Virus record (IMG/VR): IMGVR_UViG_3300046519_000102
Span: 1 to 39,532 of that record
Source of the DNA: a virus
Reading direction: 5' to 3' (one strand)
DNA: 39,532 bases
Under the pieces are notes generated by a model. The model was given only the letters and a program-made list of their open reading frames with translations. It was not told the DNA's origin and did not search any database. How positions within the stretch are numbered: position 1 is the stretch's first letter; each line of letters opens with the position of its first letter. Shown here piece by piece: positions 1-39,532 of the stretch. Position numbers and translations under genes: made by a program.

Positions 1-127
1 GGGGTGGGGTTGTGCGTTTCATGGCTGCACCTTCCGAAAGAAGCCGAGCGCGTTCAGCATGGCTTCGCAATCACAATCGTTGGACTTCCCATCGACTTCG
101 CCGAGCAACATCACCACGAACTTCTTA
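1..127. repeat. Terminal direct repeat (circular contig overlap), left copy
   Basis: Bases 1-127 are identical to 39406-39532. A repeat of exactly 127 bp is what a de Bruijn assembler with k=127 leaves on a circular sequence, so I read it as an assembly overlap rather than a biological terminal repeat. Genes on the minus strand run through the join in frame with 4-bp ATGA overlaps. The non-redundant genome is 39,405 bp. Confidence 0.95.
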
Positions 128-240
128 CCTTTGCTTGGCTTGAATCCGAAGGTGAACACACTGCCGGTAGATTCGCCGACACCGGTTTTGGTAAACGACT
201 TGGTGAACATTGCGTCACCATCGTGCAACTCCACGCTCAT
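19..240 (-). CDS. Small early protein, 73 aa, unknown function
   Basis: I do not recognise this protein. I chose the ATG at 240 because GGAGG lies 9 bases upstream; a longer frame reaching 300 would run through a terminator hairpin. The sequence begins MSVELHDGDAMF and holds a Gly/Lys-rich centre (GFKPSKGKKF), a short hydrophobic stretch (FVVMLLG) and a DCDCEA motif near the C-terminus that could bind metal. Its TGA overlaps the ATG of the next leftward gene, which continues through the circle join at 39427. This places it early in the long leftward operon of small phage genes. Confidence 0.7.
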   Translation of the reverse strand: MSVELHDGDAMFTKSFTKTGVGESTGSVFTFGFKPSKGKKFVVMLLGEVDGKSNDCDCEAMLNALGFFRKVQP

Positions 241-261
241 CACCCTGACCTCCAATCGCCC

Positions 262-290
262 AATAAAAAGCCCGGCGAACCGGGCTTTAC
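262..290 (-). terminator. Intrinsic terminator, leftward
   Basis: Read on the minus strand, a perfect 9-bp stem (AAAGCCCGG / CCGGGCTTT) closes a 4-base TTCG loop and is followed by TTTTTATTGG. It ends transcription of the genes to its right (290-1414) just before the gene that starts at 240. An early leftward transcript would have to read through it to reach the rest of the operon, as in lambda-type antitermination. Confidence 0.8.
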
Positions 291-496
291 TACCTCGCAT
301 AGACCTCCCTACGCGGGGTGATTCGCCTCCTGCCGGAGGGCTTTGACTGTCTGTTACATGGCTGCAAATCCTCCGCGTTGAGTTGAACCTGCATGGGGGT
401 GTGATCTGGCCGGTACTGATCTCCGGTTTGGGCGCCTAACTCGATAATCCTCAGTAGCTGCCCAGTGAGTTTCGACTCGCGCATCAGCCTGCGCAT
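290..496 (-). CDS. Small basic hypothetical protein, 68 aa
   Basis: An unrecognised frame with an ATG at 496 and a GGAG about 10 bases upstream. Its TAG ends immediately before the leftward terminator. The first half looks like an amphipathic helix (MRESKLTGQLLRIIELGAQ) and the C-terminus is strongly basic (GRRRITPRREVYAR), which fits a nucleic-acid-binding peptide but does not prove one. It follows the repeat protein gene by 75 bp. It could also be a chance open frame. Confidence 0.45.
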   Translation of the reverse strand: MRRLMRESKLTGQLLRIIELGAQTGDQYRPDHTPMQVQLNAEDLQPCNRQSKPSGRRRITPRREVYAR

Positions 497-571
497 TCAG
501 ATCACACTCCGATGAAGCCTCTCCATCACCAGAGAGATATCGGGCCGTTGCGCATGGCGGACGACGGAGAG

Positions 572-1414
572 TTAGACCTTGACGAATTTATTGTTCTCGT
601 CTAGGCGATAGGCGACTTCGGTCTCTATGCCGTCTTCGCCGACATAGGCGCTGTAGGTGCGGTAACGTTCGGACTTACTGCACCACTTACGGATACGCAG
701 CTCGGCTTTTTCGCCGCCAGTCAGCGTGGAGCCGTAGCCGCCAGTCAGCGTGGAGTCGTCGCCGCCAGTCAGCGTGGAGCCGTAGCCGCCAGTCAGCGTG
801 GAGCGGTTGCCGCCAGTCAGCGTGGAGCCGTAGCCGCCAGTCAGCGTGGAGCCGTAGCCGCCAGTCAGCGTGGAGCCGTAGCCGCCAGTCAGCGTGGAGT
901 CGTCGCCGCCAGTCAGCGTGGAGCCGTAGCCGCCAGTCAGCGTGGAGCCGTAGCCGCCAGTCAGCGTGGAGCCGTAGCCGCCAGTCAGCGTGGAGTCGTC
1001 GCCGCCAGTCAGCGTGGAGCGGTTGCCGCCAGTCAGCGTTACCCCAATGACCGCAACGCTTGCAGCGCGCGGTTCGTTTTCCAAGAGATATGCCGTTGCG
1101 CTGTGCTTATCGCCGATATGGCGAACTGTGCAAGACGGGAATTTCACCTTGCCGCCGAGCGACTTCAAGCTGCTGATAGGAGCTTCTACTACGAGCCACT
1201 TTGCATCGGGGCTTCCAATGCTGTTGCTGGCGCTCGAATCGCCTTGGCCGAATAACCAGCCATGCAGGCCGTGGCCGCATTCGTCGTCATCGCGCCAGTC
1301 TGGAGCGGTAACCACGGCGCCGATTTCTCTGGGCCATTGAAAACCGCCATGGCTGGTCAGGTCGGCATTGCAGGTGCGCAGAATCAATGCCGTTTCCGGC
1401 TTTGGAGTTTTCAT
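572..1414 (-). CDS. Repeat protein with 14 STLTGG octapeptide units
   Basis: 280 aa. The start is the ATG at 1414, with AAGGAAAA 7 bases upstream; the open frame reaches 1630 but lacks a ribosome site there. Residues 1-124 match a head domain common in Pseudomonas phage early proteins: an RTCNADLTSHGGF motif, APDW, and CGHGLHG. Residues 125-234 are tandem 8-residue units, STLTGG plus YG, DD or NR; related proteins carry TATAG-type repeats in the same place. Residues 235-280 end in YVGEDGI and FVKV, also typical of the family. The repeat should fold as a beta-solenoid, but this is inferred. It is the first gene after the left operators, so CI probably controls it. The function is unknown. Confidence 0.88.
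   Translation of the reverse strand: MKTPKPETALILRTCNADLTSHGGFQWPREIGAVVTAPDWRDDDECGHGLHGWLFGQGDSSASNSIGSPDAKWLVVEAPISSLKSLGGKVKFPSCTVRHIGDKHSATAYLLENEPRAASVAVIGVTLTGGNRSTLTGGDDSTLTGGYGSTLTGGYGSTLTGGYGSTLTGGDDSTLTGGYGSTLTGGYGSTLTGGYGSTLTGGNRSTLTGGYGSTLTGGDDSTLTGGYGSTLTGGEKAELRIRKWCSKSERYRTYSAYVGEDGIETEVAYRLDENNKFVKV
713..1042 (-). repeat. 24-bp tandem repeat array inside a coding region
   Basis: Thirteen full 24-bp units plus a partial one. An 18-base core coding for STLTGG is identical in every full copy, and the remaining 6 bases take only three forms: TACGGC (YG), GACGAC (DD) or AACCGC (NR). Order from the N-terminus: NR, DD, YG, YG, YG, DD, YG, YG, YG, NR, YG, DD, YG. All lengths stay in frame, so copy number can change without breaking the gene. 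Confidence 0.95.
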
Positions 1415-1790
1415 TGGGTTTTCCTTGTCGGGTTTGGCTTTCGAATGCCTCCCGGGGTTTGAGAGGCAGTCGTAAAGCCAGATGGCGATCCGGAAACAGC
1501 CAGATGCCATCTGAGGTGATGCAGGGGGCCGCGTTGCACGGTGTGTTGCTTCGTCCGCATCCCAAAGCACCCAGTCCCCTAGGTGCTTCAGTGATGCTTT
1601 CCACCGTGACCCGCTACTGGCGGCCGTCACCGGTTTGAATCTCTATGTCAAAGAACTTGTTTCAAGTCGGTCCTCTTGGGAGAGGGCTTGGAGATCACTT
1701 CGCTGATCCCGGGCTATCTGGCGGCTTCACCAGTCGTGTGGCGGGTCTTGTCAGGCCCTGGCGCCTCGGTGTTCTGTGGCGTTGAATTAA
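1415..1790. other. Long untranslated leader of the leftward operon
   Basis: About 375 bases between the left operators and the repeat protein gene, with no frame I can support. Leftward transcription from the left promoter would run through it as a leader RNA. Read leftward, AGTTCTTTGACA near 1656-1645 resembles a boxA antitermination element (consensus about TGCTCTTTAACA), but I see no convincing adjacent boxB hairpin. No N-like gene is visible. Confidence 0.4.
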
Positions 1791-1832
1791 AATTACCACT
1801 GGCATTATTGGTCGTCAATACCAATGGCAATA
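1791..1832. promoter_or_regulatory. Left operators (two CI/Cro sites) and leftward early promoter
   Basis: Two 17-mers, AATTACCACTGGCATTA (1791-1807) and CAATACCAATGGCAATA (1816-1832), have the same 7+3+7 palindromic layout (ACC-N3-GGC core) as the operators between cI and cro. Their centres, 1799 and 1824, are 25 bp apart, as on the right. A leftward -35 (TTGACG, 1818-1813) overlaps the outer site; with a 17-bp spacer the -10 (TAATTT, 1795-1790) falls in the inner site. The -10 is weak by eye. This is the counterpart of lambda OL/pL. Confidence 0.75.
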
Positions 1833-1907
1833 ATATTTTTCGTGGGCAATGAAAAAAATCAGCGACGGCCGATTAGGTGGGGGATGTGTGGCTAGACGGG
1901 CGTATCA

Positions 1908-1932
1908 GAAGCCCGGGGCGAACCGGGCCAAG
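1908..1932 (-). terminator. Possible terminator downstream of the repressor gene
   Basis: A GCCCGG / CCGGGC stem with a 6-base loop lies just past the end of the repressor gene. The following minus-strand sequence is TTCTGATA, a poor U-tract, so termination may be inefficient or Rho-assisted. Confidence 0.4.
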
Positions 1933-1942
1933 AGGGGGGGGG

Positions 1943-2719
1943 TTACCAAAGAACGGATGACCAGAAGACTCGACCCAGAACCACAATGCTTTGTTCCAGC
2001 ATTTCCTGTGCGGTGTATTCCTCATCAGCATGCTCTTCACGATTGAAGCTGCGCATTCTGATTCCACCACCTGGCAGTCGATAGAGCGTTTTAACCCGGA
2101 GCTGTCCGCCATGATCAATGGCGTACATTTTTCCATCAGTCACCGATGTGGTTCCTTGGTCCACACCTACTGTGCAGCCGTTCGGTAGGACCGGCTCCAT
2201 GCTATTGCCACTTACGGTTACACAGACAGCGTCAGAAGGCTGAACTCCCTGTTTTCGCATCGTTATCTTGCCAAGGCGCAGCTTTTGTTTGTGCGACTGC
2301 TGAACAGCTGTGCGGCCCTGTCCTGCGGACAACTCTACTTCCTTGAGGAATGGCACGTAGACCTCGTCGTCATCGAGTGGAGTGTCATCGTCCCACACCT
2401 CAACAGGGCCGAGAAACTCGGCGTTAGACAATTCGCGACGCAAACCACTGCCGCCCGTCGTCATTTTCGCAATTTCTTCTGACAGTCGCTCACTGAAGTC
2501 TGCGACCTCAATGCCAAGAATCCTGGCAAAGGCCGCCGCGACCGGTGCGTTTAGCGGATTCACGCCGTTGAGATAGTGGCTGACGGAGCTCTGATTCATA
2601 TCCAGAGCGTGCGCCAGCTTCTCCTGAGTCAAGCCCAAGGCGGATTTTCTAGAATTAAAGAGGGCCTTCAACCGAAGGCATTCCTCTTTCTTGTCTGGCG
2701 GTAAAGGTCTTTTGCTCAT
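1943..2719 (-). CDS. cI: CI-type prophage repressor (HTH + S24/LexA protease)
   Basis: 258 aa, normal for the family. Residues about 13-75 are an XRE-type helix-turn-helix (GLTQEKLAHAL then SSVSHYLNG). The C-terminal half is an S24/LexA-like self-cleavage domain with an Ala132-Gly133 scissile bond (ELSAGQG), nucleophile Ser173 in SGNSMEP and general base Lys210 in LRVKTL. RecA-stimulated self-cleavage and prophage induction follow from the family. It is divergent from cro across a three-operator region. There is no usable ribosome site ahead of the ATG; the predicted promoter would start transcription at the A of AUG, giving a leaderless message as for lambda cI made from pRM. Confidence 0.95.
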   Translation of the reverse strand: MSKRPLPPDKKEECLRLKALFNSRKSALGLTQEKLAHALDMNQSSVSHYLNGVNPLNAPVAAAFARILGIEVADFSERLSEEIAKMTTGGSGLRRELSNAEFLGPVEVWDDDTPLDDDEVYVPFLKEVELSAGQGRTAVQQSHKQKLRLGKITMRKQGVQPSDAVCVTVSGNSMEPVLPNGCTVGVDQGTTSVTDGKMYAIDHGGQLRVKTLYRLPGGGIRMRSFNREEHADEEYTAQEMLEQSIVVLGRVFWSSVLW

Positions 2720-2813
2720 CCCTAAATAATATTCCTTGCAGTATTAATACGACAAATGCCGTAGGTATTTACTTTCATAAATGCCATAGGTAATATTCAA
2801 TCCATGAACAACC
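2720..2813. promoter_or_regulatory. Right operator region: three CI/Cro sites with divergent promoters
   Basis: Three 17-bp sites: ATATTCCTTGCAGTATT (2729-2745), AAATGCCGTAGGTATTT (2754-2770) and AAATGCCATAGGTAATA (2779-2795), centred at 2737, 2762 and 2787, exactly 25 bp apart. Rightward promoter: TTTACT (2768-2773), 17-bp spacer, TAATAT (2791-2796), covered by the right and middle sites. Repressor promoter on the minus strand: TTGTCG (2755-2750), 18-bp spacer, TATTAT (2731-2726), start near 2719. The left site lies within this promoter and the middle site is centred near -43, as in lambda pRM. Confidence 0.82.
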
Positions 2814-2825
2814 ATGGAGTCAGCC

Positions 2826-3032
2826 ATGACCCGTATCCACATCAAGCAGTTTGCACAGGAGAAGGGCCAAGCCGAGGCAGCTCGCCTGCTCGACATGACC
2901 CAGGGCGGCATCAGCAAAGCCATTCGAGTAGGCCGCGACATCTACGTCACTCAGCACCCTGACGGCAGTTATACCGCCGAAGAAGTGCGTCCCTTTCCCT
3001 CGCAAGCGCCTGCCAAAAAATCAGCAGCCTGA
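2826..3032 (+). CDS. cro: Cro-like antirepressor
   Basis: 68 aa. I chose the ATG at 2826 because GGAG lies 7 bases upstream; an ATG at 2814 has none. The N-terminal half reads as a Cro helix-turn-helix (KQFAQEKGQAEAARLLDMTQGGISKAIR, residues 7-34 in outline: a glutamine/alanine-rich first helix, then TQGGISKAI as recognition helix). A short strand (DIYVTQHPDGSYTAEEV) fits the Cro dimer strand, and a Pro/Lys-rich tail follows. It is the first gene of the rightward operon and divergent from the repressor. It should compete for the same operators to shut down repressor synthesis. Confidence 0.88.
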   Translation: MTRIHIKQFAQEKGQAEAARLLDMTQGGISKAIRVGRDIYVTQHPDGSYTAEEVRPFPSQAPAKKSAA

Positions 3033-3063
3033 ATAACTTTCTAACCACGCAAGGAATCGACCT

Positions 3064-3252
3064 ATGTACACAGATCCTACCCACCTGCATGACAAGCCCA
3101 CCAAAGTTCGCCTGGATGACGCTGCCGACGAACTGCTGACCGCAATGGCCAGATATCAGCGCACCCAGAAAGCTGTATTGGCCCGCGAAATCCTTGAGCG
3201 TGGCCTGACCCAGATGATGGAAGAGCTTACCGCGAAGACAGACGTAGCCTGA
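3064..3252 (+). CDS. Small ribbon-helix-helix-like regulator
   Basis: 62 aa. The sequence opens MYTDPTHLHDKPTKVRLDD and goes on with AADELLTAMARYQRTQKAVLARE, the strand-helix-helix pattern of Arc/CopG-like DNA-binding proteins. Proteins with this MYTDPTHL opening are common just after cro in Pseudomonas temperate phages. An AAGGA lies upstream of the ATG. It probably regulates early transcription or lysogeny; the target is not visible. Confidence 0.75.
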   Translation: MYTDPTHLHDKPTKVRLDDAADELLTAMARYQRTQKAVLAREILERGLTQMMEELTAKTDVA

Positions 3253-3270
3253 AGTGGCTGGGGAGGGACT

Positions 3271-3459
3271 GTGCCTGAAACAAAAGAGCTGGACGTACAG
3301 CTCGACGGGAGAGGAATGGCTGAGTTGGAGCTGTTAGCCAAGCAAGAAGGCATTTCACCCGAAGAGCTCGCGGCACGAATCATCAACAAGGCCTTAGACC
3401 GTATGACCCGGCCGCCAAAAAGTCGAAGCAACATCGCTTCGCTGGGGCGTAAGGGCTGA
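3271..3459 (+). CDS. Second small ribbon-helix-helix-like protein, GTG start
   Basis: 62 aa. The GTG at 3271 is preceded by GGGGAGGGA at good spacing, and there is no competing ATG. The pattern is strand (ELDVQLDGRG), then MAELELLAKQEGISPEELAARIINKALDR, which matches an Arc/MetJ-like fold. The tail is basic (RPPKSRSN). It lies 18 bp after the preceding RHH-like gene; the two may be a diverged pair that act as homo- or heterodimers. Confidence 0.7.
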   Translation: MPETKELDVQLDGRGMAELELLAKQEGISPEELAARIINKALDRMTRPPKSRSNIASLGRKG

Positions 3460-3488
3460 TAAGTCCCCGAGGGACTATTGAGGATCTG

Positions 3489-3584
3489 ATGAATAAACCA
3501 ATCACAGAATCGCAGACACAAAAAAGCCGGGATTGCGCCCCGGCTTCTTGCATTGCGTCTTGCATAACACTCTGGAGCGAATAA
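3489..3584 (+). CDS. Possible 31-aa leader-type ORF containing a hairpin
   Basis: A short frame starting at an ATG preceded by GAGGATCTG; its TAA shares one base with the ATG of the next gene (TAATG). The product starts MNKPITESQTQKSRDC and is Cys-rich at the end. A GCCGGG / CCCGGC hairpin lies inside the frame, so the codons may matter less than translation across the hairpin, as in an attenuator. It could also be a chance frame. Confidence 0.3.
   Translation: MNKPITESQTQKSRDCAPASCIASCITLWSE
3518..3549. terminator. Hairpin in the early rightward transcript (attenuator or terminator)
   Basis: An AAGCCGGG stem pairs with CCCCGGCTT around an ATTGCG-type loop. On the plus strand the tail is TTCTTGC, a weak U-tract; on the minus strand it is TTTTTTGTG, a strong one. 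It lies in the lambda tR1-like position, between cro-proximal regulators and the replication genes. Confidence 0.5.
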
Positions 3585-3772
3585 TGGAACAGACCGTCAG
3601 TAGCGTCAACCCCAAATTCGTATCACATGCGCTGAGCTTCCATCAGGCAGCCGCCATGTATGCGGCAAACATGATCCGCTTCCAATACACCAAAGAATCC
3701 AAAGCGAAATGCCGCCGTGAGTGCCTGGAGCACTTGAAGGCCTCTCTGTCGCACGGAGGGGAATCGGCATGA
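3584..3772 (+). CDS. Small hypothetical protein before the replication genes
   Basis: 62 aa. The ATG at 3584 follows GGAG with 7 bases between; the frame is open further upstream but without a ribosome site. The sequence is mostly helical: FVSHALSFHQAAAMYAANMIRFQ, then KAKCRRECLEHLKASL. I cannot assign a function. Its stop overlaps the start of O by 4 bases (ATGA), so the two are probably translated together. It holds the position where lambdoid phages encode CII, but it has no recognisable helix-turn-helix. Confidence 0.72.
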   Translation: MEQTVSSVNPKFVSHALSFHQAAAMYAANMIRFQYTKESKAKCRRECLEHLKASLSHGGESA

Positions 3773-4590
3773 GCAATGTCATCCAACTGAAATCAGCCGG
3801 GGGCTTTACCCGGATGGACAATGATCTGTATGAGGCCCTCATTGGGGCTGATCTGTCGGGGCGTGAGCTGCGCGTTGCCCTGGCTATTCACAGGCTCACC
3901 AGTGGCTTCAACAAAGAATCCGTGAAGGTTGCAGCGCTGTATGTCTCAAAGATGCTCTACGGCGCTGAGAGAGGGGAATCTGAGCGCGCCAACGTATCTC
4001 GGGCCATCAATTCCCTGATCCGCCAGCGTGTTCTTTTCCGTGATGGTGGCAGTCGTGATCCGATCACTTTCCTACCTGTTTCCGAATGGAAAATTGATCA
4101 AGAATCCACCGTGTTGAAATCTACACACTGTGTTGAAAAAGCACATGCCACTGTGTCGAAAATTACACACATAAAAGACATAAATACAAATCTAACTGCT
4201 AACGCAGTTGTCGCCGCTGACGCTTCGACCGGTGAGGTTGTGAAATCTGAACCGGAACAGCAAGCCACCCCAGAACCTGACCAACCAGCTCCAGCCAAAG
4301 CCGACCGCATCCCCTACGGCAAGATCGCTGAGATCTACAACGCCGTGTGCGGTGAGCTGCTGCCCAAGTGCCTGAAGCTCTCGACCAAGCGCAAGAACCT
4401 GATCAAGGGCTGCTGGAACCTGGAAATCAACGGAGTTCACCCGTTCCGCAAGGGCGAGTTCTGGACCCTGTACTTCACCGACTGCCTGAAGAACAAGCAT
4501 TGGACCGGCGATAACGATCGTGGCTGGACTGCAGACATCGAGTTTCTGACCAAGCAGGACAAGGTCCTGAAAGTGTTGGAGGCCCTATGA
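3769..4590 (+). CDS. O: Replication protein O (origin-binding)
   Basis: 273 aa. Residues 8-105 carry the phage replication O domain: GGFTRMDNDLYEAL, LSGRELRVALAIHRLT, then a winged-helix stretch with ANVSRAINSLI as likely recognition helix. A low-complexity linker (residues about 145-185, Ala/Pro/Glu-rich) joins a C-terminal domain that in lambda O contacts the helicase machinery. DNA coding for the linker start contains iterons and an A/T-rich run, as in lambda ori. The start at 3769 is set by the ATGA overlap. The next gene overlaps in the same way and encodes a DnaB-type helicase, so O probably loads or recruits it directly. Confidence 0.92.
   Translation: MSNVIQLKSAGGFTRMDNDLYEALIGADLSGRELRVALAIHRLTSGFNKESVKVAALYVSKMLYGAERGESERANVSRAINSLIRQRVLFRDGGSRDPITFLPVSEWKIDQESTVLKSTHCVEKAHATVSKITHIKDINTNLTANAVVAADASTGEVVKSEPEQQATPEPDQPAPAKADRIPYGKIAEIYNAVCGELLPKCLKLSTKRKNLIKGCWNLEINGVHPFRKGEFWTLYFTDCLKNKHWTGDNDRGWTADIEFLTKQDKVLKVLEAL
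4110..4190. other. ori: Putative replication origin within O: iterons plus A/T-rich run
   Basis: Three related sites of 19 bases at 4110-4128, 4129-4147 and 4152-4170 share TGTGT(T/C)GAAA at the left and ACAC or CACA at the right, so each is a partial palindrome. They are followed by an A/T-rich stretch (ATAAAAGACATAAATAC, 4171-4187) in otherwise GC-rich DNA. Iterons in the middle of O followed by an unwinding region is the lambda arrangement. Function is inferred. Confidence 0.65.
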
Positions 4591-5990
4591 TTACTGATCG
4601 CCCATTGGTGTCGATGGAGGCCGAGCACGGAGTTGTCGGCGCGTTGTTCATCAAGCCTGAACTGATCGAAACCATCGGCGCCACGCTCAGCGCTGCCGAT
4701 TTTTACGATCAAGACGTTGCTGAGATCTACACGTTGATCCTGGCAGCACGCTCCGCAGGCCGGCCGGCTGACCCGGTTTCCATCGCCGACATCCGTCACG
4801 AACTCTCGAGCGGGGATCTGACGCTGATTCGAGCTGCCGAGATCATGAACGGTGTGCCAAGCGCCGCAAATGGCATCGAGTATGCACGCATCGTGGTAGA
4901 ACGCGCCAAGGCCCGCAAGATCGCCGAGATCGGTCAATCCATCATCGACATGGCAAGTCATGCCCGCCCGTTGGCAGGGATCATTGCAGACGCCCAGGAA
5001 GCCGTTCTGTCGCTCAACAGTGAAGACGACGAGCCGGATGTCATCACGCTTCGGGAGGCGCTCGGCCCCGTCGTCGACGAAATGGACGCGCGCTTCAACG
5101 GCGAAGGCATCAACGGCCACGCAACAGGCCTGAAGGACCTGGACGAATTGTTACAGGGTCTGCGCGGTTCGCACGTCATCATCGTTGCCGGGCGTCCGGG
5201 TACAGGCAAAACCACGCTGGCCCTTGGGATCGCCGAGCAGCTCACCATCCGTGACCACAAGTCGGCACTGGTTTTCTCGCTGGAGATGTCCGCCAAAGAG
5301 CTTTCCAAGCGCAGCCTGGCGTCTTCCTCGGCCGTGACACTGGGGAACATCGACACCGGGCAGGCAATGGCGCATGACGACCAGATCACCAAGATCAAGG
5401 GCGCCGTGAGCCGCATGCATGCCGCCGACCTGCGTATCTGCCAGAAGGGCGGGCTGCCTCTCAGCCGCATCCGTAACATCGCCCGCTTCCAACACAAGGC
5501 CAAGCCGCTTGACCTGATTGTCATTGACTACATCGGGCTGATAGCGCCAGAGGCCGGCTCGCGTCATCAGAACCGCAACCTCGAGCTTGGCGCCATCAGC
5601 CGCGGGCTCAAGGGAATGGCCAAGGAACTGAACGTGCCGGTCATGGTCCTGGCCCAGCTCAACCGCAGTATCGAAACCCGCGCCAGCAAAAAGCCGCAAA
5701 TGTCCGACCTGCGCGACTCCGGCGAGATTGAGCAGGACGCCGACATCATCATCATTGCTCACCGGGACGCGGATTCCGATCAAGGCAAAAGCGGAGTGAC
5801 TGAGCTGGACATCGTCAAGCACCGGCACGCCTCTGTAGGTCATTGCCTTGTGCAGCACCAGGGCGAGTTCGCACGGTTCGTCAACTACGCCGGGCAGCGT
5901 GAACAGCAGCAAGAGCAGGAACATCGTCAGCCACCACCGCGCAACAGCAAGTCCTTCCTCAACAACTTCAACCCGCAAGGAGGCTTCTGA
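4587..5990 (+). CDS. dnaB: Replicative DNA helicase, DnaB family
   Basis: 467 aa, close to bacterial DnaB. The N-terminal helical domain (residues about 8-105) contains EAEHGVVGAL and ADPVSIADI. The RecA-like ATPase core follows TGLKDLDELLQGL, with Walker A AGRPGTGKTT at 201-210, SLEMS at 231-235 and Walker B LIVIDY at 310-315. LAQLNRSIE, then SDLRDSGEIEQDAD, are DnaB motifs H3 and H4. The C-terminus is Gln-rich and disordered. It unwinds DNA at the phage fork as a hexamer. Having its own helicase means that the phage need not capture the host DnaB; no lambda P-like loader is present. Confidence 0.96.
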   Translation: MITDRPLVSMEAEHGVVGALFIKPELIETIGATLSAADFYDQDVAEIYTLILAARSAGRPADPVSIADIRHELSSGDLTLIRAAEIMNGVPSAANGIEYARIVVERAKARKIAEIGQSIIDMASHARPLAGIIADAQEAVLSLNSEDDEPDVITLREALGPVVDEMDARFNGEGINGHATGLKDLDELLQGLRGSHVIIVAGRPGTGKTTLALGIAEQLTIRDHKSALVFSLEMSAKELSKRSLASSSAVTLGNIDTGQAMAHDDQITKIKGAVSRMHAADLRICQKGGLPLSRIRNIARFQHKAKPLDLIVIDYIGLIAPEAGSRHQNRNLELGAISRGLKGMAKELNVPVMVLAQLNRSIETRASKKPQMSDLRDSGEIEQDADIIIIAHRDADSDQGKSGVTELDIVKHRHASVGHCLVQHQGEFARFVNYAGQREQQQEQEHRQPPPRNSKSFLNNFNPQGGF

Positions 5991-6205
5991 TGGCCGACGA
6001 AATCGATATCGCGCAAGAGCGCATTGAGGCCGACATGGCCCATCGGATCGCAACACGCACGGTTTACACCGGCATCAGTGCCACTGAATGCGACTGCGGC
6101 GAAGAGATCCCGGAAGGCCGCCGTGTGGCTATTCCGGGGGTGAAGCTGTGCGCTGCGTGCCAGTCCATCAGCGACGTGAAAACGAAGGGGGTGCGCCGTG
6201 GGTAA
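5990..6205 (+). CDS. DksA/TraR-family zinc-finger protein
   Basis: 71 aa. A helical N-terminus (MADEIDIAQERIEADMAHRI) precedes a four-cysteine zinc finger: Cys34, Cys36 (CDCGEEIP), Cys54 and Cys57 (CAACQ). This is the pattern of the short phage TraR/DksA proteins that bind the RNA polymerase secondary channel and mimic DksA with ppGpp. The acidic tip expected in the N-terminal helices (Glu, Asp) is there. Its start overlaps the helicase stop by one base (TGATG), and the next gene overlaps it by 8 bases. Confidence 0.88.
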   Translation: MADEIDIAQERIEADMAHRIATRTVYTGISATECDCGEEIPEGRRVAIPGVKLCAACQSISDVKTKGVRRG

Positions 6206-6665
6206 CGTCATCGTCAAACCCCGCCACTTCTGGTCGGCAGGCTCGAACCGCATCCGCGACGTGTTCCGCCTGGCCTACCTGTTCGCTACCGAGCTGTCCG
6301 CCAATGGCGCCGTCGAGATCATCGTCCGCCCGGTGAAGTCCCGCCGCACCCTGGAGCAGAACGCCAAGCTGTGGGCGATGCTCGGCGACATCTCCCGCCA
6401 AGTCGATTGGCCGGTGAATGGCGTGATGCAGAAGCTCGACAGCGAGGACTGGAAGTCGCTGATGACCGCTGCGGCCCGCCAAGAGATCCGCATGGCCCAG
6501 GGCATCAACGGCGGCGTGGTGATGCTCGGGGAGAGCACAAAGCGCATGACCGTGGCCGAGCTGGGCGACGTGATCGAGTGCATGTACGCATTCGGCGCCG
6601 AGAAGGGAGTCGTCTGGAGCGAGCCGAAAGGGCAGATGCCAGAAACATGGGAGGCAGCGGCATGA
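6198..6665 (+). CDS. ninB: NinB-like recombination protein
   Basis: 155 aa with a GTG start at 6198 preceded by GGGGGTG. The NinB signature is clear: VEIIVRPVKSRRTLEQNAKLWAMLGDIS, then WPVNGVMQKLDSEDWKSLMTA and the C-terminal GVVMLGESTKRMTVAELGDVIE, given here in outline. Lambda NinB (Orf) binds single-stranded DNA and SSB and helps RecBCD-independent recombination in place of RecFOR. The stop overlaps the ninG start by 4 bases. Confidence 0.92.
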   Translation: MGNVIVKPRHFWSAGSNRIRDVFRLAYLFATELSANGAVEIIVRPVKSRRTLEQNAKLWAMLGDISRQVDWPVNGVMQKLDSEDWKSLMTAAARQEIRMAQGINGGVVMLGESTKRMTVAELGDVIECMYAFGAEKGVVWSEPKGQMPETWEAAA

Positions 6666-7249
6666 GCCTACCGGTCAAGCAGCCACGCCAGAAAAAATGC
6701 CGTGTCCCAGAGTGCGGGGCCTCATTCGTCCCTGCGCGTCTGGGCCAGGCAGTTTGCAGTCCGGCCTGCGCGATTCTGGATGCCCCGAAGCAGCCAGTGA
6801 ATCAGGAGAAGGCGCGTAAGGCACTTGCCGATGTCGGGCGCAAGGAGTTACGAGCAGCGAAGGAGAAGGTTAAGTCTCGGGCCGAGCACATGAAGGACGC
6901 TCAGACCGCCTTCAACGCCTGGGTACGTGAGCGCGACGCCAAGCTGCCGTGCATTAGCTGCGGGCGGCACCACCAGGGCAAGTATGACGCTGGGCACTAC
7001 CGCACTGTCGGGAGTAATCCCGCGCTTCGCTTCGAACCGCTGAATTGTCACCGCCAATGCTCTCCGTGCAACACGCACAAATCCGGCGACATCGTGAACT
7101 ACCGCATCGAGCTGGTGAAGCGGATCGGTGCCGAGCTCGTCGAGTGGCTTGAAGGCCCTCATGAACCCCAGCGCTACACCATCGAAGACCTGAAAGCCAT
7201 CACCGCCGAATACCGCGCCAAAACCCGCGAACTCAGGAGAGCAGCATGA
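6662..7249 (+). CDS. ninG: NinG/Rap-like recombination endonuclease
   Basis: 195 aa from the ATG at 6662 that overlaps the ninB stop; the frame is open far upstream but that part overlaps ninB. The N-terminal zinc motif has Cys13, Cys18, Cys32 and Cys36. A basic coiled region (residues 45-80) precedes an HNH-type core: Cys97-x2-Cys100, DAGHYRTVG (109-117), then LNCHRQCSPCNTHKSGD (128-143). Lambda Rap cuts branched recombination intermediates. Length and motifs fit a full, intact family member. Confidence 0.92.
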   Translation: MSLPVKQPRQKKCRVPECGASFVPARLGQAVCSPACAILDAPKQPVNQEKARKALADVGRKELRAAKEKVKSRAEHMKDAQTAFNAWVRERDAKLPCISCGRHHQGKYDAGHYRTVGSNPALRFEPLNCHRQCSPCNTHKSGDIVNYRIELVKRIGAELVEWLEGPHEPQRYTIEDLKAITAEYRAKTRELRRAA

Positions 7250-7356
7250 TCATCCATCTCTACGTCGGCTTCATGTTTCTGCTGGGCCTCGGGTTGATTG
7301 AGGGCATTCGCCACTTGCTGCGCCGGGACCGGATCGCGCGGGGGATTCGGCCATGA
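7246..7356 (+). CDS. Tiny membrane protein, 36 aa
   Basis: A short frame bounded by ATGA overlaps at both ends, with AGGAGAGC just ahead of the start. Residues 2-21 are one hydrophobic segment (IIHLYVGFMFLLGLGLIEGI), followed by a basic tail (RHLLRRDRIARGIRP), so it should sit in the inner membrane with its C-terminus inside. Function unknown. Confidence 0.72.
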   Translation: MIIHLYVGFMFLLGLGLIEGIRHLLRRDRIARGIRP

Positions 7357-7550
7357 ACTGGAAAGCCATCAGCAAGAACTGTATGTCGAGCGAGGAAGGC
7401 TATCTGCTGAGCAAGTACGCCATGCAGGACGGAGCGGCTTACGTCGCCAGGACGCCTGTCGGGAAAATCCTGCACTCCGGCAAGGACCTGGCCAAGGCCA
7501 AGGCGGCATGCATTGACCATTTTGAATCGACACAGGGGATCGCAGCATGA
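7353..7550 (+). CDS. Small hypothetical protein, 65 aa
   Basis: I do not recognise it. The sequence is soluble and mixed: SEEGYLLSKYAMQDGAAYVA, then a Lys-rich helix, KDLAKAKAACIDHFEST. It begins at an ATGA overlap and ends at another, so it lies inside a run of translationally coupled genes between ninG and Q. This is the nin-region position where lambdoid phages keep dispensable small genes. Confidence 0.78.
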   Translation: MNWKAISKNCMSSEEGYLLSKYAMQDGAAYVARTPVGKILHSGKDLAKAKAACIDHFESTQGIAA

Positions 7551-7822
7551 AGGCGCACGAATTTCTCGGTAAGGCCCAGGCCATCATGCTGGAGCGCGGC
7601 AAACAGTACGACAAGCCAGAAGGCGAGCGCAGCATGGGGACTGCCGTATCAGCGTTCAACACCATCACCGGCCAGTCACTGAGCGAGGCCGAGGGCTGGC
7701 TGCTGCTCCAGATCCTGAAGGACGTGCGCCAGTGGCAGAACCCGGCCTATCACGCCGACTCCGCCGAGGACTGTGTGGCTTATGCCGCCCTGAAGGCCGA
7801 AGCACTCGCAGGAGCCGCATAA
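7547..7822 (+). CDS. DUF6378-like phage protein
   Basis: 91 aa. The sequence FLGKAQAIMLERGKQYDKPEGERSM, followed by AFNTITGQSLSEAEGWLLLQILKDVRQ, given here in outline, and then a DSAEDCVAYAALKAEAL helix, matches a widespread all-helical phage family I know as DUF6378. Its layout of acidic and basic helices recalls MazG/dUTPase-like NTP pyrophosphatases, but I do not see a full EExxE site. It is coupled to its neighbours by ATGA and TAATG overlaps. Confidence 0.8.
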   Translation: MKAHEFLGKAQAIMLERGKQYDKPEGERSMGTAVSAFNTITGQSLSEAEGWLLLQILKDVRQWQNPAYHADSAEDCVAYAALKAEALAGAA

Positions 7823-8961
7823 TGGCCGAACGCAAAGTCACGGACGAGCAGATCTTCGAGGCGCTGGCCACCATGAGTGGCGCCAAGGCTGCCGAATACC
7901 TCGGGCTGAATGCAAGGACGCTACAACGCCGACGTGCGCGCCTGGCGCTGAAGGGTCATATCCCTGAGATGCACATCGACATCAAGCTGCCGCCGTTCCT
8001 GAAGATCGCGGGGACGTCCCAGCTTATGCGCCGAGGCGAGACCGAGCCTCTTCTGTCCTGGGTGAAGACCAACACCGACATGGAAGCGCTGGAGGCCCTC
8101 ATAAAGGCCTCCTGCGAGGCTGCGGTGAAGGACTTGCCACATGTGCCTGCACGGCCATTCGCCGGTGAATATCTGCCGGACCTGATGACGGCTTACCCGA
8201 TCGGCGACCCGCACTTCGGTGAATACATCTGGGCCGCCGAGTGCGGGGAAGACTGGGATCTTGGCATTGCCGAGCGCACCCATTGTGCAGCCATGGCTTC
8301 GCTGGTCGAGTCAGCACCACCGACCGAGACTGCAATCATCGTCAACCTCGGGGATGCTGCCCACTACGACTCGATGGCCGCCATTACCCCGCGCAGTGGC
8401 CACCACCTGGACGCAGACAGCCGCTACGCCAAGATGGTCGACATCCTGATCCTCGCCATGCGCCAGTGCGTCGAGTCGGCCTTGACCAAGCACAAGTTCG
8501 TGCATGTGGTGCACGTCATCGGTAACCACGATGAGACCGGGGCCGTCTGGCTGAGCCGCTTGTTCGCCCACTTGTACGCCAACGAGCCACGCGTCACGGT
8601 CGAAACCTCACCAAGCGTCTTCAGCTACTACCGCTGGGGCAAGAACCTCATCGGAATGCACCACGGGCACACCAGCAAGGCCGACAAGCTGCCTGGCGTC
8701 ATGGCGACAGACCGCGCCAAGGACTGGGGTGAAACGATCCACCGCTACTGGTGGACCGGCCACATCCACCACGAAAGCAAGAAGGAATATCCTGGCTGCA
8801 CCGTCGAATCCTTCAACACCCTGGCCCCGAACGACAGCTATGCCACTGCCGGCGGCTGGAGATCGCGCCAGAACATGAAGGCCATCGTTCTGCACCGCGA
8901 GCACGGCGAAGTCGCCAGGCACACCGTACACCCGTCGATGCTCAAGGAGGTGGCAGCATGA
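7822..8961 (+). CDS. Calcineurin-like metallophosphoesterase with N-terminal HTH
   Basis: 379 aa from the ATG at 7822, which shares one base with the previous stop. Residues about 6-45 form a helix-turn-helix (SGAKAAEYLGLNARTLQRR). The metallophosphoesterase motifs are all present: GDPH at 128-131, GD at 177-178, GNHD at 234-237, HHGH at 280-283 and GHIHH at 313-317, giving the two-metal site. It should hydrolyse phosphodiesters or nucleotides. The fused DNA-binding domain suggests a nucleic-acid substrate, but this is inferred. It sits just before the late activator. Confidence 0.88.
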   Translation: MAERKVTDEQIFEALATMSGAKAAEYLGLNARTLQRRRARLALKGHIPEMHIDIKLPPFLKIAGTSQLMRRGETEPLLSWVKTNTDMEALEALIKASCEAAVKDLPHVPARPFAGEYLPDLMTAYPIGDPHFGEYIWAAECGEDWDLGIAERTHCAAMASLVESAPPTETAIIVNLGDAAHYDSMAAITPRSGHHLDADSRYAKMVDILILAMRQCVESALTKHKFVHVVHVIGNHDETGAVWLSRLFAHLYANEPRVTVETSPSVFSYYRWGKNLIGMHHGHTSKADKLPGVMATDRAKDWGETIHRYWWTGHIHHESKKEYPGCTVESFNTLAPNDSYATAGGWRSRQNMKAIVLHREHGEVARHTVHPSMLKEVAA

Positions 8962-9320
8962 AACAACTGGACACGCACTATCTTCTAACGCAATGGGGGA
9001 TCTGGCTGCGATACGGTTCCGGCATCCCGCGCTACGTCTCCCCTCACTTCGCGCTGATCAGGGACAACATCGAGCAGAGCTCATCGGCGCCTGTGGCTTG
9101 CATCAGTGACGACCTGTGCATGCTGGTTGATGGCATAGCCGCCAGGTTGCGGCATCGCAACGATGAGATGGGTAGGGCCTTGATCTACTACTACGGCCGC
9201 GACATCAGCTATGCAACGCTGGGCAGGATCATGCAGATCTCCAAGACGCGAGCGGAATCGCTGGTCAAGTCGGCTGAACAGTGGGTTGACGGTGCGCTTG
9301 ACGAAAAGATTGCTGCATAA
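8958..9320 (+). CDS. Q: Late antiterminator Q-like protein
   Basis: 120 aa; the start is set by an ATGA overlap with AAGGAGG upstream. MKQLDTHYLLTQWGIWLR, then GIPRYVSPHFALIRDN, ISDDLCMLVDGIAARL and a helix-turn-helix (SYATLGRIMQISKTRAESLV), are the marks of the short Q proteins of Pseudomonas lambdoid phages. It is the last gene of the early rightward operon and is followed at once by a promoter and an intrinsic terminator. That is the right place for a Q that modifies polymerase paused at the late promoter. Confidence 0.9.
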   Translation: MKQLDTHYLLTQWGIWLRYGSGIPRYVSPHFALIRDNIEQSSSAPVACISDDLCMLVDGIAARLRHRNDEMGRALIYYYGRDISYATLGRIMQISKTRAESLVKSAEQWVDGALDEKIAA

Positions 9321-9339
9321 CTCGATTATGGCTTGCATC

Positions 9340-9380
9340 TTGCTTGTTTCGTCCGGACGCTTTGGGGTATATTACGTTCC
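9340..9380 (+). promoter_or_regulatory. Late promoter (pR' equivalent)
   Basis: TTGTTT (9344-9349), an 18-bp spacer and TATATT (9368-9373) form a sigma-70-like promoter right after Q. A transcript starting near 9380 meets an intrinsic terminator about 25 bases later. That promoter-terminator pair is the target layout for Q. Confidence 0.68.
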
Positions 9381-9405
9381 ATTATGCGGTTTTACCGCTT
9401 CAGAG

Positions 9406-9432
9406 AGCCCGGCCATCCAGCCGGGCTTTTTT
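9406..9432 (+). terminator. Late leader terminator (tR' equivalent)
   Basis: AGCCCGG (9406-9412), an 8-base loop, CCGGGCT (9421-9427) and TTTTTT form a strong intrinsic terminator just after the late promoter. Without Q the late transcript would stop here. Confidence 0.85.
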
Positions 9433-9454
9433 GTGCCTGAAATCTGGAGTCCAG

Positions 9455-9625
9455 ATGACCATCACCGTCGACGAAAAGCTGCTTGAGTTGTCGCGCTGCC
9501 TTGCTGATACGGCAGCCCAGTTGCAGGCTGGCAGCCTGGATGACCTGGCCATGAAGTTCGCCAAGGCCGCCGAGAACCTGCTGGCCCAGGCCGTCAAGAG
9601 CTCCGAAACCGTCAAGTTCGTTTGA
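9455..9625 (+). CDS. Small helical protein, first late gene
   Basis: 56 aa. The ATG at 9455 has GGAG 6 bases upstream. Nearly all helix: MTITVDEKLLELSRCLADTAAQ, then DDLAMKFAKAAENLLAQAVKS, given here in outline. It looks like a short amphipathic coiled coil. I cannot assign a role. It lies between two hairpins and may be made early in the late programme. Confidence 0.72.
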   Translation: MTITVDEKLLELSRCLADTAAQLQAGSLDDLAMKFAKAAENLLAQAVKSSETVKFV

Positions 9626-9654
9626 TTTCCCCCTGATACCGCTCCCCAGCGGTC

Positions 9655-9682
9655 TTGGCGCCTCACACTGGCGCCTTTTTAA
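9655..9682 (+). terminator. Hairpin with T-run between the first late gene and holin
   Basis: GGCGCC (9657-9662), a 7-base loop, GGCGCC (9670-9675) and TTTTT form a short intrinsic terminator. With the one at 9406, two terminators in series guard the late genes, as in some lambdoid late leaders. Confidence 0.7.
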
Positions 9683-9713
9683 TTCCCCAACCGCCGAGAC
9701 CAACGAGGCGCTT

Positions 9714-10127
9714 ATGAGATCGCAAGCCATGTCAGAGCCCGGACCGTTGACCGCATTTGGTGGGATCGCGCTCTACAAGCTCGGGGCCTTTGGTTTCGTG
9801 GCTGTTCTCGCAGCAATCGTCGTGATGGCTATGACGCTACCAAAGACCGTGCGTGAGTTCGTCGTCGCCATGATCAGCACCACAGTCTCCAGCATCTGCG
9901 GCGGCGCCTTCGTGGTGCGCTGGTTCGATTTGGGTGTCTGGGCTCATGACGACATCGGCCTGATTGCGATCGGCGGCATCATCTTCGTCTGCGGCCTGCC
10001 TGCATGGGTATTGGTCAGGGCCTGGTTCAAGTGGGCCGAGAAGCGCAAGGATAAGGATCTGGCCGAGCTCGCCACCGAGCTGACCGACCTGAAGAAGACG
10101 ATCACTGGCACCATCAACTCGCAGTAA
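9714..10127 (+). CDS. Putative holin
   Basis: 137 aa. The ATG at 9714 follows GAGG by 5 bases. Three hydrophobic segments: about residues 24-42 (FGFVAVLAAIVVMAMTL), 49-67 (FVVAMISTTVSSICGGAFV) and 80-101 (DIGLIAIGGIIFVCGLPAWVLV). After GLPAWVLVRAWFKW comes a charged tail (EKRKDKDLAELATELTDLKK). Pseudomonas phage holins next to the packaging genes have this layout and this GLPAW motif. It would form the inner-membrane lesion that releases the endolysin. The endolysin lies far away at 27310, unlike the lambda cassette. Confidence 0.78.
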   Translation: MRSQAMSEPGPLTAFGGIALYKLGAFGFVAVLAAIVVMAMTLPKTVREFVVAMISTTVSSICGGAFVVRWFDLGVWAHDDIGLIAIGGIIFVCGLPAWVLVRAWFKWAEKRKDKDLAELATELTDLKKTITGTINSQ

Positions 10128-10139
10128 CTCGGAGCGCAC

Positions 10140-10343
10140 ATGAACCTCATTCCCCAATGGACTCAGCTCTGGAAGCTGTACAGCGTACAGATCGCCGCCA
10201 TCCTGGTTGTGCTGAATGCTGCCGCCACCTACTGGCCGGCGCTGCAAGGTGTCGTGTCTCCCGGCGTGTTCGCCACTGTGAACTCCCTGCTTGGCGCTGC
10301 CGTGATCCTCGGTCGCATCATCAAGCAAGAACCGGCTGCGTGA
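10140..10343 (+). CDS. Small membrane protein, possible second holin or antiholin
   Basis: 67 aa. After MNLIPQWTQLWKLY come two hydrophobic segments, SVQIAAILVVLNAAATYW (15-32) and TVNSLLGAAVILGRII (47-62), linked by a short loop. Small proteins with this opening are common in Pseudomonas phage lysis modules and are often annotated as holins. It follows the larger holin by 12 bp, so the pair may be holin and antiholin; which is which cannot be told from sequence. Confidence 0.72.
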   Translation: MNLIPQWTQLWKLYSVQIAAILVVLNAAATYWPALQGVVSPGVFATVNSLLGAAVILGRIIKQEPAA

Positions 10344-10344
10344 C

Positions 10345-10503
10345 ATGACTCGCCAGATCAAGGTGCGCGCTTACCTCCCCTGGTGGTTCCGCACCTACGT
10401 TCGAGCAGTCTACGCATTCGCCTACATGGCAGGCCTTGAGGTTGACCAAGACGTCATCCGCGCCCAGGTCAAGCAAGCCACTCGCTACCGCGAGATCGAA
10501 TAA
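10345..10503 (+). CDS. Small phage protein ahead of terminase, 52 aa
   Basis: A short frame starting one base after the previous stop. The product begins MTRQIKVRAYLPWWFRTYVR, then has YAFAYMAGLEVDQDVIRAQV and a basic end. An IKxRxYLPWW opening is typical of a small protein found in many Pseudomonas phages near the lysis genes. It has an aromatic, basic amphipathic segment but no full membrane span. No clear ribosome site, so it is probably translated by coupling. Confidence 0.72.
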   Translation: MTRQIKVRAYLPWWFRTYVRAVYAFAYMAGLEVDQDVIRAQVKQATRYREIE

Positions 10504-10518
10504 CTGAAGGACTCCAAC

Positions 10519-11127
10519 ATGACAGACCAACCCGATTGGGAGCGCATTGAGCAGCTCTACCGGGCTGGTGTGCTCTCGCTCAGGGAGATCGCTGCCGCCT
10601 GCCCAGGCTCGAACCACATGGCTATCGCCCGCCGTGCCAAGAAGCTGGGATGGACTCAGGACCTCGCAGCCAAGATCAAGGCCAAGGCGGAAGACCTTGT
10701 TACACGGCAGCTTGTTACAGAATCTGTTACAGCGGACAGAGCCGTAACAGATCGCAGTGTCATCGACGCCAACGCTCAGGCCATTGCCAACGTTCGGCTT
10801 GGTCACCGCACAGACATAAGCCGTTCTCGCCGGCTGGCCAACAAGCTGCTCGATGAGCTTGAGGCAATGACTGACGACAACGGGACGCTACGTGAGTTAA
10901 TTGACCAGCTTGCGGATGCAGAAGGCCCTTCGGCCTTGTTGGAGATAGCACAGAAGGTTGCAGGTCTTCCAGGCCGTAGCAAGGTTATGAAGGAGTTGAG
11001 CGAGACGCTGAAGACTCTGATCCTCCTTGAGCGCCAAGCCTACAGCCTTGACACGTTGCCTGATGGCGGCGACTCGGCAGACGCAAGCCTGACCATCCAG
11101 TTCGTCAAGCCATCCAATGGCAATTGA
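10519..11127 (+). CDS. terS: Terminase small subunit
   Basis: 202 aa. The N-terminal helix-turn-helix (WERIEQLYRAGVLSLREIAA, then GSNHMAIARRAKKLGW) is the DNA-recognition domain, followed by an AKIKAKAEDLV stretch and a long helical oligomerisation region (SRRLANKLLDELEAM). The gene overlaps the large subunit by 11 bp. TerS binds the pac or cos site and presents phage DNA to the large subunit. Confidence 0.88.
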   Translation: MTDQPDWERIEQLYRAGVLSLREIAAACPGSNHMAIARRAKKLGWTQDLAAKIKAKAEDLVTRQLVTESVTADRAVTDRSVIDANAQAIANVRLGHRTDISRSRRLANKLLDELEAMTDDNGTLRELIDQLADAEGPSALLEIAQKVAGLPGRSKVMKELSETLKTLILLERQAYSLDTLPDGGDSADASLTIQFVKPSNGN

Positions 11128-12376
11128 GTTCCCCGAAAAGCTCGCGTTCCTGTTCGAGCCGCACCGGTACAAGGTGGCATACGGCGGGCGGGGGAGTGGT
11201 AAGTCTTGGAGCTTTGCCCGGGCGCTGCTGCTCCAGGGCGCACAGAAGCCTTTGCGCATCCTGTGCACTCGGGAGATCCAGAAGAGCATCGCTGATTCGG
11301 TGCACAAGCTGCTCGCGGACCAGATCGCTACCTTGCGCCTCGGTTCGTTCTACGACGTCCAGCAGGCCTACATCAGGGGCCGGAACGACACAGAGTTCAG
11401 CTTCGCCGGGCTCCAACAGCACACGATTGACTCGATCAAGTCGTATGAGGGTGTCGACATCGTCTGGGTTGAGGAAGCCCACGCGGTGGTCAAGAAGAGT
11501 TGGGATGTGTTGCTTCCAACCATTCGTAAGCCAGGGTCCGAGATCTGGGCTGGCTACAACCCACAGCTCGAGTCCGATGAGACACACCAGCGTTTCGTGA
11601 TTCATCCGCCGCCTGACTGCGTGTCAGTGCTGATGAACTACAACGACAACCCATGGTTCCCGGCAGTGCTTGAGCAAGAACGCCAGCACGCACAGGCAAC
11701 CATGAAGCCCGAGCAATATGCTCACATCTGGGAAGGCAAGTGCATGCCAGCAGTCGAAGGCGCCATCTACTTCGAGCAGATGAGTCAGGCTGAGTCGCGC
11801 ATTGCCAACGTGCCGCATGACGGGCTGCTCAAGACTCACGTCATCTTCGACCTGGGCTGGAATGACGCGATGACGATCATCCTGGCGCAGAAGGTGGCCG
11901 GCGAGATCCGCCTGATCCACTACATCGAAGGGCATCAGCGCACGCTGGCCGAGTACAGCGCCGAGCTCAAGGGCCTGACGCTGGACGGCCAGCCAATCAA
12001 CTGGGGCAACGTATACCTGCCTCACGATGGTTACGCCAAGCGGCACCAAAGCGGAAAGTCTGACGCCGAGGTGATGGGTCAGTTGGGCTGGACTGTAATG
12101 CCAGTGCCGAACATGCACGTCGAGACCGGTATCAACCGCGTCCGCGAGGTCTTCCCGCGTACCTATTTCAACCGTGACCGCACGGGCCGTCTAGTGGAGT
12201 GCTTGAAGCGCTACCGCCGGCAGATCAATCAGCAGACCAACGAGCCAGGCGCACCGCTGCATGACGAGTACAGCCACGGGGCTGACGTTATGCGCTACCT
12301 CGCCATTGTCGCCGACCAGCTCAGCAACGATGAGTGGGGCGGCCAGCTCAACTATCGCAAGCTCAACAACGCATAA
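11117..12376 (+). CDS. terL: Terminase large subunit (PBSX-like family)
   Basis: 419 aa. Walker A is GGRGSGKS at 23-30, following YKVAY, the PBSX/T4-type context. Walker B is VDIVWVEEA at 113-121. YNDNPW at 175-180 is a family motif. The nuclease half begins with VIFDLGW (Asp245 as a metal ligand) and ends with a HDEYSHGADVMRY motif near 386-398. It cuts concatemers and drives ATP-dependent packaging through the portal. Whether packaging is headful or cos-based cannot be seen here. Confidence 0.95.
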   Translation: MAIEFPEKLAFLFEPHRYKVAYGGRGSGKSWSFARALLLQGAQKPLRILCTREIQKSIADSVHKLLADQIATLRLGSFYDVQQAYIRGRNDTEFSFAGLQQHTIDSIKSYEGVDIVWVEEAHAVVKKSWDVLLPTIRKPGSEIWAGYNPQLESDETHQRFVIHPPPDCVSVLMNYNDNPWFPAVLEQERQHAQATMKPEQYAHIWEGKCMPAVEGAIYFEQMSQAESRIANVPHDGLLKTHVIFDLGWNDAMTIILAQKVAGEIRLIHYIEGHQRTLAEYSAELKGLTLDGQPINWGNVYLPHDGYAKRHQSGKSDAEVMGQLGWTVMPVPNMHVETGINRVREVFPRTYFNRDRTGRLVECLKRYRRQINQQTNEPGAPLHDEYSHGADVMRYLAIVADQLSNDEWGGQLNYRKLNNA

Positions 12377-12385
12377 GGGCACGAA

Positions 12386-14671
12386 ATGACTAAGGGTCTG
12401 ACCGAGGACGAACTCAAAGCCCTGGTCGGGGCCGAGATGCGCCAGTCGCTTGGGTATTCATCGTCCAAGCTGAGCCAGGCGCGCCAGAAGTCGATGTACT
12501 ACTACCTCGGCATGCCGGTGGGTGATCTGTCGCCGCCAGAGGTCGACGGGCGCTCGTCTGTGGTCTCTACCGACGTGCGCGACACCATCGAGGGCATGAT
12601 GCCGCAGCTAGTTGTCACGTTTGCTGGCACTGACACGGTTGCTGAGTTCGAGGCGACAAAGCCAGGTGACGAGAAGAAGGCGCAGCAGGCGACTGAATAC
12701 GTCAACTACCTGTTCTATAAGAAAAACAACGGGTTTGTTATCGCTTCCACCTGGATGAAGGATGCGCTGCTGCAGAAGAATGGCATCGTCAAGGTCTGGT
12801 GGGACACGCGGCACGAAGAGACCCGCGAGGAATACCGCGGCATGTCTGAAGTCGAGCTGGCCCAGTTGATGGAAGACGACGAGATCGAAATCACCGAGCA
12901 CTCCACGTCTGTAGACGAGGAAGACGCTCAAATGCGTCAGCAGGCGATCGCTCAACTGATGCAGCAGGCCCAGGCCCAGCCTCAAATCGCGCCTCAGGTC
13001 ATGCAGCAAATCCAGCAGATCGAGGCCCAGCCGCCAAAGCTGGTCTACGACATCGTCTGCAAGCGCACCAAGACCGATGGGAAGGTGTGCATTGAGAACG
13101 TGCCGCCTGAAGAGTTCCTGATCGCACGCAACGCCAAGGACATCGAGACGGCCAAGTTTGTCGCTCACCGGGTACAGCGGACCAAGTCCGAGCTGAAGTC
13201 CATGGGCTACAAGAACGTCGACGATCTCGGGTCTGAAGACTCAGGCCAGGCGATGAACTCGGAACGCATCCAGCGCATCAGTTGGAACGACGAGAACGCC
13301 TACATCGACAACGATGCGTCGAACGATGACAGCCAGAACAACGTGTGGGTGCTTGAGGCCTACATGCGCTGTGACTACGACGGCGACGGCATTGCCGAGC
13401 TTCGCAAGGTCACCATGGCCGGCAACACGCTGCTGGACAACGAGCCGGTCGACTGCATCCCGTTCGTGTCGATCACGCCTGTTCCGCTGCCGCACCAGTT
13501 CTTTGGCCTGTCTGTTGCTGATCTTGCGATGGAATTCCAGAGGACCAAGACGAGCTTGCGGCGCTCACAGCTCGATAACACGTATCTGGCCGTCAACGGT
13601 CGGTACTTCGCGGTGGAAGGGCAGGTCAATCTCGACGACCTGCTGACCTCGCGCCCGGGTGGCGTCGTGAGGGTCAAGCAGCCTGGGATGGCTGGCCGTC
13701 TCGACCAGGGCGCACCAGACATTGGCACCTCCATGCAACTGATGGAGTCGGTGCAGCAGGATATGGAGAACGGTACCGGCTGGACTCGATATAGCCAAGG
13801 GAATGACCCCGGCTCGCTGCACGACACCGCAACTGGCGTCAACGTGCTGACGAATAAGGCTGATATGCGCCTTGATCTCATAGCTCGAAACTTTGCTGTT
13901 GGCTACGTTGACATGTTCAAGCTGATCCTCAAGCTCGTCTGTCAGTACCAACAGAAAGCGCAGGTAGTGAAGCTCACCGGCGGATGGGTGCCCATCGACC
14001 CGCGCGAGTGGAGCAACCAGTTCGACGTGACCATCAACGTCGGGATCGGCATGGGCAACAAGGACCAGAAGATCCAACACCTGACCATGCTAGGCCAGGC
14101 TCAGGCACAAGGCCTGCAGATCGGCATCGCGACTCCGGAAAATATTTATCACACGTCCACTGAGCTCACCAAACAGCTCGGGTTCAAGAACGCCGACAAG
14201 TTCTTCACCGACCCAGCGAAGAACCCGCAGAAGGACAAGCCCGACCCTGAGCAGATGAAGGCTCAGGCTCAGATGCAGGTCGAGCAGGCCAAGATCCAAT
14301 CCACGGCCCAGATCAAGCAGATGGAGCTCCAGCATCAGGCTCAGTTGGATCAGGCCAAACGCGACCACGAATTGCAGCTTGAAACGGCACGCATGCAGAT
14401 GCAGGCCCAGGTCGACGCCAATCGCCAGCAGGTCGAGGCCGACCAGAAGACCCTCATGAGTCAGCAGCAGGCCGAACTGGATGCCCTCAAAGAGCAGCAG
14501 AAGACCGAGCAACTGCGCATGCAGCTTGAGTTCGACCAATGGAAAACCATGCAGGACAACGAGACCAAAGTCCTTGTCGCGCAGATCCAGGCCCACACCA
14601 GCATGAGCAACGCGCAGGCCAGTGCAGCGCAAAAGTCCGAACAACAAGAGGCGCCAGATGGCAACGCTTGA
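12386..14671 (+). CDS. Portal protein with long Gln-rich coiled-coil tail
   Basis: 761 aa, the large class found in podoviruses of the P22/SU10 kind. The N-terminal part contains KSMYYYLGMPVGDLSP and GRSSVVSTDVRDTIE, then a central portal core with DIVCKRTKTDGKV, PPEEFLIARNAKDI and the wing/crown stretch. Residues from about 625 to the end are charged, Gln-rich coiled coil (EQMKAQAQMQVEQAKIQS, given in outline), probably the barrel that projects into the capsid. Twelve copies would form the packaging and connector ring. It follows TerL by 9 bp. Confidence 0.93.
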   Translation: MTKGLTEDELKALVGAEMRQSLGYSSSKLSQARQKSMYYYLGMPVGDLSPPEVDGRSSVVSTDVRDTIEGMMPQLVVTFAGTDTVAEFEATKPGDEKKAQQATEYVNYLFYKKNNGFVIASTWMKDALLQKNGIVKVWWDTRHEETREEYRGMSEVELAQLMEDDEIEITEHSTSVDEEDAQMRQQAIAQLMQQAQAQPQIAPQVMQQIQQIEAQPPKLVYDIVCKRTKTDGKVCIENVPPEEFLIARNAKDIETAKFVAHRVQRTKSELKSMGYKNVDDLGSEDSGQAMNSERIQRISWNDENAYIDNDASNDDSQNNVWVLEAYMRCDYDGDGIAELRKVTMAGNTLLDNEPVDCIPFVSITPVPLPHQFFGLSVADLAMEFQRTKTSLRRSQLDNTYLAVNGRYFAVEGQVNLDDLLTSRPGGVVRVKQPGMAGRLDQGAPDIGTSMQLMESVQQDMENGTGWTRYSQGNDPGSLHDTATGVNVLTNKADMRLDLIARNFAVGYVDMFKLILKLVCQYQQKAQVVKLTGGWVPIDPREWSNQFDVTINVGIGMGNKDQKIQHLTMLGQAQAQGLQIGIATPENIYHTSTELTKQLGFKNADKFFTDPAKNPQKDKPDPEQMKAQAQMQVEQAKIQSTAQIKQMELQHQAQLDQAKRDHELQLETARMQMQAQVDANRQQVEADQKTLMSQQQAELDALKEQQKTEQLRMQLEFDQWKTMQDNETKVLVAQIQAHTSMSNAQASAAQKSEQQEAPDGNA

Positions 14672-14948
14672 AGAACGCATCTACGACGGCAACAGAGCCC
14701 GCGAATGTCTCGAAAACGAGCAGTTCAACTGGGCATTCGAAAGCATTGAGCAGGAGTTGACCAACGCATGGCGAACCTCACCGGCAAGGGACGTGGAGGC
14801 AAGGGAAAAGATCTTCCTGTCGCTGCAGCTCCTGACCAAGTTGAAGGCAACGCTCACGTCGAGCCTGGAGACGGGCAAGTTGGCGGAAGCGGAACGGATC
14901 TACCAGCAGTCGCTACTGGACCGCGCCAAAGGGATCTGGCCGCTTTAA
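14658..14948 (+). CDS. Small head-region protein after portal
   Basis: 96 aa from the ATG at 14658, inside the end of the portal gene (14-bp overlap), with AGAGG upstream. All helical: LEERIYDGNRARECLENEQF, AFESIEQELTNAWRTSPARD, then EKIFLSLQLLTKLKATLTSSLETGKLAE in outline. Small helical proteins of this kind are encoded next to the portal in many podoviruses. Role unknown; an assembly factor is one guess. Confidence 0.8.
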   Translation: MATLEERIYDGNRARECLENEQFNWAFESIEQELTNAWRTSPARDVEAREKIFLSLQLLTKLKATLTSSLETGKLAEAERIYQQSLLDRAKGIWPL

Positions 14949-15008
14949 GGGCCGTGCTCACCGGGCAGTCCGTAATCATTCGCAAATGAATCCCATAGGG
15001 GACAATCA

Positions 15009-15995
15009 ATGAGCTTGTTTATTCACCGTGCGCTGGGCCATTTCCTGATGAACGAAGCCGGGGCCGATGGTGGCGACGGCGGTGGTGCGCTGGACATCAA
15101 TACCGGCGCTGCGGCCTTTGCCGCCTTGCTGGACCCGCCGAAAGCAGCCGAACACGAAACATCAGAAGAACACCAAGAGCAGGCTGAGCCAGAAGTCGAG
15201 GCTGAGCTTGAGCAGGAAGAACACAGCGAGTCCGAGGGAGAGCCTCAAACCTTCACCGTCAAGATTGATGGCAAGGAGGTCGAGGTTTCGCTCGATGAGC
15301 TGAAAAATGGCTACCAGCGTCAGTCTGATTACACCAAGAAGACGATGGAAGCCGCCGAGCAACGCAAAGCAGCAGACGCCGAGACCCAGAGGGCCCAGCA
15401 GGAGCGCATCGAGTACAACTCGAAGCTTGAACGCATGGCCGTCCAGCTCGAAGGCGTGTTGGAACAACAAAGTCAAATCGACTGGGCCGCGCTGATCGAG
15501 TCAGATCCGGTGGAGTACCTGAAGCAGCAGCAACTCTTTCAACAGAGACAAGCGCTGTATCAGCAAAACATGCAGGAACGCCAACAACTCGCCCAGCAGT
15601 TCCAGAACGAACAGGCACAAGCCCACCAAAGTTACCTGGCCCAGCAGCAGGAAGACCTCCTCGCCAAGCTCCCGGACTGGAAAGACGATGCCAAGGCTGC
15701 AGCCGAAAAAACCGCTATCTCGAAGTTCCTGCAAGAGCAGGGTTTCGAGGCTGAGGACATTTCGTCCATTGCCGACCACCGCCATGTGCTCATTGCACGC
15801 AAGGCGATGCTCTACGACCAACTGATGGCCAATGCCAAGTTGCAAGCCAAGAAGGTCCAGGAAGCGCCCCAGCGGGTGGTCAAGCCAGGCGTTACGTCAA
15901 ACGGCACTCCCGACGGTCGCTCTACCGCTGCAAAGCGGCATGAGAAGAACGGGACGGTCGAGACAGGCGCCGCCGTATTCGCCCAATTCCTTTGA
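15009..15995 (+). CDS. Scaffolding protein
   Basis: 328 aa, encoded directly before the major capsid protein. The N-terminal quarter is very acidic (EHETSEEHQEQAEPEVEAEL in outline). Next is a FTVKIDGKEVEVSLDELKNGY segment with a beta motif seen in many phage scaffolds, and then long Gln/Glu/Ala-rich coiled coil (residues about 105-230). The C-terminus is basic (KKVQEAPQRVVKPG), as needed to bind the capsid protein. It directs procapsid assembly and leaves before DNA fills the head. Position and composition support this more than any one motif. Confidence 0.88.
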   Translation: MSLFIHRALGHFLMNEAGADGGDGGGALDINTGAAAFAALLDPPKAAEHETSEEHQEQAEPEVEAELEQEEHSESEGEPQTFTVKIDGKEVEVSLDELKNGYQRQSDYTKKTMEAAEQRKAADAETQRAQQERIEYNSKLERMAVQLEGVLEQQSQIDWAALIESDPVEYLKQQQLFQQRQALYQQNMQERQQLAQQFQNEQAQAHQSYLAQQQEDLLAKLPDWKDDAKAAAEKTAISKFLQEQGFEAEDISSIADHRHVLIARKAMLYDQLMANAKLQAKKVQEAPQRVVKPGVTSNGTPDGRSTAAKRHEKNGTVETGAAVFAQFL

Positions 15996-16010
15996 TTCAG
16001 GAGCTACATC

Positions 16011-16934
16011 ATGACTGCCCCTACTGGTACTTTCCTCACCACGGCCGCCATCGGCAACCGTGAGGACCTGACTGAAACCATCTACCGCATTTCCCCGACC
16101 GCCACGCCGTTTATCTCGCTGGCAGCCAAGGGCAAGGCGTCCAACACCCTGCACGAATGGCAAACCCAGGATCTCGCGTCTGCGGTGAGCAACAACGCCC
16201 AGGCTGAAGGTGACGATGCCACGGCCAAGACCGTGACCCCGACCGTGCGCCTGAACAACCGCACCCAGATCTCGACCAAAACCGTGATCGTCTCCGGCAC
16301 CCAGCAAGGCATGAACCCTGCCGGCCGCAAGGATGAACTGGCCTACCAGCTCAGCCTGGCCTCGCTGGAGCTGCGCCGCGACATGGAGAGCTCGGCTACC
16401 CAGCTCGACGTGACCGCTACCGCGCCGCGCCAATCCCGCGGCCTGGTGGGCTGGGTCGTGGACAACGTGAACCGCAACGGCGGCACCCTGGCTTCGTACA
16501 CCGGTAACACCGGTCGCACCAAGGGTACTGCAATCGCCTTCACCGAGGCCCGCCTGAAGGACGTGCTGCAGAAGTGCTTCACCGCTGGCGGTGACCCGGA
16601 CTCGATCCTGCTGCCTCCTGGTGCCAAGCAGACCTTCTCCACCTTCACCGGTAACGCCACCCGCTTCGACAAGAGCGAAGACGCCAAGCTGTTCGCCTCG
16701 GTCGACGTGTACGTGTCGGACTTCGGCGAGCTGAAGGCGATCCCTTCGCGCTTCCAGGATGCGAACGACGTGTTCGTGCTGCAGGCGGACAAGTGGGCCA
16801 TCAGCTACCTGCGCCCATTCAGCACCGACGAACTGGCCAAAACCGGTGACTCCGAGAAGCGCATGCTGAAAGTGGAGTGGACCGTGGAAGCTCGCGCGCC
16901 CAAGGCTAACGGCGCCATCTACGACGTCCTCTGA
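16011..16934 (+). CDS. Major capsid protein (SU10-like, DUF5309 family)
   Basis: 307 aa. GNREDLTETIYRISPTATPF near the start, HEWQTQDLASAV, RLNNRTQISTKTVIVSGTQQ, then DELAYQLSLASLELRRDMES identify the SU10-type HK97-fold capsid family. The stretch from residue 210 to 290 (SVDVYVSDFGELKAI, QADKWAISYLRPF, VEWTVEARAPKANG) completes the fold. It forms the shell. A strong terminator follows, so its message is probably the most abundant in the late operon. Confidence 0.95.
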   Translation: MTAPTGTFLTTAAIGNREDLTETIYRISPTATPFISLAAKGKASNTLHEWQTQDLASAVSNNAQAEGDDATAKTVTPTVRLNNRTQISTKTVIVSGTQQGMNPAGRKDELAYQLSLASLELRRDMESSATQLDVTATAPRQSRGLVGWVVDNVNRNGGTLASYTGNTGRTKGTAIAFTEARLKDVLQKCFTAGGDPDSILLPPGAKQTFSTFTGNATRFDKSEDAKLFASVDVYVSDFGELKAIPSRFQDANDVFVLQADKWAISYLRPFSTDELAKTGDSEKRMLKVEWTVEARAPKANGAIYDVL

Positions 16935-16952
16935 TCCTGAGGCAATCACCCA

Positions 16953-16977
16953 AGGGGAGCTTCGGCTCCCCTTTTTC
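16953..16977 (+). terminator. Strong intrinsic terminator after the capsid gene
   Basis: AGGGGAGC, TTCG tetraloop, GCTCCCCT, then TTTTTCTTTT. The perfect 8-bp stem with a UUCG loop should terminate well or stabilise the 3' end of the capsid message. It would step down expression of the genes beyond unless Q-modified polymerase reads through. Confidence 0.92.
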
Positions 16978-16994
16978 TTTTAGGAGAAAATCAA

Positions 16995-17417
16995 ATGCCC
17001 ATGATCAGACAGAATGCCGACGGTTCGTTCGGCATCGAAGGTACGGCGGGCGGCGACGGTGGATTCCTTCCTCTGACGCTGAACTACACCGCTACGATTG
17101 TCGACTGCACCATGTTCACTGCTGACCGCCCCTACGTCGTCAAAGCCATCCGTGGCCGTGTGGACGTGGCGGGTACTGGTGGCGCCTGCACCGCAGTGAT
17201 CCGCAAGGTTGCGAGCGGCACGGCAATCACCGCCGGCACCGCGCTGCACACCGGCAGCTTCAACCTGGTCGGTACCGTCAACACGCAACAGGCGCTGACG
17301 CTTTCGACTACTGCCAGTGACCTGCTGCTGGCTGCTGGCGACTCCATCTGCTTCGACATGACCGGCACCGCAACATCTGCCGTCGGCGCAATCAGCGTCC
17401 ACCTGAGCCCGGCCTAA
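16995..17417 (+). CDS. Putative capsid decoration or head-surface protein
   Basis: 140 aa. Rich in Gly, Thr and Ala with alternating beta strands: LTLNYTATIVDCTMF, YVVKAIRGRVDVAG, TAVIRKVASGTAITAG, SFNLVGTVNTQQALTLS, then GDSICFDMTGTATSAVGAIS. It looks like a beta-sandwich. Its position after the capsid gene, between two terminators, suits a virion surface or decoration protein made in high amounts. Function not proven. Confidence 0.78.
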   Translation: MPMIRQNADGSFGIEGTAGGDGGFLPLTLNYTATIVDCTMFTADRPYVVKAIRGRVDVAGTGGACTAVIRKVASGTAITAGTALHTGSFNLVGTVNTQQALTLSTTASDLLLAAGDSICFDMTGTATSAVGAISVHLSPA

Positions 17418-17437
17418 GCCATCCCCCGCCTGATATG

Positions 17438-17460
17438 ACGCCCCGCTTGGGGCGTTTTTC
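17438..17460 (+). terminator. Intrinsic terminator after the putative decoration gene
   Basis: ACGCCCC, GCTT loop, GGGGCGT, then TTTTC. It is the second of two terminators within 500 bp, which isolates the capsid and decoration messages from the lower-copy tail genes. Confidence 0.88.
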
Positions 17461-17475
17461 GTTGGAGCCAACACC

Positions 17476-17784
17476 ATGAGCAATACCTTCGAGAACGCCA
17501 TCACGGTGACGGCGACCGGCGTAGTGATCACCACGTCAGGCGCATCCGCCAGCGCTACGTTGCCGCTCGACTCAGCCGGCACCGTGCCGAAGTACGTCCG
17601 TGTTGCTGCTACCGCTGCCGCCACTGTGCGGCTGGGTACTGGAACGCCTACCGCTGTAACGACCGACCTTCTGGTTCAGCCAGGCGATGCCGTGATTCTA
17701 GCCACCAGCAAATACACCGCGATCGCAGCGCTTCAAGTGACTGCGGCGGGCGTCGTCCAGGTCTCTCCGATGGAGAACGCGTGA
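17476..17784 (+). CDS. Small beta-rich virion-region protein
   Basis: 102 aa, Ala/Thr/Val-rich: ITVTATGVVITTSGASASAT, KYVRVAATAAATVRLGTGT, TDLLVQPGDAVILATSKYTA, then IAALQVTAAGVVQVSP. It reads as a single beta-sandwich domain. This composition resembles small head or head-tail proteins encoded beside SU10-like capsids. I cannot name it. A GGAG ribosome site lies upstream, and its stop overlaps the next start by one base. Confidence 0.78.
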   Translation: MSNTFENAITVTATGVVITTSGASASATLPLDSAGTVPKYVRVAATAAATVRLGTGTPTAVTTDLLVQPGDAVILATSKYTAIAALQVTAAGVVQVSPMENA

Positions 17785-18071
17785 TGTTAGACCTCGATAC
17801 GAAGTTTCATTTCCACGATGGCAACATGACAGTCGAGCGCACGCAGGACTGTACGCCCATCGTCGAGCACACCAAGGCCCTGCATAACGCCGGGATGCAT
17901 GGCGGCTCGGAAATGAAGTACGCGGCCAAAATCCCGTTCGTGATCATCGAGGACTACTGCAACAAAAACGACATCACCTTTCACGAATGCATCAGCAACA
18001 AGGAGCACATGCGCCGGATGCTCAACGATCCTGACCTGTCGGCGTTTCGCATCTGGAAGGGCAAGGTATGA
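17784..18071 (+). CDS. Hypothetical protein in the head completion block
   Basis: 95 aa. I chose the ATG at 17784 (TGATG overlap with the previous stop, GGAG 8 bases upstream); a GTG three bases earlier is also possible. It contains DTKFHFHDGNMTVERTQDCT, EHTKALHNAGMHGGSEMKY, IPFVIIEDYCNKNDITFHEC and RMLNDPDLSAFRIWKG. His/Asp-rich. Small proteins of this pattern precede the adaptor in several podoviruses. The role is unknown, probably virion assembly. Confidence 0.8.
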   Translation: MLDLDTKFHFHDGNMTVERTQDCTPIVEHTKALHNAGMHGGSEMKYAAKIPFVIIEDYCNKNDITFHECISNKEHMRRMLNDPDLSAFRIWKGKV

Positions 18072-18673
18072 GCATCACCAACTACACCGAGCTGCAGGCG
18101 TCCGTGGCGTCGTGGCTGAACCGCGGCGACTTGACAGCGAGCATCACCGATTTCATCACCCTTGCCGAATGTCAGCTCAATCGTAACCTCAAGGCCCAGG
18201 CGATGGATACCAAGACCACGCTGTCTACGGTGGTCGGCGTCAAGACGGTGGTGTTGCCAACCGACATGCTGGGAATGCGCCGGCTGCAGGTGGCTGGCAC
18301 CTACAATCAGCCGCTGTCGTATCGCTCGCCGGATGAGCTGAGCATCGACTTTTCGGACAACTCGTCCGGGCAGCCGGTCGTGTTCACGGTGATTGGCTCA
18401 AACGCCGAACTGGCCCCAATCCCTGACGCGGTCTACTCGCTGGAGCTGACCTATCAGCAGAAGATCCCGGCACTGACTGTCTCGAACACCACCAATTGGC
18501 TCCTGACAGCCTGGCCTGATGCCTACCTGTGGGCGTCACTGCTCGCCGCCACGCCTTTCATCATGAACGATGCGCGCCTACCAGTCTGGCAGCAGCTTTA
18601 CGCCCAGGCCGTTGCCGGCATCAATGACGTTGACTGGTATAGCGGCTCCACCATGAAGGTGCGCGCGCGATGA
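18068..18673 (+). CDS. Head-tail adaptor (SU10/P22 gp4-like)
   Basis: 201 aa. The opening MSITNYTELQASVASWLNRGDL and ITDFITLAECQLNRNL (in outline) is typical of podovirus adaptor proteins that bind the underside of the portal ring. Then come TTLSTVVGVKTVVLPTDML and RSPDELSIDF, ELTYQQKIPAL, and a WLLTAWPDAYLWASLLAA helix. It should add to the portal after packaging and begin the short tail. It overlaps both neighbours by 4 bases. Confidence 0.87.
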   Translation: MSITNYTELQASVASWLNRGDLTASITDFITLAECQLNRNLKAQAMDTKTTLSTVVGVKTVVLPTDMLGMRRLQVAGTYNQPLSYRSPDELSIDFSDNSSGQPVVFTVIGSNAELAPIPDAVYSLELTYQQKIPALTVSNTTNWLLTAWPDAYLWASLLAATPFIMNDARLPVWQQLYAQAVAGINDVDWYSGSTMKVRAR

Positions 18674-20115
18674 TTCCGCTGATCGGCTTTGCGCCAGATG
18701 CTGACGTGACGACGCCCGGCCTCATCACCAGTTGCTCGAACCTGATTCCGTACCAGAACGGCATGGAAGGTGCGCCAGAGCCTGCCACCCCGGAATCGAC
18801 CCCTGTGCTTGCGGCCGCCTGTATCGGCGCAGCAGTGGTGTCGAAGCTTGACGACACGCGCCGGATCATCGCTGGCACGACCACTAAACTCTATGAGCTG
18901 TCGGCCGGTTCGTGGACGGATATTGGCCGCGTGGCGGCATATACCGGCGGTGTCGACACGCGCTGGTCCATCACTCAGTTCGGTGACGCCACGCTGTGCG
19001 CGAACCGCGCCGATGTGATTCAGCGCTCCACTGGTGCGGCATTCTCCGATGTTGCGACTGCGCCCAAGGCCGAGATCCTGTTCACGGTAGGTGCGTTCGT
19101 CATGGCGCTGAACCTGAATGATGGCGCAGAAAAGCCGGATGGCTGGCAATGCTGCGCAGCCTTCGATGACACGTCGTGGACGCCAAGCCTTGCGACCCAG
19201 GCTACAGCGGGGCGGCTTGTGGCCACAGCCGGGCGACTCACTGCCGGCATGCGCCTGGGCGAGTACGCCATCGCCTACAAGCAGCGCTCCATCTACCTCG
19301 GACAGTATGTCGGAGCTCCCACCGTCTGGAACTGGATTCAGGTGCCAGGGGGTGACGCCGGTTGCGTTGGCAAGGAGGCGATCTGCGACATCGGCGGCGC
19401 GCACTTCTTCGTCGGTGACGACAATCTGTGGATTTTTGACGGCACCCGGCCAATCCCGGTCGCTGACGGTTATGTTCGGCAGTTCTTCTACGACAACTCG
19501 AACCCGTCGTACCGCTACAAAACGATTTGCGTGTTTGATCGGCAGAAGAACCTGGTATGGGTGTTCTACCCCTCGCTTGGCGCGACTTCCCCCGATTCGG
19601 CACTGGTTTACCACATCACCGCCAAGAAGTGGGGTGTGGCGAACCGCAGCATCGAGGCTGCACTGAATTACGTGTCCAACGGTGTGACCATCGACGGGTT
19701 GTCGGCCATTTCCGCCACCATCGACGGGCTGTCGTCCTATTCGTTCGACTCGCAATTCTGGCTGGCTGGCGGCAAGTCGATGTCGATCTTCAACACTTCG
19801 CACCAGCTGCAGTCGATGACAGGCGCTTCGGTGGCCAGCTCAATGACTACCGGTGAAGTCGGGGACGACTCTGCGGTCTCCTGCCTTGGCCCGATCCGCC
19901 TGCGTTACGCCATCGCTCCGCTGACCGCCTCCGTGCAGACCTTTATCCAGATGAACTCAGGGGTTGGCTTCACCGCTGCAGCCTCTGGCGCCGTACTGGA
20001 CGGGAAATTCGACCTCAGGCAGTCCGCTCGCTGGCATAAGGCGACGTTTAGCTTCACCGGGCCAATCAAGGTCACGCACATGGACGCCACGGCCGTAGCG
20101 GCGGGTGGCCGATAG
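18670..20115 (+). CDS. Tail nozzle or DNA-stabilisation protein (P22 gp10-like role)
   Basis: 481 aa. It begins MIPLIGFAPDADVTTPGLITSC, then shows repeated beta-propeller-like blades: GTTTKLYELSAGSWTDIGR, WSITQFGDATLCANRADV, GEYAIAYKQRSIYLGQYVG, GGAHFFVGDDNLWIFDGTRP, KNLVWVFYPSL and FWLAGGKSMSIFN. Podoviruses encode such a protein after the adaptor to plug or extend the tail tube. Assignment rests on gene order and the blade-like repeats; sequence similarity to P22 gp10 itself is not obvious. Confidence 0.78.
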   Translation: MIPLIGFAPDADVTTPGLITSCSNLIPYQNGMEGAPEPATPESTPVLAAACIGAAVVSKLDDTRRIIAGTTTKLYELSAGSWTDIGRVAAYTGGVDTRWSITQFGDATLCANRADVIQRSTGAAFSDVATAPKAEILFTVGAFVMALNLNDGAEKPDGWQCCAAFDDTSWTPSLATQATAGRLVATAGRLTAGMRLGEYAIAYKQRSIYLGQYVGAPTVWNWIQVPGGDAGCVGKEAICDIGGAHFFVGDDNLWIFDGTRPIPVADGYVRQFFYDNSNPSYRYKTICVFDRQKNLVWVFYPSLGATSPDSALVYHITAKKWGVANRSIEAALNYVSNGVTIDGLSAISATIDGLSSYSFDSQFWLAGGKSMSIFNTSHQLQSMTGASVASSMTTGEVGDDSAVSCLGPIRLRYAIAPLTASVQTFIQMNSGVGFTAAASGAVLDGKFDLRQSARWHKATFSFTGPIKVTHMDATAVAAGGR

Positions 20116-20408
20116 TGAGAGCCAACACGACCCCAAGAGTCGGCACCAGTGACCCGGTAATGCAGCGTGAGCTGCGCGAGCACGCGACCCAGATCAACCT
20201 GATTTCCGAGGGGCGTATAGCTGGCTTCTACACGGCATTGACCGCTGCCCCCACCAGTGGGGCCTGGTTGCAAGGCGATTTCGTCATGAACTCGGCCCCG
20301 TCTGAGCTCGGCGCGGCCAGTTCGAAATACGTCATCGAGGGCTGGACCTGCGTGGTATCCGGCACCCCGGGGACTTGGGTGCAACGACGCTTCCTGACAG
20401 GTAACTGA
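20115..20408 (+). CDS. Small tail-region protein, GTG start
   Basis: 97 aa. The GTG at 20115 shares a base with the preceding TAG. The first 38 residues are helical (SDPVMQRELREHATQINLIS, suited to a trimeric coiled coil). The rest is a small beta domain ending SKYVIEGWTCVVSGTPGTWV, a motif I know from phage tail fibre ends. It may be a minor tail tip or attachment protein. Coupled to both neighbours by overlap. Confidence 0.78.
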   Translation: MRANTTPRVGTSDPVMQRELREHATQINLISEGRIAGFYTALTAAPTSGAWLQGDFVMNSAPSELGAASSKYVIEGWTCVVSGTPGTWVQRRFLTGN

Positions 20409-20818
20409 TGAACAAACTGATCGTTGTGCCCACGACGCATATCGACGTGGCCTGGAAAGAGGGCGCGCACCAGCTGGGCCTGGCCTGTGCCACCTCTGGC
20501 GGTGAGATTACCGGCGACCAACTGAAGATGATGCTCAGTCGTGGTGAAAGAACGCTGGTCAGGCTGGATCGTGATGAGGCGATTGTCGGCTGGGGTGTCG
20601 TTGGCGTCGAGCAGTTGCCCAACTTTCGCGTCTTGTATGTCTACGAGCTCTACGCCCCGCACGGCAGTTTCGAAAGCTTTTTCGATGAGCTGGGCGTCAT
20701 GGCCAAGTCGCTCGGCTGCCTGCGCCTGCGGTGCGCGGCAAAGCCCGCTCAGGAACGTCTTTACCGCCAGCGCTGCGGTTTTGCGCCGGTCTACCAAGTC
20801 TTGGAGGTTGAACTGTGA
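20408..20818 (+). CDS. GNAT-like protein within the virion gene block
   Basis: 136 aa. The pattern resembles an acetyltransferase fold: a helix with LKMMLSRGE, strands RTLVRLDRDEAIVGWGVVGVE, then RVLYVYELYAPHGSFESFFDEL and the C-terminal YRQRCGFAPVYQVLEVEL. The usual acetyl-CoA loop (Q/RxxGxG/A) is not clear, so it may be a GNAT relative without catalysis. Similar proteins are encoded between podovirus tail genes. Whether it enters the virion is unknown. Confidence 0.7.
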   Translation: MNKLIVVPTTHIDVAWKEGAHQLGLACATSGGEITGDQLKMMLSRGERTLVRLDRDEAIVGWGVVGVEQLPNFRVLYVYELYAPHGSFESFFDELGVMAKSLGCLRLRCAAKPAQERLYRQRCGFAPVYQVLEVEL

Positions 20819-21861
20819 ACATTGATGCCCTGCATGAACAGCTCAGCGCCGAATTCGGCGGCCCTGCGATCGCTGCCCTGCCTGCATTCCGAGGGGATGT
20901 GGTGCGTCCGCATAAGGGCGGTGGTGGTTCGAGCACCACCACGCAGACCATCCCCGAAGAACTCAAGCCATTGGCGTCCGCCTATGGCGCGAAGGCCATG
21001 GACCTTGCCAACCAAGGGTATCAAGCATACCCGGGGCAGCAGGTTGCCGGCCTCAATGGCTACCAGACTGCCGGCTCGGCCATGATTGCCAACCGTGCTG
21101 CCGATGGCGATCCACTGATGAATCAGGCGCGCACCACGATGCAGGGCGCTTTGGCTAGCGGCTATGCGGCGACGGCCAACCCATACGGCTATTCTGCGGG
21201 CGTGGGTGCTGTTGGGCCATCCGGCAACGGCGGTACCAACCAGTACGCCGGCGAAAACCCCTATCTGCAGAAGAACATCGACGCGGCGCTTGGCGACATC
21301 ACGCGCAACTACAACGACGCGGTAGCGCCCGGTCTCACCACCCAAATGGTGAATTCAGGGTCCTTCGGCAACACCGGGGCGCAGGCCTCAACCGCGAACG
21401 CGCTCAACGACCTGACCAAGAACCTGGCCAACACATCATCCGGCATGCGCATGCAGGACTACCAGACCCAGCAGCAGCTGGCTGAAAGTCAGATCAACCG
21501 CAACATGCAAACCAACCAGTTCAACACCGGTATGGCCGACTCGGCGCTGGGCCGCAATCAGCAAAACAACCAGTTCAACTCGAGCATGGGCAATGACTAT
21601 GCCTCGCGCAACGATCAGATGATGTCCAACATGTACAACCTGGCGCCGACCTACGGAAATCAGGCCTACACCGATGCCGCGCAGCTGATGAAGATCGGCC
21701 AGCAGCACCAGGACAGCTCGCAGCAGACCTTGGACAGCCAATACCAGAGCTACCTTGATCAGCAGAACCTGCCTTACAAACAGCTCGCGGCCATGTCCGG
21801 CGTATTCGACTCGGGCCTTGGTCAGACGCAGTCCACCAAATCCTCCGGAGGTGGCAAGTAA
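20815..21861 (+). CDS. Asn/Gln-rich virion protein, probable ejection or tail component
   Basis: 348 aa with a GTG start in a GTGA overlap. Its IPEELKPLASAYGAKAMDLA and GYQAYPGQQVAGLNGYQ region is typical of a podovirus structural family (relatives read YQPYTGQ...FAPF). NPYLQKNIDAALGDITRNYN follows, then long Asn/Gln-rich helices. It heads a block of four genes that fit the ejection-protein role: low complexity, no enzymatic motifs. Exact place in the virion unknown. Confidence 0.78.
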   Translation: MNIDALHEQLSAEFGGPAIAALPAFRGDVVRPHKGGGGSSTTTQTIPEELKPLASAYGAKAMDLANQGYQAYPGQQVAGLNGYQTAGSAMIANRAADGDPLMNQARTTMQGALASGYAATANPYGYSAGVGAVGPSGNGGTNQYAGENPYLQKNIDAALGDITRNYNDAVAPGLTTQMVNSGSFGNTGAQASTANALNDLTKNLANTSSGMRMQDYQTQQQLAESQINRNMQTNQFNTGMADSALGRNQQNNQFNSSMGNDYASRNDQMMSNMYNLAPTYGNQAYTDAAQLMKIGQQHQDSSQQTLDSQYQSYLDQQNLPYKQLAAMSGVFDSGLGQTQSTKSSGGGK

Positions 21862-22436
21862 TGCTCCCACTATTGGCTATCCCGATCGTTGCTGGCGCCG
21901 TCATCGGCGCCTTCTCAGACAAGAAAAAACCACTGCGCGGCGCTGCCCTCGGGGCTGCCGCTGGTGCAACTGGTGGCGGGCTACTTGGAGTGGGGGCGGG
22001 TGCAGCTGCGGCTGGTGGCGCCGGAGCGGCTGGTGCCGGAGCAGCGGGAGCAGCTGGAGCGGGAGCCGCCGGGGCTGGGGCTGGGGCTGGTGCGGCATCG
22101 GCCGGCGCCGCGGGCGCTGGAGCGGCAGGGGCCGGCACTGCCGCCAGTACCGCTGGCGCCGCACAGTCCGGTGGCTTGCTCAGCACCATGGGTGGTTATG
22201 GCGCTCAGGCCGGGCAATACATGAAAGCCGCGAAGCCTTATCTGTCAGCCGCCAATACTGGCATGCAGACAGCCGGGCTGCTGACTCAAGGCCAGGCCGA
22301 GCAACCGCCGCCGCCAATGGCCCCGATGCCGCAAGGTGGCGCTCAAACGTTGGGCCAGATCGCCCAAGGCGCTCAAGATCCTCTCGTCGCTCGCCGTCAG
22401 CAGATGATGGCCCGAAATCGCACCATGTGGGGTTGA
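21861..22436 (+). CDS. Gly/Ala-rich putative ejection protein
   Basis: 191 aa. A hydrophobic start (LLAIPIVAGAVIGAFSDKK) precedes about 85 residues of almost pure Gly and Ala (residues 29-115), with glycine-zipper spacing that could insert into membranes. The tail is Pro/Gln-rich (EQPPPPMAPMPQGG) and basic at the end (ARRQQMMARNRTMWG). Podovirus DNA-ejection proteins often contain such membrane-active segments to form a channel. The codons in the Gly/Ala run vary, so it is a real coding repeat and not simple slippage. Confidence 0.75.
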   Translation: MLPLLAIPIVAGAVIGAFSDKKKPLRGAALGAAAGATGGGLLGVGAGAAAAGGAGAAGAGAAGAAGAGAAGAGAGAGAASAGAAGAGAAGAGTAASTAGAAQSGGLLSTMGGYGAQAGQYMKAAKPYLSAANTGMQTAGLLTQGQAEQPPPPMAPMPQGGAQTLGQIAQGAQDPLVARRQQMMARNRTMWG

Positions 22437-22437
22437 A

Positions 22438-23643
22438 ATGGACGGACTTCTTGATTTTGTGAAAACCCCTGAAGGCCAGGGCCTGCTGGCGGCAGCATTT
22501 GGTGCGGCTGCAACCGCTGGGCGTAGCGGGCCAGTTAATACGCTTGGGGCGGCCGGGCTGTCCGGTATTGCAGGCTATTCGGCGGCCAGCTCCAATGCCA
22601 TCAAGAACCAGAAGGCTCAGCTGCTCCAATTGCAACGCCAGACGATCCCGACCTTGTACGGCAAGGATGCTGATGGCAACACCACATTCGACTGGCAGCA
22701 GGCGTCGGCGCTCGGGCTTCAGCCGGACGACATCGCCAAATACGCCCAGCTGCCCAACTCCACGAAGAGCAAGGTCGCCCGCACCGTTGAAGTGCCAAGC
22801 GCCGACGGCGGCAAGCAGACCATGCAGTACGACGAGTATGGCCGCCCAGTGGGTAAGGCCATCGACTCCTACGTTGCGCCTCAGCTTGTCGATACAGGCG
22901 CGGCCAAGCAGTTTGCCATCCCAAAGGCCGGGCAGAGCTTCGCCGTCAGCATGTCCCCAGCCGAGCAGGCCGCCAATGCCAGGGGCTGGGCAGGTATTGC
23001 CAACCAGCGTCAGCAGAACAGCATCTTGAGCGAAACCAACAACATCAACAAAGAAGCCGCGCGCGTCCAGATCGTCCAGGGTGCAGACGGCCAGAGCTAT
23101 CTGATCGACAAAGGGACCGGGCAGGCACGGCCGGCACAGATCGTCGGCGGTGGCACCGTACAGTCCGGGCCAGTGGCAGAAGCCGCGGTAAAGAATCAGA
23201 AAAACATGTCAAAGCTTAGCGACCTCATCCAGCAGGCGCGCGGCATCTTGCCAGACGCTACGGCGTCCGGGATCGGGGCTCAGGCGGACAACGCCGCCAG
23301 ATATTTCGGACAGACCACGAAAAGCGCTCAGAACGCTGCGAAACTGAGCGCCATCGGCGGCAACATGCTGATGATGATGCCGCGCATGGAAGGCCCTCAG
23401 TCCGATCGCGACGTTGAGAACTACAAGCTGATGACGGGCAAGATCGGTGACCCAACCATCCCAGCCGCCGAACGCGCGGCCGCGATGGACGCTATCGAGG
23501 AAATCGCCAGCCGCTACAGCGGGTCGCCTCAGGGTGCCAAACAGCCAGAGGCACAAAAAGCCAGCGTCGTGCGCACCGGTAAGGATGCCAGCGGCCGAAA
23601 GGTAATCCAGTATTCTGACGGACGGATTGAATATGGCAATTGA
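22438..23643 (+). CDS. Putative ejection or internal virion protein
   Basis: 401 aa. It begins MDGLLDFVKTPEGQGLLAAA, with an Ala/Gly-rich hydrophobic segment to about residue 55. Middle part includes NNINKEAARVQIVQGADGQS. The later part is helical, with MSKLSDLIQQARGILPDA and a NMLMMMPRMEGPQSDRDVEN motif that recurs in podovirus ejection proteins. It ends with a small GKDASGRKVIQYSDGRIEYG domain. It sits between a Gly/Ala-rich gene and another large internal protein gene. Confidence 0.8.
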   Translation: MDGLLDFVKTPEGQGLLAAAFGAAATAGRSGPVNTLGAAGLSGIAGYSAASSNAIKNQKAQLLQLQRQTIPTLYGKDADGNTTFDWQQASALGLQPDDIAKYAQLPNSTKSKVARTVEVPSADGGKQTMQYDEYGRPVGKAIDSYVAPQLVDTGAAKQFAIPKAGQSFAVSMSPAEQAANARGWAGIANQRQQNSILSETNNINKEAARVQIVQGADGQSYLIDKGTGQARPAQIVGGGTVQSGPVAEAAVKNQKNMSKLSDLIQQARGILPDATASGIGAQADNAARYFGQTTKSAQNAAKLSAIGGNMLMMMPRMEGPQSDRDVENYKLMTGKIGDPTIPAAERAAAMDAIEEIASRYSGSPQGAKQPEAQKASVVRTGKDASGRKVIQYSDGRIEYGN

Positions 23644-25363
23644 TCCTAGCTCGATCCAATGGGACGACACGCCGCAGATTGATCCAGCCGGAATCACCTG
23701 GGATGACGCGCCGGCACAGGTCATGCCTGAGCCGTCCGCTCAACCCGCACCGGTAGCGGCCATGGCTTCCTCTCCATCGCCACAGGCTGGCCGATTCGGC
23801 AATCTCCTGTCTCGTCTGCCAGCCAACGCCGGCAAAGAGTTGATTGGTGACTTGGGCAACCTCGGGGCCGGTGCATTGCGTGGCGCCAGTTCAATTGGCG
23901 CAACCATCGTCGCACCCTACGATATCGCCAAGGATGCTCTGGCCGGAAAGGGCCTCACTCTTGAGTCGAACCGTCAGCGCCGAGCCGATACAGAGCAGGC
24001 ATTCAGAGAGCTGGGGGCCAACCCAGACTCCATGGCATATAAAGGTGGCAAGCTCGGCACTGAAATCATGGGGACGGCCGGAATGGGTGGCGCGCTGGCC
24101 AAGGGCGCTGCAATGCTCCCTGGCGCGGCAAAGATTGCTCCACTGATTGAATCCATCGGATCTGGCGGCTTTCGCGTCGGTGGCATGACTGGTATCCCGG
24201 CTCTGGCTACTCGAGTGGCTGGCGGCGGTATCACGGGCGGCGCATCGGCCGGACTGGTTAACCCTGAAGACGCCCCGGCAGGTGCATTGGTCGGTGGCGT
24301 GGTTCCTGGCGCGGTTTCCATCGCTGGCAACACGGCCCGCGGCCTGGGTCGAGCCATCCGTGGCGGTGAAGTAAGCCCGGAAGTCGCCGGTTTGGTGCAG
24401 AAGGCCAACAACCTTGGCATCGATATTCCGGCCGACCGCGTGGTGAACAGCAAGCCGCTCAATGCGCTCGCCGCATCCCTTGAGTACATGCCGTTCAGTG
24501 GACGCACAGCGACTGTCGACAAGATGCAGAGCCAGCTCAACCGGGCTGTTTCGCGCACCTTCGGTCAAGATTCCGATAACGTGACGATGGCGCTGCGCAA
24601 GGCTCAGGGTGACCTTGGCAGCAAGTTCGACAGTGTATTGCAGAACAACACCGTGAAGGTCGACCAGCCGTTCACTCAGGAACTGGCCGATCATGCGCGG
24701 CGCGCTGCCAGCGAGCTGGAGAGCGGGCAAGCCAGCATCATCCTCAAGCAAATCGACGAGATCATGGCTAAGGCGCCAAACGGTCAGATCGATGGTCAGG
24801 CTGCCTACAACATCAAAAAGACCCTGGACCGGATCGGGCAGCGCAACAGCCCGGAGGCCTGGTATGCAGGCGATCTTAAAAAGTCGCTGATGGGCGCGCT
24901 GAACCGTTCGCTGAAGCCAGAGGATGCTGCGGAATTCGCCAAAGTCCGTCAGCAGTACGGGACGATGCTCGACCTGAAGAAAATGGCGCAGAACGGGGCA
25001 GACGGGGATATCTCGATTGCACGACTGGCCAACATGAAGAACATCGGTAACCCAGAGCTGCAGGATCTGGCCGACATCAGTGCGCAGTTCCTGAAGTCTC
25101 GCGAAAGCCCGCACGGGGCCATGCAGCGGCTTTTCCTTGGTGGTCTTGGCGCCGCTGGCGCTGGGACTGGCGCGGTGTCTCCGCTGCTGTTTGGTGGGGC
25201 TATGGCGGCTGGGCGCGGGGCGAATGCGGCCCTCAATAGCAATGCGTTGCGCGACGTGCTGTTACGTGCACCGAGCCAGGGGGGCGGGCTGTTATCGATC
25301 GGCGCTGAAAAAGCCAACAAGGTCCTGCCTTTACTGGCCCCGCAGATGCTTAACGGCCAGTAA
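23633..25363 (+). CDS. Large putative ejection protein
   Basis: 576 aa. I chose the ATG at 23633 (a TTG six bases earlier is also in frame); it overlaps the previous gene by 11 bp. MAIDPSSIQWDDTPQIDPAG is a short repeated motif (IQWDD, ITWDD) seen at the start of many phage internal virion proteins. Then come Gly/Ala-rich segments with several hydrophobic stretches (residues 55-240), a helical domain (260-470) and a glycine-rich C-terminal hydrophobic region. This fits a protein that is ejected and spans the envelope. No lytic transglycosylase motif is evident. Confidence 0.82.
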   Translation: MAIDPSSIQWDDTPQIDPAGITWDDAPAQVMPEPSAQPAPVAAMASSPSPQAGRFGNLLSRLPANAGKELIGDLGNLGAGALRGASSIGATIVAPYDIAKDALAGKGLTLESNRQRRADTEQAFRELGANPDSMAYKGGKLGTEIMGTAGMGGALAKGAAMLPGAAKIAPLIESIGSGGFRVGGMTGIPALATRVAGGGITGGASAGLVNPEDAPAGALVGGVVPGAVSIAGNTARGLGRAIRGGEVSPEVAGLVQKANNLGIDIPADRVVNSKPLNALAASLEYMPFSGRTATVDKMQSQLNRAVSRTFGQDSDNVTMALRKAQGDLGSKFDSVLQNNTVKVDQPFTQELADHARRAASELESGQASIILKQIDEIMAKAPNGQIDGQAAYNIKKTLDRIGQRNSPEAWYAGDLKKSLMGALNRSLKPEDAAEFAKVRQQYGTMLDLKKMAQNGADGDISIARLANMKNIGNPELQDLADISAQFLKSRESPHGAMQRLFLGGLGAAGAGTGAVSPLLFGGAMAAGRGANAALNSNALRDVLLRAPSQGGGLLSIGAEKANKVLPLLAPQMLNGQ

Positions 25364-25448
25364 TACCCTGCCAGAATCCATAAATGATCGCCAGTATGAC
25401 GAGAATGATCCCTTTCCAGATCATGAAATCAATCAGGCTCGCGTCCAA
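25350..25448 (-). CDS. Tiny antisense membrane protein, 32 aa
   Basis: On the minus strand, a TTG at 25448 has a full GGAGG 5 bases upstream. The product contains DASLIDFMIW, then KGIILVILAIIYGFW (one membrane span) and QGITGR. A GTG at 25475 would give 41 aa but lacks a ribosome site. Its last 14 bases overlap the end of the ejection gene on the other strand. Small phage membrane proteins with an ASLIDFxIWK-type opening seem familiar, but I cannot confirm that. Confidence 0.5.
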   Translation of the reverse strand: MDASLIDFMIWKGIILVILAIIYGFWQGITGR

Positions 25449-25481
25449 ATAGACCTCCGGGCGTAATGCCCTCACTCAACT

Positions 25482-25509
25482 AAGCCCCGCCAAGTGTGGG
25501 GCTTTTTAT
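25482..25509 (+). terminator. Terminator after the ejection block
   Basis: AGCCCC (25483-25488), a 9-base loop, GGGGCT (25498-25503), then TTTTATT. It separates the ejection genes from the tail fibre gene. Confidence 0.8.
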
Positions 25510-25522
25510 TGGGATGAAAAAC

Positions 25523-26398
25523 ATGCCACTTCCTTCTTCGATCAATGACCTTTCGACCACGGCTGGCAGCAACAGCCCGGCTGGGTCGGAATCTCCATCG
25601 CTCATTGATGACTACCTGCGCACATACGCATCATACATCGCCCTGTTGCGGGATGGCGGGATCAATAAGGCCTCCACTACCATCGGTACCGCGTCCAATG
25701 TGAAAATGACGCTGGCCGCGGCAGCAGCCTCCGCCACCCTCACGGCGACTGAAATCATCGTCGGCTCGGCGCTCGGCGGCTCAACGTACATCCTGGCCAA
25801 CTTCAGCAAAACCATCAACCTGGCCACGACTGGCGCGGGCGGCATGGACACCGGCACCGCTCCGGTCAACGGATTTGTGGCGGTTTACGCGATCTACAAC
25901 CTTAGCTCGGGTGTTTCGGCGCTGCTTGCCACGAATGCCACCTCCGTTACTCCCGGGGAAGTGTATGGCGGCGCGAACATGCCGAGCGGGTACATCGCCT
26001 CAGCACTGGTCGCCGTATGGCCTACCAACGGCAGTAGCCAGTTCAAGATCGGCAGCCTGCGCGGGCGGCGTGTTTCCATCCCAGGCCTCAACGTGCTGAC
26101 GTCGGCGACCGTTCTTTCCACGGCGACCCTGAGCATTGCGTCTACGGTGCCTAGAAACGCGACCAGCATTTCCGGCGGCATCGGCATCACCAACAGCGGC
26201 GCCACCTCAACCATGTCCTTATCGGTGATGTCTGATGTGCTGAGCACGGGCCTCCAGGTGGTCTCTGGGAACAACATCGTCAACGTGGCGTGCAACTTCG
26301 ATCTTGATTTGAGCGCCATGCAATCGATGGTTTATACGAGTGCAAACACCACCGGCACGCCAGGGTTTAGTATTTTTATTTCCGGGTATCGATTCTAA
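25523..26398 (+). CDS. Tail fibre or receptor-binding protein
   Basis: 291 aa. The start ATG at 25523 gives MPLPSSINDLSTTAGSNSPA, a common phage fibre N-terminus followed by SPSLIDDYLRTYASYIALLRD; an ATG three codons earlier is possible. The body is Ser/Thr/Gly-rich beta structure with SATVLSTATLSIASTVPRNAT, and it ends in a compact domain, FSIFISGYRF. It is fairly short for a fibre. A fibre-assembly-like gene and an SGNH hydrolase follow it, so this is the adsorption module. Confidence 0.85.
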   Translation: MPLPSSINDLSTTAGSNSPAGSESPSLIDDYLRTYASYIALLRDGGINKASTTIGTASNVKMTLAAAAASATLTATEIIVGSALGGSTYILANFSKTINLATTGAGGMDTGTAPVNGFVAVYAIYNLSSGVSALLATNATSVTPGEVYGGANMPSGYIASALVAVWPTNGSSQFKIGSLRGRRVSIPGLNVLTSATVLSTATLSIASTVPRNATSISGGIGITNSGATSTMSLSVMSDVLSTGLQVVSGNNIVNVACNFDLDLSAMQSMVYTSANTTGTPGFSIFISGYRF

Positions 26399-26412
26399 AT
26401 AGGTCGACTGTT

Positions 26413-26583
26413 ATGAAATATGTGCAGCTAGACGCAAAGAAACAGAAAGTCTTGTCGGTGTTCAGTAGTGTGCAAGACATAGAAAAGTGGCCGGACTTTG
26501 CTGAAGTGGAAGACGACGATCCGCGCTATCTCGATTTTATCGATTCGCTGAGTGAATATTTGCGCAACCAACTTACAGCGTGA
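26413..26583 (+). CDS. Small tail fibre assembly-like protein
   Basis: 56 aa. Reads MKYVQLDAKKQKVLSVFSSV, then QDIEKWPDFAEVEDDDPRYL and DFIDSLSEYLRNQL. An acidic stretch followed by DPRYLxF is typical of phage tail fibre assembly chaperones and of small proteins next to fibres. It lies 14 bp after the fibre gene. A chaperone role is inferred. GC is lower here than in the head genes, as usual for swapped adsorption modules. Confidence 0.75.
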   Translation: MKYVQLDAKKQKVLSVFSSVQDIEKWPDFAEVEDDDPRYLDFIDSLSEYLRNQLTA

Positions 26584-26593
26584 AGGGACAGAC

Positions 26594-27295
26594 ATGGCGA
26601 AAATAGTTTTCCTTGGTGATAGCGTCACGAAAGCAACTGACTATGGCAGTGTTACCTCAGTTGACTGTTTTGCCTTCAAGGTCGGCACCCTGGCCGGGTA
26701 TGCCCCCACTGACATCATCAACGCCGGCGTTTCGTCCGACACCTCCGCCGGCATGCTGGCCAGGATCACGACCGACGTGCTGGACAAGGCCCCGGCTGTC
26801 TGCGTCGTCATGGCCCTGGTGAATGACGCGGTGCAGGACGTGCCGATTGCAGACTACAAGGAAAACCTCCGAGCGATCGCCAGTCGCCTGATCGTGTGCG
26901 GCATCAAGGTCGTCTTCTTATCGCCTCCGCTCGACCGTGGCACTCCAGCCTTCCAAGACAAGTGCAGAGCGTATTTGGAAGCATTGGAGGCGGTGAGCAT
27001 GGAGTTTTCCACGCCATACATTGATTGTTATCGTGAATATGCATTCATGTATCTGTATGGGGTCAACGAATTTTATGCCTGCTACGTGGACAATATCCAT
27101 CAAACGAAAGTTGGTCATGACAAAGTCACATCGATTCTAACGCGTGGTACACGCATCAAGGCCTTCTATCCAAATGGCGCAACTCCAGTCACACAAGATC
27201 TAAAATCGCTTGTGTTGTCGATTTCAGATTACTTGCTGAGCTGCCGTACATCATCGCTATTGAATAATGTCGCCAATGAGAGAGCCAAGTTTTAA
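26594..27295 (+). CDS. SGNH/GDSL hydrolase in the tail module
   Basis: 233 aa. The ATG at 26594 has AAGGGA upstream. Block I is IVFLGDS with Ser10 as nucleophile, block III has Asn77 (ALVND, where Gly is replaced by Val), and block V is DNIH with Asp166 and His169. This is a complete Ser-Asp-His esterase. Placed right after the fibre, it probably deacetylates surface polysaccharide (O-antigen or exopolysaccharide) during adsorption. It is clearly paralogous to the early-region gene at 31513-32091 and has a C-terminal extension of about 40 residues that the other lacks. Confidence 0.88.
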   Translation: MAKIVFLGDSVTKATDYGSVTSVDCFAFKVGTLAGYAPTDIINAGVSSDTSAGMLARITTDVLDKAPAVCVVMALVNDAVQDVPIADYKENLRAIASRLIVCGIKVVFLSPPLDRGTPAFQDKCRAYLEALEAVSMEFSTPYIDCYREYAFMYLYGVNEFYACYVDNIHQTKVGHDKVTSILTRGTRIKAFYPNGATPVTQDLKSLVLSISDYLLSCRTSSLLNNVANERAKF

Positions 27296-27309
27296 TATCG
27301 GAGTTTGAT

Positions 27310-27858
27310 ATGCCAATCACCGCGCAGCAGCTTTTGCAGATCCTCCCGAACGCCGGCAAACAAGCCGGCGTTTTTGCCTCTGCGCTGAACCTGGCCATGG
27401 ACCGGTACCAGATCAACACTCGGCTGCGCATGGCAGCCTTCATTGCCCAAGTCGGCCATGAGTCGGGGCAGTTCCGCTATGTGAAGGAGCTCGGCGGCGA
27501 CCAGTACCTGAGCAAATACGACACCGGGCCGCTGGCCAAGCGACTGGGCAATACTCCAGAAGCGGATGGCGACGGAATTCGATACAAGGGCCGTGGACTT
27601 TTGCAAGTAACTGGCCACGACAACTACCTGGCCTGTAGCAAGGCGCTGTTCGGTGATGACCGGCTGTTGCGCACGCCTGAACTGCTCGAGCAGGCCGAGT
27701 GGGCGGCGAAGTCGGCGGCGTGGTTCTGGAATTCTCGGAACCTGAACGCCTTGGCGGATGCCGGCGACTTCGTTGGCATCACCAAGCGCATCAACGGCGG
27801 GACAAATGGCCTGGCCGAGCGCCAAGCCTTCTATGCTGCAGCGCTGAAGGTGCTTTAG
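27310..27858 (+). CDS. Endolysin, glycoside hydrolase family 19
   Basis: 182 aa. Catalytic Glu51 lies in QVGHESGQF and the second acid is Glu60. The GH19 signature RYKGRGLLQVTGHDNY is at 91-106, and the C-terminus has ITKRINGGTNGLAERQAFY. This is the chitinase-like lysozyme type used by many Pseudomonas phages to cut peptidoglycan. There is no signal peptide, so release needs the holin. It is coupled to the spanin genes (stop and next start are adjacent). Confidence 0.95.
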   Translation: MPITAQQLLQILPNAGKQAGVFASALNLAMDRYQINTRLRMAAFIAQVGHESGQFRYVKELGGDQYLSKYDTGPLAKRLGNTPEADGDGIRYKGRGLLQVTGHDNYLACSKALFGDDRLLRTPELLEQAEWAAKSAAWFWNSRNLNALADAGDFVGITKRINGGTNGLAERQAFYAAALKVL

Positions 27859-28368
27859 ATGAATGCCATCATCCTACGGCTCCTTCCTTATATAGCTGCG
27901 TTGCTGATCGGTGCCGTCGGCGCCTGGATGTGGCAGGCCAACAGCTATGGCCAACAGCTTGCGGTACAGGCACTGCTTCATCAGTCCGACCTGGAAGCCA
28001 TCAGCAATGCCGCAACAGCCAAAATTCGTTCAGATCAGGAAATGCGCCTCGCTCTTGAGCAAAGGCTGTCGGCCAGCGAACAAACCCACTACAAGGAACT
28101 GAGCGATGCTCAAGTCAACCAGAAACGCCTGCGCGATCGCCTTGCTACTGCTGATCTGCGGCTGTCAGTCCTTATCGACGCCGCGGATCCAGCCAGTGGC
28201 AGCGCAGTGCCAACCGGTACCGCAACCGGCGGCTTGGTTCATGGAGGAACGCGCGCCCGACTTGACCCAGCGCATGCTCAACGAATTGTCGCCATTACCG
28301 ACGCCGGCGATCAGGGATTGATCGCGCTGCGTGCGTGTCAAGCTTACGTGCGGGATATCTCGCGCTGA
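27859..28368 (+). CDS. Rz: Inner-membrane spanin (Rz)
   Basis: 169 aa. An N-terminal signal anchor (LLPYIAALLIGAVGAWMW, residues 8-25) precedes a periplasmic coiled coil (residues 30-105, EAISNAATAKIRSDQEM and onward). It carries the outer-membrane partner in a second frame inside it. The two together span the periplasm and fuse inner and outer membranes in the last step of lysis. It begins directly after the endolysin stop. Confidence 0.88.
   Translation: MNAIILRLLPYIAALLIGAVGAWMWQANSYGQQLAVQALLHQSDLEAISNAATAKIRSDQEMRLALEQRLSASEQTHYKELSDAQVNQKRLRDRLATADLRLSVLIDAADPASGSAVPTGTATGGLVHGGTRARLDPAHAQRIVAITDAGDQGLIALRACQAYVRDISR
28106..28321 (+). CDS. Rz1: Outer-membrane spanin lipoprotein (Rz1), nested in Rz
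   Basis: 71 aa, wholly inside Rz in the +1 frame. Signal peptide CAIALLLLICGC, with lipobox cysteine at residue 20, then a Pro/Gln-rich mature part (PVAAQCQPVPQPAAWF). Lipidation and sorting to the outer membrane follow from the lipobox. Nested Rz1 is the lambda arrangement. The ATG has AAGGAACTGAGCG upstream, a fair ribosome site. Confidence 0.88.
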   Translation: MLKSTRNACAIALLLLICGCQSLSTPRIQPVAAQCQPVPQPAAWFMEERAPDLTQRMLNELSPLPTPAIRD

Positions 28369-28379
28369 TTCGCTGCTGT

Positions 28380-28739
28380 TTACTGTGATGCGGTAAGCGG
28401 GCGAGGTGCATCCTTGCATACTTCGGAAAATAGCGCGGATGGCACAAAAGTTTCGCCCATTCTCGAAAAGTATTTATCCTGCTGCTCAGGATTGAAGCCG
28501 GTGGGGCTGGCGCTCGACCCGAGAAAACGAACCGTTGAATCAGCGCAATTAAATTCGCGTTTTACGTACGTCTGGTAAACACCAAAATCCCTTTTGGTGA
28601 CGACTATACGGGTTTGACCGGTTTGGCTGATTGAAATAGTCACGTCTTGGCTGAGCGGCGTTGAAGGCAAGATAGCCAAGTCAGCGCCGTGGGCGGCTGA
28701 ACAAGAAAATACGGCGCACGCGATAAGGAAGCGACTCAT
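28380..28739 (-). CDS. Secreted moron-like protein
   Basis: 119 aa. I chose the ATG at 28739 because GGAAGG lies 7 bases upstream. A signal peptide (MSRFLIACAVFSCSAAHG) with Ala-x-Gly-Ala cleavage is followed by a small beta-rich domain with one likely disulfide (FNCADS and SEVCKD). It is on the opposite strand to the late genes, between lysis and integrase, the usual place for lysogenic-conversion genes. Base composition is lower in GC than its neighbours. I do not recognise the family; a periplasmic host-altering protein is a reasonable guess. Confidence 0.8.
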   Translation of the reverse strand: MSRFLIACAVFSCSAAHGADLAILPSTPLSQDVTISISQTGQTRIVVTKRDFGVYQTYVKREFNCADSTVRFLGSSASPTGFNPEQQDKYFSRMGETFVPSALFSEVCKDAPRPLTASQ

Positions 28740-28827
28740 TGGAAACCTTCCATGGATATAATGGTGGGGCTGATGAGAATAGTCCTTTTCGTGCATTGCG
28801 TCGTGACAATTTCAAGATGTGCTTCGG

Positions 28828-30018
28828 TTAAATCCAGCCACTCCAGTCCTTTGGCGTCACAAGATCGGCCCACTCCTGCATCATTCCGCGGCGCTGCTCC
28901 AGATAGGCCGCATGGTTGTACACGTCGCGGATGACGCTGCTGTCGGCGTGAGCCAACTGGCGTTCGATCCAATCGCGGTTGTACCCGCGGCCATTCATCT
29001 CAGTGGAGAACAGGTGCCGGAAGCCGTGGGGCGATTGTTTGCCGGTGAGCCCGCACGAATCCATGACGTTGTTCGCGTAGTTGGTGCCGATCGGCGCCGT
29101 CACGATGTTGCGGTTCCTGAAAACGTAGCGCTGGCCGCCGGTGATTGGCAGCATGCTTTTCAACAGGTCCACTGCCTGTCGCGACAGCGGTACCGAATGG
29201 TCCCTGCGCATCTTCATTTTGGCAGCCGGGGTCGTCCAGATCGCGGCGTCCAGGTCGATCTCCGACCATTCAGCATGCCGCACTTCGCCCGGACGCGAGG
29301 CGGTGTAGATCATCAGCATCAGCGCCGTCTTCAGTTGATGGCCAGCCGCACAATCCCGGATCGCCGCCATGGTGGTCGGCATTTGGTCAAATGGCAGGAA
29401 CGGGTGCGGCTTGTGCTGGCCCATCTTCTCGGTGACGGCGTGCATCTCGGCGGTGGGGTTCGCCTCGATCAGTCCGGTGGCAATCGCATAGCTGAACACC
29501 TGACCCATGCGCTGGCGCACCTTCACGGCCGTGCCAACCGATCCGCGCTTCTCCACGCGCCGAATCAAACCGATGACGTCGGCCCGCTTGAGGCTGTCAA
29601 TCTGCCGGTCTCCAAAGACTGGTAGTACATCCAGCTCCATGGCGTTGCTGATCACCCGGTAGGTGCCCGGAGAAATGCTTCCCTTCCTGAAAGCCAGCCA
29701 TTCGTCATAGACACGACGGAAGGTGCGGCCACCGGCCTCGATCATCTCGGCCTTCTTCTCCCTCCTCGAGTGGCGCGGATCTACTCCGTTCGCCACGTCC
29801 TCCCGCGCCTCGTCTCTGCGCGCGCGCGCTTCCTTCAGGCCCGTCTCCGGGTAAGTCCCAAACGAGATCCGCACCTGCTTGCCGAGCCAGGTGAATCGAA
29901 AGTGCCAACTCTTGACCCCACTGGCCGCCACATAGAGTGACAGGCCCAGGGCGTCGGGGATGGTGTACGCCTTGTCCTTCGGCTTTGCCTGCTTGGCTGC
30001 GGTGTCCGTAAGTGCCAC
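28828..30018 (-). CDS. int: Tyrosine integrase, P4-like
   Basis: 396 aa from a GTG at 30018, which gives the family-typical MALTDTAAKQAKPKDK start and has GAGGA 7 bases upstream; an ATG ten codons earlier has none. Residues 1-95 are the P4-type arm-binding domain (DALGLSLYV, WHFRFTWLGKQVRISFGTYP). Catalytic residues: Arg242 (TASRPGEVRH), Lys267 or 269, His331 and Arg334 (HGFRH), His357 (LAHAD) and Tyr367 (VYNHA). It carries out site-specific integration and excision. P4-type integrases usually target tRNA genes; the target here is not visible. Confidence 0.95.
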   Translation of the reverse strand: MALTDTAAKQAKPKDKAYTIPDALGLSLYVAASGVKSWHFRFTWLGKQVRISFGTYPETGLKEARARRDEAREDVANGVDPRHSRREKKAEMIEAGGRTFRRVYDEWLAFRKGSISPGTYRVISNAMELDVLPVFGDRQIDSLKRADVIGLIRRVEKRGSVGTAVKVRQRMGQVFSYAIATGLIEANPTAEMHAVTEKMGQHKPHPFLPFDQMPTTMAAIRDCAAGHQLKTALMLMIYTASRPGEVRHAEWSEIDLDAAIWTTPAAKMKMRRDHSVPLSRQAVDLLKSMLPITGGQRYVFRNRNIVTAPIGTNYANNVMDSCGLTGKQSPHGFRHLFSTEMNGRGYNRDWIERQLAHADSSVIRDVYNHAAYLEQRRGMMQEWADLVTPKDWSGWI

Positions 30019-30044
30019 TAGTACATCCTCGCGCTGGTCATTTT

Positions 30045-30283
30045 TCAATGTACTGGATGATGTACTAACTCGTCGCCGCTGGGAAGGTTCGAGGTGGTAC
30101 TCGGTGATACGCTTGATGCGCTGGAAATGCCGGTTTTAAGGGGTTTTTGGTACGGGGAGGTTTTTGGCGGGAGGCTACCGTGGAGGCTTTGAAAATTTCC
30201 ACGGTATGACCTGTAGGGCTTGAATTTAGAGGGTTTTAAGCGGGGATTGGTTTCTGGTGTACTGATCAATGTACTGATTGATC
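30045..30283. promoter_or_regulatory. Intergenic region between int and xis: candidate arm sites or attP
   Basis: TGTACT occurs as two pairs, at 30049 and 30061 and at 30258 and 30270. Both pairs have a 12-bp offset and flank about 200 bp, and single GGTAC elements lie between them. This looks like integrase arm or excisionase sites around an attachment core. I cannot identify the core without the host sequence. An 88-codon minus-strand frame here looks non-coding. The right pair overlaps the end of the AlpA-like gene. Confidence 0.45.
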
Positions 30284-30481
30284 GTTGCTGGGGGTCAAAT
30301 CGAGCATCCATTGAGCGATTGCCGACTGGCGCCAGGCCACCGAGTTGGGGCCTATTCTAACCTGTTTTGGGAAGGTTCCCTCCCGGATGCGACGATAAAC
30401 CGTGTTACGGCCGAGGCCGGTGGTGTGCAGCACCTCGTCGAGGCGCAGGAAACGATCAATGCTTTCGATGGTTGTCTTCAT
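30266..30481 (-). CDS. AlpA-family regulator or excisionase
   Basis: 71 aa. MKTTIESIDRFLRLDEVLHT, then TGLGRNTVYRRIREGTFPKQ and WRQSAIAQWM, is the AlpA/MerR-like winged-helix pattern. Such proteins act as recombination directionality factors or activate int. It lies immediately upstream of int on the same strand, separated by the putative arm-site region. A good GAGGGTTGAG sequence precedes its start. Confidence 0.9.
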   Translation of the reverse strand: MKTTIESIDRFLRLDEVLHTTGLGRNTVYRRIREGTFPKQVRIGPNSVAWRQSAIAQWMLDLTPSNDQSVH

Positions 30482-30482
30482 C

Positions 30483-30950
30483 TCAACCCTCCTTGCTCAT
30501 AGCTCTGTCAATCTCGGCGTCCCAGTCTTTGGGGAGCACGTTACTTTCCAGGCGCTCAAGTAGTCCGCCATCTTCCCATGTCGCCTTGAGGTGCTGGTAG
30601 CGCGCGACATCCTTCCCAGCGCTCGCCGCTCCATCCCTGAACCCGTCAGCCGCAGCGTTGGCCATGTCGACGGCGGTGTAGAGCGGAGTCGGGCCGCCGC
30701 GCAGGTGCTCGATCATCTGCGCCTGCTGGGCTACCGTGGCTTTCAGGCCGATCATCTCCCAGTCCTGCCGGGTAAGGCTGGTCAGCTTTTCTTTAGCGCT
30801 GAGTGGCGGCACTGGCCCACCAGTCCCTGGCATTCCTTTGCAGCCGTATTTAGTTAACGCATAGTCGGCCAGCGCTGAGATCTGATTCCCACAGGCCGCG
30901 CACTTGTACCAGTCGAGGTCGATTCGCTTCCAATCGTGTGCAGTACTCAT
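30483..30950 (-). CDS. Early hypothetical protein with CxxC
   Basis: 155 aa. The ATG at 30950 has GGAG 6 bases upstream. WYKCAACGNQI near residue 20 could bind zinc with a later Cys (YGCKG). The rest is helical: PPLSAKEKLTSLTRQDWEMI, TVAQQAQMIEHLRGG, ANAAADGFRDGAASAGKD. It is the last gene of the leftward operon before xis. Function unknown. Confidence 0.75.
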   Translation of the reverse strand: MSTAHDWKRIDLDWYKCAACGNQISALADYALTKYGCKGMPGTGGPVPPLSAKEKLTSLTRQDWEMIGLKATVAQQAQMIEHLRGGPTPLYTAVDMANAAADGFRDGAASAGKDVARYQHLKATWEDGGLLERLESNVLPKDWDAEIDRAMSKEG

Positions 30951-31159
30951 ATTTTTCTCCAAGCTGCAGCCGACACCCGCGCCCAGCGCTCTTGGGTGAC
31001 GATGATGAAATTGCGAATCCCGGTCATGACCTTGTGCATCTCGCCGTCGAACTCGACGAACTGGCCGGTCTTGCGGTGTTCTGGCTGGCGGTCGATGACG
31101 TCGAGCAGCTTGCCTACTCCGCCGTCCTCGCGCCGTTCGTGAATGTCATATGCGGCCAT
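30947..31159 (-). CDS. Small hypothetical early protein
   Basis: 70 aa. GAGGTG lies ahead of the ATG at 31159. The sequence VGKLLDVIDRQPEHRKTGQF, then EMHKVMTGIRNFIIVTQERW, is mixed alpha/beta and soluble. Unknown function. It overlaps its right neighbour by 14 bases and its left neighbour by 4. Confidence 0.72.
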   Translation of the reverse strand: MAAYDIHERREDGGVGKLLDVIDRQPEHRKTGQFVEFDGEMHKVMTGIRNFIIVTQERWARVSAAAWRKI

Positions 31160-31352
31160 GGCGCACCTCGTCGATCTTCATTTTGATCCCGCGTGCGTAG
31201 TCCACCGGCCAAGTGTCTAGCCGTTGTTCCAGGGTGCAGGAGACGGTTTCAATAGGCCCGCGCTCGTCGTATGCGCTGCGTGGCGTGCGACTGGCGTCGA
31301 ACAGCATCTGCGCCGCGAACCGGGCGCCTTCTCGGATTTCAAGTTGAGACAT
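31146..31352 (-). CDS. Small hypothetical early protein
   Basis: 68 aa. The start is MSQLEIREGARFAAQMLFDA at 31352, with GGAG 7 bases upstream; the open frame reaches 31397 without a ribosome site. It has one helix and then a DERGPIETVSCTLEQRLDTW region and a basic end. Not recognised. Confidence 0.72.
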   Translation of the reverse strand: MSQLEIREGARFAAQMLFDASRTPRSAYDERGPIETVSCTLEQRLDTWPVDYARGIKMKIDEVRHGRI

Positions 31353-31425
31353 GGGGATGCTCCGGCCGCGCGGTGCGGCAAGCAGGGGAGTAGTCAATTC
31401 GGGGTTACAACTGGAGGGATGAAGC

Positions 31426-31467
31426 TCAGCGGCAGTACACGCAGTAGAACCAGGCGAGGGCGATCAT
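31426..31467 (-). CDS. Possible 13-aa peptide with strong ribosome site
   Basis: A perfect AAGGAG 8 bases before an ATG opens a frame of 13 codons (MIALAWFYCVYCR), very hydrophobic and aromatic. It could be a micro-membrane peptide or an accident. The rest of the 160-bp gap between 31352 and 31513 shows nothing else I can support. Confidence 0.3.
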   Translation of the reverse strand: MIALAWFYCVYCR

Positions 31468-31512
31468 TGATTCATCTCCTTAACTTTTGTCCATGCATGG
31501 GTATGTTGTTTT

Positions 31513-32091
31513 TCATTTCAGGAACGCCAGCTTATTTATTGGCCGAGTGCAGAACTCGGTGCAGAACGCATGGCCGGGGGCGTTGAGGTGGATGCTGTCG
31601 ACGTACAGGGGCAGGTACTGTGCACGGATGGACTTGTAGACCATCTCTCGGTAGAAATCGACGTACCCCAGCCCGTACTGCGCCACAACTTCCTCGATGG
31701 CCTGAAGGTACGCGTCCCACCCCACGAAGTTGGCCAAATCACCCCGCCGCATGTTGGATGAGATGAGGGTCAGCTTGATGCCGTGCACCTGGAGCCTGGA
31801 AGCAATGGTCATCAGGGTGGACTTGAACTCTGCCACCGGCACGCCCAGCACATAGTCGTTTATGCCTATCATCAAGGCGCATACGTCTGGGAAGTGGGAA
31901 ATCACGTCAGCGGTAAGCCTGCTGTTCACCCCCGCCGCCGTGTCACTGCTCTTGCCGGCGTTGATGATGTTGGCCGTGGCGTATCCGCAAGAAATACCAA
32001 TGCAGTACGCGAATGTTTCTGTCGGCAACACCCCGTAGTCTGTGGCCTTGGTGATGCTGTCTCCGGCAAAAACGATCTTGTCATCGCTCAT
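31513..32091 (-). CDS. SGNH/GDSL hydrolase in the early region
   Basis: 192 aa. GGAG lies 8 bases upstream of the ATG. Block I is IVFAGDS with Ser12, block III is GIND with Asn78, block V is DSIH with Asp165 and His168: a complete SGNH esterase. It shares long matching stretches with the tail gene at 26594 (TKATDYG, IINAG, SSDT, IASRL). The two are on opposite strands and in different programmes. No signal peptide, so it acts in the cytoplasm or leaves at lysis. It may modify nascent polysaccharide or be a spare copy for recombination with the tail gene. Confidence 0.88.
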   Translation of the reverse strand: MSDDKIVFAGDSITKATDYGVLPTETFAYCIGISCGYATANIINAGKSSDTAAGVNSRLTADVISHFPDVCALMIGINDYVLGVPVAEFKSTLMTIASRLQVHGIKLTLISSNMRRGDLANFVGWDAYLQAIEEVVAQYGLGYVDFYREMVYKSIRAQYLPLYVDSIHLNAPGHAFCTEFCTRPINKLAFLK

Positions 32092-32123
32092 TGATTCAGC
32101 TCCTTATCGTGATGGTCACTCAT
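32088..32123 (-). CDS. Possible 11-aa linking ORF before the early SGNH gene
   Basis: An ATG at 32123 overlaps the stop of the upstream gene (ATGA), and its own TGA overlaps the SGNH start (ATGA). The peptide is MSDHHDKELNQ, and it contains the SGNH ribosome site. Such a chain could couple translation of the two genes. It may be chance. Confidence 0.25.
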   Translation of the reverse strand: MSDHHDKELNQ

Positions 32124-32506
32124 AAAAAATCCTCGCTATCGGCTGGCTTGCCGGTGCGTCTGATGAACTCCATGCGTTTTGCCCTTGCGAGCATGTAGCA
32201 CTGACCACAAGGCGCCGCGCTTCCATTCTTCAGGGCCTTGGGGGTGCGTAAGGTGTAGGTTCCGCAAGAGCATCGACAAACCCATCGGCGTAGCGTGGCG
32301 GATAACCCGACGACCAGCAAACGGCCGACACGCAAACCAGATAGGTCCTTGAAGCCAGGGCATTCAAGGATCGATGAATCGATTTCGCGCATCGGCAAAG
32401 GAAGCGGACTGTCGACTGAGCTGTTTGTTAGGTACTCGTGATGCTCGCCCTGGGACATCACTCGACCTGCTGTGGAATTTATTGGTATCTCATGCCCCAC
32501 TTTCAT
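32120..32506 (-). CDS. Zinc-finger phage early protein
   Basis: 128 aa, with an ATG at 32506 and a weak AAGAAA upstream. After a poorly ordered 45 residues comes a small domain typical of phage early proteins: GFKDLSGLRVGRLLVVGLSA, then CRCSCG (Cys77, 79, 81) and CGQC (Cys100, 103). It should hold one zinc. Related proteins read ...WVVRCxCG...RCxxC. Likely a nucleic-acid-binding or host-takeover protein. Confidence 0.78.
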   Translation of the reverse strand: MKVGHEIPINSTAGRVMSQGEHHEYLTNSSVDSPLPLPMREIDSSILECPGFKDLSGLRVGRLLVVGLSATLRRWVCRCSCGTYTLRTPKALKNGSAAPCGQCYMLARAKRMEFIRRTGKPADSEDFL

Positions 32507-33030
32507 GGCGTTTTCTTCGAAAGGTCGCAATCGCATGGCCCCAGCAGTTCAGGAACTCCGCGATTATTCGTCGAGCAGTCAGATGCATGGCCTTGGTAAT
32601 TCAGCTCCTTGACCTTGTCGAGGCAGGCGCGGGCTTGCCAACCAGACCACATTTCTCGCACTTCGCTATCAAGATAAGATCCACTGGCAGACCTTAAAAA
32701 CCGGACGCCTGTGCGATTTCCCATGATTCGGTCGCGGTAGTGATTTTCGAACTCCGCACGCTCATCAACCGCTACCGGCGCGGGCAGCGAGGTGTAGAGC
32801 GGAATTGAATCACCAAGGTCAAACCCAGTTACATAGACCATCCCGCTTGGCGTCAATTCCTCCAGTTTTTTTGGATTGATCCACGCCGCCGGCCCTTGTC
32901 GCTCAGCGATTGGGGCTGAGAGAATTGCACGAAGCTGATTAGCCGCATTGCCACCAACGCCCCAGCAACTTATGGTGTCTTGGTACAGAAGCCTTGCCAG
33001 CTCCCGCGAAATCTCAATTTTCCCGCTCAT
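32503..33030 (-). CDS. Phage early hypothetical protein
   Basis: 175 aa. It is a patchwork of short motifs common in gammaproteobacterial phages: ISRELARLLYQDT, PAAWINPKKLEELTPSGM, DSIPLYTSLPAP, then MWSGWQARACLDKV. I know this composition from many early operons but not a function. It overlaps genes at both ends by 4 bp. The motif order suggests modular recombination between phages. Confidence 0.78.
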   Translation of the reverse strand: MSGKIEISRELARLLYQDTISCWGVGGNAANQLRAILSAPIAERQGPAAWINPKKLEELTPSGMVYVTGFDLGDSIPLYTSLPAPVAVDERAEFENHYRDRIMGNRTGVRFLRSASGSYLDSEVREMWSGWQARACLDKVKELNYQGHASDCSTNNRGVPELLGPCDCDLSKKTP

Positions 33031-33395
33031 TCGCTTGCTCCCGATTCGGTTGGTTTGAGTGCTGCGCGCAGGTTCATGCCGACATCAGGAAAGTGATCCC
33101 AGCCGCTTTCGGCGTATTCCATGAACTCTGTTGCCGCCTTGACGAGAGTCGCATTCCGCTGCTCGGCGGCTGTCAGTGCTTCACCGGCATTAATCGCCTG
33201 AATTCCGCGAAGGCGCTCTTGTTCCTTCCATGCGCTTGCGAGTTGCTTGGCTGCGGCCAGCTCTTCCCGCAAAGCAGCCAGCTCGGACTGGGCGTCGTCG
33301 AAGTTGGCTGACTGCACCCACAGCCCATTTTCCTTTGGCATCATGCATGGGAATCCGTGCACCAGCATGCAATTGAACTTCTCTACTTCACTCAT
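33027..33395 (-). CDS. Coiled-coil phage early protein
   Basis: 122 aa. It begins MSEVEKFNCMLVHGFPCMMP, then has a long helix (FDDAQSELAALREELAAAKQ and onward to about residue 80), then EFMEYAESGWDHFPDVGMNL. The central coiled coil should form dimers. Typical small early protein of phages with DUF551-like neighbours; function unknown. Confidence 0.75.
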   Translation of the reverse strand: MSEVEKFNCMLVHGFPCMMPKENGLWVQSANFDDAQSELAALREELAAAKQLASAWKEQERLRGIQAINAGEALTAAEQRNATLVKAATEFMEYAESGWDHFPDVGMNLRAALKPTESGASE

Positions 33396-33427
33396 TACAA
33401 AACTCCTTGCCGTTTATGAGGTGTGCC

Positions 33428-33523
33428 TCAGCTTTCCGAGAGCCCGTTATGAAACAGGCAGCACGCGGCAATGACGGCGAGGACTGACAGCAATGCCCAG
33501 GCGGCGATGAAATTCATCAGCAT
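33428..33523 (-). CDS. Tiny membrane protein, 31 aa
   Basis: An ATG at 33523 follows GAGGG by 7 bases; a second ATG at 33517 overlaps the preceding stop as TGATG. The product is a single membrane span (FIAAWALLSVLAVIAACCLF) with a short polar tail (HNGLSES). Function unknown; it may associate with the host inner membrane. Confidence 0.6.
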   Translation of the reverse strand: MLMNFIAAWALLSVLAVIAACCLFHNGLSES

Positions 33524-33822
33524 GATTGAGCCCTCGTTGCCCTGATCCAGGTCTGGAAGGTCTGCCGGCAGAAACCGATGCGTTTCTCGATGTCGTCCCA
33601 CTTCGTACCCTTGGCGCGCATGTCCAGCGCCATGTTCAGGTACTCGTCGGTGAGCTCGCGCTTGCGGCCCTTGTTGCCGAGAACGATCCCGGCGTTGTTG
33701 AGGTAGCGCACGACGGTGGGGTACGAGCAGCCAGCCGCGTCAGCGATGTGGTCTACCTGGTGCCCAGCCGCGTGCATCGTGAAAATCAGCCCGATCGAGT
33801 CAGGCGATAACTTGGCTGTCAT
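33517..33822 (-). CDS. Helix-turn-helix early regulator
   Basis: 101 aa. Two resolvase-like helix-turn-helix stretches: VDHIADAAGCSYPTVVRYL (residues about 23-41) and WDDIEKRIGFCRQTFQTWI (75-93). It probably binds DNA through the pair. Target unknown. ATGA-type overlaps link it to both neighbours. Confidence 0.8.
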   Translation of the reverse strand: MTAKLSPDSIGLIFTMHAAGHQVDHIADAAGCSYPTVVRYLNNAGIVLGNKGRKRELTDEYLNMALDMRAKGTKWDDIEKRIGFCRQTFQTWIRATRAQSC

Positions 33823-33962
33823 GGCTCATTCCTCTTTGCGTGTTCCCGTTGCCGGGCTTTGCTGCATTTGTCGTGGTTGCCCTTGGTGCGCGGTCGGTGG
33901 CAGATCTCGCACTCAAAATGGAGCTCTAAGTAGCCCGCAGCGAGCTTTCCTTTGGATGACAT
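33819..33962 (-). CDS. Small zinc-binding protein, 47 aa
   Basis: The ATG at 33962 has GGGAGG 5 bases upstream. A ECEICHRPRTKGNHDKCSKA motif gives Cys-x2-Cys, His and Cys ligands for one zinc, followed by a very basic tail (RQREHAKRNEP). It resembles small zinc-ribbon proteins in phage early operons. The role is likely nucleic-acid binding. Confidence 0.78.
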   Translation of the reverse strand: MSSKGKLAAGYLELHFECEICHRPRTKGNHDKCSKARQREHAKRNEP

Positions 33963-34000
33963 AGGGCCTCCCGGTGGCGGGTGAAGTGAGTGGGAAGGGG

Positions 34001-34855
34001 TTAGGCACGCTCGCCGAGATCCAGGCCGATTTGGCTGACGCGATCGACACAGGCTGGATTCAGCCAAATGCATTCAGTTCGGCTGGCAGTGCCGCGCCCG
34101 GCAGAAATACGCGCCGAGGTGCTGTAACTCGCCCAGCCAGGTAGCAGCTCGGCATAAAGATCGCTCGGGTAACCAGAAAGCACGACCATTCCTTCTAGCT
34201 CGAGCAAAGTGCCGAGCAATTCCCGGTGAGCTGCGTCATCCATTTCGTGCTTGTAGTATCGGCCGCTCGAAGCGCCTTTGTACCGGGTGTCATGCACGTA
34301 AGGTGGATCCACGTAATGCAGGGTCTGGAGCCCGTCGTGGGCGGTTATTACCTCGATCGCCGGTCGGTTCTCAATCAATACGCCGCTCAGGCGCTGACCA
34401 ACCTCGGCCAGTTGCTCTGGGTAAGCCGCCCAAAGTGATTGGGCTGTGCCGTACTGGCGCTTCGTGTCAATCCGAAAGCCGGTTACGCCCTTCGTGGCGC
34501 CGGCAGAACCGAAACCCATCTGGGCGCGAATGATCGTCCGGCGCGCGCGCTCGATCGGCTCGGCGCTCGGCTCCCATGACAATTCAAATTCTTCGCGGGA
34601 GTAGGGAGTGAACACCAGCCGATCGGTAAGTCCCGTTCGCGTCACCGGATCCTGCAGGACTCGGAACAGGTTCACGATGTCGCCGTCCAGGTCGTTGTAA
34701 ACCTCGGCATACGATCGAGGCTTTTGCATCAGTACACCCGCCGCGCCGCCGAAGGATTCGACATAGCAGGTATGCGGCGGGAAGTGCTGCAGCACCCAGG
34801 GCGCAAGCCGAAACTTGGCACCGTGGTAGCGGATGACCGGTGCGGTGATGGTCAT
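34001..34855 (-). CDS. dam: DNA adenine methylase (D12 class)
   Basis: 284 aa. RYHGAKFRLAPW (9-20) is the AdoMet-binding start, VESFGGAAGV (32-41) is the FxGxG-type loop, and DPPY at 183-186 is the catalytic motif. Length and order fit the Dam/DpnM class. No restriction enzyme gene is adjacent, so it is an orphan methylase, probably to protect phage DNA from host restriction or to change regulation. The recognition site cannot be told from sequence. Confidence 0.94.
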   Translation of the reverse strand: MTITAPVIRYHGAKFRLAPWVLQHFPPHTCYVESFGGAAGVLMQKPRSYAEVYNDLDGDIVNLFRVLQDPVTRTGLTDRLVFTPYSREEFELSWEPSAEPIERARRTIIRAQMGFGSAGATKGVTGFRIDTKRQYGTAQSLWAAYPEQLAEVGQRLSGVLIENRPAIEVITAHDGLQTLHYVDPPYVHDTRYKGASSGRYYKHEMDDAAHRELLGTLLELEGMVVLSGYPSDLYAELLPGWASYSTSARISAGRGTASRTECIWLNPACVDRVSQIGLDLGERA

Positions 34856-34911
34856 AAGTAATTTCCAGTCAGGCGCCGCTCTCCGTGACCGGATGCGACA
34901 GATGGGTAGGT

Positions 34912-35562
34912 TTAATGCTGAGGCTTTGGAAAGAAGGCCGGATGAGGCCCTGCTTTACGTTTCGGAAAGTCGATGCCGAACTTGTCCAGGAGCCTTGTGA
35001 AGGTTTTGAACGATACGCCGAGCTGAACGATGGTCTGGTGCCGCGATAGCCCTTCCTCCATTAACGCCTTGATCCGCTCGGCGTCTTTGGCGTCTTTTGC
35101 TTCATCCGGCACATAGCGCTTCAGGTTTTCCCTGCCGGTGTGGACTGCAGGCTGAAACTTGAATCCGGCCTCGACGGCGATCTTTTGCAGGGTGCGCAGA
35201 CAAATCCCGGTGGCTTCCACTGCCTGGGCGTATGTCATGGTTTCGGCAAGCGTGCGGATTCGGTCGACCAACTCTGCTCGTTCTCTGGCCCGGGCCACGG
35301 CACGCTCTTCACGCTCAATGTCGCGCTGGGTGAGCTTGTCGACCTTGCGCGGTACCGGCTCACTCATGGGCTTGGCCTTGATCGGCGTCTTCTTGCGCCG
35401 CGGCGGCTCATGCCTTGCCGGTGGAGGAACAAAGCTCGGCCCACGCAATACCTCAATAGTCCCTCCTTTACTCAAGAAGGCCTCTTGGAGCAGGGCCAGT
35501 TCATGGCGTTGCGGGTCGAGCTCCTTGACCATGTTCAGATCGTTGCTGATGTATGCGCTCAT
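34912..35562 (-). CDS. DNA-binding-like early protein with basic linker
   Basis: 216 aa. A Pro/Lys/Arg-rich linker (ARHEPPRRKKTPIKAKP) joins an N-terminal helix to a charged coiled coil (RDIEREERAVARARERAELV), then two helix-turn-helix-like units: MTYAQAVEATGICLRTLQKI and LSRHQTIVQLGVSFKTFTRL. Likely a DNA-binding protein. It overlaps the exonuclease stop/start region by 4 bp, so it belongs to the recombination operon. Confidence 0.75.
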   Translation of the reverse strand: MSAYISNDLNMVKELDPQRHELALLQEAFLSKGGTIEVLRGPSFVPPPARHEPPRRKKTPIKAKPMSEPVPRKVDKLTQRDIEREERAVARARERAELVDRIRTLAETMTYAQAVEATGICLRTLQKIAVEAGFKFQPAVHTGRENLKRYVPDEAKDAKDAERIKALMEEGLSRHQTIVQLGVSFKTFTRLLDKFGIDFPKRKAGPHPAFFPKPQH

Positions 35563-36206
35563 GCTGCATGACTCCTCATCCGGCCTCGCATTTCCTGTTC
35601 GAGTTCGGCCAGTTCTTCCAGGAAGGCCTTGATTTCTGCTTCCATCTCGGCGATGCGCTTTTCGTCGCGCCCGAAGCGGAAACAGGCGTACTGCAGTTCT
35701 TCCGGCATGCGATCGTCGAAGCTGACGAAATCAACCCAGGCACGCCCGGTGCAGGCCATCTGGGCCAGCATCTGCCACTCGTATTGGCTGTCGTGCCGGC
35801 CTGACTGGATCACGTAGATGTGGGTCGCGGTGTTAGGACATTTGCACTCAATCAAACCCGTGTCGCCAACAAGTCCATCAGGCGACGCGATGAAGCTGTC
35901 GATCGTCGAATGCGAGAAACAACCGGTTTCCATAACCATCAGGCCTGTATCAATCTCGTAAGCAGCGCGAGCAAGTGGCTCGAGCTCGACACCGCGTTGG
36001 ACTGCCAAGTTTCTTGAGAGATCTACACCTGATGAGTTTCCAGTAAGCCGCTCGCACAGCAGCTCCATCATGTACGTTTTTCTGGTAGCAGATGGAGCGC
36101 TCCCGCGGCCGCTAGCCATGACATTTTTTACTCGGCTGCCACTAACTTTTCCAAGTCTGAACTGGTGCCACTCAGGGCTGCCTTGGACAAATTTATGCTC
36201 CGCCAT
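35559..36206 (-). CDS. YqaJ-type viral exonuclease
   Basis: 215 aa. The ATG at 36206 has AAGGAA upstream; the frame is open to 36281 but overlaps the neighbour. WHQFRLGKVSGSRV at the start, LAVQRGVELEPLARAAYE (Glu75), SPDG (Asp110) and IECKCP (Glu120, Lys122) are the lambda exonuclease/YqaJ active-site motifs. It should degrade 5' ends to leave single strands for the annealing protein encoded upstream. Together they form a Red/RecET-like pair. Confidence 0.92.
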   Translation of the reverse strand: MAEHKFVQGSPEWHQFRLGKVSGSRVKNVMASGRGSAPSATRKTYMMELLCERLTGNSSGVDLSRNLAVQRGVELEPLARAAYEIDTGLMVMETGCFSHSTIDSFIASPDGLVGDTGLIECKCPNTATHIYVIQSGRHDSQYEWQMLAQMACTGRAWVDFVSFDDRMPEELQYACFRFGRDEKRIAEMEAEIKAFLEELAELEQEMRGRMRSHAA

Positions 36207-36660
36207 TTTGATATTCCTTCTCAGCCATATCGCGGTACTGGATAGCGTCATCAATAGATTTGAACCGGCGGCTTGCAACAATTAACCCAGCCCTTCTAAT
36301 TCGCACGCGCCAGCAGGTGTAGTTGTAGCCGCGAATCACCCTGGTTTCTTGAGCGATATTTCTATTGCCTGATGTGTTATTCGCGTAATCCCGCTTATTC
36401 AGGCTTTGCGCCAAGCGCGTAGCCCATATGCAGTTTTCTGGAGAGTAGCCAGCGTCGTTATTCTTCCTTTCAAGAGTCATGCTCCGATCCGGCCGCGGCC
36501 CCATATCGGCAAGAAAATCAGAAAACGAATTGCGCCAGCGATCGCAGACTGTAATGCCTCGGCCACCATAGTTGTGGTAGGCATGGTGTTTCTCACGATG
36601 GCACCGCCTTTTCATGTCGCTCCAGACATACATCAGCCTGGTCCGCTCAAGCTTGTCCAT
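36193..36660 (-). CDS. HNH endonuclease with AP2-like DNA-binding domain
   Basis: 155 aa. The N-terminal half has the phage HNH pattern: CHREKHHAYHNYGGRGITVC, SFSDFLADMG, MTLERKNNDAGYSPENCIWA. The C-terminal half (residues 98-150) reads WRVRIRRAGLIVASRRFKSI and DDAIQYRD, like an AP2 domain. This is the layout of mobile homing-type endonucleases. It sits exactly between the annealing protein and exonuclease genes, overlapping both by 14 bp, and is visibly richer in A+T. Probably a selfish gene that inserted into the recombination operon. Confidence 0.88.
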   Translation of the reverse strand: MDKLERTRLMYVWSDMKRRCHREKHHAYHNYGGRGITVCDRWRNSFSDFLADMGPRPDRSMTLERKNNDAGYSPENCIWATRLAQSLNKRDYANNTSGNRNIAQETRVIRGYNYTCWRVRIRRAGLIVASRRFKSIDDAIQYRDMAEKEYQNGGA

Positions 36661-37387
36661 CTGGCACCTCCTCGAACTCTACGTCGACTGGCTCGGACAG
36701 CTCTTTCTTACGCTCGTCCTTAGCCTTGGTGAGTGCAGCGCGCTCACTCGGCAGATCCTTCCACGCCGCCGTGAAGGCCGCCTGCAGCTCTTCCATCGAC
36801 TGAGCATTACGAATGGTTTCGATGGCTGGTCCGGCGTCAGCAGAAGGCGCTGAGACGTCGTTGGTGACGATCCGCTCGGCCTCGTCCTGGTCGTAGATGC
36901 CGGCGAACCCGAATGCCAGGCGCGCGCACTGGATCATGGCCTTGTGGCGCAACATGCGGCGCGGGTGGGACTGCCATGGCTGGGTGCCGCGCTTGCATTC
37001 AGCCATGTACTCGGTTGCGCTGATCGCGTGACCACGGTCCTTGCGGTAGATCTTGCAGGTGCACTCGGTGCCATCCTTGTCCATCGAGAACTCCATGCCG
37101 TCGAATGCCGGGTTCTCGTTGATGATGCGAGCCCAACCGTCCACGCCGACTACGGGGACGATGCCGCCTTTGTCCGGGAAGGCGTAGATCTCCTTCGTCC
37201 ATGGATTCAGGCCGTACTGGTCTGCCACGATCATCAGCGCCTGCATCTGGGCGTCGGTCACGTTGCCCTTGAACGCTGTGGCCTTGAGGGTCGCCAGCAT
37301 CTCGCCAGGGTCAACGCCGAAGCGATCGGCCATGCGTAGCGCTAGGCTTTTTGGTTTCAGGTTTACAACTGCCGTTGGTGCAGACAT
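36647..37387 (-). CDS. bet: Single-strand annealing recombinase, Bet/RecT-like
   Basis: 246 aa. The ATG at 37387 has GGGGAG upstream. FKGNVTDAQMQALMIVADQY, LNPWTKEIYAFPDKGG, VPVVGVDGWARIINENP, KDRGHAISATEYMAECKR and PWQSHPRRMLRHKAMIQCAR are the lambda Bet family core. The acidic C-terminus (EPVDVEFEEVPDG) is typical. It anneals complementary single strands made by the exonuclease. Confidence 0.94.
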   Translation of the reverse strand: MSAPTAVVNLKPKSLALRMADRFGVDPGEMLATLKATAFKGNVTDAQMQALMIVADQYGLNPWTKEIYAFPDKGGIVPVVGVDGWARIINENPAFDGMEFSMDKDGTECTCKIYRKDRGHAISATEYMAECKRGTQPWQSHPRRMLRHKAMIQCARLAFGFAGIYDQDEAERIVTNDVSAPSADAGPAIETIRNAQSMEELQAAFTAAWKDLPSERAALTKAKDERKKELSEPVDVEFEEVPDGQA

Positions 37388-37446
37388 GACGGTTCTCCCC
37401 GCCATGCAGGCGGCGTATGAGTTCGAGTTATTGGATGGGGATGGGC

Positions 37447-37635
37447 TTAGCGTTCCGCCACGGCCTCAGACAGGCTGATCTTCTTCCACGATGGCGGCAG
37501 CTTCACGGCAGCGATCTTGCCGTCTGGGTTGGCCTGCAAGAGGCTGAGGATCATGTGTTCCATACCCGGCGGCACTTTCGCATTACAGAGCTGGCCGTCG
37601 ACCTCGATGATGATTTGCACGATTGAGATATTCAT
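37447..37635 (-). CDS. Small hypothetical early protein
   Basis: 62 aa. Reads MNISIVQIIIEVDGQLCNAK, then VPPGMEHMILSLLQANPDGK and LPPSWKKISLSEAVAE. It is a small alpha/beta protein of a kind seen beside recombination genes in Pseudomonas phages. Its start lies within a 4-bp overlap with the next upstream gene. Function unknown. Confidence 0.75.
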   Translation of the reverse strand: MNISIVQIIIEVDGQLCNAKVPPGMEHMILSLLQANPDGKIAAVKLPPSWKKISLSEAVAER

Positions 37636-37745
37636 CGCGTCACCATCACAGGAATTGAACGAGGCTCCCCGTTCTCTTTGAACAGGCTGTATTGGAAGAG
37701 AAGGACGGTCATGCCGAAAGCGAGAATCCAGAAGAGTGGTTTCAT
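37632..37745 (-). CDS. Small membrane protein, 37 aa
   Basis: The ATG at 37745 has GAGGA 7 bases upstream and the stop overlaps the next start (ATGA). One membrane span, LFWILAFGMTVLLFQYSLF (4-22), with a short polar tail. It is in the coupled early operon. No function known. Confidence 0.7.
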   Translation of the reverse strand: MKPLFWILAFGMTVLLFQYSLFKENGEPRSIPVMVTR

Positions 37746-38002
37746 GGCTGATCCTCGCTTGGCGGGGTAGGGAGTGGCATCCAGTGCGTTGGCTCAATTG
37801 GGCACGATGGGTCTTGAATCATGTCCATGTAGCATACCCACTCGCCTCCTTCGCCTTGCCCTTCCCACCACTCAGCCACGTAAGTGTTGTGGCCATTACA
37901 TGTCTCGGCGCGGCCTGATTTCGTGCCGGGCCAGATATTGCGCATTACGAGCACGGCCGTAGCATCTTTCGGCGCACTTTCAATCGTTTTCCATTCGCTC
38001 AT
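37742..38002 (-). CDS. DUF551-like phage protein
   Basis: 86 aa. MSEWKTIESAPKDATAVLVM, then EWWEGQGEGGEWVCY and CPIEPTHWMPLPTPP, is the DUF551 pattern: WKxIxSAPKD at the start and PTHWMPLPxPP at the end. This family is very common in phage early operons; the function is not established. The start at 38002 is preceded by GGGG 8 bases upstream. Confidence 0.9.
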   Translation of the reverse strand: MSEWKTIESAPKDATAVLVMRNIWPGTKSGRAETCNGHNTYVAEWWEGQGEGGEWVCYMDMIQDPSCPIEPTHWMPLPTPPSEDQP

Positions 38003-38004
38003 GC

Positions 38005-38136
38005 TCATTTCCCCTTGTACTGAACCGGAACGAAGGTGTAGTGCTCGCGGCCGTGGTGGTGAACGCGCCAGTACTCCATGTCGAGTCGGTTCATCAGTTC
38101 CTGGAAGGTGTAGACGCGGGTTGCGAGGCGTTTCAT
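38005..38136 (-). CDS. Small hypothetical early protein, 43 aa
   Basis: GGAGGAG precedes the ATG at 38136. The product MKRLATRVYTFQELMNRLDM, then EYWRVHHHGREHYTFVP, is basic and His-rich. Short but supported by a strong ribosome site and tight packing between coupled genes. Confidence 0.65.
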   Translation of the reverse strand: MKRLATRVYTFQELMNRLDMEYWRVHHHGREHYTFVPVQYKGK

Positions 38137-38354
38137 GGCTTCTCCTCCAAGACATGCGGAGTCTGCGGGCCGTAGAAAGTCTCGGGGTCGTTGAGCCAAT
38201 CAAGGGTTTGCTGAGCATCTACCTTCTCGTCCCACTCGCACGCCTGATCCAGTTCGCCGGGGCCGCTGTAGTGTCCAACGCTTCCTTCGCAGATGTCCGT
38301 TACATACATGCGCTTTCCGTCATCACGGCAAAGCTGGTAAATAATCCAGCTCAT
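38133..38354 (-). CDS. Small hypothetical early protein
   Basis: 73 aa with GAGG upstream and ATGA overlaps. MSWIIYQLCRDDGKRMYVTD, then EWDEKVDAQQTLDWLNDPET, soluble and acidic. Unknown function. Confidence 0.72.
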   Translation of the reverse strand: MSWIIYQLCRDDGKRMYVTDICEGSVGHYSGPGELDQACEWDEKVDAQQTLDWLNDPETFYGPQTPHVLEEKP

Positions 38355-38485
38355 GACAACCTCACAACCAGCATGCCGCGCCGGGTCTGAACCTTGATGC
38401 GCTGAGGCAGATCAGCGACCAGAAAAAAGCCCTGCTTCAGCAAGGCTTTCGTTAACGCTTCGTGGGTTCTCGCGATTATGGTCAT
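38351..38485 (-). CDS. Small early protein with a terminator-like hairpin inside
   Basis: 44 aa: MTIIARTHEALTKALLKQGF, then FLVADLPQRIKVQTRRGMLV and VRLS. It is bounded by 4-bp overlaps at both ends, which supports a real gene. A near-perfect hairpin followed by six T residues lies within it (see the separate entry). Function unknown. Confidence 0.62.
   Translation of the reverse strand: MTIIARTHEALTKALLKQGFFLVADLPQRIKVQTRRGMLVVRLS
38423..38449 (-). terminator. Intrinsic terminator-like hairpin inside an early gene
   Basis: On the minus strand AAAGCC, T, TGCT, GA loop, AGCA, G, GGCTTT, then TTT. Both the outer and inner stems pair, and a run of six T closes it. This would stop an unmodified polymerase early in the operon, before the recombination genes. 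Ribosomes translating the 44-codon frame could prevent the hairpin from forming. Confidence 0.65.
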
Positions 38486-38682
38486 GCCGCGCTCCTTGGC
38501 CGATGCGCGACGATCGCGTTCAGCCTTTTGCAGTAGTGGTTGAACTCTTCAGCAGTAATCTGCTCGGCCTGCATGCAGTTGGTGATGTGTCGCAGCACCA
38601 GCACTTCGTAGCCTTCTGGACAGCCAGCGTGTGAGAGTTCGTCGAGGTCTTCGTCGATCAGGATATGGGCACTGATCTTCAT
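38482..38682 (-). CDS. Small hypothetical early protein
   Basis: 66 aa. MKISAHILIDEDLDELSHAG, then CPEGYEVLVLRHITNCMQAE and QITAEEFNHYCKRLNAIVA. Mixed alpha/beta, soluble. Overlaps both neighbours by 4 bp. Not recognised. Confidence 0.72.
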   Translation of the reverse strand: MKISAHILIDEDLDELSHAGCPEGYEVLVLRHITNCMQAEQITAEEFNHYCKRLNAIVAHRPRSAA

Positions 38683-39104
38683 AACTCCGCGTCCTCGGCC
38701 TGGGCCTTGAGCGCGTCGTCCGCGAGTGGTTCGAGCAGGGATTCGGCGATTTCCCAGAGCTTGCCCATGGGATGGCTGGAGTTTCCGAGCAGTTCGGCGC
38801 TTGCCACCTTATCGGCGTGCCCGCTAAGTGCTGCGATGACCAAGTAGCCAAGGGATGGGGTAGGGATTTCGCAGTCGGCGAGGCGTTTGTTAACGAATTC
38901 ATCGACCGCCAAGCCGAATTGGTGAAAGGTCACACCCTGCGGCGCGCGCATCCGGCGCTGGAACTTCACGTCATAGCCAAACCGCACCAGCATCTCGGCG
39001 GCGCCATAAATCCACTCGGCCCGCGCAATTTCATGGGGGCTTTCGCTCACTGGAGGCGGTAGACGGTTGTCGAATTCACGTTGAGCAAGTGCTATTGCGT
39101 TCAT
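38679..39104 (-). CDS. Phage early protein, 141 aa
   Basis: The opening MNAIALAQREFDNRLPPPVS is familiar from Pseudomonas phage early proteins. A helical body follows (ARAEWIYGAAEMLVRFGYDV, FHQFGLAVDEFVNKRL, TPSLGYLVIAALSGHADKV) with an acidic end. Function unknown. A CTGGAGGCGACC sequence provides the ribosome site. Confidence 0.8.
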   Translation of the reverse strand: MNAIALAQREFDNRLPPPVSESPHEIARAEWIYGAAEMLVRFGYDVKFQRRMRAPQGVTFHQFGLAVDEFVNKRLADCEIPTPSLGYLVIAALSGHADKVASAELLGNSSHPMGKLWEIAESLLEPLADDALKAQAEDAEL

Positions 39105-39125
39105 GGTCGCCTCCAGAGTGGCGTG

Positions 39126-39305
39126 TTATTCGTGGATGCCTTCGTCTTCGATGTACTTGATGAAGGTCTCTACTTCACGGTCAAGTCGTTCGAATCCGTC
39201 TCGTTGATCCCAGTACGTTTGCGCCATCGATCGAAGCTCGCCTTTGGCGCGCTCCCAGGCCATCGTCCTGAGGGTGCGAAGCACTCTTTCGTCGGTAGTG
39301 CTCAT
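39126..39305 (-). CDS. Small charged early protein, 59 aa
   Basis: A frame from an ATG at 39305 (overlapping the previous stop by 4 bp) to TAA at 39126. Product: MSTTDERVLRTLRTMAWERA, then KGELRSMAQTYWDQRDGFER and LDREVETFIKYIEDEGIHE. Highly charged and helical. Too short to show in a long-ORF list, but its overlap and position support it. Function unknown. Confidence 0.65.
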   Translation of the reverse strand: MSTTDERVLRTLRTMAWERAKGELRSMAQTYWDQRDGFERLDREVETFIKYIEDEGIHE

Positions 39306-39427
39306 GCGATATACCCGCCCGGCATAGTTGTAATGACCTTGCGCGGTGCGTCATGCATCCGACCCTTGGCGCAGTCGTGGACGTCGGGGCGGGGCTTGCG
39401 GGGGAGGGGTGGGGTTGTGCGTTTCAT
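39302..39427 (-). CDS. Small Pro-rich early protein spanning the circle join, 41 aa
   Basis: Starts at 39427, equal to position 22 of the left end, where its ATG overlaps the stop of the 19-240 gene (ATGA). MKRTTPPLPRKPRPDVHDCA, then KGRMHDAPRKVITTMPGGYI. Basic, Pro-rich. The clean overlaps on both sides of the join are evidence that the molecule is circular. Confidence 0.62.
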   Translation of the reverse strand: MKRTTPPLPRKPRPDVHDCAKGRMHDAPRKVITTMPGGYIA

Positions 39428-39532
39428 GGCTGCACCTTCCGAAAGAAGCCGAGCGCGTTCAGCATGGCTTCGCAATCACAATCGTTGGACTTCCCATCGA
39501 CTTCGCCGAGCAACATCACCACGAACTTCTTA
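39406..39532. repeat. Terminal direct repeat (circular contig overlap), right copy
   Basis: Identical to bases 1-127. It should be removed when the genome is closed into a circle. It contains the 3' end of a second, cut-off copy of the gene at 19-240 (here 39424-39532, minus strand, with no start in the window). Confidence 0.95.

Follow-up and report, generated by a model that had tools for sequence, protein, structure and literature searches.

Results

Two SGNH hydrolase genes in the genome of a temperate phage

The window, by which we mean the whole 39,532-base record IMGVR_UViG_3300046519_000102, is probably a complete genome, because its two ends repeat each other over ~127 nt (read by eye). 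Podovirus-like head and tail genes occupy the plus strand. A minus-strand early operon extends from ~39104 down to the integrase at 28828 and has a gene order resembling that of the lambda pL operon. In addition to the genes listed below, it encodes a DNA adenine methyltransferase of the D12 class and contains an excisionase-sized gene (the excisionase was named by eye). The phage is temperate. As to its host, the endolysin points to Pseudomonas and the portal to diverse proteobacterial phages. The genes that frame the two SGNH hydrolases, and the hydrolases themselves, lie as follows.

1943-2719, minus strand: LexA-like repressor, named by eye from the sequence
25496..26398, plus strand: tail fibre, with a PHROG tail fibre match
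26413..26583, plus strand: small gene of 56 aa between the fibre and the SGNH gene
26594..27295, plus strand: tail SGNH hydrolase, intact ORF of 233 aa
26621-26623, 26822-26824, 27089-27091 and 27098-27100, plus strand: predicted catalytic Ser10, Asn77, Asp166 and His169 of the tail copy
27203..27286, plus strand: two-helix extension at the C-terminus of the tail copy, residues ~204-231, after a linker
27310..27858, plus strand: GH19 endolysin, 71% identical to GH19 proteins of Pseudomonas phages
28828..30048, minus strand: tyrosine integrase (phrog_1, 2.5e-77), the final gene of the early operon
31513..32091, minus strand: early SGNH hydrolase, intact ORF of 192 aa, ending before any C-terminal extension
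32056-32058, 31858-31860, 31597-31599 and 31588-31590, minus strand: predicted catalytic Ser12, Asn78, Asp165 and His168 of the early copy
35559-36281, minus strand: YqaJ-type exonuclease of the early operon
36647-37405, minus strand: Bet/RecT-type annealing protein, in the early operon together with the YqaJ-type exonuclease

Comparison of the two copies

A sequence-only reading had described a pair of SGNH hydrolases, split between the tail module and the early operon, and both were found intact in those places. The two proteins are 44% identical over 189 aa (E 3e-48), the record yields no other match besides these two, and they score 54 and 56 bits against Pfam Lipase_GDSL_2 (PF13472), for which the cut-off is 32.9. 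The alignment also bore out the earlier observations that the TKATDYG, IINAG, SSDT and IASRL blocks stand at equivalent positions and that the catalytic motifs are intact in both copies. Each keeps the Ser of GDS, the Asn, the Asp-x-x-His pair and the block II Gly. Block III has its canonical form, GIND, in the early copy only; in the tail copy it reads LVND in place of GxND, with the Gly gone and the Asn retained. The alignments confirm the two as homologous, predicted SGNH/GDSL hydrolases.

Structure prediction returned an SGNH fold for both. The tail copy was modelled with a mean pLDDT of 84.3, and its fold matches are phage esterases, the PP99 tail spike among them. The model of the early copy (pLDDT 88.6) is a three-layer SGNH fold with 116 PDB matches at E<=0.001 and TM up to 0.8, the closest being acetylxylan esterases, TesA, Axe2 and sialate O-acetylesterase. 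TesA and the acetylxylan esterases AlAXEase and Axe2 have the same fold and catalytic blocks as the proteins here, but they are only 16-24% identical and are cellular enzymes, not phage genes. In the early model beta-strand 1 begins at residue 6, which leaves no room for a signal peptide. The protein would thus be made inside the cell, as a cytosolic protein, and the model in this respect favors the earlier proposal that the early copy acts intracellularly.

The extension that closes the tail copy has counterparts at the C-termini of four related proteins from other phages (L005, L009, L017 and L192), and it is missing from the early copy and from a fifth, L003; the sequence of a sixth, L011, is truncated. 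Used alone as a query against phage records it gave no match, and no remnant of it was seen by eye in three frames downstream of the early copy. Our guess is that it serves virion assembly. L003 is itself a tail-module member, and therefore absence of the extension is no proof that virion attachment has been lost.

Codon-aligned nucleotide identity between the two genes is 51%, with a longest exact shared run of 17 nt, which argues against a recent duplication. Identity by codon position is 57%, 61% and 35% for the first, second and third positions. We read the copies as old homologues held under protein-level constraint. The divergence between them is too deep for a dN/dS estimate.

Relatives of the pair and their genomic setting

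Single-protein searches of IMG/VR gave no close relatives; it took alignments to find them. No relative of the early copy was found among plasmids, and the matches in phage records are only 27-29% identical. Scans of viral contigs yielded family members in six other phage lineages (L003, L005, L009/L010, L011, L017 and L191/L192). In all six the SGNH gene comes after the tail fibre; a small gene frequently separates the two, and a lysis gene frequently comes next. The tail copy here is placed likewise; L009/L010, L017 and L192 have a small gene at the place equivalent to that of the 56-aa gene. The early copy, which is not downstream of a fibre, is the one exception, all other members that were found being tail-module genes. 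Such a pair is unusual in the phages that were examined.

The family forms a clade separate from cellular SGNH proteins and from those of other phage groups, with support of 92/96, and of 81/92 in a second tree. The tree that had been proposed as a check did not place the two copies in distant clades, since both sit within the one tail-module SGNH clade. The branching order inside that clade had no support, with or without the truncated L011 sequence, and trees holding the two copies as sisters were not rejected (AU p 0.425, 0.198 and 0.279), so that a sister relation was neither shown nor rejected. Because of this, a tail-module origin of the early copy rests on the distribution of its relatives. 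The two genes are members of a single small lineage of free-standing SGNH hydrolases that phages place directly after the tail fibre.

The kin phages of the window (11 compared, with portals 78-94% identical) carry neither SGNH gene, and a GDSL hydrolase of any type is present in only 2 of 15 kin records. Since these kin lack the tail copy, and since most of their fibres agree with that of the window only over the first ~50-70 residues, the remainder having been exchanged, the tail copy appears to have come with the usual fibre exchange.

The early copy lies in a variable slot bounded by a gene joint

The early copy lies between the RecT/YqaJ recombination block and the integrase. Two of the kin, G405 and G413, have almost the same flanks, with integrases 97-98% identical to that of the window, and lack the genes of 31513-32536; in G405 the integrase is 98% and the xis-like gene 100% identical. 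Their empty site holds one copy of a ~31-nt gene joint. The window instead has the following.

31471..32629, minus strand: insert carrying the gene at 32120-32536 and the SGNH gene, with ~1.1 kb from one joint copy to the other; missing in G405 and G413
32599..32629, minus strand: left copy of the joint, GCCTGCCTCGACAAGGTCAAGGAGCTGAAT, matching the single joint in G405 and G413 at all 31 nt
32120..32536, minus strand: co-inserted gene with weak PHROG similarity to an HNH-endonuclease family (phrog_18493, 9e-26; phrog_374, 1e-8)
32088..32108, minus strand: joint core, GATAAGGAGCTGAATCAATGA, giving the early SGNH gene its Shine-Dalgarno sequence and start codon (ATGA overlap)
31464..31484, minus strand: right copy of the joint, GTTAAGGAGATGAATCAATGA, a short way past the SGNH gene and running on into sequence shared with the kin

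The insert is thus bracketed by two imperfect copies of the joint, and a further copy of the core stands at the SGNH start codon. The 31-nt joint block of G405 (15897-15927) matches window positions 32599-32629 exactly, and the right-hand G405 match, whose end is at 15923 (window 31497), also runs into this 31-nt block. The nearest kin hold other contents at this site. On these comparisons the early copy is the cargo of a variable slot in the recombination/integration operon.

We then searched all viral contigs for the joint, requiring an exact 18-nt core, a rule that favors recent copies. Besides the window, 80 viral contigs in 73 nucleotide clusters contained the core; the core count was 82 stretches, and the analysis covered L108-L187, leaving out two. 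The 18 nt upstream of the core lay outside the search pattern, and they differ from the consensus at no more than 3 positions in 63 of 82 places, the two in the window included. At 79 joints there were ~39 families of downstream ORF and 11 upstream clusters. The joint codes for the last residues of one protein, CLDKVKELNQ, and its ATGA then opens the following gene. It is highly conserved between -19 and +17 nt, and conservation drops to ~0.4 outside. Because all three codon positions are equally conserved and the conserved stretch is sharply bounded on both sides, what the joints share is identity of the DNA and not a constraint on protein. The same behaviour was seen in 42 places for a second joint (KPTESGASE stop/ATGA). 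The joint was absent from 50,697 phage records and from 398 bacterial genomes.

As expected of a module boundary, the joint is one short sequence at a gene border, which many related phages reuse with unrelated neighbours attached, and conserved boundary sequences of phage modules (PMC3233612) are likewise short, lie between genes and are sites at which unrelated modules are exchanged. The joint described here differs from them in being a 31-37 nt stop/start element that also supplies a ribosome site and a start codon.

Discussion

Our preferred account, which we hold to be probable as a whole, is that the early copy stems from the tail lineage, was borne in at the joint and now provides a soluble, non-virion early esterase. 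It would have arrived from the tail module of another phage by homology-directed exchange at the joint, and the phage's own annealing protein probably helped this short-homology exchange. In laboratory work, mosaics of this sort are driven by Rad52-like phage recombinases (PMC3945230, PMC2327257). Both enzymes are predicted to hydrolyse acetyl esters on carbohydrates, the tail copy presumably deacetylating a surface polysaccharide at adsorption. The early copy would be made early from the ribosome site of the joint and might act in the cytosol or, slightly likelier, on polysaccharide of the cell surface or of debris once lysis has freed it. The likeliest identity of the early protein is that of a soluble O-acetylesterase with a tail origin and early expression.

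A serious rival is that the gene is neutral cargo, captured at the joint and happening to be intact, which has as yet no selected role in this phage. Turnover of the slot is fast, the same joint carries ~39 unrelated gene families, the nearest kin have filled the slot otherwise, and no kin phage carries the gene. Against this, the gene has a strong ribosome site, the catalytic residues have been kept in both copies despite long divergence, and purifying selection has acted on the lineage through most of its past, because identity at the first two codon positions is so far above that at the third. We regard neutral cargo as possible, though not as the probable explanation. The sequence-only reading had suggested lysogenic conversion, in which the prophage expresses the early copy and the enzyme strips O-acetyl groups from nascent surface polysaccharide or keeps them from being added, with a change of serotype and the exclusion of other phages as the outcome. 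The catalytic residues of the early copy are intact, and this phage group does seem to handle surface acetylation: the kin phage G406 has a gene for an acyltransferase-3, and the kin phage G411 one for an SGNH protein that bears a hydrophobic leader, each between fibre and endolysin on the strand opposite the tail genes, the typical arrangement for lysogenic conversion. However, the early copy lacks a signal peptide, which counts against this explanation because acylation of LPS, capsule and peptidoglycan takes place largely outside the cytoplasm (PMC9558356). In consensus scans there was no sigma70-like promoter on the minus strand across the operon, and so none belonging to the gene itself, and a strong terminator-like hairpin of 16 pairs 3' of the repressor gene separates that gene from the early copy, whose operon neighbours are recombination and integration genes. 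Neither expression in the lysogen nor serotype conversion has support from these results, and we consider the explanation unlikely.

The same reading had raised a third possibility, that fibre-enzyme exchange draws on the early copy as a reservoir of sequence, which would go with a direct duplication of the fibre enzyme within this genome. The sister relation that a duplication predicts was not rejected (AU p 0.20-0.43). Yet for either copy another phage has a relative at least as close: the tail copy shares 50% identity with the partial L011 protein, and the early copy 46% with the L017 protein, slightly above the 44% between the copies. The tail copy has the extension and the early copy does not, and the shared nucleotide runs described above are too short and too diverged for routine exchange. 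Neither a simple in-genome duplication nor the reservoir fits these values, and we think this explanation very improbable.

Tail-tied SGNH hydrolases are known as domains of receptor-binding proteins in both temperate and lytic phages: from E. coli phage G7C (gp63.1) and from Klebsiella prophages, as described in PMC13123978, and from Pectobacterium phage PP99, whose gp55 is a tail spike that deacetylates O-polysaccharide (PMC6989608). SGNH enzymes are common in the receptor-binding proteins of temperate phages, and two are confirmed esterases (PMC13123978). The proteins of G7C, Klebsiella and PP99 have been shown to be acetyl esterases or O-polysaccharide deacetylases, an activity that is only predicted here. 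They are domains inside large fibres or spikes, whereas the tail enzyme here is encoded by a small stand-alone gene after the fibre, and unlike them it is accompanied by a second SGNH copy outside the tail module. The NanS-p proteins of Stx-type prophages (PMC8065619), with several alleles per host, are likewise carbohydrate O-acetylesterases and serve the lysogen. Compared by description rather than by sequence, they are longer, have a C-terminal lectin-like domain and are transcribed with the late genes.

Tail-associated SGNH enzymes and module boundary sequences are thus kinds already known, of which the pair and its joint are a variant. The joint that carried the gene as a cassette is a more general result than the SGNH pair. 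The empty site, the filled site and the flanking joint copies give a before-and-after picture of the entry of an accessory gene into an early operon in natural populations, and the joint makes the question of targeted boundaries in phage mosaicism directly measurable. The pair is a testable case of a tail enzyme moved to an intracellular setting. We put at about even the chance that a group of largely uncultivated temperate phages uses a small set of conserved stop/start joints as ready-made adaptors and that a virion enzyme thereby became an intracellular early enzyme. If so, the set would comprise at least two joints, each with an overlapping ATGA and one with a ribosome site, and a gene captured at such a joint would be translated at once within the early operon.

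Stop/start joints and their downstream genes

The short gene-border sequence whose copies bracket the insert with the early SGNH hydrolase gene is conserved, and the window also contains another joint of this kind.

32599-32629, 32088-32108 and 31464-31484, minus strand (also in viral contig loci L108-L187): stop/start joint GCCTGCCTCGACAAGGTCAAGGAGCTGAATCAATGA
33027-33055, minus strand: second joint, encoding ...KPTESGASE, with the stop overlapping ATGA

Across 80 viral contigs, the window not counted, we found approximately 39 distinct downstream gene families attached to the first joint, which was not found in the phage record collection. The KPTESGASE-stop/ATGA joint occurred in 42 places with 22 downstream clusters, counted over the related phages and loci L109-L187.

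Other genes of the window

The early gene at 572-1630 (minus strand) encodes a product with about 12 STLTGG-type repeats, to which matches in the related phages were partial. Between the lysis genes and the integrase, a gene of low GC content (28380-28796, minus strand) encodes a small protein whose N-terminal start is signal-peptide-like, and a counterpart was present in none of the 11 related phages compared.

Acyltransferase and SGNH hydrolase genes in other phages

In a separate phage lineage with Mu/P2-like baseplate genes, a tandem pair of differing SGNH-type hydrolase genes (L005:10001-11447) is flanked by the tail fibre and a GH19 endolysin. In two of the related phages, the genes listed below are encoded on the other strand from the tail genes, with the fibre on one side and the endolysin on the other.

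L083:12040-13179 (phage G406): acyltransferase-3 gene
L095:18454-19137 (phage G411): SGNH hydrolase gene with a hydrophobic leader

The G406 gene is likely a surface-acetylation conversion gene.
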